A stretch of 64,000 nucleotides of DNA from Bdellovibrio sp. GTDB lineage: Bacteria > Bdellovibrionota > Bacteriovoracia > Bacteriovoracales > Bacteriovoracaceae. The DNA lies in the NCBI GenBank assembly GCA_016187935.1, contig JACPIU010000037.1, positions 106,831 through 170,830 on the forward strand, read 5' to 3'. The position numbers and the translations under genes were made by a program. The notes beneath the pieces were generated by a model. It was not told the origin of the DNA and made no database searches. It was given only the letters and a program-made list of their open reading frames with translations. This document shows, one piece after another, positions 1 through 64,000 of this stretch (position 1 is the stretch's first letter; every line of letters starts with the position of its first letter).

Positions 1-1553
1 ATGAAGTTGGCGGTAACTTCGACAGGATATGGTTTACCCGTGCGTCCCTGGTGCAATGTCTCAAAACGGAAAACTTTCTCCTCTTTGAGCTTATCCCAGT
101 GGGGTTTCCACGCCTCGCGCGGGTACAAGGGATTTATGTCTGCGACTGTCAGGTGAAGAAGTTCTTCTTGCGTGTACCCGAGGTGTTGGCAGGCAGCGGC
201 ATTGGCATAAAGGAAGTGACCAGTCCGGTCTATCCAGAAAATAAAATCCGCCGAATGGTCGACGGTGAATTGAGTGAAACGCAACCGCTCTTTTGCCCTT
301 TTTAATTCTGTGATGTCCTGAGCGGTTCCAACAAATCGAAGAGGTTTGCCCTGCTTGTCGTACACCATAGTGGCCTTGGAACGAATTATGACATCATCTC
401 CATCTTTTTCACGATGAAGCCGGAATTCGAGTGCATACGGTTTGCCATCGCGAATGGCTTCCTCGGTCCTTTTTTTCACCGACTCACGATCTTCAGGGTG
501 AACAGCTGCAAGAAAATTCTCATAGGTTCCTTTCGGGTCTCCCGGTTCCATTCCGATAATACGATACATTTCATCAGACAAAACAAAGGAATTGGTTGAT
601 AGGTCTCTTTCCCAATTCCCAATCCGCGCGATAGCTTGGGCACGTACCAAGTTTTCTTGACTACGACTCAACGATTCCTGGGCGTATTTACGCTGGTGAA
701 ATTCAACGTTTAGTTCTCTCGTACGTTCGGCAACTCGTTGTTCAAGCTGTGCATTGAGATTTCTAAGTTCGAGTTCAACACGACTGCGCTCAACAAGAGA
801 AAGCCGCAGACCTGCGAGCAGACCTCTATATTCAAAGTTAATCAGGCAGAGCACGGCAGCGTAGGCGGTTAGCCTTAGCCCGTGCCAAGTCCACCAAACG
901 TTATTCCAAAGCACCGAATGCGAAAATATCACCGACGCAAGGCCAAATATAAGCCCGAGACAGGCAAATAGCAGCGGCTCAAGCTGTTTAGTCCGATAAA
1001 AATTGATGGCAAAACGGGGAACAGATAACAAAAAGAGGGCGCCAGAAATATAATTGAGAGTGCGCGCTATGGGTGAAAATTTTCCAGCATTTATCATCAC
1101 GGGAACGACGTCTGGGTATCGCAAGATCTGGCCACCAAAAACAAAGCAGAGAATTGCAACTCCGATCGGAAGAAGCCGCGTCCAAAAAAGCACCGGGCGG
1201 CGAACCTTTTCTGGAATCCATGCGAGCAAAAAACCTATGGAACCAAAAAGGTTGGCAGCACTACGCAGGAATATGAAAGTATCACCGGGTGATACCGAAG
1301 CATGAAAACCATCGAGGATTGCCATACCTAGAAAGCCAATGGCCACAGGAACGGCGCTCAAGGCGCTATCTTTCTCTCGCAGCAACAGCCAAAGCGTCGC
1401 AACGATAGCAATCATAACTCCACCAGATTCAAGCATCGAATGCAACGGTAATGGTTCTACAGACCCATTCGCAAACACTTCAGATGTCAGGTAATAGGCC
1501 AAAGAAAAGAAAACAGCGGAATAGGCCAAGGCAGAGACGCGATTGAAGTCCAT
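1..1553 (-). CDS. Membrane PAS-domain sensor protein (3' end outside window)
   Basis: My own reverse-strand translation gives an uninterrupted frame of 517 codons from ATG at 1553 to the window edge. A strong GAGGAGG ribosome site lies just upstream. Residues 1 to about 235 are rich in hydrophobic helices (about seven or eight) and resemble the MASE-type membrane sensor domains. A coiled coil with the pattern ELRNLNAQLEQRVAERT follows. Then come a PAS_3-type fold (IARIGNWERDL, AVHPEDRE, FVGTAQDITELKRA) and a second PAS (DHSADFIFWIDRTGHFLYAN). The output domain lies beyond position 1, so histidine kinase or diguanylate cyclase cannot be decided; a histidine kinase is the commoner outcome for this layout. 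The input signal is unknown. Confidence 0.85.
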   Translation of the reverse strand, partial: MDFNRVSALAYSAVFFSLAYYLTSEVFANGSVEPLPLHSMLESGGVMIAIVATLWLLLREKDSALSAVPVAIGFLGMAILDGFHASVSPGDTFIFLRSAANLFGSIGFLLAWIPEKVRRPVLFWTRLLPIGVAILCFVFGGQILRYPDVVPVMINAGKFSPIARTLNYISGALFLLSVPRFAINFYRTKQLEPLLFACLGLIFGLASVIFSHSVLWNNVWWTWHGLRLTAYAAVLCLINFEYRGLLAGLRLSLVERSRVELELRNLNAQLEQRVAERTRELNVEFHQRKYAQESLSRSQENLVRAQAIARIGNWERDLSTNSFVLSDEMYRIIGMEPGDPKGTYENFLAAVHPEDRESVKKRTEEAIRDGKPYALEFRLHREKDGDDVIIRSKATMVYDKQGKPLRFVGTAQDITELKRAKERLRFTQFTVDHSADFIFWIDRTGHFLYANAAACQHLGYTQEELLHLTVADINPLYPREAWKPHWDKLKEEKVFRFETLHQGRTGKPYPVEVTANF

Positions 1554-1612
1554 TATTACGCCTCCTCTTGATTCCTGATAACAGGCATCATCATCGCACC
1601 AGCTTTAATAAG

Positions 1613-2509
1613 TCAAACCGCAATCATTTGTTGCTCTTTGATGTGGTCAATACATTTGCGGAAATCATCATCCAACTTATCATGCTGCAAACTGATCAAC
1701 CATGATTTTACCTGGAGGTCAAGATGGATACCTATTTGTAACAATTGACCGGAAGCAATTGAATCTTTTACAAATTCAAGAGGTATGGCAACAATACCTT
1801 GACCATCTTCTGCAAATAATTTTAACGGTCCGACATCATCAAACTCCCCCACAATTTTAGGTGAGACCCGGTTGGCCTTGAAATATTTGTCGACAACCTG
1901 TTGTATTTGGGACCCTTCTGTATGAACACAAAAAGGAACACCGTTTAATGAATGTGGAAAAGCAGTCGCCAGATGAGCAAACTTCTTATGGCCCACAAAG
2001 GCCAGTTGCTTTTTTCCCAATTCTCTATTCTTGAGATTATATGATTCATGAAGAATTGGTCTGTCGGATAAAATGGCATCAATCGCTTTTGATGCTAATT
2101 CGTTGAGAAGATTAGATAAGCAATCTTGTTTGGACATTATGAATGCCTGGTTTTGGTCTAAAAGATAACGAAAGATCAGATAAATATCACTTCTCATAAA
2201 GCATGGCACAAAGCCAATTCTTACAACTTGAACCCTTTGCATACAACGCTGTTTCACACACAATGTCAGCTCATCTCGCAATCTAAATATTTCGGTTGCG
2301 TAGGTTAAAACTTTTTTCCCTGTTTCATTTAGTCTCAATTTCTTCGAGACCCTTTCAAAAAGATTCTCTCCGATAAAATACTCTAATTCTTTAAGCTGAT
2401 TACTCAAAGTTGACTGCGTCAGCGATAGTTTTTGGCAAGCGTTGCGAATAGAGCCTTCAGAGGCAATGGTATAGAAATAAAAGAGGTGATTTAAATTCAA
2501 ATGTTGCAT
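1613..2509 (-). CDS. LysR-family transcriptional regulator, NhaR-like
   Basis: The 298-residue protein has the LysR winged HTH at residues 1-60 (NHLFYFYTIASEGSIRNAC, then SLTQSTLSNQLKELE) and a LysR substrate-binding domain after residue 90. The opening HLNLNHLFYFYTIASEGS is closest to NhaR, which controls sodium/proton antiport in enterobacteria, but no antiporter gene lies nearby, so the target is unknown. It is 24 bases downstream of the Crp/Fnr gene on the same strand and probably co-transcribed with it. No good Shine-Dalgarno sequence precedes the ATG; instead a 14-bp inverted repeat abuts it. The family is clear; the ligand and regulon are not. Confidence 0.85.
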   Translation of the reverse strand: MQHLNLNHLFYFYTIASEGSIRNACQKLSLTQSTLSNQLKELEYFIGENLFERVSKKLRLNETGKKVLTYATEIFRLRDELTLCVKQRCMQRVQVVRIGFVPCFMRSDIYLIFRYLLDQNQAFIMSKQDCLSNLLNELASKAIDAILSDRPILHESYNLKNRELGKKQLAFVGHKKFAHLATAFPHSLNGVPFCVHTEGSQIQQVVDKYFKANRVSPKIVGEFDDVGPLKLFAEDGQGIVAIPLEFVKDSIASGQLLQIGIHLDLQVKSWLISLQHDKLDDDFRKCIDHIKEQQMIAV

Positions 2510-2523
2510 ATTGAAAATTCAAT
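2510..2523. promoter_or_regulatory. Short inverted repeat at the start of the LysR gene
   Basis: The sequence ATTGAAAATTCAAT has 6-bp arms around a central AA and touches the LysR start codon. It could be an operator or simply AT-rich sequence. It takes the place where a ribosome site would be expected. Confidence 0.3.
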
Positions 2524-2533
2524 CAACAAGTTT

Positions 2534-3274
2534 TTAAACAACGGCGCCCGTACAATATTGAAGTTCCTTGTTGTCGGTTACTAGGATAACGTTATTCATC
2601 AATTTAATCATTCCTTCCTTTTGAAACTCAGATAATGTTCTGATAAATGTTTCATTGGCCATCCCCGCCAATGAGGAAAGTTCGATTCGCGACAACATAA
2701 GGGGGATATTGGTCTTGTTTACACCGACTTCCTTGCCGTAGCTGCTGGCCAGATTGAGCAGCGTTTCTGCCACCCGTTCACGAACAGATTTCTTGGAAAG
2801 ACTCAGAATTCTAACTTCGTCCCTCTCGATATTAAATTGATACTTTGAAATGATATTCGTGGCCAATTGCGGGTATTTTTTTAAAAGTCCCAAGATAAAA
2901 GATTTATCGTAGAAATACAGGGTGGAGTCTTGGACGGCGACAAGAGAATAGGTCGCTCGCGCGATTGAATTTGAAAGGATGGCCTGACCTCCAAAAAAAT
3001 CTCCATTCTCCGACAGTGAGATAATGGTCTCTTCTCCATTATCAAGGCTTTTAACCCTTTTCACTGTTCCGCTTTGGATGCAATAAATGCCAAAGAGGGG
3101 CGAGCCCTGAAAAAAGATTGTCTGGCCTTTTTTGTAGTTATTTTGAATCTTTGCACGATCAATTTCCTCAATGGTCGCGCGGGGAAGATCATTAAAGATA
3201 GAATTACTTTTCAAAAGTTGAAATCGATCAGCTCCAAGTTCATTTAAAATACACATCCGGCCCCCGTGACACAT
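2534..3274 (-). CDS. Crp/Fnr-family transcriptional regulator
   Basis: The 246-residue protein has an N-terminal cyclic-nucleotide-binding-like beta barrel (about residues 30-140, including GQTIFFQGSPLFGIYCIQSG) and a C-terminal HTH (about 165-230, RIELSSLAGMANETFIRTLS). The recognition helix keeps the Glu and Arg of the FNR/CRP family (E-T-F-I-R), but the Ser of FNR is Ile. The four-Cys iron-sulphur pattern of FNR is absent, so direct oxygen sensing by that cluster is unlikely. It is a close paralogue of the protein at 15813-16544. It is divergent from the two-component operon at 3422, and an FNR-type box lies between them. The start could be ATG 3274 or ATG 3256; neither has an ideal ribosome site. 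Confidence 0.9.
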   Translation of the reverse strand: MCHGGRMCILNELGADRFQLLKSNSIFNDLPRATIEEIDRAKIQNNYKKGQTIFFQGSPLFGIYCIQSGTVKRVKSLDNGEETIISLSENGDFFGGQAILSNSIARATYSLVAVQDSTLYFYDKSFILGLLKKYPQLATNIISKYQFNIERDEVRILSLSKKSVRERVAETLLNLASSYGKEVGVNKTNIPLMLSRIELSSLAGMANETFIRTLSEFQKEGMIKLMNNVILVTDNKELQYCTGAVV

Positions 3275-3329
3275 GCTCTTACATTAAAAAGCGTGAATTG
3301 CTAGTTGCGAAATCTTTAAGTGGGCCGGT

Positions 3330-3343
3330 TTTACTCAGATCAA
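3330..3343. promoter_or_regulatory. Half-conserved FNR/CRP-type site
   Basis: TTTACTCAGATCAA has a perfect right half (ATCAA) and a poor left half compared with TTGAT-N4-ATCAA. It lies 61 bp from the perfect box in the same divergent intergenic region. Alone it would be weak; with the second site it may matter. Confidence 0.3.
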
Positions 3344-3390
3344 GAGCACGTGTCTATAGGGTAAATCCCCCATAGGTATTGGCTCCTTGC

Positions 3391-3404
3391 TTGATCAAAA
3401 TCAA
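3391..3404. promoter_or_regulatory. Perfect FNR-type box upstream of the two-component operon
   Basis: TTGATCAAAATCAA matches the classical FNR/ANR consensus TTGAT-N4-ATCAA at all ten defined bases. It ends 17 bases before the ATG of the histidine kinase. A TATAGA sequence at 3408-3413 could be the -10; the box would then overlap the promoter spacer and act mainly as a repressor site. The divergently encoded Crp/Fnr protein, or its paralogue, is the obvious candidate to bind it. Confidence 0.6.
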
Positions 3405-3421
3405 CATTATAGAATTCAGCT

Positions 3422-4237
3422 ATGAAAACTTCACGCAGGATAAGTTCAAAACGTCATCAGTCCATCCAAAAGAAATTAAAGCTTGAAGTAGATCAAGGTA
3501 AAAAGCTTCGTCATGATCTGAAAGAATGCAAACTCCATTATACTCGTTTGGCAAAAGAATTCCATGGTACAAAAAAACAATCGGCAAAATTGTCTGAGCT
3601 ACTTTTACTCCAGCAAGAAGGTGAGAGGAAAGACATCAGTCGCAAGCTTCATGACGAAATTGCCCAAATCTTGACTGCCGTAAATTTTAAACTATCTATC
3701 CTTAGTAGAACGACCATGAATCGTGGACCTGAGCTGAGAGAGAAAATAATCGATGCTCAACAAATGGTGGAAAAAGCGGTCGACAAGATTAATGATTTCG
3801 CACGCGAACTCCATCCCATGATTTTGGATGATTTAGGGCTTGCAGTGGCCCTTGAGTCTTATATTAAAGAATTTATGAAGCAGACCAAGATTCAGGTAAA
3901 GCTCACAACCTTGATTGATATTTCTGAATTAAGTGATGTTAACAAAACTGTTTTGTTTCGGGTGGCCCAAGAGTCTCTCACTAATATCGCAAAACATTCA
4001 AAAGCAAGTAGCGCATCGATTACAATTCGTAAAATTAAAAATAATGTTCAAATGGTCGTCCGGGATAATGGCATCTCATTTCAAGTAAAAAATTTGCACC
4101 TTATTGAGAAGGATAAGTACATTGGATTAATTGCAATGGAAGAACGGGTCAAGATGGTCGATGGAGTTTTTGCAATTACTTCATCTCCGGGGAAAGGAAC
4201 CCTCATCAAGGTACAAATTCCTATCCTGAGAGTTTAA
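3422..4237 (+). CDS. Cytoplasmic sensor histidine kinase, NarX/DegS type (HisKA_3)
   Basis: The 271-residue protein has no membrane segment. A coiled coil (about residues 10-65) leads into a HisKA_3 dimerisation domain with the phosphoacceptor His77 in RKLHDEIAQILTAVNFKLS. A HATPase_c domain follows (VAQESLTNIAKHSKAS, VRDNGISFQ, GLIAMEERVKMVDG, SSPGKGT). The second HATPase glycine motif reads DNGIS rather than DNGxG, a small deviation. It is 3 bases upstream of a NarL-type regulator, so the two form an operon and a cognate pair. The cytosolic layout without PAS suggests that the signal is intracellular or delivered by a partner protein. Confidence 0.92.
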   Translation: MKTSRRISSKRHQSIQKKLKLEVDQGKKLRHDLKECKLHYTRLAKEFHGTKKQSAKLSELLLLQQEGERKDISRKLHDEIAQILTAVNFKLSILSRTTMNRGPELREKIIDAQQMVEKAVDKINDFARELHPMILDDLGLAVALESYIKEFMKQTKIQVKLTTLIDISELSDVNKTVLFRVAQESLTNIAKHSKASSASITIRKIKNNVQMVVRDNGISFQVKNLHLIEKDKYIGLIAMEERVKMVDGVFAITSSPGKGTLIKVQIPILRV

Positions 4238-4240
4238 AGA

Positions 4241-4906
4241 ATGAAATTAAAAAAAATATCTGTCTTTTTATCGGAAGATCATTTAATCGTGCGCAAGGGA
4301 CTCAAGGCATTGATAGAACTTGAAGAGGACATGATTGTTGTCGGCGAAGCCGACAATGGCCTGGAGGCCGTCAAAATGGTGAAGAGTCTTGATCCTTTGA
4401 TCGTTGTTATGGACATTGGCTTACCTAAATTGAATGGGATCGAAGCATCACGACAGATTCTCAAAGATAACCCCCTTACTAAAATACTGATTCTTTCTGC
4501 CTATGCTGATGATGGATACATTGAAAAAATGAGTTCAATAGGAGTGTCAGGATTCCTGATAAAACAATGCGCTCCCAATATACTGATCGAAGCGATTCGA
4601 GAAATTTCTAAAGGAAATGTTTTTTTCAGCCCATTGATTTCAGATCGCCTCAAACATTTGAATAAAAAACAAAAACAGAAAATTAACGCCTTAAGTGAAC
4701 GAGAATTACAGGTTCTCCAACTCATCACAGAAGGAAAGAGCAATAAAGAAATCGCCTTCGAACTTGAGATTAGTATTAAGACGATTGAAAAGCACCGCCA
4801 GAGTATAATGAAAAAACTTGCTATTCACGATATAGCTGGACTAACTCGCTATGCCATTGCCGAAGGTATTATTGAGTGCAAATGCCCACAAAAAATCAAT
4901 GAATAA
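4241..4906 (+). CDS. NarL/FixJ-family response regulator
   Basis: The 221-residue protein has a receiver domain (residues 5-125) with phosphoacceptor Asp58 in VVMDIGLPKLNG and the conserved Lys in GFLIKQ. A LuxR-type HTH follows (about 148-208: LSERELQVLQLITEGKSNKE, then KTIEKHRQSIMKKL). It is the partner of the kinase immediately upstream. The FNR-type box in front of the operon suggests that its expression follows a Crp/Fnr signal. The target genes cannot be read from this window. Confidence 0.93.
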   Translation: MKLKKISVFLSEDHLIVRKGLKALIELEEDMIVVGEADNGLEAVKMVKSLDPLIVVMDIGLPKLNGIEASRQILKDNPLTKILILSAYADDGYIEKMSSIGVSGFLIKQCAPNILIEAIREISKGNVFFSPLISDRLKHLNKKQKQKINALSERELQVLQLITEGKSNKEIAFELEISIKTIEKHRQSIMKKLAIHDIAGLTRYAIAEGIIECKCPQKINE

Positions 4907-4916
4907 AGCGAAATAT

Positions 4917-5300
4917 TTAGACTCGATACCGAGCTGATATATTTGAAAGCTCATTCAGATCAAAAGGTTTTCTCACAAACCCGGTGATCTTCAAATTAAG
5001 CACATGGGTATCGGCATCAGCGGTCATGACAAAAATCGGTGTATCCGCAAAGATTTTTGGATGCTTTCGCTTTAGTTCCAAAAGGAATGCCGGCCCATTC
5101 ATCACGGGCATGCTGAAATCAGTAAGAATTACACCAGGCCTGGGAGTAGAATCCCTCTCAAGCAGCTCTATCGCCTCCTGCCCATGACATGCCAGCAATA
5201 CAGGATACCCCTCACTTTTGAAAAACTCGTAAAGCATGGAACGGATTTCGAAATGATCTTCCACAATGAGAATAGGTTTACAAACAGTGCTGGTTTCCAT
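4917..5300 (-). CDS. Single-domain response regulator (CheY-like)
   Basis: The 127-residue protein is a receiver domain only: acidic pair in LIVEDHFEIR, phosphoacceptor Asp61 in ILTDFSMPVMNG, and the conserved Lys in VRKPFDLNEL. There is no output domain, so it must work by protein contact or as a phosphate relay. It ends 10 bases from the NarL-type gene, tail to tail, so it is transcribed separately. No clear ribosome site precedes the ATG. Confidence 0.9.
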   Translation of the reverse strand: METSTVCKPILIVEDHFEIRSMLYEFFKSEGYPVLLACHGQEAIELLERDSTPRPGVILTDFSMPVMNGPAFLLELKRKHPKIFADTPIFVMTADADTHVLNLKITGFVRKPFDLNELSNISARYRV

Positions 5301-5531
5301 AGGGAGATTCTAACATGAAAACAATAAGACCTTGTGAAAACCGACTTGATTCAATTCGGCGATCGTAAAGAGGAATCTGTCTACTTCTTTCACATTTTCT
5401 TCCAAATTTTAGACGGCCCCGCCCAAACATGGCTATAAGTATCTGATTTCATGATAGCTAAAATGAAAAAAGTTGGCCTCGTTTTGGCATCCTCAGATTT
5501 GTAGGTCAATTTTTTGTAGGGGTTTGTTTTC

Positions 5532-6221
5532 ATGAAAAATTTATTTTTAGTGCTAATGCTCAGCATACTTTTTACTACTCAAATTTTAGCTGATGACCAA
5601 GGTCATTGTCTTGGACACCAGAACTCAGCAACTGACGCCACCCCTAACGATATCGAAATGATGTCTGAAGCCACTGACCATATCAATGCCATTATGACCG
5701 ATTCTGACGGCGCATCCGAGGATGGAGCTGAAGAAGTGAGGAGGTTTGAGCTCTTTCGCTTTGAGAAAGATTACAATGCCAAGAATATTCTCAGCTATGG
5801 GATAAAAGTGAATACCCCTTCCTGCACCATCGCTCATAAAACTACCGGTGCTCCCGATTTCAGCAACTACTGGATCATGGGTGAAGAGCGCGGACAGGCC
5901 CAAAAGATGACTAAAAGTGATCTTAAAAAACTCGGGCCTATTGTTCTGTCCCATGATGAACATACTGTAAACTTTAAGATGAATGCCTTCGCAGATGTCC
6001 CCATTAAGAAAAAAGAAATTACAGTCGAGGCCAAGATCGTTGACGGAAAATGCAAAGTTACCGGAAGCGTACAACTCGATAATGGGCATAGAGTTGATTT
6101 GAGCAAAATTTTCGCAAAGATTAGCACTTTTGCAGGAATTCCGACGGGCGTCGACTATCTCGACGTCGAGGGTCTAGATCGCACCACGGGTGCAAGAATC
6201 AATGTTCGTTTTGATCAATAA
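5532..6221 (+). CDS. Secreted protein of unknown function
   Basis: The 229-residue protein has a clear signal peptide (KNLFLVLMLSILFTTQILAD, cleavage near LADD) and a TAGGGG ribosome site. I do not recognise the mature domain. It contains two cysteines after the N-terminal region that could form a disulphide (PSCTIAHK and GKCKVTGS) and beta-rich stretches. It has no lipobox and no membrane helix apart from the leader, so a periplasmic or exported location is likely. It lies 80 bases upstream of the A2M-like gene on the same strand. Confidence 0.75.
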   Translation: MKNLFLVLMLSILFTTQILADDQGHCLGHQNSATDATPNDIEMMSEATDHINAIMTDSDGASEDGAEEVRRFELFRFEKDYNAKNILSYGIKVNTPSCTIAHKTTGAPDFSNYWIMGEERGQAQKMTKSDLKKLGPIVLSHDEHTVNFKMNAFADVPIKKKEITVEAKIVDGKCKVTGSVQLDNGHRVDLSKIFAKISTFAGIPTGVDYLDVEGLDRTTGARINVRFDQ

Positions 6222-6302
6222 TTTCCTATATCCAAACTATGTCTTTCTTCCAGATCTAGCTATATACTTACCTGCATAATTTTCCCATGGTAGGTATTGT
6301 TT

Positions 6303-9300
6303 ATGAAATTCTTGCCCGTTTTTCTTGCCTTGTATCTTTTTGGGGCGTTGGCCTTCTCCTCTACTTCAGACTTGGAAACTATTTTATCCAAAATTAACGA
6401 GGCGGAAGTGAATAAGCTTCCACAAACGGCGCTTGATCTTGCCACAGAACTCGAAAAGAAGGCCAAAGCCGAGAAACACAAGGCGCTCTATATCCGCGCA
6501 CTCGCCAAACGCATTCTCAATCAATCCCATATTCTCGGCAAGGCGCCCAAAGATAAAGTCAAAATCTTACGGGAGGAAGTCGGTAAGGTATCTGAAGACG
6601 TGCGCCCACTGGTGAAGATTATTTTGGCCCATTGGTTTTGGCATTATTACGAGCAGAACCGTTATAAATTTTCAGCACGCACCCAAACGGCAGGTCTCCC
6701 CAGCGATGATTTCACCACTTGGGATTTAAATAAGATCTTCGCTGAAATACGCATCCTTTTTGAGGATGGTTTGAAAAATGCCGAGTATCTGAAAAAAGAA
6801 AAACTCGATGATTACGAGGGCCTGATTGAACGTGGGAGCGTGTTCCTCGATTCCTCTCCGACACTATATGAATTCGCACTACGAGAAATGATCACTTTTC
6901 TAACTTTTGGCACGTCAACACTCCCGGCACCGGAAGACAAGTTTGAGATAGATGCATCTTCTGATGCCTTTGCCCATCACAAGACCTTTCTGGCCTATAA
7001 ACCACAGACCACCGATAAGGAATCGCCGCTCCTTCGTGGCTTTGAGGTCTATCAGGAATTAATGAATTACTACCGTGAAAAGAAATTGCTGGAACAATAT
7101 GTTGACGCCGATATAGCGCGGCTAAAATTTGTAAATGCTCAAGCTTCAGATGAGGGAAAGAGGGAAACCTTCCTGGCCCGACTCAAAGAAATTGAAGATG
7201 AATTTAAAAAAATCAGCGCTTCTACCCTTGCTTCCCATGAGATTGCCAAACAATACAACAGTGACCAAGAATTTTTTACCGCCGTACAAGTTTGCGAGAA
7301 GGCCATTGAACTTCATCCTAACTCGGATGGGGCCAAGTTGTGCCAAGATCTTATCGGATCGATTAAGCATCCTCTCTTCTCCGTCAAAACGGAAAATTCC
7401 ATTAACAAATCCAATTCCACACTTATAGTAAAATATAAAAACATTAGGAAACTACATTTCCGCATCGTGCAAGATGACTGGAAAAACTACCTCCACAAAA
7501 AATGGAGGAGGCTGGATGATTCTCTTGAGCATAGCGATGTGGGCGAACTCCTGAAACGGAAACCTCTTCAAGAATGGACAATAGAACTGGCAGAAACTAA
7601 GGACTTCAAAGAAAGAGAGATCGAAGAGGCCATCCCCGATTTACCTTATGGTTATTACAAAATTTTCGCCTCCTCAGATCAGCAATTCTCCCCAAGCAAC
7701 ATCGGGAATCAGGAGCAACTTGCCTACACTTCCTTTTGGAAAACCGATACGCTGATCCTCGTGCGTGGGCAGGATAAAACAGTCTCTGGACTTATTATTG
7801 ATGCCAGAACCGGCGCCCCATTGGAAAAAAAGACCATTTCCATTTACAAACGCAATAACAACAAAGAAGGGATCCATGAGAAAGTCGGCCATGTAACCTC
7901 TGATAAAAATGGTCTCTGGCAATACCGTCTTGAACCAAGCAGTAGTGATTGGAGCATGTATTTTCATGTTGAATCTCAAGATACTGGGGATACTGTTTAT
8001 ACTCAGTGGATCAATGTAAACTATCTACCTCAAAAAAGTGCTGACACCCATATTATCTTTTTTACCGACAGGGCCATTTATCGACCGGGACAACGTATTC
8101 ACTTCAAAGGCATCTGTTATACATTTGATCAAAAGAGCGATGAGTATAATGTTTCTAAATGCAGTGACGTTTTAATCATTCTGCATGATTCAAACGAAAA
8201 AGAGATTTCAAAAGTTTTTAAGGACAGTAATGATTTCGGTTCATTCAGTGGTGATTTTATTGCACCCAAAAATACCCTTATGGGTCTCATGAGTATCAGG
8301 GCCCCCCAATATTCCGGGCAAACCTCCATCCGGGTCGAAGAATATAAACGCCCGAAGTTTGAGGTGACCCTTCAAGCTCCTGACAAACAGTACCGCCTTA
8401 ATGACGTTATCACATTATCTGGCAAGGCCGAGAGTTACTCAGGTGCGCCCCTCAGTTCGGCGCGAGTCAAATTCCGGATTTTGCGAGGGGTACGGCTTCC
8501 ATGGTGGTGGTATTGGGCCAATCCCTATGCCGCTGAACAGGAGATCGCGCATGGACAGATCAAAACCAATGACGGCGGTGAATTTTCTGTCGAGTTCCAG
8601 GCCAGACCCAACAATTCAGTCAATCCTAAATTCAAACCTTTTTTCACCTATCGCACTGAAGTGGATGTTGTTGATTCAACGGGTGAAACTCGCTCTGCCA
8701 ATATCTCTATCAATGTTGGCCACGTCGCCATGCAGGCCCGCCCAAGCGTCGACGGATGGCTCCCGAATGATCGGGACATCAAGATTCATATCTCCACCAC
8801 GACCCTTGATAACAAACCTGCGAATGCCGACGGTACAGTAGAAATTTATGCACTCGATGGGCCAAAGGATGTCCAAAGACGTCCAAGTTTTGGTCAGTAT
8901 TATAATTGGTACTGGTACTGGGCCACAGAAACGAAAGCAAGTAATTCCAAAAAAGATCTCTCAAATATCGAAAATTGGGAGATCGGAAAAAGTATTACCT
9001 CATCAACGTTCGCTTCCAAGGAAGGAATGGCCGACATCAATTTTAAATTGGGTGAAGGTGCCTATTGTGCCATATTAAAAACTAAAGACCAGTTCGGAAG
9101 CGCTATTGATGAAAAGATTTTTTTCACCGTTTTTGGTGCCTCGAATAGCAAAAATTTTCTTGGCATCAAATCGCAGAAGAATGATTTTACCGTAAAAGTT
9201 CCTTCTTTTTTCAGAATCCAAAAAACATCGCTCAAGGTAGGCGAAAAGTTGGAAGCAATTTTGGCCACAGGTTATCAAAGAGGTGGCGCCTATATTACTT

Positions 9301-12300
9301 TCACTCAACATGGGAAAATTCTCAAATCATATTGGACCAAACCATCGACTCAGTTTCATGCCATTAATTTTCCCATTACTGAAAACTTGAAAGGTGGATT
9401 TTCCCTGGAAACTGTGTATGTTCAAGAGAACCAATTCTATTACAACAACTACTTGATTAATGTCGAGCGACCGGAAAAGCAGCTTAACGTCACGGTGGAA
9501 ACCATGAGAAGCAAGTTACGCCCCGGAGAGAAGGACACGTGGAGTTTAAAAATTGAAGGCCACAATGCCCAAAAGGTCGCCAGCGAACTTGCAGCGACCA
9601 TGTATGATGCCTCTCTCGATGCTTTCGCCTCGCTGGCCTTTCCCTCTTTTACAGGCCACTGGGTGGATTCGGCCATGCCAGGTTATAATTCGACACTGAT
9701 TCTCAAAGATTTTGTCACTTTATACGGTTGGTACCGTTATAGCTCTATTCCCTCCCGGCAATATCCCCATTTTACTTATGATATCCTAAATCAGTTTTCT
9801 TATCTTTTTCCTTATGCCTACTTTGGAATAAGAAAGAAGGGTGAAATGGCCTTTGATGGTGCTGCACCTCCCATGGCAATGGCGGAGATGGATTCGGTGG
9901 AATCGAAATCCAGGGGCACTACCGAAGGCGGAAAATCCAATATGGCGGAAGCACGAGAGCTAGAAAAACCCGCTCTTAGGGCCAGCACGGAAGCGAAGAA
10001 GCCTGAGGTCATGGTTAGATCCAATTTGAACGAAACGGCCTTTTTCTACCCTCACCTCATCGCTGATTCAGCCGGGAAAGTGAAATTTGAATTCACCATG
10101 CCCGAGGCCCTGACGCGATGGAAATTCATGGCCATGGCCCATGGCAAGAACACCGAACTTGGCACCGTCGTGAAAGAGATTGTCACTCAAAAAGAACTCA
10201 TGGTGACTCCAAACCCTCCACGCTTTTTGCGGCAGGGAGATCAAATCTATTTTAGCGCCAAAGTCGATAATCTTTCAGATCAAGAACAAAAAGGAGAAGC
10301 GGTTTTAGAACTCAGCAGTGCTCATAACGATAAAGACGTTTCAAAAGATTTTATAAAAGGCGACATGGTCTTTAAATTCACTATTCCGGCAAAAAAATCG
10401 TCTGCTTTTGCATGGTTTATCAAGGTGCCTGACGTCACTTATTCACTCATCTACAAAGTTAAGGCGATAGGAGATAAATTCAGTGACGGCGAAGAAGGAC
10501 TTGTGCCCATTTTATCCAGGCGTATTTTCATTCGGGAATCAATGCCTCTTTGGATTTCGGGAAAGGGAAGTAAAACCTTCAATTTTGAAAAATTGCTCAA
10601 ATCAGAAAATTCAACAACACTAAAAAGTGAAAAACTGGTTTTGCAAATGACTTCAAATCCCGCATGGTATGCTGTCCAGGCCATTCCCTATCTTCATAAA
10701 AATTTTCCCGAATGTACCGACTATGTTTTCGAAAGACTCTATGCCAATTCCCTAGGCGGAAAAATCGTTGATTCGAATCCCAAAATTGGCAAGATCTTCA
10801 ATCAATGGCGTGGGACGGATGCTTTAAAGTCAAATTTGCAAAAATCTCAAGACCTCAAGGGAGTCTCACTGGAAGAAACTCCTTGGGTCAACGATGCGGA
10901 ATCGGAAGAAAAGGCCAAAAATGATGTGGGTAAATTTTTTGAAAAGAATAATCTCCATCAAGAAATCGCTGAGGCCTATACTGAGCTTGAATCAAGACTC
11001 TTGGGCGGAGGCGGATGGCCATGGTTTGCCGGCGGCCCGATTGATTATTACACCACACTCTATCTAGTAACAGGTTTTGGTAAACTTCGCCATTTAGGGG
11101 TAGAAGTGAAAATGGATTTGGCCCACAAATCCTTGGCCAATTTAGATGACTGGATTAAGGATATTTACGATCACATCACGCACAAAGAATTAAATAACTA
11201 CACTCACCTTATCGCCTATTATCTCTATGGCCGCTCTTTTTTCTTGAAAGAACGTCCCATCGCCGGCCAGCATAAAGAAGCTGTGGAATATTTTCTAAGT
11301 CAGGCAGGCAAATTCTGGAGTGAGCTTGATAGTCGTTTGAGTGAAGCCAATACTGCCATTGCCACCATGCGCTTTGGTGAAAAAGATATTACCGAAGCCA
11401 TCATTAAATCGTTGCGCGAGCGTGCGCTTCACAGTGAGGAAATGGGAATGTACTGGGGCGATGAAGAGTGGGCCTATTGGTGGTACCGGGCACCGATAGA
11501 GGCCCAGTCCCGAATCATCGAACTTTTTCATGAAGTGGTCAGAAATCAAAAAGAAATTGATGAACTCAATATCTGGACTTTGAAACAAAAACAGACCCAG
11601 AATTGGAAGACCAGCCGTGCCACTGCCGAAGTTGTCTATACACTTCTTCTGGCCGGTAGTGACCTCCTAAAAAATGACAAGTTAGTAGGCGTCACTCTTG
11701 GCGATGTCAAAGTGGAACCAAAAAATGTCGAGGCCGGAACAGGTTTTTACGAAAAAAGATTTAATGCTTCCGAGATCAAGGCAAGGATGGGTAAAATTCA
11801 AGTCGAGAAAAAGGACAAGGGAATTGCTTGGGGAGGACTACACTGGCACTACTTTGAAGATATCTCGAAAGTGACACCCCATAAAACACCTCTTTTCCTT
11901 ACAAAAAATCTTTTTGTGAAACGAAACACCAAGAAAGGCCCAACTCTTTTTCCTTTGACGAAAGAGAAGATTGAAGTGGGCGAAACATTGGTGGTACGAG
12001 TTGAACTGCGCGCCGATCGCGATATGGAATATGTGCACATGAAGGATATGCGCGGTTCTGGCACTGAACCGATCAATGTTCTCTCGCAATGGAAATATCA
12101 GGACGGATTATCGTATTACGAATCCACTCGCGATACCGCCACCCACTTTTTCTTCGCTTATCTGCCCAAAGGAACGTATGTCTTTGAGTATGATCTGAAA
12201 GTTTTCCACAAGGGTGAATATCAAACTGGAATGGCGGAGATTGAATGCATATATGCCCCAGAATTTAGCTCTCATTCACAGACGATTCTGCTAACAGTCG

Positions 12301-12305
12301 AATAA
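6303..12305 (+). CDS. Alpha-2-macroglobulin family protein, thioester site degenerate
   Basis: This is a 2000-residue exported protein. I chose ATG 6303 (TAGG 8 bases upstream) over an in-frame TTG at 6297. A type I signal peptide (MKFLPVFLALYLFGALAFSS) lacks a lipobox. An alpha-helical N-terminal part of roughly 350 residues is followed by macroglobulin domains: MG2-like at about 585 (DRAIYRPGQRIHFKG), Trp/Tyr-rich strands near 732 and 867, a low-complexity bait-like segment at about 1190-1235, and the A2M domain from about 1242 (ALTRWKFMAMAHGKNTELG). At the thioester position the usual C-x-E-Q reads Cys1471-Thr-Asp-Tyr (FPECTDYVFERLYANS), so the Cys stays but the Gln is gone and no thioester can form by the known chemistry. 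Family members trap proteases; here a periplasmic structural or binding role is inferred. Confidence 0.9.
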   Translation: MKFLPVFLALYLFGALAFSSTSDLETILSKINEAEVNKLPQTALDLATELEKKAKAEKHKALYIRALAKRILNQSHILGKAPKDKVKILREEVGKVSEDVRPLVKIILAHWFWHYYEQNRYKFSARTQTAGLPSDDFTTWDLNKIFAEIRILFEDGLKNAEYLKKEKLDDYEGLIERGSVFLDSSPTLYEFALREMITFLTFGTSTLPAPEDKFEIDASSDAFAHHKTFLAYKPQTTDKESPLLRGFEVYQELMNYYREKKLLEQYVDADIARLKFVNAQASDEGKRETFLARLKEIEDEFKKISASTLASHEIAKQYNSDQEFFTAVQVCEKAIELHPNSDGAKLCQDLIGSIKHPLFSVKTENSINKSNSTLIVKYKNIRKLHFRIVQDDWKNYLHKKWRRLDDSLEHSDVGELLKRKPLQEWTIELAETKDFKEREIEEAIPDLPYGYYKIFASSDQQFSPSNIGNQEQLAYTSFWKTDTLILVRGQDKTVSGLIIDARTGAPLEKKTISIYKRNNNKEGIHEKVGHVTSDKNGLWQYRLEPSSSDWSMYFHVESQDTGDTVYTQWINVNYLPQKSADTHIIFFTDRAIYRPGQRIHFKGICYTFDQKSDEYNVSKCSDVLIILHDSNEKEISKVFKDSNDFGSFSGDFIAPKNTLMGLMSIRAPQYSGQTSIRVEEYKRPKFEVTLQAPDKQYRLNDVITLSGKAESYSGAPLSSARVKFRILRGVRLPWWWYWANPYAAEQEIAHGQIKTNDGGEFSVEFQARPNNSVNPKFKPFFTYRTEVDVVDSTGETRSANISINVGHVAMQARPSVDGWLPNDRDIKIHISTTTLDNKPANADGTVEIYALDGPKDVQRRPSFGQYYNWYWYWATETKASNSKKDLSNIENWEIGKSITSSTFASKEGMADINFKLGEGAYCAILKTKDQFGSAIDEKIFFTVFGASNSKNFLGIKSQKNDFTVKVPSFFRIQKTSLKVGEKLEAILATGYQRGGAYITFTQHGKILKSYWTKPSTQFHAINFPITENLKGGFSLETVYVQENQFYYNNYLINVERPEKQLNVTVETMRSKLRPGEKDTWSLKIEGHNAQKVASELAATMYDASLDAFASLAFPSFTGHWVDSAMPGYNSTLILKDFVTLYGWYRYSSIPSRQYPHFTYDILNQFSYLFPYAYFGIRKKGEMAFDGAAPPMAMAEMDSVESKSRGTTEGGKSNMAEARELEKPALRASTEAKKPEVMVRSNLNETAFFYPHLIADSAGKVKFEFTMPEALTRWKFMAMAHGKNTELGTVVKEIVTQKELMVTPNPPRFLRQGDQIYFSAKVDNLSDQEQKGEAVLELSSAHNDKDVSKDFIKGDMVFKFTIPAKKSSAFAWFIKVPDVTYSLIYKVKAIGDKFSDGEEGLVPILSRRIFIRESMPLWISGKGSKTFNFEKLLKSENSTTLKSEKLVLQMTSNPAWYAVQAIPYLHKNFPECTDYVFERLYANSLGGKIVDSNPKIGKIFNQWRGTDALKSNLQKSQDLKGVSLEETPWVNDAESEEKAKNDVGKFFEKNNLHQEIAEAYTELESRLLGGGGWPWFAGGPIDYYTTLYLVTGFGKLRHLGVEVKMDLAHKSLANLDDWIKDIYDHITHKELNNYTHLIAYYLYGRSFFLKERPIAGQHKEAVEYFLSQAGKFWSELDSRLSEANTAIATMRFGEKDITEAIIKSLRERALHSEEMGMYWGDEEWAYWWYRAPIEAQSRIIELFHEVVRNQKEIDELNIWTLKQKQTQNWKTSRATAEVVYTLLLAGSDLLKNDKLVGVTLGDVKVEPKNVEAGTGFYEKRFNASEIKARMGKIQVEKKDKGIAWGGLHWHYFEDISKVTPHKTPLFLTKNLFVKRNTKKGPTLFPLTKEKIEVGETLVVRVELRADRDMEYVHMKDMRGSGTEPINVLSQWKYQDGLSYYESTRDTATHFFFAYLPKGTYVFEYDLKVFHKGEYQTGMAEIECIYAPEFSSHSQTILLTVE

Positions 12306-12320
12306 TTGTTAGAAAAAAAG

Positions 12321-13109
12321 CTAGCGTGGGATGCCTGAGAAATAATATCCATGTCCAAAAGGTGGATAGGCATAACGCCCATACTCCCAATGCCAGTGAG
12401 AACCAAAGGGTGCCACCATGGCCCGCAGGTCTTGCTCCGAATACATTCGCATGGCACTGACCATCCCATCCCAGGCACTCAAGGCAAGAGCGAAAGGAGT
12501 ACACCATGTATATAAAGCCTTTGCCAGCACATCTTTCGGCGTAAGGAGAGGCGTCGAGAGCAAGGCCCAGAATCCCACCGGTGCCATATTTAAAAATTGC
12601 AGCGGATTGCGATCAAAAGGTTCAGAGATAAAAATTCCTTTTCCGCCTTTCACGGCATCTTCTAAAATCGCTTGCGCTAGATGGGGTGGTAAGTGATGAA
12701 AGGCATTGATAATCGTTCTTACACGCCCTGTTGATAGTAATAGTGGAATGTTGGTTGCATCGACCGATGAACATTCAAAATCCACGATTCCAGGCAACTC
12801 AGAACGAAGGGATTCCCAAACCGTGACACGTGGATGAAGGTCGGTCAATATAAAACGTGGTGAAGTGCCACCAGTGCGCTGAATTTCATGGGCAAAAATC
12901 TTTGCCGGACCTCCTGAGCCTGATCCAAGATCAAGCACTTCATTGGCCCCTGTTGCGTCTAAAAACTCTTGAAAGATCGGCACAAGATTCCGCAACATCC
13001 TGCCCCACTCGAGAGTACGGCCAAGCGTTTCTATTAATGTATCCCTCACGAACGCCGGTGCCCAATCTTGGTCGTTGAATTCTATTAGGTGTAGCCTCGG
13101 CAATGTCAT
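12321..13109 (-). CDS. Class I SAM-dependent methyltransferase-like protein
   Basis: This 262-residue protein starts at ATG 13109, preceded by GGAGG; a longer frame to 13166 lacks this support. The SAM-binding motif I is VLDLGSGSGGPAKIF (about residues 57-71), motif II contains RFILTDLHPRVTVW, and a post-motif segment TIINAFHHLPPHLAQAIL fits the Rossmann methyltransferase fold. The segment FISEPFDRNPLQFLNMAP with hydrophobic stretches after it may sit at a membrane. The substrate cannot be predicted. It is convergent with the A2M-like gene, with 15 bases between stops. Confidence 0.8.
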   Translation of the reverse strand: MTLPRLHLIEFNDQDWAPAFVRDTLIETLGRTLEWGRMLRNLVPIFQEFLDATGANEVLDLGSGSGGPAKIFAHEIQRTGGTSPRFILTDLHPRVTVWESLRSELPGIVDFECSSVDATNIPLLLSTGRVRTIINAFHHLPPHLAQAILEDAVKGGKGIFISEPFDRNPLQFLNMAPVGFWALLSTPLLTPKDVLAKALYTWCTPFALALSAWDGMVSAMRMYSEQDLRAMVAPFGSHWHWEYGRYAYPPFGHGYYFSGIPR

Positions 13110-13280
13110 CACTTTCCTCCATGGTGAGCATGGCCAAACGGCCCGTTTAAAAACTGAAATACCCACTCAAACCGATAATACTGGGACGTCCCAGTAAAAA
13201 GAAGTTCTCCACGCAATGATTCCAAGAAGTTATATTGCTCTCCTGAGCTTTGACCCCTTTGGAGAGCAACCCGGCCCATT

Positions 13281-13631
13281 CTAGTTACAGTCAAAATTGG
13301 TGTTCTTGCGGCCTTGTGACAAACTAGTTTGATCTAACTCATCAAGATAGATCATGGCAGAAACTTTTTTATCATCGCTTTTAAAGCTAAACATAACATC
13401 TTCCGTGGTCACATATCCTTTGGTAACCAGGCGTGGTTCTTTTTCATAACCCTGATACACTTCTAAGACAAAACGCTCTTTGACACCCTCTTTGATTTCA
13501 CGATCAGAAACTTGAGTGAGAATCAAAGTTTGTTTTTGATAATCTGTCTTTTCTTTGCAGATGTACTTGGCCCCAGCGGCATTGGCGGTCACGGATAATA
13601 ACAAACTTACGATCAATAATGCTGTTTTCAT
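13281..13631 (-). CDS. Small secreted protein of unknown function
   Basis: The 116-residue protein starts at ATG 13631, preceded by AAGGAG; the longer upstream frame has no such support. A signal peptide (MKTALLIVSLLLSVTANAAG) is cleaved after ANA or nearby. The mature part of about 95 residues is beta-rich, with one Cys near each end (KYICKE and NFDCN) that could pair. I do not recognise a family. A periplasmic location is likely. Confidence 0.75.
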   Translation of the reverse strand: MKTALLIVSLLLSVTANAAGAKYICKEKTDYQKQTLILTQVSDREIKEGVKERFVLEVYQGYEKEPRLVTKGYVTTEDVMFSFKSDDKKVSAMIYLDELDQTSLSQGRKNTNFDCN

Positions 13632-13880
13632 AATGACTCCTTTTTTTGATTTTGAGAGCGAGCAGTAACTAGCATCTTCCCAAGTAGCTTGGAAATAGAA
13701 TGCTGAAATATAATCAATCCATAAATTAGATAAACACTTAGAGAACACTATCTCATTTTTAAGGTCCTCTGTGCAATTTCGTCAAAAAAATTGACACTTG
13801 AATGTTTTAAATCAGCATTGCGACCCCAACCGTTTGGTAGTATGGGTTTCCCTTGGCCTGCCTCTTGCTCCTCCTCGGAC

Positions 13881-13896
13881 GGTGAGCTAACTCACA
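13881..13896. promoter_or_regulatory. CRP-type palindromic site upstream of the CARDB gene
   Basis: GGTGAGCTAACTCACA matches TGTGA-N6-TCACA at nine of ten defined positions, and a core GTGAG-CTAA-CTCAC is a perfect palindrome. It lies 105 bases upstream of the CARDB start codon. Either Crp/Fnr protein in the window, or another one elsewhere, could bind it. Confidence 0.45.
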
Positions 13897-13957
13897 CAAC
13901 AAGGAGGTTGAGTAACATTCAAAAATAATTCTTTGCCTGAAACCAAGTTCATCATCC

Positions 13958-13982
13958 AATCCCGCAACTTTTTTGTGGGATT
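13958..13982 (+). promoter_or_regulatory. Leader hairpin next to the CARDB ribosome site
   Basis: AATCCCGCAA and TTGTGGGATT form a 10-bp stem with one G-U pair and a 5-base loop. The ribosome site GGAGG begins 8 bases after the stem. It may stabilise the mRNA 5' end or limit translation. Confidence 0.4.
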
Positions 13983-14001
13983 GTAACATTGGAGGTTTTT
14001 G

Positions 14002-15714
14002 ATGAAGTTCTTCTCAATCACGCGAACGCGTCTCTATCTCACACTCTTCATTGGCATGCTTTGGATGATCATAAAGGTCTCCCAGGCCGCCGATTTAGTA
14101 CCCGTCTCTCTTTCCATGAGCGGCACAAACATCGCCCTCTCAGTACAAAACACCAGCTATGGTGTCAGCGTCAATGGCTTTTACGTCTCTATCAGCGCCA
14201 ATGGAAAATCCCAGGCCCTCTATATTGGTTATATGGGCCCGCGCCAAATCACCACCGTCACGACTCCAGCAATCTATTTTGGTACAGGTAGTGCCTCAGT
14301 AACAGGCGTGGTTGATGCTTATGGCTGGATACCCGAGGGCTATCCACCAGGCGAAGACAATAACGTCATGACAGCAACTCTGGATTTAGGCGGAAGCACT
14401 TCCCAAGGGAGTTCGGTTGATCTGATTATTGATGATATTCGAGAGAGTGATCCCTACTTTTTCGTTAAAATTAGAAACCAGGGAGGTGGTACCACCTATA
14501 AATCTTCTTATTTGAGGGTTTGCTTGAATGGTTACTGTTTAAACAATTATGTTGCCACTCCCGGAGCAGGAGCTTCAAATGAATTTAGCTATAACAAAAG
14601 CCAATTCTATGTCACATCGGGAGGTTCCTACTCGGTCTCGGCCACCATCGATTCGACTAACTTAATCACAGAATATCTTGAAACCAACAACTCACTCAGT
14701 GAAACTTTATACTTCTCCACTCCGCAAGAACTTCCTGATTTGATCGTTGAAGATATTCTTTTTCAAAATGGTGGAATCGACGTCAAAATTAAGAACATCG
14801 GTACAGGTTCGGCCAATGCGCCAATTAAAGTTCAATTGAGCAGACCGGGAACTTCTTACGCCATGGTTCGCAGCTATACTAATTCCAGCTATCCCCTTTA
14901 CACGGGAACGACTCGCATCGTTTCCTTTCTGGTTTCTGACGTTGGCGCTTCAGGACTCAGCTCTGTTAATCTCAAGGCCAGTGTGGATTGGGATAATAGT
15001 GTCAACGAATCAAACGAACTCAATAATGATCTTTCCAAAACCGTCACGCTGGAACAATTGCTGCCTGATCTGATTGTGGAAGATGTATTTTTTGAAGGCA
15101 CCGATGTTAAAGTTAAAATCAAAAACCAAGGTGCTGCTGCAAGCTCTTCGGCGCATTACACACGCATTTACATGAATGGATATTACAATTATATCTATTC
15201 GTCGACTTCGATTCCTATCGGTAGCAGTGTGACGTTATCCTATCCGGCCGCATACTTTTATCTCATCCAGGGACAAACTTACACGGCAACTGTAAATGCC
15301 GATTCGGATGGATATGTCTTGGAAAGTAACGAAAGCAATAACACTTTATCGAAATCCCTCGTCTTTGGATCGACCAGCACAAGCAGTGGCGTTGACCTCG
15401 TGGTTGTCAGTGTTGAGCGCTATGTCTACTTGTCGTATCTCTACGCCAAGATTAATTGGAAGAATCAAGGCACAGCATATAGTGCACCTGTAGATATTAA
15501 ACTTTCCTACGGGACCACGGCGCTGACAAGCTCAGTGACTTATAGCAACTATAGCGCCCCGGCCCCTGGTGCAACCTCAACCACCTACGTTTACATCGGT
15601 TATACCTCGACTTATCCTCTCGGTTCACTGCAAGTACAAGCGACGGTCGATTCCACTAACAAACAGATTGAGAGCAATGAAAACAACAACTCTTCGCCGA
15701 TCCTGATTTTCTAG
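14002..15714 (+). CDS. Secreted multi-CARDB repeat protein
   Basis: The 570-residue protein starts at ATG 14002, 6 bases after GGAGG. A signal peptide or anchor (residues about 5-28, ending SQAAD) is followed by about five tandem beta-sandwich repeats of 100-120 residues. Each opens with a DL-[IV]-V motif (VDLIIDDIRESD, PDLIVEDILFQNGGI, PDLIVEDVFFEG, VDLVVVSVERYVY) and closes with a pattern like DSTNLITEYLETNNSLS or ESNESNNTLSKS. This is the CARDB (cell-adhesion-related) signature. An extracellular adhesion or matrix role is inferred. The gene stands alone between a secreted-protein gene and a convergent Crp/Fnr gene. Confidence 0.85.
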   Translation: MKFFSITRTRLYLTLFIGMLWMIIKVSQAADLVPVSLSMSGTNIALSVQNTSYGVSVNGFYVSISANGKSQALYIGYMGPRQITTVTTPAIYFGTGSASVTGVVDAYGWIPEGYPPGEDNNVMTATLDLGGSTSQGSSVDLIIDDIRESDPYFFVKIRNQGGGTTYKSSYLRVCLNGYCLNNYVATPGAGASNEFSYNKSQFYVTSGGSYSVSATIDSTNLITEYLETNNSLSETLYFSTPQELPDLIVEDILFQNGGIDVKIKNIGTGSANAPIKVQLSRPGTSYAMVRSYTNSSYPLYTGTTRIVSFLVSDVGASGLSSVNLKASVDWDNSVNESNELNNDLSKTVTLEQLLPDLIVEDVFFEGTDVKVKIKNQGAAASSSAHYTRIYMNGYYNYIYSSTSIPIGSSVTLSYPAAYFYLIQGQTYTATVNADSDGYVLESNESNNTLSKSLVFGSTSTSSGVDLVVVSVERYVYLSYLYAKINWKNQGTAYSAPVDIKLSYGTTALTSSVTYSNYSAPAPGATSTTYVYIGYTSTYPLGSLQVQATVDSTNKQIESNENNNSSPILIF

Positions 15715-15731
15715 TTGCTTGTTTAATAACT

Positions 15732-15762
15732 GAAGTGGGAGTGTGAAAGACACTCTCACTTC
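15732..15762 (+). terminator. Hairpin between the CARDB gene and the convergent Crp/Fnr gene
   Basis: A 13-bp stem (GAAGTGGGAGTGT against ACACTCTCACTTC, with one G-U pair) has a GAAAG loop and lies 18 bases after the CARDB stop. It lacks a strong U-tract, so intrinsic termination is plausible but unproven. Confidence 0.5.
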
Positions 15763-15812
15763 TCTCAATTCATAACTACTTGTGGCCGGGGTGGGGTAAC
15801 TTCAACAAAGCA

Positions 15813-16544
15813 CTAAACTGCGGCACCCATGTAGCTTTTCAACTCATCGTGAGCGATAACATCAATGCAACCGTTTTTAAGCTTTATCACTCCCTCTTTT
15901 TGCAATTCGGATAGAGTTCTTATGAGAGTCTCATTTGCAGTCCCAGCAAGAGAAGAAAGTTCTATTCGCGAAAAGATATTAGGAATACTAACACTATTTT
16001 TGCCAGACGCCGTTCCATAACTATTGACCAGATTAATCAGTGTTTCAGCGACTCGCTCCCTTACCGATTTTTTAGACAAGCTGAGAATTCTTAATTCATG
16101 TCTTTCAATGCAATCCTTTAATTTACCAATGAGATTCATGGCAAACTGAGGATATTTTTTGAGTTGATTCTGCATGAATGTCTTGTCAAAAAAATAGATG
16201 GTACTATTCTCCATAGCAACAGTTGAATAGGTGGCGAAACTGGTTGTATTAGAAAGCACACAATTAACTCCAAAAAAATCGCCTCTTTCACATACACTTA
16301 TGATTGTATCCTCGCCACTATCCAGGCTTTTAACTTTTTTAACCAGACCATTAACTATGCATGAAAGTCCGAAAAAGGGTGTCCCTTGATAATGAATTGT
16401 CTGCCCTTTTTTGTAATGACTTTGGATTTTTGCATTTTCCATTTCCTCCATCAGCGAATTCGGACAATCACTAAAAACAGAAAGCTCTTTGAGGTTAGCT
16501 GTGGAATTCATAACACTGCTCCTGACTACATTCGTTACAAACAT
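15813..16544 (-). CDS. Crp/Fnr-family transcriptional regulator (second paralogue)
   Basis: The 243-residue protein starts at ATG 16544, preceded by AAGGAGA. It has the cNMP-binding-like barrel (HYKKGQTIHYQGTPFFGLSC) and the HTH (RIELSSLAGTANETLIRTLS), and shares long identical stretches with the protein at 2534-3274, including ILSLSKKSVRERVAETL. The recognition-helix pattern E-T-x-I-R is the same, so the two probably read the same DNA motif. The FNR iron-sulphur Cys pattern is absent. It is divergent from rarD. Its effector is unknown. Confidence 0.9.
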   Translation of the reverse strand: MFVTNVVRSSVMNSTANLKELSVFSDCPNSLMEEMENAKIQSHYKKGQTIHYQGTPFFGLSCIVNGLVKKVKSLDSGEDTIISVCERGDFFGVNCVLSNTTSFATYSTVAMENSTIYFFDKTFMQNQLKKYPQFAMNLIGKLKDCIERHELRILSLSKKSVRERVAETLINLVNSYGTASGKNSVSIPNIFSRIELSSLAGTANETLIRTLSELQKEGVIKLKNGCIDVIAHDELKSYMGAAV

Positions 16545-16661
16545 AATGCATTCTCCTTGAGTTTAAATTTATGCTAATTTAGGAAAAAATTTCCCTCATT
16601 ATAAATTTTTTAAGTGCACAGCTAAATAGATTGTGAAAAATTTTATGTCAAAAAACAAATT

Positions 16662-16694
16662 CATAGACAGGCCGCCGTTTAGTTTATGTCTATG
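16662..16694. promoter_or_regulatory. Spaced inverted repeat between the Crp/Fnr gene and rarD
   Basis: CATAGACA and TGTCTATG are perfect 8-bp arms separated by 17 bases. They lie in the 257-base divergent intergenic region and could bind a dimeric regulator or form a cruciform. No FNR-type box was seen here. Confidence 0.3.
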
Positions 16695-16801
16695 TTTTAA
16701 TCCGGCAGTTCTTTTTGCGCAGAACTAAAAAAAAGACTTCTGCAAGACCTTGACACTCATGGCAGCAGCCCCAACTTCATAATCTAAAAGAAGAGGATAA
16801 C

Positions 16802-17704
16802 ATGGAAAATAAAACTTCCGGTTTCATACAAGGGGCCAGTTCCTATTTGATTTGGGGATTAGCACCTCTTTATTTTAAGGCCCTGGCTTCAATTTCAGCA
16901 GGGGAAGTGCTGATTCATCGGATTGTGTGGTCGGTTGTGGTATTAAGTCTTTTTCTCTTAAGTAAAAAATCGCTTAAAAATATGATCTCTCATTTTAAAC
17001 GCGGTAAGGTCTTGCGCAATTTAATCATGTCATCTCTTTTGGTTTCCAGTAACTGGCTTATCTATATCTATGCCATTAGCATCGGCAAAACGGTTGAGGC
17101 CAGCTTGGGATATTTTATTAATCCTCTTTTTACTATTTTACTTGGAGTTATGTTCTTTAAGGAAAGTTTAAGTAAGTCCCAATTAGCTTGCCTCACCTTT
17201 GGGGCCTTCGGTCTGCTTTATCAAATCTATGCCATAGGTTCGCTGTCATGGATCGCCCTCGCGATTCCGCTGACTTTTGGACTCTATGGTCTTGTTAGAA
17301 AAAAGACTTTAATCGATTCAGTCGAAGGGCTCCTGGTTGAGACAATTTTGGTTGCGCCTCTCGCAATCAGTTTTGGTGTTTTCCTTTTCCGTCGGGATTC
17401 CCTCATGTTTGTCCAAGTTCCTTTGCCTTTGCAACTTCTCTTAATCGGGACTGGTTTACTCACTACGATTCCTCTCTTTTTGTACAACGAGGGAGTTAAA
17501 AAATTACCCTTTAACTACATGGGATTTTTGCAATATATTGCCCCCACTCTGCAATTTTTGGTGGGCGTCTATATTTTTAACGAACATTTCAATCTGCAAA
17601 AATTGATCAGCTTCACTTTCATTTGGTTTGGACTGATACTTCTCACAATCTCGCAAATTCAGACCCTCATGAAAAAGAGAACCAAGATCCAACGACAATT
17701 TTAG
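16802..17704 (+). CDS. rarD: RarD-type EamA-family transporter
   Basis: The 300-residue integral membrane protein has about ten hydrophobic helices. Its N-terminus GASSYLIWGLAPLYFKAL and the later SSNWLIYIYAISIGKTVEAS, SLGYFINPLFTILLGV and FLQYIAPTLQFLVGVYIF match the RarD subfamily of the drug/metabolite transporter superfamily. RarD proteins are linked to amino-acid or drug export, but the substrate is not established. A good ribosome site (AGAGGA) precedes the ATG. It lies upstream of thrS with a 117-base gap, so co-transcription is uncertain. Confidence 0.9.
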   Translation: MENKTSGFIQGASSYLIWGLAPLYFKALASISAGEVLIHRIVWSVVVLSLFLLSKKSLKNMISHFKRGKVLRNLIMSSLLVSSNWLIYIYAISIGKTVEASLGYFINPLFTILLGVMFFKESLSKSQLACLTFGAFGLLYQIYAIGSLSWIALAIPLTFGLYGLVRKKTLIDSVEGLLVETILVAPLAISFGVFLFRRDSLMFVQVPLPLQLLLIGTGLLTTIPLFLYNEGVKKLPFNYMGFLQYIAPTLQFLVGVYIFNEHFNLQKLISFTFIWFGLILLTISQIQTLMKKRTKIQRQF

Positions 17705-17821
17705 TTGACTGTAAACTCTTCGGGGCAATATAACCGAACGGCATGGAGTAGCTGTACATATAGGTAAATCTTCGATATTAACGCCTTGCAAGAGGTCATA
17801 TCCATTGGGGAGCAAAAGAGT

Positions 17822-19654
17822 ATGCAGGACGATCAGAAAATCGATCACAATAGTAAACTGTACCAAATTCGCCATAGTCTGGCGCATATTTTGGCCCAAG
17901 CCGTACTGGAAGTACGTCCCGGCTCAAAACTGGGATTTGGTCCCCCAATTGATGACGGGTTCTATTACGATTTTATCTTGAGTTCTCCCCTGACGGAGGA
18001 GGATTTCAAAGAAATTGAAAAAAAAATGAAATATATTATCAAGCTGCGCCAACCCTTCGTTCGCGAAGATTTGCCTAAAACCGAAGCTTTGAAACGCATC
18101 GAGGAAATGGGTGAACCTTACAAGCGCGAGTATGCCGAAGAGTTAATTTCCAAGCACGGACTGAACAGTTTGAGTTTCTATAAAAATGGAACGTTTTTGG
18201 ACATGTGTGAGGGTCCACACTTAAAACACACCGGCGAAATTGATCCAGGCTGCTTTAAAATACGCAGTCTGGCAGGGGCCTATTGGCGCGGCGATTCTCG
18301 TAATGCCATGATGACACGTATTTATGCTTGGGCCTTCGAAACCAAAGAGGAACTGGATCGATACGTAAAGGCCTGGGAAGAGGCCCAGGCGCGCGATCAT
18401 AAGAAATTAGGCAAAGAATTAGAATTCTTTGCCATAGATGAAGAAATCGGTAAGGGGCTACCTCTCTGGCTCCCCCACGGAACAGTGATCCGTGATGAAA
18501 TTGAAAAATTGATGCGGGAGTTTGAATTTCAAGATGGTTATCAGCGTGTCACAACTCCTTGTATTACGAAAACCGGTCTCTATCATAAAACTGGCCATCT
18601 CCCCTACTACAAAGATGCCATGTTTCCCTTTATGGAAGTTCACGAATCAGTAGACGTACCAGGCTCGGCCGCGCAGGAAAAAGTTAAAGAAACATATGTT
18701 CTTAGACCTATGAACTGCCCCCATCACCATCGCATTTTCGCATCCAAGTTACGCTCTTATCGTGAGCTGCCCTTGCGTTTGGCCGAATATGGCAACGTCT
18801 TCCGCTTTGAAGATTCGGGTTCCGTGTCAGGACTATTACGGGTCCGTGGAATGTGTATGAATGATGCCCACATTTACTGTACCGAAGACCAGATCGAAGA
18901 GGAATTTCTCAAAGTCATGCGCATGCATGCCCACCTCTACGATCTTCTCGGGCTGAAAAATTATTACATGCGCCACTCTACCTGGGACCCGGAAGATCCC
19001 AAGGGCAAAGAGAAATTCGTCAATGATCCGGCGGCTTGGGAATTCACCCAAGATAGAGTACGCCGGGCGATGGATAAATCGGGCCTGCCTTATAAAGAAG
19101 TGAAAGGTGAAGCGGCCTTCTACGGACCTAAAGTCGATTTTCAAATGAGCACAGTGACAGGGCGAGAAGAAACAATCTCAACCAACCAGTTGGATTTCGC
19201 CGTACCTGCGCGTTTAGGTCTTGAGTATATTGGTGCTGATAATAAGGCCCACCGCCCCTATGTTATTCATCGTGCGCCTGCTGGAACCCATGAACGCTTT
19301 GTGGCCTTTTTGATCGAACATTTCGGCGCTGCTTTCCCCACCTGGCTAGCACCTGTACAAGCCAAGGTTATCCCCATTTCCGAACACATCTTGCCCTACG
19401 CAAATCAATTGGTGGAAGAAATGCGCAAACGTTTTATTCGTGCTGAAGTGGATGACTCCAATGACTCCATCAATAAAAAAATCCGCACCAATACCAAGAA
19501 AAAAATTCCTAACCTCCTTATTGTAGGAGAACGGGAAAGCGAGTCACAGGAAATTACTCTCCGCCGCTACGGCATTGAGAATCAACAGACCATGAAAAAA
19601 GATGAGTTCTTTCACTGGATCGAAGAAAAAATTAAAACGCGCGCTTTGAATTAA
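17822..19654 (+). CDS. thrS: Threonine--tRNA ligase, lacking the TGS domain
   Basis: This enzyme charges tRNA-Thr in the cytoplasm. I chose ATG 17822 (GGGGAG 9 bases upstream) rather than an in-frame TTG at 17786, giving 610 residues. The editing domain starts almost at once with the HxxxH motif (His18, His22 in RHSLAHILAQAV). The class II core shows MNCPHHHRIF with zinc ligand Cys299, RFEDSGSVSGLLRVRGM and the anticodon-binding domain from about 505. The N-terminal TGS domain of about 60 residues is missing; too little sequence lies upstream to hold it. TGS-less forms occur in spirochaetes, as far as I recall. The usual infC-rpmI-rplT neighbours are not here. Confidence 0.97.
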   Translation: MQDDQKIDHNSKLYQIRHSLAHILAQAVLEVRPGSKLGFGPPIDDGFYYDFILSSPLTEEDFKEIEKKMKYIIKLRQPFVREDLPKTEALKRIEEMGEPYKREYAEELISKHGLNSLSFYKNGTFLDMCEGPHLKHTGEIDPGCFKIRSLAGAYWRGDSRNAMMTRIYAWAFETKEELDRYVKAWEEAQARDHKKLGKELEFFAIDEEIGKGLPLWLPHGTVIRDEIEKLMREFEFQDGYQRVTTPCITKTGLYHKTGHLPYYKDAMFPFMEVHESVDVPGSAAQEKVKETYVLRPMNCPHHHRIFASKLRSYRELPLRLAEYGNVFRFEDSGSVSGLLRVRGMCMNDAHIYCTEDQIEEEFLKVMRMHAHLYDLLGLKNYYMRHSTWDPEDPKGKEKFVNDPAAWEFTQDRVRRAMDKSGLPYKEVKGEAAFYGPKVDFQMSTVTGREETISTNQLDFAVPARLGLEYIGADNKAHRPYVIHRAPAGTHERFVAFLIEHFGAAFPTWLAPVQAKVIPISEHILPYANQLVEEMRKRFIRAEVDDSNDSINKKIRTNTKKKIPNLLIVGERESESQEITLRRYGIENQQTMKKDEFFHWIEEKIKTRALN

Positions 19655-19672
19655 TAAACGAGTGGAGACTTA

Positions 19673-20107
19673 ATGCTATCTAAAACCAAAGTTGAAATTA
19701 GAAATAATCTCTGGGATAAAATTGCTATGGGGCTAGCCAGTGTTTGCGCTATTCATTGCCTACTTTTACCCGTTGTTCTTGTGGCACTCCCATGGCTAGA
19801 GGGGCTCTTTCCGCACGCATGGTTCCACGTCATGATCCTCGGAGTCACTGTCCCTTTAGCGCTTCTCGCCTTCTACCATGGTTGGAAACAGCATCGAACA
19901 TTATCACCTCTCTTGTGGGCCACCGCAGGAGTTCTGGGATTAACAGTGGGTGTTGTCATGCATGAGAATTTCATGATGGAACGCATCTTTTCATTAGCAG
20001 GTAGTTTCTTCCTCTTATTAGGACATGCCCAAAATATACGCCGATGCCGATGCCATCATGACCATAACCAGGGGCATTTTTGCCGGGATAACCACTCAAA
20101 TTCATAA
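19673..20107 (+). CDS. MerC-domain membrane protein
   Basis: The 144-residue protein has four hydrophobic helices. The first carries the MerC-type metal-binding Cys in SVCAIHCLLLPVVL, and the others contain HAWFHVMILGVTVPLALLAF and VGVVMHENFMMERIF. The tail is rich in His and Cys (RRCRCHHDHNQGHFC), which suggests metal binding in the cytoplasm or periplasm. MerC proteins move mercuric ions, but many chromosomal members have no mer operon, as here; zinc or copper handling is as likely. The ribosome site is GTGGAG. It follows thrS by 18 bases and may be read through from it. Confidence 0.8.
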   Translation: MLSKTKVEIRNNLWDKIAMGLASVCAIHCLLLPVVLVALPWLEGLFPHAWFHVMILGVTVPLALLAFYHGWKQHRTLSPLLWATAGVLGLTVGVVMHENFMMERIFSLAGSFFLLLGHAQNIRRCRCHHDHNQGHFCRDNHSNS

Positions 20108-20248
20108 TATTACATCTCAAAACACAGCGTATGATATTGATTTCAAAGGAAATTAACAAATTCCTTACAACATTCGCGTGCATGTTTTTTAATTGATGTT
20201 AAAATAATTCCAGGATTTTGATGTGGGACGCAATCAAGGAGATGAGCT

Positions 20249-20650
20249 ATGTCTCAAATGAATAAGCACTTCGACAATGAATTTATTGTGCAGCAAAAAA
20301 ACAGACTTCTTGAAATGCGTCGTGAAGTTTTAAATAAAATTCACGCCCAAGATAAAGAAGATATCGCCGTCCCACCGGAAGAAATGATCGAAGAAGGAGA
20401 CATTGCTCAGACGTTCCTTAGCCAAGAATTATCTTTTGAATTGCGCGAAAGAGAATTACGTCGCCTGCGCGAAATTGATACGGCCCTGGCAAAAATTGAA
20501 GATGGCACCTATGGAATCTGCGAGGAGACTGATGAACCGATTAGTCGCAAGCGTTTAGAAAAAATGCCATGGACTCGTCTCTCTATTCAGGCAGCGGAGC
20601 AAGAAGAACGCGATGGGCGTCAGTATATCGGCAATCAAAAAGCAAGTTAA
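20249..20650 (+). CDS. DksA/TraR-family protein with incomplete zinc finger
   Basis: The 133-residue protein has the DksA layout: a long coiled coil (about residues 10-85) and a short C-terminal globular part. The coiled-coil tip EEGDIAQTF keeps the D-x-A of the DxxDxA tip that reaches the RNA polymerase secondary channel, with Glu at the first Asp position. The zinc-finger segment YGICEETDEPISRKRLEKMP has only one of four Cys, so zinc is unlikely to be bound. Cys-poor members of this family are known. A role in modulating transcription initiation, possibly with ppGpp, is inferred. AAGGAG precedes the ATG. Confidence 0.88.
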   Translation: MSQMNKHFDNEFIVQQKNRLLEMRREVLNKIHAQDKEDIAVPPEEMIEEGDIAQTFLSQELSFELRERELRRLREIDTALAKIEDGTYGICEETDEPISRKRLEKMPWTRLSIQAAEQEERDGRQYIGNQKAS

Positions 20651-20710
20651 GCATTCTTTAATTGGGATATTCTCTTATTGCCCTTCAGGTTTATTGCGAT
20701 AAAATTGCCC

Positions 20711-22234
20711 ATGGACGTTAGTCATTTACAAAATTTTTTGCGTAATGCCCTTGTTGCCGTTTTATACCCACTTACTTTAGGCCTAGCGTACGCTTCCCCT
20801 CCCCTACTAGTACCGGCCATCCCACCATCTCTGGAAAGAGTTATCGCAAATTCCAAAATGACGGGCCCCTCGGAACGACATACTTCCCTGGGAATGGCCT
20901 TAGTAGATATTCAAACCAATCAATTGAGAGAAGAATACAATGCCAATGCTTCGCTGCCTTGGGCCTCGGTATCTAAAATGCTTACTCTCTATTATGCCCT
21001 CTCAATCTTGGGCCCTCAAAATACTTTTCAAACTGAGCTTCTGACGAACGGCAAAATATCTAATTCTGAAGTCCGCGGTGATTTGATTTTGAAAGGCGGC
21101 GGAGACCCTTCTCTCAATACCGATGGACTGATTAATCTGGCCCTTGCTCTTAAGTCCCAAGGCATTACTAAAATCACTGGCCGATTATTTTATGATGAAA
21201 ACCATTTTTATAATCAATCAAAAATCGCTAATTTCGGTGTGGGTGACGAAGCCTACAACCAAAGCATAGGGGCGCTTAATCTCTATTTCAATCGTATTCA
21301 GATCGTTCGGTCCTCCGGAAATGGGTTCAGACCCGTGCCTGAACTACCTCACTTCCATTTAGCGGCGGATGACCAGGCCGACTTTGTTCAGGGACAACGT
21401 TTTAAATTTTTGGATAATGGCCAATGTATGGAAGATTGGCGCTATTCAAATAACAAACGCTATGAGGCCTTGGAAGAACTCCCCATTAAACATCCGTCAC
21501 GTTTTACGGCAGAAATTTTTGCCGATTTATTGCGGGCCATACAAATTGAAATCGGCCCTCCAGAATTACTGCCGATGGAAAAACAAAACGAGCTTTACAA
21601 GAATGCCCAAAGCATTGCCATTCATCATTCCCCTCCAATCTTTGACCTCGCCAGGTCGGCGATGGAATATTCCAATAATTTATATACTGAAGCCATGCTG
21701 ATCAAAGCGGCCCGTCAGTCTTCAAGTAAGAATGTAACTCTGAAAGAAGCCGCTGACACCATGCTGGTGTGGTACAAAGCCAATGCTCCTAAAATTCCGT
21801 GGGGCGATATTTCAATGATCAATGGCTCAGGGCTAACGGCGGAAAATCGCTTTGCTGCAAATACGTTGGCCTCCTGGATTTCCTCAACTCATCTTACCAA
21901 ATTTTCAAGTGAAACCACTTCACCACAATACTACTGGGCCCTTCTTCCCATGGCAGGACAAAATAGCTGGCTGAAAGAGCGTTGGAATCAGCCAAACATT
22001 GCCCACCGTTTATGGGCCAAAACAGGAACTCTCGATTTTGTCCAATCAATGGCCGGAATTTTTGTCGCGCGCTCAGGTAAACTTTATGCCTTTGCTTTAA
22101 CTGCCGCCAATCTCTTAGAAAGAGAAAAACTTGATAAAGGCGAGCAAATGCCACAGGCACGGGCAGGACAATTTGGAAGTAAGGCCAAAAGCCTTTTTAT
22201 GGATATAATCAAAGATTGGTATGAGCGTTTCTAA
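20711..22234 (+). CDS. dacB: D-alanyl-D-alanine carboxypeptidase/endopeptidase, PBP4 (DacB) family
   Basis: This exported enzyme acts on peptidoglycan peptides. All three penicillin-binding motifs are visible: Ser86-x-x-Lys89 in WASVSKMLTLYYAL, SNN in MEYSNNLYTEAML, and KTG in LWAKTGTLDFV. The length of 507 residues fits peptidase family S13. ATG 20711 gives a signal peptide (about residues 8-28, ending LAYASP); an alternative TTG at 20678 has no better ribosome site. Its 3' end overlaps the amidase gene by 14 bases, so the two are translationally coupled and should be made together. Such pairs remodel cell wall; in predatory relatives PBP4 enzymes also act on prey wall (inference only here). 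Confidence 0.93.
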   Translation: MDVSHLQNFLRNALVAVLYPLTLGLAYASPPLLVPAIPPSLERVIANSKMTGPSERHTSLGMALVDIQTNQLREEYNANASLPWASVSKMLTLYYALSILGPQNTFQTELLTNGKISNSEVRGDLILKGGGDPSLNTDGLINLALALKSQGITKITGRLFYDENHFYNQSKIANFGVGDEAYNQSIGALNLYFNRIQIVRSSGNGFRPVPELPHFHLAADDQADFVQGQRFKFLDNGQCMEDWRYSNNKRYEALEELPIKHPSRFTAEIFADLLRAIQIEIGPPELLPMEKQNELYKNAQSIAIHHSPPIFDLARSAMEYSNNLYTEAMLIKAARQSSSKNVTLKEAADTMLVWYKANAPKIPWGDISMINGSGLTAENRFAANTLASWISSTHLTKFSSETTSPQYYWALLPMAGQNSWLKERWNQPNIAHRLWAKTGTLDFVQSMAGIFVARSGKLYAFALTAANLLEREKLDKGEQMPQARAGQFGSKAKSLFMDIIKDWYERF

Positions 22235-22976
22235 AAAGATATTATTCAGTACTCTGCTTGGTTGCATGTTCCTATCCTGGGAGATTTGGGCCAGAACTCC
22301 TGTTGTTCTAATCGATCCAGGCCATGGCGGCGACGATTGTGGGGCAAAATCTTATATCAGGGCAAGACAGCGAGTAATTTGTGAAAAAGAACTGGCCTTG
22401 GAAATTGCTCTCAAAATAAATAAATTATTAAAAAAAAATTTTCAATCTTATCTGACTAGAACCTTGGATCGCACCATCTCTTTGGATGATCGTGCCCAAA
22501 TGGCCGACAAAGTCGCTGCCGATTATTTCATTTCCATTCATCTGAATGCGCATGAAAACCCTCAGGCCAAGGGTCTGGAGGTCTACTATCTCGACAACCA
22601 CAATAACATTGCCGTCCACAAGATTGAGCGTGTTGAAAATAAAGATTTAAAAGGAGAGATTGTCGTTATCAATCAAATTCTGGCGGATTTGGTAATTGAG
22701 CGAACCGCCCCCATCTCAAAAGGCTTGGCCCAGTCGATTCACAAAGGACTCGTGAGCACCATAAAAAGGGCCTTTTCCCAATCTGATCGAGGCCCCAAGG
22801 CGGCGTTATTTTATGTACTGGCCTTGAGCAAACGGCCATCGGTACTACTCGAAGCGGGTTTTATGACTCATATGCGTGAACGTGAGCTGATGGCCGATCC
22901 AAATTTTCAAGATAAATTCGCCGAAGGCGTTGCCAATGGCATCACTTCATTTATCAAAAAAAATTATAAATATTAA
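22221..22976 (+). CDS. N-acetylmuramoyl-L-alanine amidase (AmiC-like)
   Basis: The 251-residue exported zinc amidase cleaves the bond between MurNAc and the stem peptide. A signal peptide (residues 1-24, ending EIWA) precedes the Amidase_3 domain, whose motifs are visible: VLIDPGHGGDDCG with the first zinc His, CEKELALEIAL with the zinc Glu, FISIHLNAHENPQ with the third ligand, and the catalytic Glu in SVLLEAGFMTH. It lacks the AMIN domain of E. coli AmiC. The ATG lies inside dacB (14-base overlap) with no strong ribosome site of its own. Its stop codon abuts a palindromic repeat element. Confidence 0.93.
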   Translation: MSVSKKILFSTLLGCMFLSWEIWARTPVVLIDPGHGGDDCGAKSYIRARQRVICEKELALEIALKINKLLKKNFQSYLTRTLDRTISLDDRAQMADKVAADYFISIHLNAHENPQAKGLEVYYLDNHNNIAVHKIERVENKDLKGEIVVINQILADLVIERTAPISKGLAQSIHKGLVSTIKRAFSQSDRGPKAALFYVLALSKRPSVLLEAGFMTHMRERELMADPNFQDKFAEGVANGITSFIKKNYKY

Positions 22977-23100
22977 GAGCCTATCCCAAAACCTTCAGAT
23001 GCTAGGCGCGATTGAGGGAGCGCGGAGGCGTACACAGAGTGTACGCCGCACAAGCGAATGATTGAGCAACGACGCAGATGAGGGTTTTGGGATAGGCTCT
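22976..23100. repeat. 125-bp palindromic (MITE-like) element with nested hairpin
   Basis: Perfect 18-bp terminal inverted repeats, AGAGCCTATCCCAAAACC at 22976-22993 and its complement at 23083-23100, enclose a smaller hairpin with 9-bp arms (GGCGTACAC-AGA-GTGTACGCC, 23027-23047). It fills the space between the stop codons of two convergent genes, amidase and fliN, and overlaps the last base of the amidase stop. Its GC is higher than its surroundings. There is no transposase and no second copy in the window. I believe similar small palindromes occur in other proteobacteria, but could not check. It may also act as a bidirectional terminator. Confidence 0.8.
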
Positions 23101-23102
23101 AA

Positions 23103-23387
23103 TTATTTTTCATCCTGCTTATCATCGGGACTGATAACATCGGTGAGACGAATGCCATATTTATCATTAACCATAACCACTTCACCACGACTCACCAATC
23201 GATCATTCACCAGTACTTCCAAAGGCTCGCCGGCCAATTTTTCTAATTCTAAAACTGAACCTTGCCCCAGAAGCAAGAGATCACGAATAGTCAGTCTCCC
23301 CTGACCAAGTTCGACTGATACTTTCATCGGAACATTATACAACCAAGAAAGGTCCGAACTTTTCTCAAGAACTTCTTCTCTTGCCAT
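23103..23387 (-). CDS. fliN: Flagellar motor switch protein FliN
   Basis: The 94-residue protein is almost only the SpoA/FliN_FliM C-terminal domain: VPMKVSVELGQGRLTIRDLL, LGQGSVLELEKLAGEPLEVL and VNDRLVSRGEVVMVNDKYGI, then a short charged tail. FliN forms the lower part of the flagellar C-ring, which sets rotation direction and helps export. It begins 3 bases after the stop of the YceD-like gene and is probably coupled to it. The usual neighbours fliM, fliO and fliP are absent, so this is a detached motor gene, as are motAB at 55127-56764. Confidence 0.93.
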   Translation of the reverse strand: MAREEVLEKSSDLSWLYNVPMKVSVELGQGRLTIRDLLLLGQGSVLELEKLAGEPLEVLVNDRLVSRGEVVMVNDKYGIRLTDVISPDDKQDEK

Positions 23388-23390
23388 AGG

Positions 23391-23894
23391 CTATTTCCCC
23401 AATACCGGATATGGATTCTTATTGATAAAAGCGTATTCGCGAATAACTTCATACAAATCAAATTTACCGTTATGATACACAAATAGATCGAATTCCTCAT
23501 CATCCACGATGATATTTACCTCATCTTCAAGTTCGTATTTCTTTTTAATGACATCATCGATGTAGCAGGCCCTAATGGCAACATCGATCCGATCCATCAT
23601 GGGGCTACCTGACTGTATGCATGTAGTGATAAATTTCGCCGAAAAATCTCCCTTCACAACAACAATGTCACCATACTTAACATTTTGCTTTTTGGTGATT
23701 TCACACTTGAGATGAATCTGAGGGGCCTCCTCTGAAAACAGCACGTCACCCTCTTCAAGCGGGGCATTGAGTTCCGTCAAGATCGATTCCATCCACTCAG
23801 TCGTTTGATCAAATGAAAATAATTCGGGAGTATTGAGCTTCAGCGTGGCCAATGAAACGAGGCCCTTCTCTTTATCTTTAACTTTGCCCTTCAT
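23391..23894 (-). CDS. YceD/DUF177-like protein
   Basis: The 167-residue protein has no signal or membrane helix. The C-terminal half GDFSAKFITTCIQSGSPMMD and the ending FDLYEVIREYAFINKNPYPV resemble DUF177 (YceD), whose members normally precede rpmF and are linked to 23S rRNA or ribosome maturation. The Cys pair normal in that family is incomplete (only TTCIQSG). rpmF is not next to it here; fliN follows at 3 bases. The family assignment is by eye and moderate; the link with flagella is only positional. Confidence 0.55.
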   Translation of the reverse strand: MKGKVKDKEKGLVSLATLKLNTPELFSFDQTTEWMESILTELNAPLEEGDVLFSEEAPQIHLKCEITKKQNVKYGDIVVVKGDFSAKFITTCIQSGSPMMDRIDVAIRACYIDDVIKKKYELEDEVNIIVDDEEFDLFVYHNGKFDLYEVIREYAFINKNPYPVLGK

Positions 23895-24055
23895 GGCCTA
23901 GACCTATTTACTATCATGCGATTATACCTATTTATGAAGCAGGCAAAAATCCTGAAATCCCTGCTTATAGCTTAGATTAACCGCAATATAGGTCTGGAGC
24001 AATTGCTGCTTCACTGAACAATTTTGCTCTCAGCCAGCTTATCCGAGCAATCCAG

Positions 24056-24277
24056 TTAGTTAATAATATGAATGATACTGCGTGGGCCAAAGTCACAGTT
24101 GAGACAGCGGGCCATTTCTTCAATTAACAGACTATTGCAGTCAGGACGGTGAGAAAAACACAGTTTTATACCGCATTTTGGACAAATCTCGATCTGCTTC
24201 TTCACTTCATCAGCGGTTCCACTATATTTCTCATAACATTCGAACTCGAAATCCTTAACACTTTCTTTAAGACTCAT
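24056..24277 (-). CDS. Small zinc-ribbon protein
   Basis: The 73-residue protein has two Cys pairs in zinc-ribbon spacing, IEICPKCGIKLCF and EMARCLNCDFGP, plus extra Cys and His between them (FSHRPDCNSLL). GAGGTGAC lies at a workable distance from the ATG. Small proteins of this kind bind zinc and contact nucleic acid or protein, but I do not recognise a named family. An overlapping frame on the other strand (24149-24355) has no such features. Confidence 0.6.
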   Translation of the reverse strand: MSLKESVKDFEFECYEKYSGTADEVKKQIEICPKCGIKLCFSHRPDCNSLLIEEMARCLNCDFGPRSIIHIIN

Positions 24278-24434
24278 TGGATGTCACCTCTGTTGCAGGA
24301 CAGGTTGCCTCCTCTTTCGTCAACCATCAGTGAATATTTAAGAAAAGTATTTTAAAATGTCTGGCGGTGCAAATATTTCCAGAAACCGGCCTTCGCACCA
24401 CTAAAATTCAACTTATTTGAACAAAGGATTGAGT

Positions 24435-24824
24435 ATGCCATCTATTTTTACCAAAATTATCAATGGGGAAATTCCCTGCTATAAGATCATGGAAGACGAA
24501 TTCACTATCGCCTTTTTAACTATTCAACCCATCCATTTGGGCCATACCTTAGTTGTTCCCAAAATTGAAATTGACCATCACCTTGATTGCCCAGAACCAT
24601 ACTATTCTCGCGTTTTTATCAATGCACAAAAAATAGGCAAGGCCATTATGAAGGCCACCAACTGTAAGCGTATTGGAACTTGTATTATCGGACTAGAAGT
24701 GCCGCACTTCCATTATCATCTAATGCCGATCTGGTCCCCTGAAGATATGGATTTTCGTAGGGCCAAGTCCCGCAGTGAAAAAGAAATGAAAGAGATTCGT
24801 GAAAAGATCTGCTCTTATCTCTAG
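24435..24824 (+). CDS. HIT-family nucleotide-binding hydrolase
   Basis: The 129-residue protein starts at ATG 24435 (AAGGA upstream). The N-terminus SIFTKIINGEIPCYKIMED is typical of the HIT family, and the histidine triad HFHYHLMP fits the H-x-H-x-H-x-x motif, whose middle His is the catalytic nucleophile. HIT proteins hydrolyse AMP-linked substrates such as adenosine 5'-phosphoramidates or dinucleoside polyphosphates. The segment before the triad, RIGTCIIGLEVP, replaces the usual N-x-G. It is convergent with and overlaps the DUF2797 gene by 4 bases. Confidence 0.93.
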   Translation: MPSIFTKIINGEIPCYKIMEDEFTIAFLTIQPIHLGHTLVVPKIEIDHHLDCPEPYYSRVFINAQKIGKAIMKATNCKRIGTCIIGLEVPHFHYHLMPIWSPEDMDFRRAKSRSEKEMKEIREKICSYL

Positions 24825-25633
24825 TTCTGATTTATAACTTCAAAACTAAGATGATATCCCTGGTGTTTTCTTATATTCACAACACCTTTATCAAAAATCA
24901 GATACTGACCTTTGATTCCTATCAGAATCCCTTCAAAATGATGTTTTCTATCGAGATCGATGCTGGTCACCTTGTTCAGTTGGGCCACTTGAAGATAGTG
25001 AAAATAAAAATTCGTGGATTCCACTTCTTCACCTTCTAAATCGTCCACAAGATTGGCAAATTCGAGGTAAAGCTCTTCACGCAATTCCAACAAGTCTCGC
25101 TTATCCGAAATTTCACCTAACAACATTTGTTGCCAATTGGTTTTATCAGGAAGACTTTTACTCATTTCAAGTTCCATCAATCCCGCTTGATATCGGGAAG
25201 AGAAACGTAAAATAGGCAAGGCCTCAATGGCACCTTGATCCATCCAGCGTGTTTCACACCTGTTGGCGGCAGTAACCCCCACTTTTATGTGATTGGTGCG
25301 CGCCAAGTACACCACAAAAGGAATCATGCAATGCTCTTCCCCCCACTTCATATCGCGACAAGTACCTTTGCCGTAATGACATTGATGGGGTTTGACAATG
25401 CACATGTCACACTCTGGCAGATTAGTATAGGCCTTATAACAATACCCTTGACCGTAAGTTTTCTTAATCAGTTCCCCTGTGGCAATGCAATTAATTCTCC
25501 CTTCAAAATTGATCCTGATTTTCTTTCCGATCAAAGGATTGAGAGGTACGAGCGCATCTCCAATGGGGAGAACGTATTGTACAGTCTCCCCATTGGTTGT
25601 TTGCATTTTTAGAACATTACCTTCGTGTTTCAT
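24821..25633 (-). CDS. DUF2797-family protein
   Basis: The 270-residue cytoplasmic protein has a Cys-rich centre (GYCYKAYTNLPECDMCIVKP, HQCHYGKGTCRDMKWGEEHC) and the family hallmark HIKVGVTAANRCETRWMDQG. These match DUF2797, a family of unknown function. The Cys and His set looks like a metal site. The VGxTxxxxxxxRW pattern recalls nuclease domains of GIY-YIG type, but I cannot show catalysis. It starts 6 bases after the nth stop, so it is co-transcribed with nth, which hints at DNA metabolism without proof. Confidence 0.75.
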   Translation of the reverse strand: MKHEGNVLKMQTTNGETVQYVLPIGDALVPLNPLIGKKIRINFEGRINCIATGELIKKTYGQGYCYKAYTNLPECDMCIVKPHQCHYGKGTCRDMKWGEEHCMIPFVVYLARTNHIKVGVTAANRCETRWMDQGAIEALPILRFSSRYQAGLMELEMSKSLPDKTNWQQMLLGEISDKRDLLELREELYLEFANLVDDLEGEEVESTNFYFHYLQVAQLNKVTSIDLDRKHHFEGILIGIKGQYLIFDKGVVNIRKHQGYHLSFEVINQN

Positions 25634-25639
25634 ATTTTC

Positions 25640-26293
25640 TTAAGCTTTGTGGTAACGCTTGACCTTCTTTCGCTCAGGAAAACAGTGTCTACAAATTTCA
25701 CACTGTAGTCCATCACATTTCTTGGCAGAACAATATACCCGACCAAAATAAATAAATCGTAAATGTAATTTGGCCCAGCTTTTTTTGGCAAAAAGCCGCT
25801 TTAAATCTTGTTCAGTCTGTTCAACACACTTTCCTGAAGTTAGCTCCCATTGTTGGGCCAAGCGATGGATATGAGTATCGACCGGAAAGGCGGGTTTTTT
25901 GAAGGCCTGCACCATGACCACAGAAGCTGTTTTATGCCCGACGCCAGGAAGAGCTTCCAATTCCTCAAAGCTCTCAGGCACACGGCCAGCATGCTGCTGC
26001 AAAATAATTTTCGATAGCTCGAAAATTGCTTTGGCCTTACGGGAGGCCAGACCACATGGTCTAATAATATTCTCGATTTCTGCCACCGTCAGCTTGAGCA
26101 TCTCTTGAGGTGTTTTGGCCTGAGCAAATAATTTTTCCGTCACTTGATTCACTCTTTCATCCGTACATTGTGCGGAAAGCAACACAGCAATAAGTAAGGT
26201 ATAAGCATCCTTGTGATGTAAGGGAATGGGCGTCTCGGGAAAGAGCTGCCCCAGGCGTCTTTCAATATATTGGACACGTTCACTGAGGTTCAT
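25640..26293 (-). CDS. nth: Endonuclease III (DNA glycosylase/AP lyase)
   Basis: The 217-residue enzyme removes oxidised pyrimidines and nicks AP sites. ATG 26293 gives the usual N-terminus (MNLSERVQYIERRL); the frame extends upstream without support. The helix-hairpin-helix with the catalytic Lys reads LPGVGHKTASVVMVQAF and the catalytic Asp lies in FPVDTHIHRLAQQ. The C-terminal cluster loop is YCSAKKCDGLQCEICRHCFP: Cys at relative positions 0, 5, 10, 13 and 16 instead of the canonical 0, 7, 10, 16, so the iron-sulphur ligands are shifted. DUF2797 follows in the same operon. Confidence 0.95.
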   Translation of the reverse strand: MNLSERVQYIERRLGQLFPETPIPLHHKDAYTLLIAVLLSAQCTDERVNQVTEKLFAQAKTPQEMLKLTVAEIENIIRPCGLASRKAKAIFELSKIILQQHAGRVPESFEELEALPGVGHKTASVVMVQAFKKPAFPVDTHIHRLAQQWELTSGKCVEQTEQDLKRLFAKKSWAKLHLRFIYFGRVYCSAKKCDGLQCEICRHCFPERKKVKRYHKA

Positions 26294-26463
26294 CAGGGGC
26301 AAAAAAATATCACAACGGGGCCATTTAAGAAAGAAATCCAAAAATCGGGGTCAAAGAGAAACTGTATTGCTGTAGATAGGCCGGCAGGCCTTTTGCACAG
26401 TATATTGCAGGGAAGGCCGAGGGCCTGGGTCAAGGACGGCCCAAACGCAATCAAGGATGAAAT

Positions 26464-26931
26464 ATGCGGACAGAGATATTTAGAAGAGGGTTCTTATTAA
26501 TTGTACTTTTGATTTGGAGCGCTCGGCCTATAATCCCTACCCTCATCCACCCGGGCAATCGAGCAGAAATGGACAATTCTACTCAAATAACTCAGATGCG
26601 ATCAGCTAAGGATAGACTGCCTGAAAATCCTCTCAGTACTCTGCATGAATGGTTGGCCTCAACAGAAACTACGCTTAAAACTCTCCCTATCAAAGACAAA
26701 GAAAATTTTCTTCAACACCTTGAAACCATGAAAGGAAATTTTGCAAAACTGATTCAAAGACCTCTGAAAAAAATGAACAATCAGGGAGATCTATACAAGA
26801 GCACTTCAGATTTGTTGCAGGGGCCCGACGGCGATCGCTTCTATCAAGGTCTTGAAACACTCTATAAGGAAAAAATTCGCTTAGAAAATAACATAATCCA
26901 TAATCTGGAAACATACGGTCTGAAAGTTTAG
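26464..26931 (+). CDS. Hypothetical exported or membrane-anchored helical protein
   Basis: The 155-residue protein starts at an ATG with AAGGAT upstream. Residues 8-22 (RGFLLIVLLIWSARP) form a signal sequence or anchor. The rest is helical and charged, with no Cys. I recognise no family. The gene lies 45 bases upstream of maf on the same strand and could be in one transcript with maf and yidD. Confidence 0.6.
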   Translation: MRTEIFRRGFLLIVLLIWSARPIIPTLIHPGNRAEMDNSTQITQMRSAKDRLPENPLSTLHEWLASTETTLKTLPIKDKENFLQHLETMKGNFAKLIQRPLKKMNNQGDLYKSTSDLLQGPDGDRFYQGLETLYKEKIRLENNIIHNLETYGLKV

Positions 26932-26976
26932 ATATGCACGTTGTAAATCCGCTTGCATAAAGGCGATAATGGGCCC

Positions 26977-27585
26977 ATGGATAACAATAACGTGCCCTTT
27001 CCTTTGATTTTGGCTTCACAATCGCCTTATCGTCGTGAATTATTATCTCGCCTTACCATTCCCTTTGAATGCCTCTCTCCCGATATTGACGAAGAGCAAA
27101 TTAGAAATCAACTTACTCAGCAGAAATGCTCAATCCCTCTCATAGCGCAAGGACTAGCGAGGGCCAAGTGTCAAGCGGTGGCCCAAATCGAAACAAATGC
27201 TACAGTAATCGGTTCCGATCAATTGGTAGAATGGCAGGGTCGTATCTTGGGCAAACCCCATAATATGCAAGCAGCAAAAAAACAACTTCAAGATCTTCAA
27301 GGTCAGGCGCATCGATTAATTACCGCTGTGGCAATTCAGAGCGCTCTCGGATTATTGGAATTCATGGACATTACCACTTTGCATATGAGGAGTTTAAACG
27401 AAGGTGAGATTATCCGCTATCTGGAGGCCGATAGTCCTTTCGACTGCGCCGGCTCCTATAAGATTGAAGAACTGGGCATCAGCTTATTTGAGAAGATTGA
27501 GGGGCAAGATTCCACCGCCATTATTGGCTTACCCCTCATGGAATTATCAAAGAATTTACGCAGACTTGGATTTCAAATTCCATGA
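26977..27585 (+). CDS. yceF: Maf-family nucleotide pyrophosphatase, YceF type
   Basis: The 202-residue protein starts at ATG 26977. The Maf signature LILASQSPYRRELLSRL, the catalytic VIGSDQLVEW and the closing GLPLMELSKNLRRLG are all present. The pattern AGSYKIEELGISLFEKIEGQ matches the E. coli YceF subfamily, which hydrolyses 7-methyl-GTP, rather than the dTTP/UTP enzyme YhdE. Its stop overlaps the yidD start (ATGA), so the two genes are coupled. Confidence 0.92.
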   Translation: MDNNNVPFPLILASQSPYRRELLSRLTIPFECLSPDIDEEQIRNQLTQQKCSIPLIAQGLARAKCQAVAQIETNATVIGSDQLVEWQGRILGKPHNMQAAKKQLQDLQGQAHRLITAVAIQSALGLLEFMDITTLHMRSLNEGEIIRYLEADSPFDCAGSYKIEELGISLFEKIEGQDSTAIIGLPLMELSKNLRRLGFQIP

Positions 27586-27794
27586 AATCGATTTTTCTTG
27601 GGTTGCTGTGGATATATAAAAAATGCATCTCACCTTTTTTAGGACAACACTGCCGTTTTTATCCCACCTGTTCTGAATATGCCAAGGAGGCCTTCACCGA
27701 TCTTTCCTTGGGGCGAGCATTCATTCTCACTCTCTGGAGAATCTTGCGTTGTCATCCTTGGAATGCGGGTGGGCACGATCCCGTACCGAAGTAG
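27582..27794 (+). CDS. yidD: Membrane protein insertion efficiency factor YidD
   Basis: The 70-residue protein has all YidD hallmarks: an amphipathic N-terminus (LGLLWIYKKCISPFLGQHCR), FYPTCSEYAKEAF with the conserved Cys, and RILRCHPWNAGGHDPVP. YidD sits at the inner membrane and assists YidC-dependent insertion. It normally lies between rnpA and yidC; here it is instead coupled to maf. The start is set by the ATGA overlap. Confidence 0.95.
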   Translation: MKSIFLGLLWIYKKCISPFLGQHCRFYPTCSEYAKEAFTDLSLGRAFILTLWRILRCHPWNAGGHDPVPK

Positions 27795-27805
27795 AATTTT
27801 TTTCA

Positions 27806-29815
27806 TCATGAAGTGAAGTAGGGATCAACATCTATTTTTATCGTTATGCCAGTCGGACAATCATGATTGGCAACCGCATGAAGCGCACTATGCAGCGAAT
27901 TCACCTCCTCGGCTTTGAGAAGAATTTCCCAGGTAAATTGGCCGGATTTCTTTTCGATCATGATAGGTGCTGGGCCTAAAAGAATAATTCCGGGAAATTT
28001 CTCCAGATAATCCTTGAGGTCAAGGGCAGCCGAAATCACTCTCTCACGCAGTTTGGCGGAAATATAGAGTGCAGCCAACTTAAAAAAAGGTGGCAATTGA
28101 ACCATTTCCCGAATGGATAATTCATCCTTATAAAAAGCATCGAAGGCGTGTGTTTTAATATAATCAAAGAGAGGATTATCGACGCTATAAGTTTGCACCA
28201 TAACTTCTGAATGAGTGCTATAGCGCCCTGCCCTTCCAATCACTTGAGATAAGAGTTGGTAAGTTCTCTCCATGGCCCGAAAATCCGGAAAATTAAGCTG
28301 TGAATCAATGCCTAGAACTACAACTCGATTAACTCTCTTAAAGTTATGACCTTTGGCCAGCATTTGCGTTCCAACCATAATATCAATGGCATGATCCTGA
28401 AAATCATCCAGCCGGGATTTCATCTTTTTAAAAGTCGTGATCTCCTCACGATCAAAGCGCTCAATGCGATAATGAGGAAAATATTTCAAGAGTACTTCCT
28501 GGGCCTTTTCCGTACCAAAACCGCTCTGAAAGAGATCCATGTTTCCGCATTTGGGACACATTTCGGGCAAAGGAATTTGATAATCACTATGGGCCGATGA
28601 CAAAATATTTTTCTTTTTAAAATATCTTAAGTTAACTCCGGTATTGGGATCAGTCCATTTATGGCCACAATTTGAACACTGAATATAATTAGCGAATCCA
28701 AGTCGATTGATAAAAACCAAGACCTGCTCTTTTTTTTCAATGGCGTTCCTAATTATATCGAGAGCATTTTGAGTAAACGGCCATGCCGGGTGGTCAAATT
28801 TTAAACCCCTGGAATCGAGAAATTGAACTGATGGAAATTCACCCTGGGCCCTTTTTAACATTTTATAATAGTTTTTCGGCAGTTGCCGTTTGAATGCATA
28901 AAAATTCTCTAATGAGGGAGTGGCCGAACCCAAAATAGCCAAGCACTGGTGCATCTGCGCCTTCTTGATGGCCACGTCGCGCCCATTATAAGGGCAGCGA
29001 TCTGACTGCTTAAAAGATGTATCATGCTCCTCATCGACAATGACTAACCCTAAATTTTGCAGAGGCAAAAAAACTGAACTACGCACACCTAAAACCATTG
29101 TCGGACCGGAATTATGTTTAAGATATTTGCGGATTTGATATTTGGCGGAATTATTAATGGCACTATGATAAACGAAAAAGGGAAATTCCCCCAAATTACT
29201 GCAAAAAAAATCTGCCAACTGGGGAGTTAAATTGATTTCAGGAACGAGCAAGAGCACTGACTTCCCAAGTTCCAAACATTTTTTTATTAATTCAAAATAA
29301 ACAATTGTTTTGCCACTGCCAGTCACGCCATGAATAAAAGTTTTTTCAAATCCTTTTCCTATTTTTGGCAAAAGTTCTTGAATAATATCTGCTTGCTCCG
29401 CAAGAAATTCAAAGCCCCCTCCTTCAGAGCGTCCCTTAACAATTTGCGTCGCTCTGGGTTTTTTTACGGAATTGGGAAGACAGTCAAAAACTAATAAGCC
29501 AAGCGAATAGTGATAGTACTTGGCCATCCATTGATAAAGTTCAAGCTCCTTAGGATCAAGACTTAACTCGGGATCAAGAATGCTCTCAACTTTCTTGATT
29601 TTCTCTGGGGCCAAATGGCTGGGACATAAATCAGCATAAGGTCCGATCTCTAAAATAATTCCCTGACCTTTTCTTCTTCCCAGCGGCACATTGACGGCAT
29701 CACCAATTTTAAACTCTCTTTCGGCCGGTATTTTATAGGTAAGAATGGAATTTGGACCTGGCATGCGAACAGCAACTTTTGCCAGCAGAACTGTGTCTCT
29801 AATTGGCACGTTCAT
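27806..29815 (-). CDS. priA: Primosomal protein N' (PriA helicase), one zinc site missing
   Basis: PriA restarts stalled forks by loading the primosome. ATG 29815 overlaps the cysS stop (ATGA), which fixes the start and gives 669 residues. The N-terminal DNA-binding domain is followed by a DEXH helicase core: Walker A GVTGSGKTIVYFEL, Walker B VDEEHDTSF, GSATPSLENF, and motifs V/VI in TQMLAKGHNF and QVIGRAGRY. The zinc region normally has four Cys pairs; here pairs one (CSNCGHKW) and four (PEMCPKCGNM) remain but pairs two and three are replaced (WTDPNTG and SSAHSDYQ). One of the two zinc ions should therefore be absent. Confidence 0.95.
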   Translation of the reverse strand: MNVPIRDTVLLAKVAVRMPGPNSILTYKIPAEREFKIGDAVNVPLGRRKGQGIILEIGPYADLCPSHLAPEKIKKVESILDPELSLDPKELELYQWMAKYYHYSLGLLVFDCLPNSVKKPRATQIVKGRSEGGGFEFLAEQADIIQELLPKIGKGFEKTFIHGVTGSGKTIVYFELIKKCLELGKSVLLLVPEINLTPQLADFFCSNLGEFPFFVYHSAINNSAKYQIRKYLKHNSGPTMVLGVRSSVFLPLQNLGLVIVDEEHDTSFKQSDRCPYNGRDVAIKKAQMHQCLAILGSATPSLENFYAFKRQLPKNYYKMLKRAQGEFPSVQFLDSRGLKFDHPAWPFTQNALDIIRNAIEKKEQVLVFINRLGFANYIQCSNCGHKWTDPNTGVNLRYFKKKNILSSAHSDYQIPLPEMCPKCGNMDLFQSGFGTEKAQEVLLKYFPHYRIERFDREEITTFKKMKSRLDDFQDHAIDIMVGTQMLAKGHNFKRVNRVVVLGIDSQLNFPDFRAMERTYQLLSQVIGRAGRYSTHSEVMVQTYSVDNPLFDYIKTHAFDAFYKDELSIREMVQLPPFFKLAALYISAKLRERVISAALDLKDYLEKFPGIILLGPAPIMIEKKSGQFTWEILLKAEEVNSLHSALHAVANHDCPTGITIKIDVDPYFTS

Positions 29816-31284
29816 GTTTTTTTCACTTCCCAACTGGTTGATCCATCCGAATGATCTAGAATCATAATGTCCATGGACAAAAGTTGTTGCCGTATTTCAT
29901 CCGACTTTTGAAAATCTTTTTTACTGCGAGCAAGTTGTCTCTGGAGAACCAAGTTGTCCACCATAACTTCATCAATCCCTTTTTTCACCAGGAGAATGCG
30001 ATCGAGGCTACGCAAAAACTCGGCAGGATTTTCCCCAAAGAGGGCCATCAATTGTCCATGACGGCGGACCCAATCCAAAAACAGGCGAGCGCTCGACTGA
30101 ACTTTTACGTCTTTGATTTTTTTTATCGGAGTCATGGCATTAAAGAGTCGAATGATCTCAAAAATTTGAGCGGTCATTTCCACGGTATTAAAATCATCAT
30201 TGAGAGAATCGGCGATTTTTGCATCGGCCACTTTCATGGCCTTGACAAATTCTGAATCTGCCAGTTGAGTATTGTCCGCCCCAGGCCCACTGGCCACTTT
30301 TTCGGCATCACGAAGAGCGCTATAAATTCGCGCCAGGGCGGCAATGGTTTGCAATATTTTTTCGTCGTTAAAACTAACCTGAGCACGGTAATAAACCGAC
30401 AGAATTAAATATTTTAATATTTCAGGGTGATAGTCATCCATAAATTTACGAGCGGTGACAATATTTCCCAACGATTTTGACATTTTTTCATCATTCATAT
30501 TGATGAAATTATTATGCATCCAAAATTGGCAATAAAGAGTTCCGGTACGTCCTTCGCTTTGGGCTATTTCATTTTCATGATGGGGAAAAATCAAATCAAT
30601 ACCACCTCCATGAATATCGATAGTAGTGCCAAGAATCTCGTAAATCATGGCCGAGCATTCAATATGCCACCCAGGTCGCCCCTTGCCCCAGGGGGAATCC
30701 CAACTTGGCTCACCCGGTTTTGAAGGTTTCCATAAAACAAAATCATGAGGTCCCCTCTTCCTTTGATCCACTGTAACTCTATGGCCGGCTTCCAATTCAT
30801 CCAATTTTTTACCGCTCAATTTCCCATAACTGGGAAATTTTGAGATATCATAAAAGACCTCTCCTTCAACAACATAGGCCTTCTCTTGTTTTACCAAATC
30901 GGAGATAAAGTTCACAATTTGCGAAATGAATTCTGTCACGCGCGGATTATAATCATGTTTGCGCAGCCCTAAACGTTTAAAGTCTTTTTCAAATTCCGCT
31001 ATATATCGCTCTGAGATTACCTGGGAAGGAAGCCCTTCACTCTGGGCCTTGGCAATGATTTTGTCATCAACATCAGTATAGTTATAAACAAATGTCACCT
31101 GGCGCCCTTGAGCTTCCAGCCAATTTCTGACCAAATTAAAAAAAATTGCCCCTCGAAAATTCCCTACATGTAACAATCCATACACCGTTGGACCGCAGAC
31201 GTACATTTTTACCCGTGTTGGGTCGAGAGGATGAAACGTCATCTTTTTTTTAGTCAAAGTATTGTATATGACCAGGTCTCCCAT
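29812..31284 (-). CDS. cysS: Cysteine--tRNA ligase
   Basis: This 490-residue class I synthetase charges tRNA-Cys. ATG 31284 is preceded by GGAGGAG, which decides the start over an upstream in-frame alternative. The zinc ligands lie in MYVCGPTVYG, WHIECSAM and FPHHENEIAQ; the HIGH motif reads HVGNFRG and the KMSKS motif is intact (NDEKMSKSLGN). The DALR anticodon region follows. It is coupled to priA by an ATGA overlap, and its start is divergent from the membrane zinc protein at 31443. Confidence 0.97.
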   Translation of the reverse strand: MGDLVIYNTLTKKKMTFHPLDPTRVKMYVCGPTVYGLLHVGNFRGAIFFNLVRNWLEAQGRQVTFVYNYTDVDDKIIAKAQSEGLPSQVISERYIAEFEKDFKRLGLRKHDYNPRVTEFISQIVNFISDLVKQEKAYVVEGEVFYDISKFPSYGKLSGKKLDELEAGHRVTVDQRKRGPHDFVLWKPSKPGEPSWDSPWGKGRPGWHIECSAMIYEILGTTIDIHGGGIDLIFPHHENEIAQSEGRTGTLYCQFWMHNNFINMNDEKMSKSLGNIVTARKFMDDYHPEILKYLILSVYYRAQVSFNDEKILQTIAALARIYSALRDAEKVASGPGADNTQLADSEFVKAMKVADAKIADSLNDDFNTVEMTAQIFEIIRLFNAMTPIKKIKDVKVQSSARLFLDWVRRHGQLMALFGENPAEFLRSLDRILLVKKGIDEVMVDNLVLQRQLARSKKDFQKSDEIRQQLLSMDIMILDHSDGSTSWEVKKT

Positions 31285-31373
31285 ACTCACTCCTCCTACT
31301 CTCAGCAATGTCTGACCAATCCAGTTCATCTTGATCGATCATGATTCTAGCGGGCATAACGCTATGACGATTC

Positions 31374-31390
31374 TTGGCCGTCATGGCCAA
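31374..31390. promoter_or_regulatory. Inverted repeat in the cysS divergent region
   Basis: TTGGCC and GGCCAA flank a 5-base centre (GTCAT). The repeat lies in the 158-base space between the divergent starts of cysS and the gene at 31443. It could be an operator. The arms are short, so chance is possible. Confidence 0.3.
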
Positions 31391-31442
31391 TTAATGAGAT
31401 AATTAATATCATACCGGATCGAGTTAGACACGGTGGAAAAAA

Positions 31443-32075
31443 ATGGAAAAAGACACCATTGTACCGTTATTAATTGGTGCCTTAATATTGGCAACGTTAG
31501 GCCTGTTGATGGCCGTTGGTATTTTGGCCTATTTGCTTCTAAAAAGAACAAATCCGGACAGAAATCAGAACCCTACGACTAATCCCTGTGAGAAACAGCA
31601 AGGTCCCGAAGAAGGCAAGAACGACAACGCTCCTATACCAGCGTTAATCAATAATTCTTTTGAGAGCACTCATAGCACAAGCGATTTCGGCCATACGGAA
31701 GGATACTGCAGCAATCATTGCGATATCCCGGCCCGAGGGACTTGCGCCATTTGCGGCGAATTATTTTGCGAAAATTGTCTCAAAAATTATGAAGTTTTAC
31801 ATTTTTGTGGCGAACACTATCAGCTATTTCTCAACCACAAATGGGTTGAGGTTGAAACGATTAAAACTTCGCCCAACGATCCCGAAAGAGGTTTGGCCCT
31901 CTATTCTTTCAAGGAAAAATTGTGGCGCGAATCAAAAATTCCCAGCTACATCATGACTCAATATAAAATTGACATTGAAAATGATTTGATTGAATCTCAC
32001 ATCAAACTTTACGCAAAAGACTCAGATCGACAGGCTTTGCAAAAACCGCTAATTTTAAAGCGAGAGCATCAATGA
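31443..32075 (+). CDS. Membrane-anchored protein with B-box-like zinc site
   Basis: The 210-residue protein has one N-terminal membrane helix (about residues 8-33, LLIGALILATLGLLMAVGIL), a Pro/Asn-rich linker, and a Cys/His cluster (YCSNHCDIPARGTCAICGEL then FCENCLKNYEVLHFCGEHY) with the spacing of a B-box zinc finger. The C-terminal 75 residues (KWVEVETIKTSPNDPERGLA onward) look like a small DUF2007-type fold, by eye only. It overlaps pyrC by an ATGA, so it is made with a pyrimidine enzyme. A sensor or scaffold role facing the cytoplasm is possible; no function is assigned. Confidence 0.7.
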   Translation: MEKDTIVPLLIGALILATLGLLMAVGILAYLLLKRTNPDRNQNPTTNPCEKQQGPEEGKNDNAPIPALINNSFESTHSTSDFGHTEGYCSNHCDIPARGTCAICGELFCENCLKNYEVLHFCGEHYQLFLNHKWVEVETIKTSPNDPERGLALYSFKEKLWRESKIPSYIMTQYKIDIENDLIESHIKLYAKDSDRQALQKPLILKREHQ

Positions 32076-33400
32076 CATCCGAAATATGTGATGTAGTTTT
32101 GCAGGGGGGCACTTGCATTTTTCCCCATGCTATAAGCAAGGCGGATATCGGTTTTATCAATGGCAAGATTAGCTCCTTTAACCCCACGATCAAAAGCGCA
32201 ACAAAAATCATCAATTGCACAAACCTGATTGTTTTTCCAGGAGTTATTGATACCCAAGTGCATTTTCGTGAACCCGGCCTAATCCACAAAGAAGATCTTC
32301 AATCAGGCTCGCAGGCCGCCGCGCTGGGTGGAGTCACTGCTTTTCTAGAAATGCCCAATACCAAACCTCCCACTACGACCTGTGCCCACATCACGGAAAA
32401 AGTCGCTATTGCCACCAATCGGGCCTTTGCCCACTTTGGCTTTTTTATCGGAGCTACAGCGAACAACTTGCAAGAACTTATCGCCGCTGAAAATTGCCAT
32501 GGCTGCGTCGGTATAAAAATTTTTTTAGGTAGTTCAACCGGCGACCTGCTTCTCTACGATCAGAAGATTCTAGAAGACATTTTCCGTCATACCCGATTGC
32601 CCATTGCCATTCACTCGGAAGATGAGCTACGTCTCAAGGAAAGGGAACACATCCGAAATCAGGCCACACACCCCAGACAACATCCCGAATGGCGAGACGT
32701 TGAAACGGCTTTGCGAAGTACCAAAATGATTTTGCAGCTCGCTCGAAAGTGCCAACGGCGCATACATATTTTGCATATTTCCAGTGCTGAAGAGATGGAA
32801 CTTCTCCGTCAATTCCGCGACACTGCTACGGTGGAAGTACTGCCACAGCATTTAACTCTCCAATCCCCTGACTGCTACGATCGCCTGGGAACATACGCGC
32901 AGATGAATCCCCCTATCCGCGAATACCATCACCAAGCGGCATTATGGCGAGCTCTACGAGACGGTGTAGTGGATATCATCGGTTCGGATCATGCCCCCCA
33001 CACTAAAAACGAAAAAGAACGAGGATATCCCGCATCTCCGAGCGGCCTTCCTGGAGTGCAAACAATTTTCCCTCTCATGCTCCATCACTTTTTAGAAGGC
33101 AAACTGTCTCTGTTGCACTTGGCGAAATTGCTCAGCGAAAATCCCGCCAATCTCTATGGACTTAAAGGAAAAGGTCAGATTGCCATTGGCAATGATGCCG
33201 ATTTTTCCATCGCTGATATTCAAGCCAGCAGTTCGATTTCCGCCGACCTCATGGCAAGTCGATGTGGGCATACCCCCTACGACGGAATGAAATTAAAAGG
33301 CAAAGTCTGTATGACAATCCTCAAGGGAAATGTGATCATGCAGGATGGAGTTCTGGCCAATAAACCCATGGGAGAAATTCTGGACAGAACCAAGTGTTAG
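32072..33400 (+). CDS. pyrC: Dihydroorotase
   Basis: This 442-residue amidohydrolase closes carbamoyl-aspartate to dihydroorotate in pyrimidine synthesis. The metal site at the first strand reads IDTQVHFREPGLIHKEDL, with Gln at the first His of the common DxHxH; I recall this Gln in a recognised subgroup of bacterial dihydroorotases. Further ligands and loops are in AIHSEDELR, ILHISSAEEM and the catalytic Asp in IIGSDHAPHTKNEKE. The ending GLPGVQTIFPLML is typical of the family. It starts within the stop of the preceding gene and is followed by cdd at 15 bases. Confidence 0.9.
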   Translation: MTSEICDVVLQGGTCIFPHAISKADIGFINGKISSFNPTIKSATKIINCTNLIVFPGVIDTQVHFREPGLIHKEDLQSGSQAAALGGVTAFLEMPNTKPPTTTCAHITEKVAIATNRAFAHFGFFIGATANNLQELIAAENCHGCVGIKIFLGSSTGDLLLYDQKILEDIFRHTRLPIAIHSEDELRLKEREHIRNQATHPRQHPEWRDVETALRSTKMILQLARKCQRRIHILHISSAEEMELLRQFRDTATVEVLPQHLTLQSPDCYDRLGTYAQMNPPIREYHHQAALWRALRDGVVDIIGSDHAPHTKNEKERGYPASPSGLPGVQTIFPLMLHHFLEGKLSLLHLAKLLSENPANLYGLKGKGQIAIGNDADFSIADIQASSSISADLMASRCGHTPYDGMKLKGKVCMTILKGNVIMQDGVLANKPMGEILDRTKC

Positions 33401-33415
33401 AGTGAGGAGATCAAC

Positions 33416-33817
33416 ATGAATAATTGGGTCAATGAGGCACTTAAAATCGCGCAAGAAGCAAGGGACAGGTCCTATTCTCCCTATTCAAAATTTAAAGTTG
33501 GAGCAGCACTAGTTACCCAAATGGATGAAATTTATCCCGGATGCAATGTGGAGAATGCTTCATTTGGAGGAACTGTCTGTGCAGAAAGAAATGCTGTTTT
33601 TCATATGATCTCGAAGGTAGGAATACGACCACTCAAAGGACTTGTTCTTATTACGGAGCCACTGGCCGTCCCATGTGGTTTTTGCTTACAGGTACTGTCC
33701 GAATTTGCTCCTCCCAATTTTGAGATTCACATGTTTGATCCCAATGGCCTTCACCACGTTAAGAAATTGGCCGATTTACTCCCAAATCGATTCAATCCAG
33801 CTTCACTTCCCAAATAG
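33416..33817 (+). CDS. cdd: Cytidine deaminase
   Basis: The 133-residue homotetrameric-type enzyme deaminates cytidine and deoxycytidine. The zinc motif is complete: VENASFGGTVCAERNAVF with Cys and catalytic Glu, and VPCGFCLQVL with the second and third Cys. The N-terminus RSYSPYSKFKVGAALVT is typical. A GAGGAG ribosome site lies before the ATG. With pyrC just upstream, it forms a small pyrimidine synthesis and salvage operon. Confidence 0.97.
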   Translation: MNNWVNEALKIAQEARDRSYSPYSKFKVGAALVTQMDEIYPGCNVENASFGGTVCAERNAVFHMISKVGIRPLKGLVLITEPLAVPCGFCLQVLSEFAPPNFEIHMFDPNGLHHVKKLADLLPNRFNPASLPK

Positions 33818-33934
33818 CGACAAGAATTACTCATCATTTCAACAACTTACATCTTGCCCAGGGCTCAAGAGAAGGGCTAAATATCCGATAAGATAGAGGT
33901 GTCACGCTCCTATCGGTGGCCAAAGGAATGATGG

Positions 33935-36760
33935 ATGAAGGCCCGTAGATTAACTCTCGCTCACAAAATCACCCTAGTGATGCTCGGCCTTGTTTTCTCA
34001 ACCTCTGTCGTTCTTATCGCCACATTTACAATTGGTAACAAGTACAATTTAATTGGGCAACAAACCAGTGAACTTGAAGATCATGTCGCTTATCTCTCAC
34101 CACTCATTTTGCGCAACATCGACCACCTTACCTTGCAGGCCCAAAAACTCAGTGACCTCTTCATTGAAACACTTCAATTTAGAGAAGAGCAATCCAAGAT
34201 CGACGATATATTATTGCATGTTGTGAAAACAAATCATTATCTGCTTGATGCAAGCTTCGAGCTATCCCGTCATAAAACGACTGTCTATAAACTACCACAA
34301 GGTTCGGTAAACGTTAGTACCAGTCGAACTGTTTCCAAAAAAGAAACTACGGCTTCTTTCTCACGTGTTTTTAGTTATAACAGACCAGAATGGAAGATGA
34401 AGGAAATTGCCGCCTTAACATTAACCTGGCCGGTGATTCTGCCAAATAACGAAATTCTCGGTATTCTCACGATGACCCTCAACTTTCAAGAAAACGTAAA
34501 CTTTGCCAAGCAACTTTCCACTTCGAAGTATCACATTTACCTTGCCAGCAGTGATGGTGAATATTTCTTCAACATGAACCAACAAGAAGCTATCGTTAAC
34601 AATAATCTGAAACCTCATCTGATGCAAAATGACTATCCAGAACTGGACTCTGTTTTTAAAACTACCCTTGAGGAAAAAGTTATTCCTAAAGTTAGTGGTT
34701 ATTCCGGTTTGGCGATTCACTACAAACGGTTAAATTTAGTACCCTCATCACTCACCGAACATTTTACAAATGAGAATAATTCACTGGTCCTCCTGCAAGT
34801 CATCGACTACTGGGAAGCTTTAAATGAATCCGAACATCTTAGAAAGAAAACATATTTCTTCGCTGCCGGTTTAATTGCCCTTGCCATGGTTATTGCCTAT
34901 GCCTTTTCTAAAATAATTTCGCGCAATCTCAATGCTATCACTGATGTCGCCCTTCGCTATACACGCGGAGAGACCGACATCCATGTCGATATAGCATCAT
35001 CCGATGAGATCGGGGTGTTGGCCACCGCTTTTCAGGCAATGATCCATCAAGTGAATGAGCGAACACGCAGAATCCAGCATAGCGAGGAACAGGCGCAAAA
35101 TGCCAAAGATAAGATGGAAGAGGCCTTAAGTGCCAATCAAAAATTATTAGAAAATACTCAAATACAAAATACTGAAATCTGCAAAATCAGCAAAGAGAAA
35201 GATGACCTGTTGGCGGTCGTGAGTCATGATCTGAAAAATCCGCTCTCCGTTATTGAAACCAGCATGAGTCTGATCATGGAAAGCTGTCCGATGCTGTCTC
35301 CCGAAAACCTTGATCTGGTACAACGGTCCAAACGAGGGGCTAGATTAGGAATTAATTTAATTAAAGACCTGCTGGACATTGCCCGTCTGGAAGGCGGTAT
35401 AAGATTCTTCCCGGAAGTCTTTGATCTCAAAAAACTTCTCAATGATTGCGCACAAAACTTCACTTTGTCGACTCAAGACAAGAAAATTCAGCTCTTGATT
35501 GAAACTATTAATGGGATAGAGGTTTTTGCTGATCTTCGTCGCCTGGCCCAGGTCATTAACAATCTTTTATCCAATGCCATCAAATTCACTCCTGAAAGTG
35601 GTACCATTTCCATCCTTGTTCAAGAGAAATTTCAATTTCTCCGCCCACCGTTTGGACGAAGAAAAATTCTACAATTAACCATTAAAGATAATGGAATCGG
35701 TGTCCCAAAAGATAAACTGGATAAAATCTTTAACAAGTATGAACAGGCCCGTGTCGAAGACCGTGAGAATGGTACAGGTCTTGGTCTTACTATTTGCCAA
35801 AATATTTGCGAACTCCATAATGGAAAAATCACAGTAGAATCAGCAGAAGGAAAGGGTACATCTTTCACTCTCGCACTGCCCATTTTGACCAATTCTGAAG
35901 CAGCGACCGAGATAGGATGTTCACCGCATCTGATCCTCATCTCTCAGAATCTCGATGAATCAAACAAACTTAAAAACTTCTTGGTCGAACAGTTTAGAAC
36001 GATCAAAGTCACCACACTCACTCGTGAAAATTTTCTGGAATCGACAATAACCGCTTTTGAAAACCCTATTATCATGGCCGATGTCTTCTATCCGAAAATT
36101 CTAGAAAGTATCATTACCCTTCGCAAATCCGATACCTGGAACAATGTACCGATTTTCATTTTGGCTCCCAAATTTGGCAAGGACGTGCTCGACAAGTCTT
36201 TAGGAATAATCGATGGGATCATTGAGTGGCCTTCTGATCTGGCAAAATGTCTTTTTGTTTTACGCGATTATTTTCCTGACTTCAACTGGCCGGCATACTA
36301 TGAAAAAAATATCATCCAAGGATCAAAAGGAACAAATAATCCTGTATTCACCCTTCCTATGCTGGAAAAACACGCCTCTAAAATCCTTATTGTTGACGAT
36401 TCGGATGATACCCACCAATTACTCAAAATTATGCTCAAGAATCAGCCAGTCGAGTTGTTGCATGCTTATAACGGGATTGAGGGCACCTCGGTGTATGCCC
36501 ATCATTTGCCCGATCTGGTATTAATGGATGTAAATATGCCGCAGCTCGATGGTTTGATGGCAACTCAGGCCATTCGCTCCCTTGAGGCAAAACGCAGCCT
36601 GGAGCATGCAACCATTCTTGCAATTACCGCGGCCGACGATCAACGTTCCATAGAAAGATGTCTTCAATCGGGTATGGATGGCGCCTTTCCAAAACCGTTC
36701 TCTAAGTCCAAGCTCCTCACCATCATCCACGGTCGTTCAAATGAAAAAAAGGCAGCATAA
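33935..36760 (+). CDS. Hybrid sensor histidine kinase with degenerate and intact receivers
   Basis: The 941-residue inner-membrane protein has a first membrane helix (about 12-30), a periplasmic sensing region of about 270 residues (Cache-like by layout), a second helix (about 307-325), HAMP, a coiled coil and HisKA with phosphoacceptor His431 in VVSHDLKNPLSVIE. HATPase_c motifs follow (NNLLSNAIKFTPESG, IKDNGIGVP, GTGLGLTICQNI). A receiver-like domain at about 665-785 lacks the acidic pair and has Glu at the conserved Lys. A complete receiver ends the protein: ILIVDDSDDTHQLL, Asp865 in VLMDVNMPQLDG, and FPKPFSKS. No output partner lies beside it. AAAGGA precedes the start. Confidence 0.93.
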   Translation: MKARRLTLAHKITLVMLGLVFSTSVVLIATFTIGNKYNLIGQQTSELEDHVAYLSPLILRNIDHLTLQAQKLSDLFIETLQFREEQSKIDDILLHVVKTNHYLLDASFELSRHKTTVYKLPQGSVNVSTSRTVSKKETTASFSRVFSYNRPEWKMKEIAALTLTWPVILPNNEILGILTMTLNFQENVNFAKQLSTSKYHIYLASSDGEYFFNMNQQEAIVNNNLKPHLMQNDYPELDSVFKTTLEEKVIPKVSGYSGLAIHYKRLNLVPSSLTEHFTNENNSLVLLQVIDYWEALNESEHLRKKTYFFAAGLIALAMVIAYAFSKIISRNLNAITDVALRYTRGETDIHVDIASSDEIGVLATAFQAMIHQVNERTRRIQHSEEQAQNAKDKMEEALSANQKLLENTQIQNTEICKISKEKDDLLAVVSHDLKNPLSVIETSMSLIMESCPMLSPENLDLVQRSKRGARLGINLIKDLLDIARLEGGIRFFPEVFDLKKLLNDCAQNFTLSTQDKKIQLLIETINGIEVFADLRRLAQVINNLLSNAIKFTPESGTISILVQEKFQFLRPPFGRRKILQLTIKDNGIGVPKDKLDKIFNKYEQARVEDRENGTGLGLTICQNICELHNGKITVESAEGKGTSFTLALPILTNSEAATEIGCSPHLILISQNLDESNKLKNFLVEQFRTIKVTTLTRENFLESTITAFENPIIMADVFYPKILESIITLRKSDTWNNVPIFILAPKFGKDVLDKSLGIIDGIIEWPSDLAKCLFVLRDYFPDFNWPAYYEKNIIQGSKGTNNPVFTLPMLEKHASKILIVDDSDDTHQLLKIMLKNQPVELLHAYNGIEGTSVYAHHLPDLVLMDVNMPQLDGLMATQAIRSLEAKRSLEHATILAITAADDQRSIERCLQSGMDGAFPKPFSKSKLLTIIHGRSNEKKAA

Positions 36761-36804
36761 AAACTCCTTCTCTTAAAGCGGATAGGTCTTTACAATTACT
36801 ACCC

Positions 36805-37572
36805 ATGAAATGGTTAAAATACGCGATCTCGATAATATTTATTAATCTTTGCCCTGCAAGCTATGCCCAAGTTGATATGGGAATTGAAAGCTTGATTCGT
36901 AGTTTTCCCCAAGCTGTTTATCTCAAGGCCACTGGCGGTTACAGCGCTTCCCTATGGGAAAAGCGAGATAAGTCACCTGTCCTCTATGGGTTTGTTCGCC
37001 CCATGGCGAGTGTCCGCACCAGTGGTATTATCAACGCATTTGATGGACGTTTGGAAATTTATCCCATTTCTTTCTTTGGTATAGTGGGCGGTCGAGAAAC
37101 AGTCCTTCGTCAGGCGAAATCTCTCGACACCTTTGATTGTGCCTCGATTGACTGCCAAGGAAGAGTCTATAAAGACTATTTCGGAGGCCGCATGGCGCTG
37201 AAATTTAAGTCCACATTCCTTATGGCAGATATGCGCACCATGGCCCTGAGCTTTAACCATTCCAACCGCAGATTCAGTGAGGAACTCTCAACCCTCGAAG
37301 CTGGTCCATCCAAAGATCGACTCGTGAATTTCATAGGAATTGTGGGACAAGAAATCAATGATCAGTACGCCGCCGCACTTTTGCATATGGAGAACTCCAT
37401 GCAAAACACTTCCCAAAAATCTTCCATGACTTTTCTCTTGATGCAAAAGAAGTTACAGTCCCAAACTTTCTTGACTGGACCTGGTCTTTTCAAAACTCGC
37501 ACTGATTCGCAAATTTTTTCATTACTTTTTTTATGGAATTGGAAACCTGAAAAAGGATTAGTACTTTTTTAA
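36805..37572 (+). CDS. Secreted or outer-membrane protein of unknown function
   Basis: The 255-residue protein has a signal peptide (residues 1-21, ending ASYA before QVDMG). The mature part has alternating strands (KATGGYSASLWEKRDKSP, RLEIYPISFFGIVGG, GGRMALKFKSTFLMADMRTM) like a small beta barrel, ending LFLWNWKPEKGLVLF with a C-terminal Phe, as in outer-membrane barrel proteins. I recognise no family. It is followed after 11 bases by the amidohydrolase lipoprotein gene, probably in one operon. Confidence 0.65.
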   Translation: MKWLKYAISIIFINLCPASYAQVDMGIESLIRSFPQAVYLKATGGYSASLWEKRDKSPVLYGFVRPMASVRTSGIINAFDGRLEIYPISFFGIVGGRETVLRQAKSLDTFDCASIDCQGRVYKDYFGGRMALKFKSTFLMADMRTMALSFNHSNRRFSEELSTLEAGPSKDRLVNFIGIVGQEINDQYAAALLHMENSMQNTSQKSSMTFLLMQKKLQSQTFLTGPGLFKTRTDSQIFSLLFLWNWKPEKGLVLF

Positions 37573-37583
37573 AAAGGCCACTT

Positions 37584-38846
37584 ATGAAAAGCATGCTTTC
37601 TCTCTTTACCGCCGTTCTCTTCTGTACATCTTGCGATCTCGCCATCAGTAAACTGGCGGGAAATTTTTCCGGCCCACCGGAGCAAATGCAGAACGCCTTA
37701 AGCCCTGAGGCCCAGGACCTTATCCGCAAGGCCACGACAGGTCTGCGTCTAGATTGTGTGCGAGATATGCATGTCCATGTAGCTGGAGTAGGGCACGAGC
37801 ATGATGCTTTTGAAACCACTCAAGAACCTTGGGTCAATCCGAAGGCCCAATCGCGCATGAACTTCTCAACTTTTTTAAAATTCAAAATTTATCTCAACGC
37901 TGCCGGTATCCAAAAGTCCGAATTGCAATCACCCGAAAAAATTAACCAAGATTATTTCTCTAGAATCGTCGATCTCTGGAAATATGGTAAACTGCCCGGG
38001 AAGGCCCATCTCTTGGCCTTCGACAGACATTACAATGAAGACGGTACTCCCAACTCAGAAAACACATCTTTCTATATGCCCAATCATACTATTTGGGACC
38101 TCGCTCAAAAGTATCCGACCATGTTCACTCCTGTCATTTCAGTTCACCCTTATCGCAAAGATGCCATCCAGGAATTGGAAAAATGGGGGAAAATGGGGGT
38201 CAAATTTATCAAATGGTTACCAAACTCAATGCACATTGATCCAAGTCGTTCACAACTTGAAGCCTATTACGACAAGGTTAAAGAGTTAGATATGGCCATT
38301 TTAACCCACGTGGGAGAAGAACGTGCGGTAGACGGAGACCAATTTCAGAAGCTTGGGAACCCTCTCCTTTATCGGAAAGCCCTCGATAAAGGGGTCAAAA
38401 TCATTATGGCCCATGTCGCCAGCTTGGGAAATTGTGAAGACTTTGAGCAAGGAGGAGAAAAATCTTGCTTCCAACTTTTCTGGCGACTCTTTAACGAAGA
38501 TAAGTATAAAGGAATACTCTTCGGCGAGATTTCGGCCGTCACGCTTCATACCCGCATCGGCGAACCACTTCTGAAAATTTTAGAGAATCCAGAATTGCAA
38601 GTACGCCTCGTCAATGGTTCTGACTATCCCTTACCTGCCATAAATTGGATTTATCGCACTTCACAGTGGAAAGACCTGGGTTACATCACTGACTCTGAAC
38701 GCGAATCTTTAAATCAAATCTATCATTATAACCCTTTGCTTTTTGATTTTGTTTCCAAACGCACACTCCATCACCCTAAAACAGGCATGCAACTTCGCCC
38801 TGAAATTTTCTATTTGCCCAAAGAATTAGGTGGCTGCGTCTATTAG
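37584..38846 (+). CDS. Amidohydrolase-family lipoprotein
   Basis: The 420-residue protein has a short leader (MKSMLSLFTAVLFCTSC) with a possible lipobox at Cys17; the -3 residue is Cys instead of Leu, so lipidation is likely but not certain. The body is an amidohydrolase_2 TIM barrel: HxH in VRDMHVHVAGVGHEHD, a His in AILTHVGEE, a second in IIMAHVASLGN and the catalytic Asp in LVNGSDYPLPA. The substrate is unknown. An envelope location for this metal-dependent hydrolase is unusual. The stop overlaps that of the convergent barrel gene. Confidence 0.85.
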   Translation: MKSMLSLFTAVLFCTSCDLAISKLAGNFSGPPEQMQNALSPEAQDLIRKATTGLRLDCVRDMHVHVAGVGHEHDAFETTQEPWVNPKAQSRMNFSTFLKFKIYLNAAGIQKSELQSPEKINQDYFSRIVDLWKYGKLPGKAHLLAFDRHYNEDGTPNSENTSFYMPNHTIWDLAQKYPTMFTPVISVHPYRKDAIQELEKWGKMGVKFIKWLPNSMHIDPSRSQLEAYYDKVKELDMAILTHVGEERAVDGDQFQKLGNPLLYRKALDKGVKIIMAHVASLGNCEDFEQGGEKSCFQLFWRLFNEDKYKGILFGEISAVTLHTRIGEPLLKILENPELQVRLVNGSDYPLPAINWIYRTSQWKDLGYITDSERESLNQIYHYNPLLFDFVSKRTLHHPKTGMQLRPEIFYLPKELGGCVY

Positions 38847-40132
38847 AAGATGTAGTTTAGTCGTGCATAACTGGTGTCGTTTGAGCGGTATGAACTCCAA
38901 AAGCTGTCACTCTTTGGGGATTCAAGCATTTCCAGACCGGCGGAGACAGTGGCCTGCTTACTAAGACGATAATTAACCGCCTGAACCCATAATCTATCCT
39001 GCATCTGCCAATCATAGCGATAGGACACATCGAACGACCAATAGTCGTTAAAAAGATATTTCCCACTTACCCCTGAGGCATTCTGCCAACGGATCTTCTT
39101 TCCAAACAGGTTTTCACCCTGGGTAGGGGGTGAGAAAGATTTAATTTGATGGAGCCCGACAGACATCTCTGGTTTGTTATAGCTAAGTCCGGCAAAGCCA
39201 TAATAATAATCCTCATAGACAGGCTCAATTTTAAGCGGTTCAAACTCGAAGGTAGGATCCCCCCCACGTTCAGGAATAACCACCATCCCACCCATTTGGG
39301 CCACAACATCCCCAAATTCTTGCTCCGCTTCGGCACCATAAATCCAATGATGGTTAGCAAAAGGTTTGGCCCGAACTCGCGCCTGCTCCTCTGTATCCTG
39401 TTCATAGTGCCCCGTAGCATTGAGACGCACCTGATTTTCTGGCTTATAAAGCCCGTAAACTGATACCCCCCCGCCTTCCGACCAATTCATTTTCACCCGA
39501 CCGCCAACAGATGGTTGGAAGATAATAGTCTTCATCTCAGGCATATCTAGCTCATAATAGATCGGAACTTTGGCCCCATTATAATAAACCTGTTCAGGGG
39601 GCATTTTGCTCCATTCATTAGGTGCGGTGACATCGCCATTTTTAATGTCATAACCAGGGTTTAATTGGGGAATATATACATAGGAAGCGAAAATATCGAT
39701 TTTCAACAATTCCTGCTGATGGACCAAATGAATCCCGGCCAATCCTTCCATATCCTCTTCAAGTAGATTAAACCCTCGTTGGGCGTTGAGATCGCCAAGA
39801 AGCCAGAATTTTTCGTGGGGGTTCCAATCTAAAATGTGCCGACCATAGTACATCTGTGTATGCCCCCTATCAGTCCGCAAGTAGGCCTCGGGAGCAGAAT
39901 AAATAGTTCCCTGTTCACCAAAGTGACGTACATGAAACTTAAGGTAACTCGAATACTCGCTCTTGTAATCCTTGGCCTTCTCGAAATCAAAACCGAACCA
40001 ACGTGGCGATGCCTCAGTCATGGCCGGTGTATTCAGACGTCCCAGCTCTTGATATGAGAAGCCCGTTTCGGCCCGGGAAAGTTGACTTAAAGACAGAACC
40101 ATCACAAAAATTATGACAAAACAATAAACCAT
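38843..40132 (-). CDS. Outer-membrane beta-barrel protein
   Basis: The 429-residue protein has a signal peptide (residues 1-21, ending LSRAE) and many amphipathic strands with Tyr/Trp girdles (EDYYYGFAGLSYNKPEMS, FNDYWSFDVSYRYDWQMQD). It ends in DTSYARLNYIF; the terminal Phe is the usual signal for the BAM machinery. I see no known porin or autotransporter motif. It is convergent with the amidohydrolase gene (4-base overlap) and divergent from the EF-hand lipoprotein gene. Confidence 0.8.
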   Translation of the reverse strand: MVYCFVIIFVMVLSLSQLSRAETGFSYQELGRLNTPAMTEASPRWFGFDFEKAKDYKSEYSSYLKFHVRHFGEQGTIYSAPEAYLRTDRGHTQMYYGRHILDWNPHEKFWLLGDLNAQRGFNLLEEDMEGLAGIHLVHQQELLKIDIFASYVYIPQLNPGYDIKNGDVTAPNEWSKMPPEQVYYNGAKVPIYYELDMPEMKTIIFQPSVGGRVKMNWSEGGGVSVYGLYKPENQVRLNATGHYEQDTEEQARVRAKPFANHHWIYGAEAEQEFGDVVAQMGGMVVIPERGGDPTFEFEPLKIEPVYEDYYYGFAGLSYNKPEMSVGLHQIKSFSPPTQGENLFGKKIRWQNASGVSGKYLFNDYWSFDVSYRYDWQMQDRLWVQAVNYRLSKQATVSAGLEMLESPKSDSFWSSYRSNDTSYARLNYIF

Positions 40133-40170
40133 CTTTCCATCCTGCCTAATGTTGAACTATTGTGTCAAAT

Positions 40171-40186
40171 GACTCACTATTGAGTC
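40171..40186. promoter_or_regulatory. Inverted repeat between divergent envelope genes
   Basis: GACTCA and TGAGTC flank a 4-base centre in the 239-base region between the barrel and EF-hand lipoprotein genes. It starts 39 bases from the barrel start codon and could be an operator. Confidence 0.35.
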
Positions 40187-40371
40187 CCCCAGAATAATTG
40201 TCACCTCAAAGTTGAATATTTACCCTAGGGAGCAACTTTATCCAATTTACACAGATTAATCGACAAATCAACTCCGGCAATTTTGGCCTCAAGTCATCGA
40301 CAAGACTCCTAGGCAAGGCCATGCTTTACTTATTGGAGGGAGTGCTTGGGAAAAAGACTGGGAGAAATTGC

Positions 40372-42576
40372 ATGAGTTTGAAACGATCTAAAACCGTGGG
40401 AACTTGGTGGGCCTTATCCTTAGTATGTCTTGTCCTGATGGGTTGTTTTAACAAAGATTCCCCAGTAGAAACAGATAGTTACGATGTTGGCAACTTTCAA
40501 AATAGCTGTAAGATCGATGCCGATCGACTCAAGAAACTGCTCGAAACTGACGTCACAGCAGATATTACCTGCGTGGAAAACAACCTGAAACAGTTCTCCG
40601 AGTTCGTGAATCGTGCCAATCCCAATGTAGTCAAGCGAGAGGATTTAGAAAAATTTATTAATAAGTTCTTTGTTAAAGAAAGTACCGCGATGATTAAATC
40701 GCTGCGCTTTCTGTTTGAACTCAATACCTTATTACTACGCGACCAGCGGCACCAGATCTCGGTACAAAATATCGGAAATATCTTCGACCTTATTCGTATG
40801 GCCAATCGCTATGGTGCTCCTCTCAACCATATTTTCAAAAAGATCACCGAGCAAAAGCAAAATTATTGGAATCTGCGTCCGCAAATCGAATTTCTCTTGG
40901 GAAATCTGACCAAAGACTTCGTAACCATTTTGGCACGTGCCAACGGTCCATCCTCACAATTAGCGGTCATGGAATTCATCTCCGAACTTAAGAAATCACT
41001 CGACTTAAATGATGACCAGCTTGACTTGGAACTCATCGAAAGCTTCCTCTTTGTCAAAAAAATATTCATTGGCGGCGAACGATCAACAGTCTCGACTGAT
41101 GAAATAACCGCCATCATTCCAAAAATTGGCCAAGCTGTCCTTTTGGTATTTGACTTTGTTTATTACAAAGATGCCGATGCGCCGGAAAAAAAGGATAAGG
41201 CCCTCTTTTTCTTGCAAAGAACGCGATTGCTCGGCAGTCTCTTCCATCCTTGGGACACCGATGAACATATTTTCAAGCATAACGAACTCATCAACGTGGT
41301 AGAAAAATTAACTGAAGGAAAATTTGATTTCAATGTTCGAAATATCGAAGAGTCTATCGTCAATATTAAAACCAAACTTATTGGCTCTGATCCCAATAAC
41401 TATACTTTCGGTGATATAAATAAAGTACTGAGTTGGGGTGTTGCTCTTTTCGAGCAGTACTACTTTAATGACGTCACCTATGAATACATGAAAGAGACCA
41501 TGGAGAGCAATGGCCCTCTTAAAGACCTCGTCCGTCCTGAACTTCCCGAATATGCCGAATTTCCACGACCACGCGTCTTTGAATTATGGAACGAATTCAA
41601 AATAATTGTGACTCAATATCGCGTCTTTCATGCGCCAGAAAACATTCAATACTATACCAATGATTACATGCGCTATCTCTATGGCATTAATCTGCAAACC
41701 GTGCTTCGTTTTGGATTAAATAAGGCACTCAATGCTTATGGCCATCCTAAAATTGACCCCATCACCGGCAAACCTTTGTTTATGGCCGCAACCATTGATG
41801 AATTGCGCACCTTGCTCCTTGATTTAAAGACTGCCATGGTGGAGTTCGAATTGTGGCCGCACTTTTTCGAACGATTCTTATCTGAGGCCATGAATTCATC
41901 TGACCTTTTCCAGTACCAGTCAGACGGAGATGGTGTGATTCGTCTGGATGAAGCCACGGAATATGTGGCCAACATTATTTCTTCACGGACTCTAGCATTG
42001 AAAATGTTTGATGTTTTAAAAACCCACTGCCCCGTCATGGATGAAGAAGATAAAAGTTTTGAGGTCCAATGTTACCGTGAACATTTCTTTTCATCCCTAT
42101 TCATTGACTTGGATTATAAGAGATATTTCCCCAAACTTTATGACTATGTAGTCTTTTCATCTGACTCTGAGGTTCAGCAATTCCTCATTAGTGTTGAAAG
42201 TTTTGCCAAAGAAATTCGTGATATCAATGTGCCTATGTCAACAGTTGATATTGGTCGTTTGTTTGTCAGTCTATCCAATATTGAAACGACCTTTATTCGC
42301 TACGACATGAACTATAATAACATCATGGACCGGGATGAAATTGAACAAGGCTGGAGTGTTTTCAGACCAACGATTATGGGCTTTGCCAAGCTCAAACCTA
42401 ACCAAGAAAAGTTGGGGCATTCTATCTTTCTTTTCATTATAAAAAAGATGAAAGTCCCTTCTACAGTCGAAGCCATTTTCTTCCATCTCTTTGGCAACAA
42501 AAAAGAAGTTACCGCACGTCGCTTGAACATCGGAGCGATCTTGGCCTTGGTGGCCGCGGCCACCATCGGTGAATAA
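40372..42576 (+). CDS. Large EF-hand lipoprotein
   Basis: The 734-residue protein starts at ATG 40372 (GGGAG upstream); an upstream ATG at 40321 in the same frame is not needed. The leader ends in a clear lipobox (CLVLMGCFNK), so it is a lipoprotein. The body is mostly helical with no catalytic motif I recognise. Two EF-hand-type calcium loops lie near the C-terminus: residues 516-527 (QSDGDGVIRLDE, first position Gln) and 645-656 (DMNYNNIMDRDE, canonical). Calcium-dependent binding or folding in the envelope is inferred. A final hydrophobic segment LNIGAILALVAAATIGE ends the protein. Confidence 0.8.
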   Translation: MSLKRSKTVGTWWALSLVCLVLMGCFNKDSPVETDSYDVGNFQNSCKIDADRLKKLLETDVTADITCVENNLKQFSEFVNRANPNVVKREDLEKFINKFFVKESTAMIKSLRFLFELNTLLLRDQRHQISVQNIGNIFDLIRMANRYGAPLNHIFKKITEQKQNYWNLRPQIEFLLGNLTKDFVTILARANGPSSQLAVMEFISELKKSLDLNDDQLDLELIESFLFVKKIFIGGERSTVSTDEITAIIPKIGQAVLLVFDFVYYKDADAPEKKDKALFFLQRTRLLGSLFHPWDTDEHIFKHNELINVVEKLTEGKFDFNVRNIEESIVNIKTKLIGSDPNNYTFGDINKVLSWGVALFEQYYFNDVTYEYMKETMESNGPLKDLVRPELPEYAEFPRPRVFELWNEFKIIVTQYRVFHAPENIQYYTNDYMRYLYGINLQTVLRFGLNKALNAYGHPKIDPITGKPLFMAATIDELRTLLLDLKTAMVEFELWPHFFERFLSEAMNSSDLFQYQSDGDGVIRLDEATEYVANIISSRTLALKMFDVLKTHCPVMDEEDKSFEVQCYREHFFSSLFIDLDYKRYFPKLYDYVVFSSDSEVQQFLISVESFAKEIRDINVPMSTVDIGRLFVSLSNIETTFIRYDMNYNNIMDRDEIEQGWSVFRPTIMGFAKLKPNQEKLGHSIFLFIIKKMKVPSTVEAIFFHLFGNKKEVTARRLNIGAILALVAAATIGE

Positions 42577-42617
42577 TTAGGCCAAGGACAACTCTGTATT
42601 TTTCTTGAGAATTCAAA

Positions 42618-42638
42618 ATAAAATTTTCAAAATTTTAT
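42618..42638. other. AT-rich 21-bp palindrome after the EF-hand lipoprotein gene
   Basis: Ten-base arms (ATAAAATTTT and its complement) surround a single central C. There is no U-tract, so it may be a weak hairpin, a protein site, or chance in AT-rich sequence. Confidence 0.35.
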
Positions 42639-42744
42639 GCCGAAATGCCAGATTATTTGGAGAATCCGCAACACTGATTGACATGAATTACATGAAAATG
42701 CCATGACTTCATTGGGAACAATAAAATAAAAACATGACGAGTCT

Positions 42745-43167
42745 ATGGCAAAGCTCTTATTTATAGATGACGATCCAGAAATTCGAAACTTATATGGATC
42801 TTTTTTACAAAGGCGTTTGCACTGTCTTAGCACATCTAGGTACAATCGAAATTCCGTCACTCTGTGCGAGAATGGACCCCAGGCCATCGCACTCTTGCAA
42901 AAGGAATTGAATTTTAATTTGATTATTTGCGATTATGCCATGCCCATTAAAAATGGCGCAGATGTTTGGGCCTATGTTCAGGAATTTTACCCTGTAATTC
43001 CTTTCATTCTTTTCACATCTCAAAAATTAGAAGAACTACCAGAATTTGGCGATTCATTTCGAAGAAGTGGCAATGTCTGGCTTCAAAAACCGGCATCGCC
43101 GGAAAAACTTCTGCAGGTCGTTCATTCCCTCTTATCAGAAGAGTCCGCAGGCCTGTTTATGGCCTAA
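42745..43167 (+). CDS. Single-domain response regulator with loop insertion
   Basis: The 140-residue receiver has the acidic triplet (LLFIDDDPEIRNLYGSF), phosphoacceptor Asp63 in LIICDYAMPIKNG, Thr/Ser in ILFTSQKLE and Lys in VWLQKPASPE. An insertion of about ten residues (CLSTSRYNRN) lies between the first helix and second strand. It has no output domain. No kinase is adjacent; the hybrid kinase at 33935 is the nearest. Its 3' end overlaps the convergent Sel1-like gene by 33 bases. Its ribosome site is weak. Confidence 0.88.
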   Translation: MAKLLFIDDDPEIRNLYGSFLQRRLHCLSTSRYNRNSVTLCENGPQAIALLQKELNFNLIICDYAMPIKNGADVWAYVQEFYPVIPFILFTSQKLEELPEFGDSFRRSGNVWLQKPASPEKLLQVVHSLLSEESAGLFMA

Positions 43168-43422
43168 ATGGCAAGCTCGCTGTAAAGATTCTTTGGCCAC
43201 ATCCATTTGTTTTCGCTCTTTGGCCAGAAGCCCCCGTTTAAAACACCCTAGGGCGTAGTCATGCTTGCAAGCTTTTTCATAATAGCTATCGGCAGAATCA
43301 TAATAACGTTGCCTCTCATTTATCATCCCCACAATAGTACAGGCAGCAGTGGCCTCTTCATGCTCACACAGCCATACATACATATCCTCTTTGAACCATA
43401 GATACAAAATTATTAAGAACAT
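43135..43422 (-). CDS. Small Sel1/TPR-like repeat protein with membrane anchor
   Basis: The 95-residue protein opens with a hydrophobic segment (MFLIILYLWFKEDMYVWLC) and continues with two Sel1-like helical repeats (YYEKACKHDYALGCFKRGLL and LQRACHLGHKQACGLF), each with a Cys pair as in Hcp-type proteins. The Cys may form disulphides in the periplasm. It lies 49 bases downstream of the GLUG lipoprotein gene on the same strand, so co-expression is likely. It could be a shortened member of a longer repeat family. Confidence 0.6.
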   Translation of the reverse strand: MFLIILYLWFKEDMYVWLCEHEEATAACTIVGMINERQRYYDSADSYYEKACKHDYALGCFKRGLLAKERKQMDVAKESLQRACHLGHKQACGLF

Positions 43423-43471
43423 CAAAGAGGCCAGAATTTTTAATATTTTGGAGAGATAACGAGAATTTTTC

Positions 43472-45724
43472 CTATCTAAAACTTGGATAGTCAGAAGTAT
43501 TCTCCTTCCAAATATTGGTAAAATCCCAAGAACTTAAAGGTGCACTCGTCTTATAATAAAAAGTGGTATTGAAGTCCACGCCTGTTTCAAATTCATAATT
43601 ATCTGGATCAGGAGGATAGACTGCCTCATTGGTTCTATCACTATCATTACAGATTGTAAGTCCCCCCGAATTGGTGCATGTTTTCGTTTCTTCCCAGTCG
43701 GCAAAAGCTAGCTCCAATGTTTTATTAATCAAAGGCGGAGTAGCGGCCGTTGGCAGTAAGCCAATAAACATCCCGACACTTGGAGGAGTCAGGGCACTAA
43801 TGCCGGAAACACTGGCAACGCAAAATGAGTTATCTATATTGCTATTCGAGGCAATTCCGGTATGGCCTCCAATATATTCACCCGCCCCTGTCACCAAGTT
43901 CCACACAGAATATGAATTTATAATGGTCGAATCTTCAATTCGACCAACAAAACCGCCTACAATTGTATTCCCTGTTAGAGTCCCTGCATCAGAACGAACA
44001 TAAACATTCATTAAATAACTACTTCCGGCCAGGTGTCCGACAAAACCACCGATCAGGGAGGTCGTTCCCGTAATAGTGGTCGGCAAGGCATAAGATTCAA
44101 CAATCTGCCCCCCTAAGTCATATCCCGCAAATCCCCCGACCACGCTGGGGCTTGAAATGGTACCAGAAGATTTTGCGTAACTTTTTGAAATATTGCTTCC
44201 TGTATTCGTGCGACCAACAAACCCTCCAACATAATTAGTCGAAGCCGTCACACCTTTCACATCAGCATAGCTGGAAGATAAATATCCTGATCCATTATAC
44301 CCAATCAATCCTCCCACATATGAAGTACCGGTAATTGCATTACTCGATTTAGCGTAAGAATTTTTAACTTCACCACCGGTGTTATAACCGACAAGCCCCC
44401 CCACATTCTCTCCCGTAGTGGCCGTGATATTTGTTGTTTCCGCATAAGAATTTTCAATTTTTCCTAGGCCAGTTCCATTGAGTCCCACTAACCCGCCCAC
44501 ATTACTTACTCCAGCACCAATGGTGGAACTCACAGTCGTGACTTTGGCATACGAACTGGTAATCGTACCACTCACATTCCTTCCAATCAGACCACCGACA
44601 TTATTGGATGTTCCTGTCACAAGAACCGCTTCTGAATAACTTGAAAGCACAGTTCCTGTTGCATTATAGCCTACTCCACCACCGATATCTCCAGCACCAC
44701 TGACTTGAGTGGTGATTTTAGCGCGTGACTCTTGAACCAATCCTGCATCATTGTATCCAACTATACCTCCGATATAATTAGCACCCATAACTTTCGGAAG
44801 TTCGACATAACTTTGGTATATCAATCCATTATTATTGCCAACGACGCCACCGATTCCAACACCCGCGCCAGAGACTGAGGTTGTAAATTTTGCATATGAT
44901 GACCGTATTTGTCCTCCAGCATCGTTGGTCCCTACCAAACCGCCTGCATAATTCACGCTACTATAAACTCCCATGCCGGTTACAAATGAATCCTGTATAA
45001 GCCCATAATCCATTTTTCCCACTAATCCGCCGACATTAGAATCACCTTGGACGCTTATCGCTGCACTGGTAAAAGTTATCGAGGAATCATAGATAGACCC
45101 CAATGAATTCTTACCAACGAGGCCACCAACATAGTCGCCTTGGCCGGAAACATAGGGTGCTGTGATCGTCACATTGCGAATTTCCCCTCCCTGATTTTCA
45201 CCCACTAAAATTCCCACATAGCTGTCCCCTGAAACCAGGACATTGGATAATTGTAAGTTCTTCACAATGCCGTTGGCACCCAAGACTCCAAATACTCCGG
45301 AATAGCTGGAGGACCCATTGATGCTTAAATTAAGAAGGCGTTTATTATTGCCATTCAGAACACCCGTAAAAGGCGTAGTGGAATTTCCAATTTTATTATA
45401 AGTCAGTGAAGAGTAAGAGATCATATTTATGTTTTGCAGTAAAACAAAATGCTTGGTCCAATAGACCGAACTGCTTCCAATATTATTGAACTGCTCAGCA
45501 GTGCAAATGATATAAGCCGTTTGAGCTGTGAGTCCGTCTCCACCTGTTGAGCTATTACCGAAAGGGACATCAGTAAGTGCCGCTCCTTTACACAAATCTT
45601 CCGTATAGCTCAAGGCCGCTTGATCTACACTCTCCACTTTTGTCGGGGAAGTCATACTAAGACATCCCCCAAAAAAAGACGCCATTGACATGACAATAAG
45701 GTAGTTCTTAATAGGCGTTAACAC
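43472..45724 (-). CDS. GLUG-repeat surface lipoprotein
   Basis: About 750 residues from GTG 45724, which has AAAAGGGA just upstream; a TTG at 45757 is also possible. The leader runs to MSMASFFGGCLSM, a probable lipobox. The body holds about sixteen GLUG-type repeats of 35-45 residues, for example YVGGLVGKNSLGSIYDSS, NVGGLVGLNGTGLGKIENSY and YVGGLIGYNGSGYLSSSYA, which fold as a beta helix in adhesins and M26-type proteases. No protease motif is seen, so it is most likely a surface adhesin or binding protein. A non-repeat C-terminal part ends SDYPSFR. The Sel1-like gene follows. Confidence 0.85.
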   Translation of the reverse strand: MLTPIKNYLIVMSMASFFGGCLSMTSPTKVESVDQAALSYTEDLCKGAALTDVPFGNSSTGGDGLTAQTAYIICTAEQFNNIGSSSVYWTKHFVLLQNINMISYSSLTYNKIGNSTTPFTGVLNGNNKRLLNLSINGSSSYSGVFGVLGANGIVKNLQLSNVLVSGDSYVGILVGENQGGEIRNVTITAPYVSGQGDYVGGLVGKNSLGSIYDSSITFTSAAISVQGDSNVGGLVGKMDYGLIQDSFVTGMGVYSSVNYAGGLVGTNDAGGQIRSSYAKFTTSVSGAGVGIGGVVGNNNGLIYQSYVELPKVMGANYIGGIVGYNDAGLVQESRAKITTQVSGAGDIGGGVGYNATGTVLSSYSEAVLVTGTSNNVGGLIGRNVSGTITSSYAKVTTVSSTIGAGVSNVGGLVGLNGTGLGKIENSYAETTNITATTGENVGGLVGYNTGGEVKNSYAKSSNAITGTSYVGGLIGYNGSGYLSSSYADVKGVTASTNYVGGFVGRTNTGSNISKSYAKSSGTISSPSVVGGFAGYDLGGQIVESYALPTTITGTTSLIGGFVGHLAGSSYLMNVYVRSDAGTLTGNTIVGGFVGRIEDSTIINSYSVWNLVTGAGEYIGGHTGIASNSNIDNSFCVASVSGISALTPPSVGMFIGLLPTAATPPLINKTLELAFADWEETKTCTNSGGLTICNDSDRTNEAVYPPDPDNYEFETGVDFNTTFYYKTSAPLSSWDFTNIWKENTSDYPSFR

Positions 45725-45852
45725 GCGTTCCCTTTTGCTTAGGTATTTCCAGTTCAACCCAATACCTTTTCGTCATTTTATCACAGTGCTTTAGTCAACT
45801 TTTCACCTCTCTCAAACGCCAAAAAAATTAAGTAATTTCAAGTAGTTGCCCA

Positions 45853-45882
45853 AACTGTCATTCTCATGGAAGAATGACAGTT
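45853..45882. promoter_or_regulatory. Perfect 12-bp hairpin upstream of the aromatic operon
   Basis: AACTGTCATTCT and AGAATGACAGTT form a perfect stem with loop CATGGA in the 267-base region between the GLUG gene and the operon head at 45992. It could be an operator, a leader structure or a terminator for upstream readthrough; no U-tract follows on either strand. Confidence 0.45.
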
Positions 45883-45991
45883 CTAAGGAATGCCTCTGAA
45901 AACAGGCGGTCAACGTGACTCAAATTGAGCCGAAGTATACAATAAATAAGCATGACAGCTGTTTAGGCCAAGTACTTAGGATAAATAAATA

Positions 45992-46945
45992 ATGCACGAT
46001 CTTTACCCGCCCTATGATGCGAATAAAAGCTTTCGACTTCCCGTTTCTCCCTTACATACTTTGTATGTAGAGGAATGTGGTAATCCCTTGGGAACTCCGG
46101 TGATTTTCCTGCATGGTGGGCCAGGCGGAGGCATCTCCCCAGATTACCGACGCTTTTTTAATCCTAAAAAATGGCGGGTCATTCTCTTTGATCAACGCGG
46201 TTGTGGTCAAAGTACTCCCTTTGCTGAATTGCAGGAAAATACAACCTGGGATTTGGTGGCAGATATTGAAAAAATTAGACGCCATTTAGGAATTGAAAAG
46301 TGGCACGTTTTCGGTGGGAGTTGGGGTTCCACTTTGGCATTAGCGTATGCCACGGCCCATCCTACAGCGGTCTTAGGACTGATCTTGAGAGGTATTTTTC
46401 TTCTGCGCAAACGCGAAATCGATTGGTTTTACCAAGACGGCTGTGGACGAATTTATCCTGATTATTGGGAACAATACGTGGCCCCTATCATCCCTGAAGA
46501 ACGCGGGCATATGATTGAAGCCTACTACAAGCTCTTAACTTCCCCCGATAGCGATGTAAGATACAACGCCGCTAAGGCCTGGTCTGTTTGGGAAGGCAGT
46601 ACCAGTAAATTACTGGTTGATCACGAATTGGTAAAAAGATTTGAGGCCCCCGCTTTTGCCGAGGCCTTCGCTCGGATCGAGTGTCATTACTTTATCAACA
46701 AGGGATTTTTCTCTCAGGACAATTTTTTGCTTGAGCAAGTCGACAAAATTCGCCACATTCCTGGTATTATCGTGCAAGGGCGATATGATGTGGTTTGCCC
46801 TGCGGAAAGCGCTTGGGAACTCCATCGTGCTTGGCCTGAAGCAGAATTTCATTTAATCGCAGATGCAGGTCACTCTGCCATGGAAAGCGGCATTCGCTCT
46901 CAGCTCGTCTCGGCAACGGATGATTTTGCAAATATCACGAGGTAA
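45992..46945 (+). CDS. pip: Proline iminopeptidase
   Basis: The 317-residue alpha/beta hydrolase of family S33 removes N-terminal proline from peptides. Motifs are complete: oxyanion HGGPGGGISPDYRRFF, DQRGCGQST, nucleophile Ser in FGGSWGSTLAL, Asp in QGRYDVVCPA, and His in DAGHSAMESG. The start has AGGA upstream. It is the first gene of a tight operon, ending 2 bases before the DAHP synthase gene. A peptidase with amino-acid synthesis genes suggests peptide salvage, but the link may be only positional. Confidence 0.93.
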   Translation: MHDLYPPYDANKSFRLPVSPLHTLYVEECGNPLGTPVIFLHGGPGGGISPDYRRFFNPKKWRVILFDQRGCGQSTPFAELQENTTWDLVADIEKIRRHLGIEKWHVFGGSWGSTLALAYATAHPTAVLGLILRGIFLLRKREIDWFYQDGCGRIYPDYWEQYVAPIIPEERGHMIEAYYKLLTSPDSDVRYNAAKAWSVWEGSTSKLLVDHELVKRFEAPAFAEAFARIECHYFINKGFFSQDNFLLEQVDKIRHIPGIIVQGRYDVVCPAESAWELHRAWPEAEFHLIADAGHSAMESGIRSQLVSATDDFANITR

Positions 46946-46947
46946 CA

Positions 46948-48015
46948 ATGTCAAAACGCCAATTAAGCGATTTAAACGTCGTCTCAACTTCACTCCTGGT
47001 CACTCCCAGCGCTCTTAAAAGTAAACTCCCATTGCCTGACGCTGTCGGCGATGTAGTGGCCAAAGGACGTGAGACCATTAGAAATATAATGGATCGCAAG
47101 GATCATCGCCTTATTGCAGTTATCGGACCGTGCTCCATTCATGACGTCAAAGCCGCCAAGGAATATGGTCAGCGACTGGCCGAACTGGCAAAGCAAGTTG
47201 AGGACACACTCTTTATTGTCATGCGCACGTACTTTGAAAAGCCCAGAACAACCACTGGCTGGAAAGGTCTCATCAATGATCCTTATCTCAATGATACTTT
47301 CAAAATTAATGAAGGTTTAGAGATGGCACGCCAAGTACTTCTCGATTTGTCTGCGCTCGGTTTACCGCTTGGTACTGAAGCACTCGATCCCATTACACCT
47401 CAATATTTGCAAGATTTAATTTCTTGGTCGGCCATTGGCGCGCGCACCACGGAATCTCAAACCCATCGTGAATTGGCATCAGGTCTGTCCGGCCCAGTGG
47501 GTTTTAAGAATGGTACTGATGGAGGAGTGCAAGTGGCCATCAATGCTTTGAAATCCGCTGCAGGGGCCCATCGCTTTTTGGGTATTAATGGAGATGGCCA
47601 AGTCGCCATCATTCATACTCGCGGCAATGCTTATAGTCATCTTGTGCTTCGAGGTGGCAATGGACGACCAAATTACGACTCTGTCAGTATTACCCTGTGT
47701 GAGCAAGAACTTAAAAAGGCCAATCTTCCTGTCAACATCATGGTGGATTGCAGCCATGCCAATTCGAACAAAGATGCCGCACTCCAGCCCTTAGTGCTTA
47801 AAAACATCAACAATCAAATTCGTGACGGAAATCGCTCGATCATTGGATTTATGCTGGAATCGAATTTACAATCTGGCCGACAGGAAATACCCTTGGACCA
47901 CTCAAAAATCCAATATGGTTTAAGCCTTACAGATGCATGCATCAATTGGAAAACCACTGAGGAATGTGTGCTTGAGGCCCATGAAATGTTAAAAAATATT
48001 CTACCTTCCAGATGA
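46948..48015 (+). CDS. DAHP synthase, class I-alpha (AroF/G/H type)
   Basis: The 355-residue enzyme joins phosphoenolpyruvate and erythrose 4-phosphate, the first step of the shikimate pathway. Its motifs match E. coli AroG: VIGPCSIHDVKAAKEYG, RTYFEKPRTTTGWKGL, GARTTESQTHRELASGLS, GFKNGTDGGVQVAINA and VDCSHANSNKD. The N-terminal segment carries the feedback-regulation region of this class, though the ligand cannot be told. It lies 2 bases after pip and 7 before a second DAHP synthase of another class. Confidence 0.95.
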   Translation: MSKRQLSDLNVVSTSLLVTPSALKSKLPLPDAVGDVVAKGRETIRNIMDRKDHRLIAVIGPCSIHDVKAAKEYGQRLAELAKQVEDTLFIVMRTYFEKPRTTTGWKGLINDPYLNDTFKINEGLEMARQVLLDLSALGLPLGTEALDPITPQYLQDLISWSAIGARTTESQTHRELASGLSGPVGFKNGTDGGVQVAINALKSAAGAHRFLGINGDGQVAIIHTRGNAYSHLVLRGGNGRPNYDSVSITLCEQELKKANLPVNIMVDCSHANSNKDAALQPLVLKNINNQIRDGNRSIIGFMLESNLQSGRQEIPLDHSKIQYGLSLTDACINWKTTEECVLEAHEMLKNILPSR

Positions 48016-48022
48016 TTTGCGA

Positions 48023-49153
48023 ATGAATTGTAAGTTTGATAATCATTTCCATTCCACTTTTTTGGCAAATTGGCCCAAGGCCAATAATTCATACCCTTTT
48101 ATTATTGCCGGTCCTTGTAGTGCTGAATCAAAAGAACAGGTTCTCGCTACCGCTCATGAACTTAAGAAGATTCCCCAGATCAAGGGGTTTCGTGCGGGTG
48201 TGTGGAAACCGCGAACTCGTCCCAATTCTTTTGAAGGAATGGGTGAAGAGGCCTTGCCCTGGCTCGCATGCGTAAAAAAAGAAACAGGTCTTTTTACTGC
48301 TGTCGAGGTCGCCAATCCTCGTCACGTCGAACTCTGTCTCAAACATGGCATTGATTGTCTTTGGATTGGCGCCCGAACAACGGCGGGACCTTTTGCGGTT
48401 CAAGAAATTGCCGAGGCCCTTAAAGGTACTGATGCGGTTGTGATGGTAAAAAATCCGGTCAATGCCGAATTATCCTTATGGATTGGAGCGCTCGAACGAT
48501 TGAACGCCAGCGGTTTGTCTAAATTGGTTGCGATTCATCGCGGTTTTTCCGGTGCTGAAAATAACATTTTCAGAAATCTGCCTTTGTGGGAAGTGCCTTT
48601 AGAACTCAAACGTCACTTTCCCCATCTTCCTCTGATCTGCGATCCTAGTCACATTGCCGGGAAACGTGATTTGATTGAACGGGTAAGTCAGATGGCCTTG
48701 GATATGGATTTTGACGGTCTCATTATCGAATCTCACATTGCCCCTGATCAGGCACTCAGCGATGCCAGTCAGCAAATTACCCCTTCTTCTTTGCAAGAAA
48801 TGCTAACACGCCTTGAAGCACGAATTCCCTCTTGCAATGACCATTCTTACGAAGAGTCCTTGGAAAAGGAACGGGCCCGAATTGATAGGCTGGATTCGGA
48901 GTTGATCGAAATTCTCCTTGCTCGCATGAGGGTTGTTCATCAAATCGCGGACATCAAGGCCAAGCATAATGTCACGGCTTTGCAGATCAATCGAATGGAC
49001 CGTCTCATGAAAAACCGCACTGAGTATGCTCAAAAAATTGGTCTAGACCCAACTTATATTGAGCGCATTTTCCAAATAGTGCATGCCGAATCTGTTCGCT
49101 TTCAAAGTGATCGAATGGCCCAAGTAAAAAATGAGGTAAAAAAACCATGCTAA
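48023..49153 (+). CDS. DAHP synthase (class I-beta)-chorismate mutase fusion
   Basis: The 376-residue protein has an N-terminal KDOPS-like DAHP synthase (about 25-275): IIAGPCSAESKEQ, WKPRTRPNSFEGMGEEA, CLWIGARTTAGPFAVQEI, VKNPVNAELSLWIGAL and ICDPSHIAGKRDL. A C-terminal AroQ-type chorismate mutase follows (about 283-365): ERARIDRLDSELIEILLARM then RVVHQIADIKAKHNV. Fusions of this order are known from Bacteroidetes and relatives, where the mutase regulates the synthase. I chose ATG 48023; TTG 48017 is possible. It overlaps the aminotransferase gene by 7 bases. Confidence 0.95.
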   Translation: MNCKFDNHFHSTFLANWPKANNSYPFIIAGPCSAESKEQVLATAHELKKIPQIKGFRAGVWKPRTRPNSFEGMGEEALPWLACVKKETGLFTAVEVANPRHVELCLKHGIDCLWIGARTTAGPFAVQEIAEALKGTDAVVMVKNPVNAELSLWIGALERLNASGLSKLVAIHRGFSGAENNIFRNLPLWEVPLELKRHFPHLPLICDPSHIAGKRDLIERVSQMALDMDFDGLIIESHIAPDQALSDASQQITPSSLQEMLTRLEARIPSCNDHSYEESLEKERARIDRLDSELIEILLARMRVVHQIADIKAKHNVTALQINRMDRLMKNRTEYAQKIGLDPTYIERIFQIVHAESVRFQSDRMAQVKNEVKKPC

Positions 49154-50331
49154 AAATATCCCATCGAGTTGAAGCCATCATGCCCAGTAAAAGTGTTTCA
49201 ATGGTGGCAAGAGTTATCGAGCTTCAAAAAAAAGGTTTTCCCATCATTTCACTGTGTGTTGGCGAACCCGACATGCCACCACCAGAAGAAGTAATGGAAG
49301 AGATGTATCTGGCGCAAAAGCGAACAAGTTGCGGATATGGACCTGTATCAGGCCATCCTGTTTTACGTGAGAAACTGGCTGAGCAATTGGGGAAAGCAGT
49401 CAAGCGTCCAATCAGAGCTGAAAATATCTTCATCAGCAATGGCTCCAAGCAAATTCTTTATAATTTATTTCAAACTATTATAAATCCCGGAGATGAGGTT
49501 ATAGTCCCCTCTCCCTACTGGGTGACGTTTCCGGAATCCATCAAACTTGCGGGAGGAAAAGCGGTTTTTGTGCCTTGTCTCTCAACTCACCAATTGGATT
49601 TGAGCGCGATTCGCCGGGCCATTGGCCCCTCTACTCGTGCCATTATTCTAAACTCTCCCAATAATCCAACCGGGGCCATCTATAATACCGATGACATTTT
49701 TCAGATTTTACAGTGGGCCGAACAATTCAATTTTGCCGTTATTTCCGACGAAGCCTACGCCTTTTTAACCTACGATCAAAAAACATTTACTCCACCGCTG
49801 ACTTTGCTAAAAAATTATGACACTGAAGACCTGCTGAATCGAGTCCTCACGGTACAAACTTTTAGCAAGTCCTACGCCATGACCGGTTACAGAGTAGGTT
49901 TTTTAGTTGCTTCTACCGAACTGGTTAAAAATATGGATAAATTTCAAGGTCATGTTTGTGGGAACGTTTGTACGCCGGCACAAGCTGCTGCCATTCTGGC
50001 CCTAACTATGCCCCAAGACTATTTTCTCCAGATGAAAAAAACTTTTGAGAAACGACGAAACCTTGCCTATAAGCTCTTCTCTAAAATCTTTGATCTCACT
50101 CCTCCTCAAGGAGCATTTTATCTCTTTCCCCGTTGTGATCAATATTACACTGAGAACATAAAAACTTCGGAGGAATTTACCAATTTTATTTTGGAGAAAG
50201 CACAAGTGGCGATCCTCCCTGGAAGTGCCTTTGGCGCCGAACATTATATCCGGATTTCTTTCGCAACAAGTGAGAAAGAAATTGAAGAGGCCTTTCATCG
50301 CATCCAAAAGGCCTTAGGAGAAAGGCGATGA
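49147..50331 (+). CDS. Class I/II aminotransferase (aspartate/prephenate type)
   Basis: The 394-residue PLP enzyme has GYGPVSGHPVLREKLAEQ, the strand SNGSKQILYNLFQTIINPGD, NNPTG in LNSPNNPTGAIYN, VISDEAYAFLTYD and the Schiff-base Lys in QTFSKSYAMTGYRVGF. It belongs to the AspC 1-gamma/1b branch. Its place between chorismate mutase and prephenate dehydrogenase argues that it makes phenylalanine and tyrosine, or arogenate from prephenate. It overlaps both neighbours (7 and 4 bases). Confidence 0.93.
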   Translation: MLKISHRVEAIMPSKSVSMVARVIELQKKGFPIISLCVGEPDMPPPEEVMEEMYLAQKRTSCGYGPVSGHPVLREKLAEQLGKAVKRPIRAENIFISNGSKQILYNLFQTIINPGDEVIVPSPYWVTFPESIKLAGGKAVFVPCLSTHQLDLSAIRRAIGPSTRAIILNSPNNPTGAIYNTDDIFQILQWAEQFNFAVISDEAYAFLTYDQKTFTPPLTLLKNYDTEDLLNRVLTVQTFSKSYAMTGYRVGFLVASTELVKNMDKFQGHVCGNVCTPAQAAAILALTMPQDYFLQMKKTFEKRRNLAYKLFSKIFDLTPPQGAFYLFPRCDQYYTENIKTSEEFTNFILEKAQVAILPGSAFGAEHYIRISFATSEKEIEEAFHRIQKALGERR

Positions 50332-51065
50332 ATCTTGGCATTATTGGTTTGGGCCGGCTTGGGAAACTGCTAGCGCGCGCCATGTCTCGTGATTTTAAGG
50401 TTGTGGTCCACGATACTTTACCGCTGAAAGCCGAAGTGGAAAAATTGGGTGCCATTTGGGGAAATCTTGCCGAAGTCGCCAATCAAGACATCATCATTCC
50501 CGCTGTCCCTATTTCAGAATTCGAAACAGTGATCAAACAATTATCCTCTCTCCTGAAGCCAGGTTCAATTGTTGCAGATGTATGCTCTGTTAAAGAATAT
50601 CCTGCCGAGATTATGCAAAAATATCTTCCACCGCACACATCCATCTTGGCCTCTCATCCCATGTTTGGGCCAGATTCCGCCAACGACTCTTTTTTTGGTC
50701 GCAAGCTCGTTCTTTGCCCCATACGTATTGAAGATGCCCGCTATCAAAGTATTAAACGCTATCTCCAAGAGCAAGGGCTCACAATCATTGAAACCACTCC
50801 GGCCCATCATGATGAGGAGATTTCTCAATCTCTGCTCTTAACTCATTTTATCGGTCGAGGACTGATTGAATACGGCGCCACCGACCTGCAAATTGATACT
50901 AAAGGCTACCGAAGACTGATGCGCATTCTAAGTACGGTTGAAAATGATACATGGCAACTCTTTGTCGACATGAATCGTTACAATCGCTTTGCTGTAAAAT
51001 CACGTGAGCGCTTTTTGACCGCTCTGACAAACATTGATCAGAAAGTTCAAACTCCCAAAGTCTGA
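50328..51065 (+). CDS. tyrA: Prephenate dehydrogenase
   Basis: The 245-residue protein is at the short end for TyrA and has no ACT domain, so direct tyrosine feedback through ACT is unlikely. The nucleotide-binding GIIGLGRLGKLLARA, ADVCSVKEYP, the active-site His in SHPMFGPDSANDSFFGR and THFIGRGL fit TyrA. Enzymes of this type oxidise prephenate or arogenate with NAD(P). It begins inside the aminotransferase stop (ATGA). Confidence 0.92.
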   Translation: MNLGIIGLGRLGKLLARAMSRDFKVVVHDTLPLKAEVEKLGAIWGNLAEVANQDIIIPAVPISEFETVIKQLSSLLKPGSIVADVCSVKEYPAEIMQKYLPPHTSILASHPMFGPDSANDSFFGRKLVLCPIRIEDARYQSIKRYLQEQGLTIIETTPAHHDEEISQSLLLTHFIGRGLIEYGATDLQIDTKGYRRLMRILSTVENDTWQLFVDMNRYNRFAVKSRERFLTALTNIDQKVQTPKV

Positions 51066-51076
51066 GGAAGATCATC

Positions 51077-51937
51077 ATGCAACCATTCGGCAAAACCATG
51101 ACCGTAGGTATTCAAGGTTCCAACGGTTCTTATAGTGAATTGGCGGCTTTTGAATATTTCGCCTGCCCCAATGGGGCCATGATGAAAGTCATCCCAAGCG
51201 TGATAAACTTCGACCACAGTGAACAGGTTTGCGAAGCCCTAAATAACAAACAAATCGATTTTGCCTTTTTCCCGGTAGAAAATAGCATTATTGGGAATAT
51301 TGCCATTAATATGGATCTTCTTAATCAATATCCATTTTATGTCATCGGCGAGCATTATCTAAAAATTGAGCACTGTCTCCTGGCCCTTCCAACCACGCTT
51401 CCGGCAGACATTAAGAAAGTTTACTCTCATCCTGCGGCCCTTGAGCAATGCCGTGATTACCTTTTAAAATTCAACTTAGCATCCTCTCCTTCATTTGATA
51501 CGGCAGGAGCGGCAAAAACCGTTCGGCCAGGAGAAGCCGTCATTGCTTCCCGGAGAACGGCGGAATTATATAACCTGCATATTATTGATACCAACATTCA
51601 AAAAGTTCGCAATAATTTCACCCGTTTTTTTCTGATCTGCCATGTTGATAATAAACTTGCGTTGCTTAATGATGATAAAACATCGCTGGCCTTCACTATC
51701 GGTGATGGCCCTGGTTCGCTCCTACGCTGTCTGGAAAAATTCGCGCAATATGGATTAAATCTGACCAAGCTTGAGTCTCGACCTATTCCCGATAATCCTT
51801 TTATGTATACCTTCTTTGTCGATCTGGAATCATCCTTACAATCAGAGGAAATGCAAGGGTGCCTTAGAGACTTAAAGCTTGAGGCACAGACGATAAAAAT
51901 TTTAGGCAGCTATCCTGCCGGACACAAACAAATCTAA
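51077..51937 (+). CDS. pheA: Prephenate dehydratase
   Basis: The 286-residue monofunctional enzyme turns prephenate into phenylpyruvate. The periplasmic-binding-like catalytic part has GIQGSNGSYSELAAFEYF, FAFFPVENSIIGNI, VYSHPAALEQCRDYL and the catalytic TRF in RNNFTRFFLI. The ACT domain (about 205-280) has PGSLLRCLEKFAQYGLNLTK and the ESRP motif that binds phenylalanine. Chorismate mutase is missing because it is fused to the DAHP synthase upstream. Ribosome site GAGGAAG. The stop overlaps the convergent yciB-like gene by 4 bases. Confidence 0.95.
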   Translation: MQPFGKTMTVGIQGSNGSYSELAAFEYFACPNGAMMKVIPSVINFDHSEQVCEALNNKQIDFAFFPVENSIIGNIAINMDLLNQYPFYVIGEHYLKIEHCLLALPTTLPADIKKVYSHPAALEQCRDYLLKFNLASSPSFDTAGAAKTVRPGEAVIASRRTAELYNLHIIDTNIQKVRNNFTRFFLICHVDNKLALLNDDKTSLAFTIGDGPGSLLRCLEKFAQYGLNLTKLESRPIPDNPFMYTFFVDLESSLQSEEMQGCLRDLKLEAQTIKILGSYPAGHKQI

Positions 51938-52551
51938 TTTTTTTTGGACAGAGTTCGTGACGGCCATACCGTTTGCATAACTTTGGCTTGATAGTGCAGC
52001 TTTTTCATTTTCTGTTTCAAATAAAAAAATTCTCCCACACTAAAAAAAATAAATGCTAAGTAAAATCCCGCAGTCTTGAAAAAAAGCCATACCGAGGTGG
52101 AAGTGCTCAAGGCCAAAATGGCCATAAAAATAGCATAGACGGCCAAGAAAATGGCCATATGTGATTCTACCAATCTCAGCAAAAACGTAGAAGGAGGTTG
52201 CTTCCCCATCTGCTCCAGCATCGGCAGAAATATGCCATCACCTTTCTTAAGCTGGTAGAACATAAAAGCACTCATGAAAATGCCGGTAAAGAAGGGCTGT
52301 AGCTTAAACCAAATACCCTCATTGGCAGCGAGGGAAAGCCCACCGAGAACTGCGATCAACAGAAAATTAAACTTAGAAAGGGCATGAAGTTCTTTAGTCC
52401 AAAAATATTCAATGCTTAATTCAATCACGGATAAGGTTAAACCACCAATCAGTGCTGTTCGCACAGGATAGTGTGCTTCCAAGTACCAATAGAGAATGGC
52501 CGGAAGAAAAGAGACAAGAAAAAAAGAACGGCCTAACTTGACCTGTGTCAT
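51934..52551 (-). CDS. YciB/septation protein A-like membrane protein
   Basis: The 205-residue protein has five or six hydrophobic helices. The stretch LIAVLGGLSLAANEGIWFKL and the later MLEQMGKQPPSTFLLRLVES match the YciB (IspZ) family by eye, whose members sit in the inner membrane and help cell-envelope synthesis and division. The charged Lys-rich tail lies in the cytoplasm. It follows the WYL-like gene by 13 bases and is probably co-transcribed. Confidence 0.7.
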   Translation of the reverse strand: MTQVKLGRSFFLVSFLPAILYWYLEAHYPVRTALIGGLTLSVIELSIEYFWTKELHALSKFNFLLIAVLGGLSLAANEGIWFKLQPFFTGIFMSAFMFYQLKKGDGIFLPMLEQMGKQPPSTFLLRLVESHMAIFLAVYAIFMAILALSTSTSVWLFFKTAGFYLAFIFFSVGEFFYLKQKMKKLHYQAKVMQTVWPSRTLSKKN

Positions 52552-52564
52552 AGGGTCATCTTAA

Positions 52565-53536
52565 TCAGCCCGTTTTCTTAATGGCAAGCATTTTATAATT
52601 TTTTTCAAATTCATTATATTTTTTTATTAGATTCGTAGGGTCAAGAATCTCAATATAGGGTTTGATCGAATAAAGCCATTCAAATAATTCTTGTGAGTCT
52701 TCAACCGTTGCGGCCCAAATCAAATCACCTTTATAGTTCGTGGTTAAAAAAGGATTTCCCATAAAATAATAATTAGGTGATAAATCCACATGCGCCTGAG
52801 ATAAAATTTTAAGCACAAGTCTTTCCTCTTTTTCACCTATCGCGCGCATTTTTGCTATAAAATCATTGGCATCTAAAAGAGTGTGTTTAGGTTGCACTTT
52901 CAGAGTTTTCAATTCATTTATATTTTGAATTTTTTCTATATCTAGCGTACTTAAATTTTTCAGTTCAAGATTTTCATGCACCAAAACTAACCGACCTTCC
53001 AAAAAAATAACTCGAAAAGGAAAGCTTTTTATAATGTCTTGCCGCATTTCCAGTTTCAAAGGCGTTTTACAAAAAATATATTCTTCGAGCTGAAAAACTT
53101 TTTCTCGGTAAGCAGCAGCAGCACTGGCCATAAATTTCGACTTGTTTTGCGCTAGATGATTTTGCCCAAAACAATCGATAGAACTTCCCTGCTCAATTTT
53201 GCCCAAGACTTCCTCAGCTAGCTTATTGAAATACTTTCCTCTGAACTTCAGCATCAGTGGAAAATGGGCCGAGATGGCCGCCCATTCGCATAAGCTGAGT
53301 GTGAGTTTGGTTGGAAGACTCTGCTGAAGAGGATATAAAATCAAATCGCTATTCACCCAAGCTGTTTTGATTTCAATCCCAAAGCTTTGAAAAAAATCAA
53401 AACTCTGCTGAAAGTCCTCTATTAAAGCGGCATTTTTCTTGAGAAAATCATTTAAAGGAATTTCATGCTCTAGCCTTTCGATTGCACAGGCCAATTGAAA
53501 GGCCCGATCCCTAAAAACAAATGAATTATAGGTCAT
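52565..53536 (-). CDS. WYL-domain-like protein
   Basis: The 323-residue soluble protein has a C-terminal segment (AHVDLSPNYYFMGNPFLTTN, LIWAATVEDSQELFEWLYSI, KPYIEILDPTNLIKKYNEF) resembling the WCX end of WYL regulators, where a ligand-binding WYL fold precedes it (FPFRVIFLEGRLVLVHENLE). A clear N-terminal winged helix is not visible in residues 1-60. Such proteins are ligand-responsive transcription factors; this one may bind a partner instead. The assignment is by eye. Confidence 0.55.
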   Translation of the reverse strand: MTYNSFVFRDRAFQLACAIERLEHEIPLNDFLKKNAALIEDFQQSFDFFQSFGIEIKTAWVNSDLILYPLQQSLPTKLTLSLCEWAAISAHFPLMLKFRGKYFNKLAEEVLGKIEQGSSIDCFGQNHLAQNKSKFMASAAAAYREKVFQLEEYIFCKTPLKLEMRQDIIKSFPFRVIFLEGRLVLVHENLELKNLSTLDIEKIQNINELKTLKVQPKHTLLDANDFIAKMRAIGEKEERLVLKILSQAHVDLSPNYYFMGNPFLTTNYKGDLIWAATVEDSQELFEWLYSIKPYIEILDPTNLIKKYNEFEKNYKMLAIKKTG

Positions 53537-53772
53537 TCACAACCCCATAAAGTGGAGATGCCCCCACGAGCGGTGACTCATACTATTCTTATCGGCCTTG
53601 CCTTTCCATTCTTTAGCTTTTTAATCAACTAAATCCTTGCCAGTCGAGAAAGATAGCTAACTAGGCAAAATAACATGATATTCGATTTTTAATAGCGACC
53701 CAGGCATAATTAATCTATGTGCCAGAATTTTTCACAAAAAAATAATCCCTATGATGCGGCCGGGGGGCCAGG

Positions 53773-54300
53773 ATGAGGCAAGTCTATTTATGGATGATGA
53801 ACCGGCCCATTCTTATGGTCGGCGTACTTTTCATGGCGATCTTCCTCTATAACATCAACCTAAAGAAGGAATTTAAAGACCGTCAGACTATCCTCGAGGC
53901 CCACTCATGCCCTGCCGCTCTCATTCAACTTAATCGCCATATCCCACAGAGTTGGAAAACCCAATGTGACAAAAATGATATGACTGTGATTATAACTCTC
54001 GATGAAAAAGTGTTAGAAAAAATTTTGAAGCAAAATCATGATCCCAAGAAACTAAATGAACTCATTCACGCCGTTCATTATCGTGAATTGGCCAATAGTC
54101 TTTCCCACATTGCGAAAAATTCTCCCAACTATACACTGGAGAGAATCGGTAACATCAAAGTTTTGTTGGAAACGAGTAAATTAAAAATCGGCGCTTATAC
54201 TCATGGACAGTATTTATTCAAATTACCTTCGCTCACCGATCCCACAATGATTGCGGAACATCTCAAGGCCACTGTTCAGATCAAAGAACTTTCCAAATAA
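53773..54300 (+). CDS. Membrane-anchored protein of unknown function
   Basis: The 175-residue protein has one N-terminal helix (about 10-28, RPILMVGVLFMAIFLYNINL) and an outside domain with two Cys (AHSCPAALI and KTQCDKNDM). No family is recognised. The G-rich stretch with AGG before the ATG may serve as ribosome site. Its last 78 bases overlap the convergent pseudouridine synthase gene, an unusually long tail-to-tail overlap. Confidence 0.65.
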   Translation: MRQVYLWMMNRPILMVGVLFMAIFLYNINLKKEFKDRQTILEAHSCPAALIQLNRHIPQSWKTQCDKNDMTVIITLDEKVLEKILKQNHDPKKLNELIHAVHYRELANSLSHIAKNSPNYTLERIGNIKVLLETSKLKIGAYTHGQYLFKLPSLTDPTMIAEHLKATVQIKELSK

Positions 54301-55140
54301 AGGGCAAGTATCATCATGAAAAAATCGTGCCCCAAAACTGTAGGCCCAGGCATGTAAGAAAACTCGTTCTGCGGCATTTCCCCCATACAAAACATCACCC
54401 CAAATAGGATATCCGAGGGTGGCCATTTGGACTCGAATTTGGTGACGATGGCCTTCGCCTAAAACTATTCCAATGAGCGAAAGATTTAAGTCGGCCCGAA
54501 ATGCCAGCGGTAAGATATCAATATTCGCCTCAACACTTTCCTTGGAAGCATTCTGAGAGCACTTCACTTTTGCCCCACCTTTACTAAGCCCTGTAAGGAA
54601 GTGGCGTTGGTGACTACTCGTCTGAACTTGCCCCTGAACTGTGGCAAGATAGTACTTCTGCGGTTCTAAATTCTGGCGAAATTTTTGATAGACGATCTGC
54701 GTTCTAGCAAACATCATTAACCCGGAAGTGACGCGATCAAGACGATAGAGCGCCCCTCTCTCGTGTGATTCTGGCGCGACTTGCAAAATATCTCTTCCAA
54801 AATTTTGGCTCCTAAGAAAATTGAGTAAGGTATCTGTTTCCCTATAATGCAGAGGAAAAAGATGCATCCCTGCTGGTTTTGATAGCGTTACCAGAGCATC
54901 ATCAATGTATAAAATCCTAACCTCTGGGCCAGTAAAAATTGGATTGATCAGACGGGCATTTAATAAATCAAGGGGAAAAATCAGTGTTTCTTTTTTTTTC
55001 GTAAGTTTGGAAAGCCAGCTTTTTTTAAAATGAAATTCCTTGAGCTTGGTGCGTGAAATGCCCAAATCTTGTTTCAGCCATTCTTCAATCAAAATTTCAG
55101 CGATAAAATTGAATTCAGATAAGCTATTATTTTTGGCCAC
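54223..55140 (-). CDS. RluA-family RNA pseudouridine synthase
   Basis: The 305-residue enzyme isomerises uridine in RNA. The catalytic Asp lies in YRLDRVTSGLMMFAR (the common first His is Tyr), with LVTLSKPAGMHLFPLHY, KYYLATVQGQVQ and HRHQIRVQMATLGYPIWGD after it. The N-terminal part (residues 1-80) has an S4-like feel but no clear motif. Which RNA it modifies cannot be told. It begins 14 bases inside the 3' end of motB and so is translated with the flagellar stator genes. Confidence 0.9.
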   Translation of the reverse strand: MAKNNSLSEFNFIAEILIEEWLKQDLGISRTKLKEFHFKKSWLSKLTKKKETLIFPLDLLNARLINPIFTGPEVRILYIDDALVTLSKPAGMHLFPLHYRETDTLLNFLRSQNFGRDILQVAPESHERGALYRLDRVTSGLMMFARTQIVYQKFRQNLEPQKYYLATVQGQVQTSSHQRHFLTGLSKGGAKVKCSQNASKESVEANIDILPLAFRADLNLSLIGIVLGEGHRHQIRVQMATLGYPIWGDVLYGGNAAERVFLHAWAYSFGARFFHDDTCPLFGKFFDLNSGLEMFRNHCGIGERR

Positions 55141-55960
55141 CGACTTTACGTCCTTCTTGATATAAATCGGTTTTTCTCAACATAAACTCAACCCGTCTGG
55201 AAAGCCGTATGTTTTCCTCCCGTGATTTGCCGCTCGAAGAAATTGGCTTCGAATCACCGTAAAAAGTAGGAGTGATTGACGTTGCCGGAACTCCTCGCCG
55301 AATTAATGATTTCATCACGACATTGGCCCTAATGGCCGACAACATTGTGGCATCGCCGACCCCATCACCGGCCTTTTCACCGGGAGAGGCGTGGCCACAG
55401 ACAAAAACCACCCAGTCGCGTTCACCCAACAACTTCACCAGCTTTTCAAAAGACTCAATCGCAATCTGTTCAATCTCCACACTTCCTTGCTTAAAAACAA
55501 TGGCCTCTTTCAAATGAACTTTGATGCCCTCTGAAGTTTCATAGACATCTACCTGCTCGGCCAATCCCACAGTGGCAAGATCTTTTCTCATGTTTCGCAA
55601 GATTTCCGTGGACTCACGATTCATTTCATATTTATCCAGTAATCCTTCCGTAGTCAAAAAATCGATAGGAAAAGGTCGCGCCGGATCTTCAGCCTCAAGC
55701 ATAGCAGGATCATTATCGGCCGTTTTCCCCAACTGGACTGTCTCCCCCATTTTATAGGACAGCCCTCCAAAGGCATTGCGAATAGACCCGAGAGCAGCTT
55801 CTTGCTTGGAAGTTTCAGTTTTGGCAAATGACAAAAGAAGAACAAAAAAAGTCAGTGTGTTCGTCATCATGTCGGCCATGGTGCCAAGCCAACTAGGCAA
55901 CCCTGGTTTGCAGGGAGGGCACTTGGGACATTCGGGTGCTGGAGGGGCCTTATCTGCCAT
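55127..55960 (-). CDS. motB: Flagellar stator protein MotB
   Basis: The 277-residue protein anchors the stator to peptidoglycan. A Cys/Pro-rich N-terminus (APECPKCPPCKPGLPSW) precedes the single membrane helix with the ion-binding Asp30 in GTMADMMTNTLTFFVLLLSF. The OmpA-like domain follows (about 150-265) with VVFVCGHASPGEKAGDG, SAIRANVVMKSLIRRGV and NIRLSRRVEFML. The intact Asp suggests a working stator, proton or sodium. motA lies 21 bases upstream. Confidence 0.95.
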   Translation of the reverse strand: MADKAPPAPECPKCPPCKPGLPSWLGTMADMMTNTLTFFVLLLSFAKTETSKQEAALGSIRNAFGGLSYKMGETVQLGKTADNDPAMLEAEDPARPFPIDFLTTEGLLDKYEMNRESTEILRNMRKDLATVGLAEQVDVYETSEGIKVHLKEAIVFKQGSVEIEQIAIESFEKLVKLLGERDWVVFVCGHASPGEKAGDGVGDATMLSAIRANVVMKSLIRRGVPATSITPTFYGDSKPISSSGKSREENIRLSRRVEFMLRKTDLYQEGRKVGGQK

Positions 55961-55981
55961 ATTTTTCTCGCATCATTACAG

Positions 55982-56764
55982 TTATGCCTTCGCTGCAGGA
56001 GTACTTTCTTCATCCACTTTAGGACGATCTGAGGGAGCTAAAAAGGCCGATAGTTTTTCACGAATTAATCTCGGATTCTCACCTGCGACAATTCCCAAAG
56101 TTCCCGCCACAATAATGTTCATTTTGTTGACCTCTTCCCCACTTCTTAAACCGATTTTGGCCTTCAACGGTCCTGCGAGACAGTTGGCAACGATGGAACC
56201 ATAAAAAGTCGTCAAAAGGGCGACCGCCATGGCAGGACCAATCGCTGACGGGTCTGACATATTCTTGAGCATGATAACCAGACCGATAATCGTTCCGAGC
56301 AATCCGAAAGATGGGCCGTCGGCCGCAATTCCGTCCAACATGTCTCCACCAGTTTTATGACGCTCAATCATATTATCAATCTCAAGCTGTAGAATGGACT
56401 GAATGACTTCAGGAGGTCGATTGTCCGCAGCTAAAGTCATGGCCTTCTTCATAAAAGGGTCTTGTATGGGAACTTTCTCCAGAGCAAAGACTGACTCTCG
56501 CCGTGCCGTCTCGGCCAACGTACCAATTTCATCTATCGTGGCCTTAACATCACAAACTTTATAAAAAATGGCCTTCATGGAAACAACACCGAGGGCCTTA
56601 ATTGATTCTAAAGGCCACTTTATAAATGTTGTACCTGCAGTCCCGATAGCAACGCATAACGCTGAAGGTAAATCCCAAAAAGTGGTGATGGGCGCAGATA
56701 ATAAAATCGAACCCAACAAGGCCACAGCAATTAAAACAAGACCGATGATTGTTGCTAAATCCAT
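55982..56764 (-). CDS. motA: Flagellar stator protein MotA
   Basis: The 260-residue inner-membrane protein starts at ATG 56764 (GGAG upstream). Four helices are visible: LATIIGLVLIAVALLGSILL, a second near FWDLPSALCVAIGTAGTTFI, and the pair FGLLGTIIGLVIMLKNMSDP and AMAVALLTTFYGSIVANCLA. The cytoplasmic loop has the charged residues that contact FliG (ADNRPPEVIQSILQLEIDNM). It forms the ion channel with MotB, encoded just downstream. Confidence 0.95.
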   Translation of the reverse strand: MDLATIIGLVLIAVALLGSILLSAPITTFWDLPSALCVAIGTAGTTFIKWPLESIKALGVVSMKAIFYKVCDVKATIDEIGTLAETARRESVFALEKVPIQDPFMKKAMTLAADNRPPEVIQSILQLEIDNMIERHKTGGDMLDGIAADGPSFGLLGTIIGLVIMLKNMSDPSAIGPAMAVALLTTFYGSIVANCLAGPLKAKIGLRSGEEVNKMNIIVAGTLGIVAGENPRLIREKLSAFLAPSDRPKVDEESTPAAKA

Positions 56765-56924
56765 AAGGACGCTCCACTTACACAATTTTTGGTTTACGTC
56801 CCGATATCGGAAAAGAAGTGAATGATATTAAGAAATTAACTACGATCGCCCTTGTCCACATTAGAAGAGCAATTTTTGCCGCATTAAAAAAACGGTAATA
56901 ATAGCGTTAGAAAAGGCGAACCAA

Positions 56925-57170
56925 TTAGTCGGAAGTTCCACCCAAAGTCGTATTTAAAAAATGGGCCACCTTAGATCGCAGATCTTCAACAGAAAGTTCC
57001 TCTTGTTCAACCACTAACTCTTTTTTAATGAAATCAACAGGAAACCCTGTTAACTGCGATAATGAGTTGAGATCAACGCAATCGACAGATACTTTCTCTT
57101 TGTCCTTATCATGGCCATGGCCGATACCTGCTCTTCGCCCTAATGGCCTAGCAACACTGCCCGTCACCAT
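56925..57170 (-). CDS. Small protein upstream of motAB
   Basis: The 81-residue protein begins at ATG 57170, preceded by AAGGAG; the frame runs further upstream without support. A basic, His/Gly-rich start (RRAGIGHGHDKDKEKVSVD) leads into an acidic helical part (LSQLTGFPVDFIKKELVVE, QEELSVEDLRSKVAHFL). No signal or membrane helix is seen. It lies 160 bases upstream of motA on the same strand and may belong to the same transcript. I recognise no family. Confidence 0.6.
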   Translation of the reverse strand: MVTGSVARPLGRRAGIGHGHDKDKEKVSVDCVDLNSLSQLTGFPVDFIKKELVVEQEELSVEDLRSKVAHFLNTTLGGTSD

Positions 57171-57422
57171 AACAACACTCCTTTGCATATTTTCTCGGCC
57201 TATCCATCTGTGTGCGCTTCTTTCCAATCCAGTAAAAAAATCGCTATGCATTGCCGAAAAGGGTCTTTTCCTTTGACCCACATGAATCATAGCGATGGCC
57301 CTGAATTAATGTCAAACAGGGTCATACACTAAAAAGCCATTTGTAAGATTATATTAGAAAAGAACCTTGGTCTAAATATTCGAAAATAGTCAAACTCTTA
57401 CGTTTTATTTCGCCCTCAGAAG

Positions 57423-58619
57423 TCACTTTAGCTTCAGAGGCCCCATAAAACTTGCGACCTTGGCCACCATTTCATCGTATTCAGAGCAAACTTCTGACCT
57501 GAGCGTAATGCCTCCACCTGAACCATAAACTCCAGACTTTTTATTGAGGTCCAATTGCAAAGTACGAATATTGATTGAAGCTGCTGCCGCTTTCTTCCAT
57601 AAGAAAATGGTCGATCCGGTGTAAAAACCTCTGTCATAATTTTCCACAGTATCAAGAATTTCCATAGTCCTTTTTTTTGGTGCTCCCGTGATACTTCCCC
57701 CGGGAAAGAGAGCAGCTAAAATTTTTCCAAGGCTGATCTGGCGACTTAACTCGACAGAAATAAGTGAAGCCATGTGGGCCAAACCAGGCACACTTAAAGG
57801 AATTTTTTTTTCCAGTAATTTGGCCTTGGGATGCTCGATCTTGGAAAGATCATTACGAATCAAATCGATAATGATGAATAATTCATTTTGATTTTTTTTA
57901 TCATGCAACAATTGCTGATTAATCCTCTTCCTCTCTATCTCATTTGAAACTTTCAAAGTCCCTTTGATTGGCATGGACCATAAATTTATCGCATGCGCAT
58001 TGACCAGTGAAGCCTGGAACAAACACTCGGGGGAATTACTGAGTAGGCCAAAATTCAGACAAGGAATCACTGTACTATGAGCATAGGCCCCCATCATTCG
58101 AGGACGTGAAAAAAATGTCCTCACGACGTCAGAAATTTTCCCTTGCTTGAATTCATAGACAAATGGCGCAGTTAAATTTAGTTGATAACTGTCCCCTCTT
58201 AGCAAGGCTTCATAACATTGCTGGAAACGGGGAGCGTATTCTTCAAAGCTGGGACCATGCACCTCAAAAACTATTTCACTCTCAGGTTTCTCAGCAATGA
58301 AAGGTTCCACGCATTCATATTCCAAATCAATGCAAAGAGGTGTGGAACAAGGGGTATGAGCACCATATAAGATGTGCCCAAAATTATAATTTAAATGAAT
58401 GATCCTCGGCTTCGTTCTTGGGATTGGAGCAAAAAGTGCCACTCCAAAAAAATGATCCAGCAGCTCTTGAGAGCTACACGGAAAAACTTTCTGGGTTAGT
58501 AAATCTATCTTTTTATCTAAATAATACGCCCACGCATGGATCGGTTTAGAAAATTTCAGAATTGACTGGGTATCGTTAAAATAAAAAAGGGAGTTGATTG
58601 TGTCGTCACAGTCTCCCAT
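57423..58619 (-). CDS. pabB: Aminodeoxychorismate synthase component I (PabB-like)
   Basis: The 398-residue chorismate-binding enzyme has YQLNLTAPFVYEF, the PabB-type PIKGT in WSMPIKGTLKVSN (TrpE has PIAGT), LIRNDLSKIEHPKAKLL, PGGSITGAPKKRTMEILD and a C-terminal VYGSGGGITLRSEVCSEYDE. It makes aminodeoxychorismate for folate with a PabA partner not found here. No PabC domain is fused. It starts 4 bases after the dnaB stop and is probably co-transcribed with it. The pathway shares chorismate with the operon at 45992. Confidence 0.9.
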   Translation of the reverse strand: MGDCDDTINSLFYFNDTQSILKFSKPIHAWAYYLDKKIDLLTQKVFPCSSQELLDHFFGVALFAPIPRTKPRIIHLNYNFGHILYGAHTPCSTPLCIDLEYECVEPFIAEKPESEIVFEVHGPSFEEYAPRFQQCYEALLRGDSYQLNLTAPFVYEFKQGKISDVVRTFFSRPRMMGAYAHSTVIPCLNFGLLSNSPECLFQASLVNAHAINLWSMPIKGTLKVSNEIERKRINQQLLHDKKNQNELFIIIDLIRNDLSKIEHPKAKLLEKKIPLSVPGLAHMASLISVELSRQISLGKILAALFPGGSITGAPKKRTMEILDTVENYDRGFYTGSTIFLWKKAAAASINIRTLQLDLNKKSGVYGSGGGITLRSEVCSEYDEMVAKVASFMGPLKLK

Positions 58620-58623
58620 GGCC

Positions 58624-59955
58624 TTAATTATCCCGTTCGGTTAAATTCTCAAAACTGGTGTAAACCCCTTTCCATAATACTTTGACCGGCCCTGTTTCAC
58701 CTGAACGGTTTTTGGCGACAATCAGTTCAGCAACACCGGGCTCTTTTGAATCCTTGTTATAATAATCATCGCGATAAATTAAGATAACAATATCGGCATC
58801 CTGTTCGATCGAACCTGATTCACGCAAATCAGATGTGGTGGGTCTCTTATCGGGTCGCGCTTCAACACTTCGATTGAGCTGGCTCATCGCCACGACTGGA
58901 CAATCCAATTCTTTGGCCATGCCTTTTAAGGCCCGAGACATTTCAGCGATTTGTTGCTCGCGAGAGGGATTACTGGTATGACTTCTTAGCAATTGCAGAT
59001 AGTCGATAACCACAAGTCCGAGTCCTCGTTCGGCCTTAATTTTACGACAATAACTTTGAATATCAAGCACAGTGGTATTGCCATCATCGTTAATAAAAAT
59101 GGGCAGATTCGACAAGGTTCTCGTGGCATTGGCAATACTGCGAAGATCTTGCTCCATAAAATTTTTCATTTTTAAACGCTTCAGTTCTACATTAGCTTCG
59201 GCCGATAAAACCCTCATACTCAATTCTTTGCCCAACATTTCAAGAGAAAATATGACTACTGGAAACTGACTCATTTTGCAGGAACGCACGGCCATATTTA
59301 ATGCCAAAGCGGTTTTTCCCATGCCCGGTCTGGCCGCGATGACAATGAGCTGACCTGGTTGCATTCCCAACAATTTCGCATCCAAACGGCCAAAACTGGT
59401 AGGAAGTCCGGTGAGTTCTCCCGGGGCACGAGAGGTATCTTCCAATTCCTTAAGGTTGACCTTAATGCAATCCTTAAGGGTTTTTAGTCCTTTATTTTTT
59501 GCATCATTTGTGAGTTTAAAAAAAGATTCTTCTACCGTCTGAATAAATTCTTCCGTTTTGCCTTGGTGGTTCATTCCCATCTCGGCCACTCGCATAGCAG
59601 TGCGAATAATTTCACGCATTCCAGATTTTTCCTTCACGATTTTGGCATAGTGATAAATATTGGCGGAAGAAACCTGGTCCTCAATAATCTCATGAATAAA
59701 GGAGTGCCCCCCAAGCTCCTCTAAATTCCCCGTCTCCTGCAATCGCGCGCAAATTGTGACGAAATCAATTGGGCGATTTTGATCAGAAAGATCTTTGATT
59801 GCATTGAAAATTAAGCCGTACTTGGGATGAAAGAAATCTCCCTTAGCAAGACCTAAATCGACAATTGAATCAAGGGACTCTCCATCAATCAATAAACAAC
59901 CGACTAAGGATTTCTCGGCCAGTAGGTCGTGGGGCAATTCATTGGTCTGTTTCAT
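58624..59955 (-). CDS. dnaB: Replicative DNA helicase DnaB
   Basis: The 443-residue helicase unwinds DNA at the replication fork. The N-terminal dimer domain is followed by the RecA-like core with Walker A in AARPGMGKTALALNMAVR, Walker B in LVVIDYLQLL, and SQLNRSVEARPDKRP and IVILIYRDDYYNKDS after it. There is no intein, which is common in this gene elsewhere. GAGAAG precedes the ATG. It lies downstream of rplI beyond a terminator-like hairpin. Confidence 0.97.
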   Translation of the reverse strand: MKQTNELPHDLLAEKSLVGCLLIDGESLDSIVDLGLAKGDFFHPKYGLIFNAIKDLSDQNRPIDFVTICARLQETGNLEELGGHSFIHEIIEDQVSSANIYHYAKIVKEKSGMREIIRTAMRVAEMGMNHQGKTEEFIQTVEESFFKLTNDAKNKGLKTLKDCIKVNLKELEDTSRAPGELTGLPTSFGRLDAKLLGMQPGQLIVIAARPGMGKTALALNMAVRSCKMSQFPVVIFSLEMLGKELSMRVLSAEANVELKRLKMKNFMEQDLRSIANATRTLSNLPIFINDDGNTTVLDIQSYCRKIKAERGLGLVVIDYLQLLRSHTSNPSREQQIAEMSRALKGMAKELDCPVVAMSQLNRSVEARPDKRPTTSDLRESGSIEQDADIVILIYRDDYYNKDSKEPGVAELIVAKNRSGETGPVKVLWKGVYTSFENLTERDN

Positions 59956-59976
59956 TATCTTCTCATGTTGGAAAAG

Positions 59977-60003
59977 AAAAGGGCCGATGTTTTCGGCCCT
60001 TTT
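59977..60003 (-). terminator. Intrinsic terminator between rplI and dnaB
   Basis: On the minus strand a GGGCCGA/TCGGCCC stem with a 5-base loop is flanked by A and T runs and followed by TTTTCTTTT. It should end or reduce transcription from the rng-rplI genes before dnaB, giving dnaB/pabB lower readthrough or their own promoter. Confidence 0.75.
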
Positions 60004-60072
60004 GTAAATAGTGATGAAATAATAAGCTGGAGTTTGCTACAAAATCCACCAATCCGTATTACAAAATTTCGT

Positions 60073-60675
60073 CTAACTACGTAAAATTTTGTTAGCCTCA
60101 ATGGATAGCTTTTCATCGTCAGTTAATTCTCGTTCCGGCTGAGCGGGAATATCCGACGGGGTCTCTGTAGTTTCAACTTTCTTAACCTTCTTGGCGGCTT
60201 TACTCTTGGCCTTTAATTCCTCGGCCTGCTCGGGGTCCATGACCACTTGCACTTGGAATTTTGCCTCTACATCTTGAAATAATTTCACTTTCACATCAAA
60301 AGTGCCAACTGACTTGATTGGATTAGGAATGACCATTAAGCGACGCTCAACAGAAATTCCTTTTGCTTCCAGCTCTCGGGCCAGATCAACGGTTGTCACA
60401 GTTCCAAACAGCTTTCCGTTTGCCCCAACTTTCTTCACAAATTCAAGCCGGAGACCGTCAATTTGTTGCTTGGTGGCCAGTGCGGACTTCTTATGCTCAT
60501 CTACTTTTTTGCCGAGACGCTTCTTATGCATATCTAGTTGTTTCTGATTTTTTTCATCAGCATAAACCGCCAATTTTCTTGGGGCCAAAAAATTTCTAAA
60601 ATAACCATTTGATACGTTAACGATTTCACCAACATTACCAAGGTGGAGTACACGGTCCACTAAAATAACCTTCAT
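60073..60675 (-). CDS. rplI: 50S ribosomal protein bL9 with C-terminal extension
   Basis: The 200-residue protein is bL9 in its first 150 residues (VILVDRVLHLGNVGEIVNVS, GYFRNFLAPRKLAVYADEKN, KLFGTVTTVDLARELEAKG). Usual length is about 150; here a Lys-rich then acidic tail of about 45 residues (KAKSKAAKKVKKVETTETP, ERELTDDEKLSIEANKIL) is added. Its start lies in the 3' end of the DUF2232 gene (ATGA overlap) with AAGGAG upstream. Confidence 0.96.
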   Translation of the reverse strand: MKVILVDRVLHLGNVGEIVNVSNGYFRNFLAPRKLAVYADEKNQKQLDMHKKRLGKKVDEHKKSALATKQQIDGLRLEFVKKVGANGKLFGTVTTVDLARELEAKGISVERRLMVIPNPIKSVGTFDVKVKLFQDVEAKFQVQVVMDPEQAEELKAKSKAAKKVKKVETTETPSDIPAQPERELTDDEKLSIEANKILRS

Positions 60676-61748
60676 ACAATATCTCCTTCTTCATTATTTT
60701 TTTTAAAAAATTTTCGAAAATTAAACCAATTATCAAAAAGGCCTACCAATGCCACAATTTTCCAAGCTGAAAAGATTGTAAACACCACAACAATACTTCT
60801 AAAGAAACCAACAATTTTAAGTGAAGTTAAGAGTGCCAGGAAGACTCCAATGCCCTGAAAAAAATAAAAAACTCCCACGGCATATAAGAGATTAATCCCC
60901 ACGACCTGCAACCACTCACCGGCAACATAATCACCGCCAGCGGCCAAAGCAAGACCAACAATTAAAACTGAGAGCAACCAGTCCGGGCCTTTAAAATCAA
61001 TCAATGCTTGTATATTAAATGGGTAAGGTCTCAACATCTTCCAAGCAGCGGCATTCCGCAAAATCAAGAACAGCGATATCCATAAGGATATAACGGTTGT
61101 CACAAACAAGACGCTAGGTGACCATTGCAACAATTCTCGAACAATTCCATTCGGGTCTTGTAACATATCTTGCAGCGCTCTAATCTCTTCGCCACCTTTA
61201 GCAACTAATTGTGCATATTCTGCATTGCTCTTGATTTCTTCGATGCCAGTTTTAACCACTTCCAACAGATACGTTTTAATCGAAATACCGGAGGACCAAA
61301 CAACTATTCCAGCTGTACCAGCGATCAATCCAAAGAGCCCAATACCGTATTTCAAAACAGCGTTTGCCGGGTTGATCTGTCTTTTAATGATCGCAAACAC
61401 TACCGCCCCATAGAGAAGGGACAAGAAAAAAACACCGGCACTCACAAAAGAGAGACCTGTCTGAAAAATTAAAACTCCAACGGCTGCAACGAATAACACA
61501 CTGACAACGGCTGTCTTGAGAGGGCCGAAAAGTAAAAACGCCAATGCTAAAGGGGTCGGGGCCAGCATAAAAAAAGGCGTAAACGAACTCAAGACCACCG
61601 ATAGAGCGACCAAAAAAATCAGTTTTCCCAATGACTGCTTGCCTAGCTTCTGCGCTAGAGCACCGCCTGGAACGCCCTCTGGGGCAGGTCCAATCGTCGG
61701 GTTCGACGGTGCGTTATGTTTGGCGCTCTCTGTGCTCACGTTGTTCAC
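60672..61748 (-). CDS. DUF2232 (YybS-like) membrane protein
   Basis: The 358-residue protein has about eight hydrophobic helices (LGKLIFLVALSVVLSSFTPF, LAFLLFGPLKTAVVSVLFV, LFGLIAGTAGIVVWSSG, and others) after a Pro-rich start. It starts with GTG 61748 (GGGGAG upstream). The position between S18 and bL9 is typical of YybS/DUF2232 genes in Firmicutes and deltaproteobacteria. The function is unknown; the family is related in layout to small-molecule transporter S components. Confidence 0.8.
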   Translation of the reverse strand: MNNVSTESAKHNAPSNPTIGPAPEGVPGGALAQKLGKQSLGKLIFLVALSVVLSSFTPFFMLAPTPLALAFLLFGPLKTAVVSVLFVAAVGVLIFQTGLSFVSAGVFFLSLLYGAVVFAIIKRQINPANAVLKYGIGLFGLIAGTAGIVVWSSGISIKTYLLEVVKTGIEEIKSNAEYAQLVAKGGEEIRALQDMLQDPNGIVRELLQWSPSVLFVTTVISLWISLFLILRNAAAWKMLRPYPFNIQALIDFKGPDWLLSVLIVGLALAAGGDYVAGEWLQVVGINLLYAVGVFYFFQGIGVFLALLTSLKIVGFFRSIVVVFTIFSAWKIVALVGLFDNWFNFRKFFKKNNEEGDIV

Positions 61749-61766
61749 CTAATTTCTCCCCAACGC

Positions 61767-62393
61767 CTATTCAATCACTCTATTGGATAAATAGCTCGCA
61801 ATTCCCATGGTACGAGCACGTTTAATCGCTGTGGTTGAAAAGCGTTGATGTTTACGACTAATACCGCTGATACGGGCAGGGGAAATTTTCCCAAACTCGT
61901 TGATCAGCCACATAAATGTTTTGGGATCTTTCCAATCTGCTCGAATCTCTTTGGAAGTAAACCAGCAACCTCGCCGCCGAGAAAATTTACTGTGTTCACG
62001 ATCCTCCAATTCATCTCCTTCTTTGACTTCAGCATCGGCCACAGATCCATAATACTTTTTGGAAAGAGGTGTCTTATAGAGTTTTACAATCTTTTCTTGA
62101 AAGCGATCTTCACCTAAACTAATAATTAAATGGCGAACGACATGCTCATTAATGCCCAATTTTCGAGACAATTCGGCGTTTATTGTTGATCCGCCTTTAA
62201 ACATAAAATAGGTATAGTGACCTTTTTTCTGACCAGATTCTGAAGCCTGGGCAAATACTTTTTGCCCCCACACATCTTCAATCAATAACTCGCCTTTGAA
62301 TTCTGCAATAACTTCTTTCACCATTGACGACAACGCATTATAGGCGCCGTCTCCTGCATCGGCCTTTGAAATAACGGCCAATTCATAGATCAT
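61767..62393 (-). CDS. Ribosomal protein bS6-bS18 fusion
   Basis: A single 208-codon frame encodes two 30S platform proteins. Residues 1 to about 105 are bS6 (MIYELAVISKADAGDGAYNA, GQKKGHYTYFMFKGGSTINA, NEHVVRHLIISLGEDR). A charged linker (about 106-135) leads to bS18 (about 136-208: RRGCWFTSKEIRADW, FGKISPARISGISRKHQRFS, TTAIKRARTMGIASYL). Both parts have near-full length. In bacteria S6 and S18 bind 16S rRNA as a heterodimer, so a fusion would be structurally reasonable. AGGAGG precedes the ATG. An internal AAGGAG and in-frame TTG (codon 129) lie at the junction and could start S18 alone. No rpsR gene is found next to it. Confidence 0.92.
   Translation of the reverse strand: MIYELAVISKADAGDGAYNALSSMVKEVIAEFKGELLIEDVWGQKVFAQASESGQKKGHYTYFMFKGGSTINAELSRKLGINEHVVRHLIISLGEDRFQEKIVKLYKTPLSKKYYGSVADAEVKEGDELEDREHSKFSRRRGCWFTSKEIRADWKDPKTFMWLINEFGKISPARISGISRKHQRFSTTAIKRARTMGIASYLSNRVIE
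62007..62020 (-). promoter_or_regulatory. Internal ribosome site and TTG at the S6-S18 junction
   Basis: On the minus strand AAGGAG (62020-62015) is 5 bases before an in-frame TTG (62009-62007, codon 129). Initiation here would give a separate S18 of about 80 residues, close to normal length. It may be a relic of a former rpsR start or a working one. Confidence 0.5.
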
Positions 62394-62512
62394 AGAAACC
62401 TCCTGGACTAAGGCCCATGGACTAAATTATCAAACGCCACGGGCAAGATTTTTGAACGATTGTGCAACTTATCAGACGGTATGGATTTTGGGAAGCAATA
62501 ACGCAATGCAAA

Positions 62513-64000
62513 TCAGGCATAATCCTGGGGGAAAATTTCATACTGCTCAATATGGTAGTTATTCTCTGACCGAATGACGATGGCCTTGTCGAATTTTGTT
62601 TCTAGATTTTCAATAATATCGATATCTTCACCACATAGAAGAGCGGAAATCTCGGGGTGGGCATAGACGAAAATCTTCTGCACTTTCTCCTTAGAGATAA
62701 TCTTAATGAGTTCGCGCACGATCTCATAGCAGACCGTCAAGGTGGATTTAATTCGTCCAGCTCCTTCACAATAAGGGCACGCACTACACATAATTCGAGT
62801 CAAGGTATCTCGTGTACGTTTTCTGGTCATCTCAACTAAACCTAAACCAGAGATGGGAAGGACGTTGGTTTTGGCGCGGTCTTTTTTTAATGCTTCAAGT
62901 AGCGCTTGATATACCATCGTGCGATGTTCTATTCGTTCCATATCAATAAAATCAATGATGATTATCCCACCACAGTTGCGCAGACGTAATTGGTAGGCGA
63001 TTTCCTTCACAGCTTCGAGATTTGTTTTGAGGATTGTATCCTCGAGATTCTTCCGGCCAACAAATTTTCCGGTATTCACGTCAACCGAGACCAGGGCCTC
63101 AGTTTGATCAATGTTCAAGGAACCGCCAGATTTCAAAAATACTTTATTTGAAAGTGCCCGTTCGATTTCCAACTCAACTCCATAATGCTCAAAGAGCGGA
63201 GTCTCACCATCGTAATACTTTGCTTTGCCTTTAAGGGCGGGAAGATACTTGAGAGCAAATTTCTCTACTTCTTTAAAATTATCTTTCGAGTCCACGGTAA
63301 CAACGTCAACATCTTCGTCGGTAATATCTCTTAGAACTCGTTGAACGAAAGATAAATCCTTGTAACAAAGAGATGGGGCCTTTATCTTCTCGGATATTTT
63401 CTGAATATCGCGCCATATTTTGACGAGCATATTAAAATCACTCTTCAATGTCTTATAGGACTGTCCTTCGGCAACGGTTCGGGCAATGATCCCTTTCCCT
63501 TCCGGTCGAATAGAATCCAAAATGTCTTTCAGGCGATCCCGCTCTTTATCGTCTTCAATCCGTCGCGAAACTCCGGTATGCTCAATAAAAGGCATAAACA
63601 CGACGTGTCGCCCGGCAAGAGTGATATGACGAGTTACACGTGGTCCTTTTGAAGAAATAGGTTCTTTTGCTACTTGAATGAGAATTTCATCTCCCTCTTT
63701 TAAGATATTTTCGACCGCGGCATCAGGGCGAAATTTAATACTCATAGTTTCAGTGAAGGTTGAGAGTTCATCGGGGATGACCTCCCCTAGTTTGCTCTGC
63801 ACGTCAGTTTGTTGCTGCTTAAGAAGATCAGCAACGGCACGTTGTTCCTGCAGCGTGGGAATGTAGGCATCATCAACATAAAGAAAAGCGGCCTTTTCCT
63901 GGCCAATATCGACAAAGGCCGATTGCATGCCTGGCAGAACTCGAACCACTCGCCCCTTATAAATATTTCCAACACGTGGGGAACTATCTCCGTGTTCGTG
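62513..64000 (-). CDS. rng: Ribonuclease G/E (5' end outside window)
   Basis: The frame is open to the window edge; 495 codons are visible. The S1-like start (VGNIYKGRVVRVLPGMQSAF, VDIGQEKAAFLYVDDAYIP) shows the gene begins beyond 64000; only about 30-40 residues are missing. The catalytic Asp lies in IIIIDFIDMERIEHRTM, after VSVDVNTGKFVGRKNLEDT, and the zinc-link CPxC motif is in ACPYCEGAGRIKS. The short length after it fits RNase G rather than RNase E with its long tail. It processes 5S/16S rRNA and mRNA. The S6-S18 gene follows after 119 bases. Confidence 0.93.
   Translation of the reverse strand, partial: HEHGDSSPRVGNIYKGRVVRVLPGMQSAFVDIGQEKAAFLYVDDAYIPTLQEQRAVADLLKQQQTDVQSKLGEVIPDELSTFTETMSIKFRPDAAVENILKEGDEILIQVAKEPISSKGPRVTRHITLAGRHVVFMPFIEHTGVSRRIEDDKERDRLKDILDSIRPEGKGIIARTVAEGQSYKTLKSDFNMLVKIWRDIQKISEKIKAPSLCYKDLSFVQRVLRDITDEDVDVVTVDSKDNFKEVEKFALKYLPALKGKAKYYDGETPLFEHYGVELEIERALSNKVFLKSGGSLNIDQTEALVSVDVNTGKFVGRKNLEDTILKTNLEAVKEIAYQLRLRNCGGIIIIDFIDMERIEHRTMVYQALLEALKKDRAKTNVLPISGLGLVEMTRKRTRDTLTRIMCSACPYCEGAGRIKSTLTVCYEIVRELIKIISKEKVQKIFVYAHPEISALLCGEDIDIIENLETKFDKAIVIRSENNYHIEQYEIFPQDYA

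What the first reader, a model, noticed from the sequence alone, without database searches (positions are those of the whole stretch)
61767..62393. Ribosomal proteins S6 and S18 fused in one open frame
Complete bS6 and bS18 sequences follow each other without a stop, joined by a charged linker. The two proteins form a heterodimer on the 30S platform (established for bacteria), so a covalent dimer would fix their ratio and assembly. I know of no described natural fusion. It also affects leader autoregulation, which in many bacteria uses the S6:S18 complex binding its own mRNA.
Basis: partly seen in the sequence, partly recalled or inferred. Interest (0 to 1): 0.85.

Follow-up and report, generated by a model that had tools for sequence, protein, structure and literature searches.

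The report
Ribosomal proteins S6-S18 fused in Bacteriovoracales
In this bacterium, a relative of the Bacteriovorax predators, two ribosome proteins that are normally separate (S6 and S18) are encoded as one joined protein, as in 110 of the 119 genomes of its family where the gene was found, so the pair is likely built into the ribosome as a single linked unit.

Summary
Confirmed. Window 62393-61767 (minus strand) is one 208-codon frame: bS6, a charged linker of about 40 residues, bS18. The genome (99% complete) shows no other S6 or S18 gene. It is no sequencing error: in the window's family (129 genomes, 48 genera; named relatives are mostly Bacteriovoracales-type, with two cultured Bacteriovorax isolates) 110 of 119 genomes with a match have the fusion intact, 3 are cut by contig ends, 5 keep two genes, 1 has an in-frame stop in the linker. 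In 214 other genomes of the phylum no S18 lies in a frame as long. Whether it arose once is open: the best trees place one unfused clade beside one half of the fused ones, but a single origin is not rejected. The linker is under protein-level selection, combines the S6 tail and S18 N-extension of unfused relatives, and has no conserved internal start. A covarying hairpin precedes the gene; its layout is that of the RpsF leader known to bind S6:S18. A second, Acidobacteriota-like fusion group exists. The papers searched describe no such fusion. Whether the protein stays uncut in the ribosome is untested. New variant of a known kind.

The parts
61767..62393 (-). Fused bS6-bS18 gene, 208 aa
62121..62387 (-). 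bS6 domain (Pfam, residues 3-91)
61986..62108 (-). Linker, residues 96-136: S6 C-tail (VKLYKTPLSKKYYGS), acidic spacer, S18 N-extension (DREHSK)
   Evidence: lowest model confidence at residues 123-130
61788..61985 (-). bS18 domain (NCBIfam S18, residues 137-202)
62391..62455 (-). Leader hairpin, including the start codon; predicted to pair with part of the ribosome-binding site
62399..62404 (-). Shine-Dalgarno sequence AGGAGG of the fused gene
   Evidence: read directly
62007..62020 (-). Possible internal start in the linker: AAGGAG, 5 bases, TTG (codon 129); not conserved in the family
62513..63949 (-). Upstream neighbour: ribonuclease E/G (first start listed; the open frame runs off the window's end)
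60672..61748 (-). Downstream neighbour: DUF2232 membrane protein
60073..60675 (-). Downstream neighbour: ribosomal protein bL9
58624..59955 (-). Downstream neighbour: DnaB helicase

Best explanation
The gene encodes S6 and S18 as one continuous protein, and this protein is predicted to stay uncut and to take the place of the S6:S18 pair both on the 30S platform and on the hairpin in front of its own gene. Shown: one frame, no other copy found, retention across most of the family, protein-level selection on the linker, a covarying leader stem. Inferred: the S6 domain, its C-tail and the S18 domain sit where the separate proteins sit, with the acidic spacer as a loose tether; the pair is made 1:1 by construction; the fused protein binds the leader hairpin, whose outer stem uses part of the ribosome-binding site, and so represses its own translation. 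Origin (inferred): loss of the stop between adjacent rpsF and rpsR early in the family, the linker being the old S6 tail plus the old S18 N-extension; once or twice is open.
For: Single copy: own genome; each of the 118 genomes of the family with an S18 match has exactly one. Distribution: (110 fused of 119 with a match, 129 searched); 79 of the 80 named loci kept are fused in one frame, among them isolates Bacteriovorax sp. BSW11_IV and DB6_IX; 239 other genomes of the phylum: 215 S18 matches in 214 genomes, frames of 74-167 aa, while the shortest uncut fused frame in the family has 203. Linker: pN/pS 0.04, 0.17, 0.15 for the three pairs of the three same-genus genomes, S6 part 0.09, 0.18, 0.15; 33 of 91 non-redundant fused frames have no in-frame ATG, GTG or TTG in the linker; unfused relatives end S6 in NYKSPF or similar and start S18 with ..DKDRRMFSRKK or similar, the two halves of the linker. 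E. coli S18 K60 and R63, whose change weakens leader binding and regulation (passages of PMC4647458), align with K191 and R194, invariant in 34 of 34 fused proteins. Leader: 88.9% of pair cells standard against 76.7% in shuffles, covariation 0.404 against 0.194; a model from 15 leaders of one part of the family finds 26 of 29 held-out fused loci at E up to 1 (21 under 0.01), at the S6 start each time, and nothing outside S6 starts in 256 kb. Fold: mean pLDDT 83.9, pTM 0.79.
Against: No protein data: cleavage or internal initiation is not excluded. The window itself has AAGGAG-5-TTG in the linker and same-genus G040 has ATG after AAGG at that place; same-genus G041 has no start codon in its linker. 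G071, placed beside fused lineages, has a stop in the linker and no usual start codon for S18, so either S18 can be made some other way or that sequence is wrong. The place of E. coli R61 is R in only 28 of 34. Two of the five leader measures do not exceed the shuffles: pairs with two-sided changes 5 against 4.4, and pair types 24 against 21.6. The best trees put G058-G060 (and G020) beside one half of the fused lineages, which by itself would need two fusions or a fusion and a split. The S6-S18 docking of the model was not inspected, as no coordinates are given.
Confidence: 0.75

Rival explanations
1. The fused chain is a precursor that a protease cuts in the linker, giving ordinary separate S6 and S18, as happens with ubiquitin-ribosomal protein fusions in eukaryotes.
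For: The linker is long, charged and partly of low model confidence; the ubiquitin-eL40 case shows that cleaved ribosomal fusions exist (title and abstract start of PMC6721733 in the listing).
Against: No invariant motif in the spacer, which varies in length (31-46 residues between the domain models) and sequence (by eye); the better conserved linker parts are the S6 tail and the S18 extension that unfused relatives also have.
Confidence: 0.13
2. The frame is fused, but a ribosome-binding site in the linker also starts separate S18, so fused and free forms coexist.
For: Window and G040 have an in-frame start with an SD-like sequence; 13 of 91 fused frames have some start plus SD-like 4-mer; per codon slightly more than in the gene bodies (9 of 2246 against 18 of 8121).
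Against: Not conserved even within the genus (G041 has none); 33 of 91 have no usual start codon in the linker; purine-rich K/E/D codons make SD-like words likely by chance (inference). The real S6 start passes the same SD test in 82 of 89.
Confidence: 0.1
3. The open frame is an assembly or sequencing error that hides a stop codon.
For: The window's assembly is in 48 contigs.
Against: Same frame in G040, G041, P0001 (95%), P0002 (88%) and over a hundred other genomes, and in isolate genomes.
Confidence: 0.01

Closest known systems
bS6 (rpsF) and bS18 (rpsR), the separate 30S platform proteins
   Same: Both Pfam families over their cut-offs; S6 then S18 upstream of bL9, as in E. coli rpsF-priB-rpsR-rplI; S6 fold and C-tail
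   Different: One chain instead of two; no stop and no conserved start between them; nothing in the place of priB; DUF2232 lies between the fusion and bL9
RpsF leader (Rfam RF02893), the RNA that binds the S6:S18 complex in E. coli, with a B. subtilis counterpart
   Same: Position directly before rpsF; inner hairpin, 3'-side internal loop with a CC pair, outer stem using the ribosome-binding site
   Different: Not recognised by the Rfam model; third base of the CCG motif is mostly A (37 of 42); short outer stem CTC/GAG
Acidobacteriota-like S6-S18 fusions (P0127, P0138, P0144, P0148, P0158, P0182, P0241-P0250)
   Same: S6 then S18 in one protein of 222-240 aa with a charged linker
Ubiquitin-ribosomal protein fusions of eukaryotes (eL40, eS31)
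   Same: A ribosomal protein made as part of a fusion
   Different: There the partner is not a ribosomal protein and is cut off (title and abstract start of PMC6721733, listing)

Membership tests
bS6 | Curated family models over cut-off | tested here: met
   Pfam PF01250 57.5 bits against 27; but NCBIfam TIGR00166 is under its cut-off, 38.3 against 42.9
bS6 | S6 fold | tested here: met
bS18 | Pfam PF01084 and NCBIfam TIGR00165 over cut-off | tested here: met
   55.1 bits against 21; 54 against 38.75
bS18 | RNA-binding residues (E. coli K60, R63) | tested here: met
   They align with K191 and R194, invariant in 34 of 34; their role from passages of PMC4647458
bS6 and bS18 | Present in the 30S subunit as separate chains | not testable with these tools
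   No protein data; the gene encodes one chain
RpsF leader (RF02893) | Match to the Rfam model | tested here: not met
   No match up to E 5 in 57000-64000 nor up to E 1 in 13 loci of the family, 7 fused and 6 not; the E. coli control matches at 5.7e-26
RpsF leader (RF02893) | Architecture: inner hairpin plus outer stem including the ribosome-binding site | tested here: met
   Inner stem: two-sided changes in 5 of 7 pairs, 86.6% of cells paired; outer stem: 94.3% paired but no two-sided change
RpsF leader (RF02893) | CCG in the bulge | tested here: inconclusive
   CC conserved (41 and 42 of 42), third base A in 37, G in 4, T in 1 of 42
RpsF leader (RF02893) | Binding of the S6:S18 complex | not testable with these tools
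   Needs an RNA-binding assay
Cleavable ribosomal protein fusion | Proteolytic cleavage of the chain | not testable with these tools
   Needs protein mass data

The most novel reading that the evidence does not exclude
A permanent natural covalent fusion of two ribosomal proteins: most of a bacterial family builds every 30S subunit with S6 and S18 as one chain and represses that chain with a leader RNA meant for the pair, and a second bacterial lineage has arrived at the same fusion on its own.
Probability: 0.65. Interest if true: 0.75.

Novelty: new variant of a known kind. Interest (0 to 1): 0.62.

Why it matters
S6 and S18 form a heterodimer before they join the ribosome, and the pair also controls its own mRNA (passages of PMC4647458). 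A natural covalent version, with surviving unfused relatives, lets one ask directly whether free exchange, separate dosage or the free ends of the two proteins matter; S6 C-terminal glutamylation by RimK (PMC10931766 passage) would be blocked by the fusion. It also matters for annotation: of the 24 records with a name among the 120 listed, 10 are named for both proteins, 8 for S18 alone, 5 for S6 alone and 1 is called hypothetical, so marker-gene counts can miss one of the pair.

Tried and rejected
Sequencing error: rejected. Second rpsR or rpsF: none in the own genome; apart from halves of the same gene, the only second S6-like match in the family search is weak, on a 4.4-kb contig of G074 (30% identity). 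RimI (S18 N-acetyltransferase, TIGR01575) loss as a footprint of the hidden S18 N-terminus: uninformative, because 278 of 368 genomes, unfused ones included, have no match over the cut-off. Rfam: no match to the leader. Ancestral state: the careful RpoB tree (60 rows) puts G064 first (support 84/76) and G058-G060 beside one half of the fused rows (73/27), with G071 next to that half (97/94); the concatenated tree (28 rows) puts G020 and G058-G060 beside that half at 77/94 and G071 beside fused G057 at 84/54. One clade of all fused rows plus G071 is not rejected (AU p 0.43 for RpoB; 0.096 concatenated); without G071 it is rejected in the concatenated set (p 0.006) and borderline in RpoB (p 0.055). 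G071 was added to the group after the first tree was seen. RpoB was found in only 90 of 129 genomes, so G020 and G057 are placed by DnaB, S6 and S18 alone. VIA-align covers only the S6 part; the S18 part was barely tested by it, and Foldseek's 50 printed rows gave no S18 chain that I recognise. Sporadic fusions: of 120 listed proteins (1812 found) 20 bear both domains; 6 belong to the Acidobacteriota-like group, 11 look alike among themselves but have linkers of very different length and lie on one contig each (possible stop-loss assembly pieces; I take them from memory for Bacteroidota, no call names them), 3 stand alone; apart from the 6, none was followed up.

Rows dropped: leader alignment A4 uses 42 of 56 upstream stretches; left out before counting were 6 near-duplicates, 5 unfused ones and 3 fused ones without a clear motif (L031, L036, L086), so leans towards the motif. 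Two further loci had too little sequence upstream (L057, L067). One search is the fairer test, though its structure line was taken over from A4: 26 of 29 held-out fused loci at E up to 1 (L031, L035, L045 missed), 2 of 5 unfused (L056 and L058 found; L053-L055 missed), 0 of 15 others.

Papers. Passages seen: PMC4647458, PMC4511183, PMC2837039, PMC7247131, PMC4378268, PMC10931766, PMC7203096. The main texts of PMC11656739 and PMC5760749 do not hold the terms asked for. PMC6721733: listing only. No supplement was read.

Full report
What is there. On the minus strand of the window, 62393-61767, one open frame of 208 codons starts with ATG after AGGAGG and runs through bS6 and bS18 without a stop. 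Pfam gives Ribosomal_S6 at residues 3-91 and Ribosomal_S18 at 150-198, both over cut-off. NCBIfam agrees for S18 and gives S6 under its stricter cut-off, 38.3 against 42.9 bits. The neighbours are ribonuclease E/G upstream and DUF2232, bL9 and DnaB downstream. The own genome, 4.4 Mb and 99.25% complete, has one S18 and one S6 match, both in this frame.

How widespread. Searching the 129 genomes of the same family with the fused protein gave a match in 119. My count of that table: 110 have the whole protein in one frame without a stop; 3 (G014, G110, G120) are cut by contig ends (contig lengths); 6 are not fused. Five of those (G020, G058, G059, G060, G064) have two genes, each S18 with its own ATG and an SD-like sequence before it; the sixth (G071) has the same frame with one TAA in the linker and no ATG, GTG or TTG between it and the S18 core. 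In the phylum search each of the 118 genomes of this family with an S18 match had exactly one. Of the 239 other genomes of the phylum that are held, 214 have S18 (215 matches), in frames of 74-167 aa; the shortest uncut fused frame in the family has 203. A scan of named genomes found 98 loci and kept 80, titled Bacteriovoracaceae, Halobacteriovoraceae, Bacteriovoracia, Bdellovibrionales and, in some cases, broader or older names; 79 are fused in one frame and the exception is the G071 contig. They include Bacteriovorax sp. BSW11_IV and DB6_IX, which are isolates (passages of PMC4511183). Of 292 homologous proteins the 120 listed all bear both domains. The operon order around the gene is kept: 84 of 86 loci examined show DUF2232 next after S6-S18 (several loci are short).

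Origin. The unfused G064 branches first in the careful RpoB tree of 60 rows (84/76), but G058-G060 fall beside one half of the fused rows with weak support (73/27), and G071 next to that half (97/94). With DnaB, S6 and S18 added for 28 rows, G020 joins G058-G060 (88/94), that clade again lies beside one fused half (77/94), and G071 lies beside fused G057 (84/54). Taken at face value these trees need two fusions, or one fusion and a later split, plus the break in G071. One clade of all fused rows plus G071 is not rejected (p 0.43; p 0.096). So one early fusion is possible and simplest, but not shown. The unfused relatives show where the linker came from: their S6 ends in NYKSPF or similar and their S18 begins with a long extension ending DKDRRMFSRKK or similar, while fused linkers run ..VKNYKTPFSKKYNGS..acidic..EKDRRRFARRK.

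Is it made as one protein? Between the window and its two same-genus relatives the linker changes mostly at silent sites (pN/pS 0.04, 0.17 and 0.15 for the three pairs; S6 part 0.09, 0.18 and 0.15; S18 part 0.03, 0.02 and 0.03), so the linker is read as protein; silent sites are near saturation, so the ratios are rough. In 91 non-redundant fused frames, 33 have no usual start codon in the linker and 13 have a start with an SD-like word, while the S6 start passes the same test in 82 of 89. The window has such a start: AAGGAG, five bases, TTG at 62009. Its same-genus relative G041 has no start there. So free S18 from the window's gene cannot be excluded, but internal initiation is not a feature of the family. 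The AlphaFold2 model from 34 aligned proteins has mean pLDDT 83.9 and pTM 0.79, lowest at residues 123-130; its S6 part matches S6 chains including their C-terminal tail (9h90_f, model residues 1-116); the S18 part was barely tested there. E. coli S18 K60 and R63, whose change weakens leader binding and regulation (PMC4647458 passages), align with K191 and R194, invariant in all 34 aligned fusions; the place of R61 is R in 28 of 34.

The leader. Upstream of the fused genes lies a hairpin, CTC-GCTC(n)..(n)GGGC, followed by a loop with CC and then AGGAGG. On 42 selected leaders the inner stem has two-sided changes in 5 of 7 pairs, and the outer CTC/GAG stem, which takes part of the ribosome-binding site, is paired in 94.3% of cells without two-sided changes; overall 88.9% of cells pair against 76.7% in shuffles and 34-59% when slid, and covariation is 0.404 against 0.194; the number of pairs with two-sided changes and the number of pair types do not clearly exceed the shuffles. 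A model from these finds the window's leader at 62391-62455 (E 1.4e-13) and nothing else in 64 kb (the window's leader is in the training set), and 78 of the 80 named loci, the other two having only 12 bases upstream; three other matches there are weak (E 0.15 to 0.91) and L056 (unfused) is found while L053-L055 and L057 are not (these loci overlap the training species). A model from 15 leaders of one part of the family finds 26 of 29 held-out fused loci at E up to 1, 21 of them under 0.01, and 2 of 5 unfused ones, at the S6 start each time, with no hit in 15 other loci; the window's own score there is weak (E 0.011). The layout is that of the E. coli RpsF leader, which Rfam recognises in E. 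coli but not here. Binding is inferred.

A second case. A search with a joined S6+S18 query found, among 120 listed of 1812 proteins, 20 with both domains that are not among those listed. Six of them, aligned and searched again, head a group of 16 clusters of 222-240 aa with a different linker; the other 104 listed hits are separate S6 proteins, named Pyrinomonadaceae or Acidobacteriota where an organism is given. This looks like an independent fusion in Acidobacteriota; DNA and organism names of the fused ones were not available.

What is known. The searches of the open-access library gave no paper describing an S6-S18 fusion; two genomics papers on these predators do not hold the terms. Ten of 24 named records carry the name 'ribosomal protein S18/ribosomal protein S6', so the fusion is in automatic annotation but, as far as searched, not in print. 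Most subscription papers are not held, so this is not proof of absence.

Verdict. The gene fusion is certain. A stable covalent S6-S18 protein in the ribosome is the best reading (0.75). It is a new variant of a known pair rather than a new system; the interest lies in its spread over most of a family, the retained leader, the surviving unfused relatives and the likely second origin.

Noticed in passing
L058 (G071), 2559-3164 minus strand; same contig as L222: In-frame TAA in the linker with no ATG, GTG or TTG before the S18 core, in a genome rated 99% complete with no other S18 match: a break, a sequencing error or an unusual way of making S18.
   Followed up: partly
L071, L072, L090 (families f2 and f3 of the same phylum): S18 seems to stand apart: my S6 model found no S6 in the 5-5.5 kb fetched around it, unlike in most other loci of the phylum. 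The model is built from the fused family, so a divergent S6 could be missed.
   Followed up: partly
Protein P0123: A 184-aa protein made of two nearly identical S18 copies in tandem; real duplication or assembly repeat.
   Followed up: no
Proteins P0125, P0126, P0128, P0130-P0135, P0137, P0149: Eleven similar S6-S18 read-through proteins with very different linker lengths, some with what looks like a leftover S18 start inside; possibly stop-loss or assembly artefacts.
   Followed up: no
L084:4380-4532: Weak match to the Rfam L20 leader, under the gathering score.
   Followed up: no
G000:C32:15556-16248: A second, short DnaB-like stretch (open frame of 246 aa) in the window's own genome.
   Followed up: no
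G325, contigs C6 and C2: Two S18 genes in one genome of family f26.
   Followed up: no
Family f1 genomes: The RpoB domain was not found in 39 of 129 genomes, some over 90% complete; probably a limit of the held sequences, not a biological absence.
   Followed up: no
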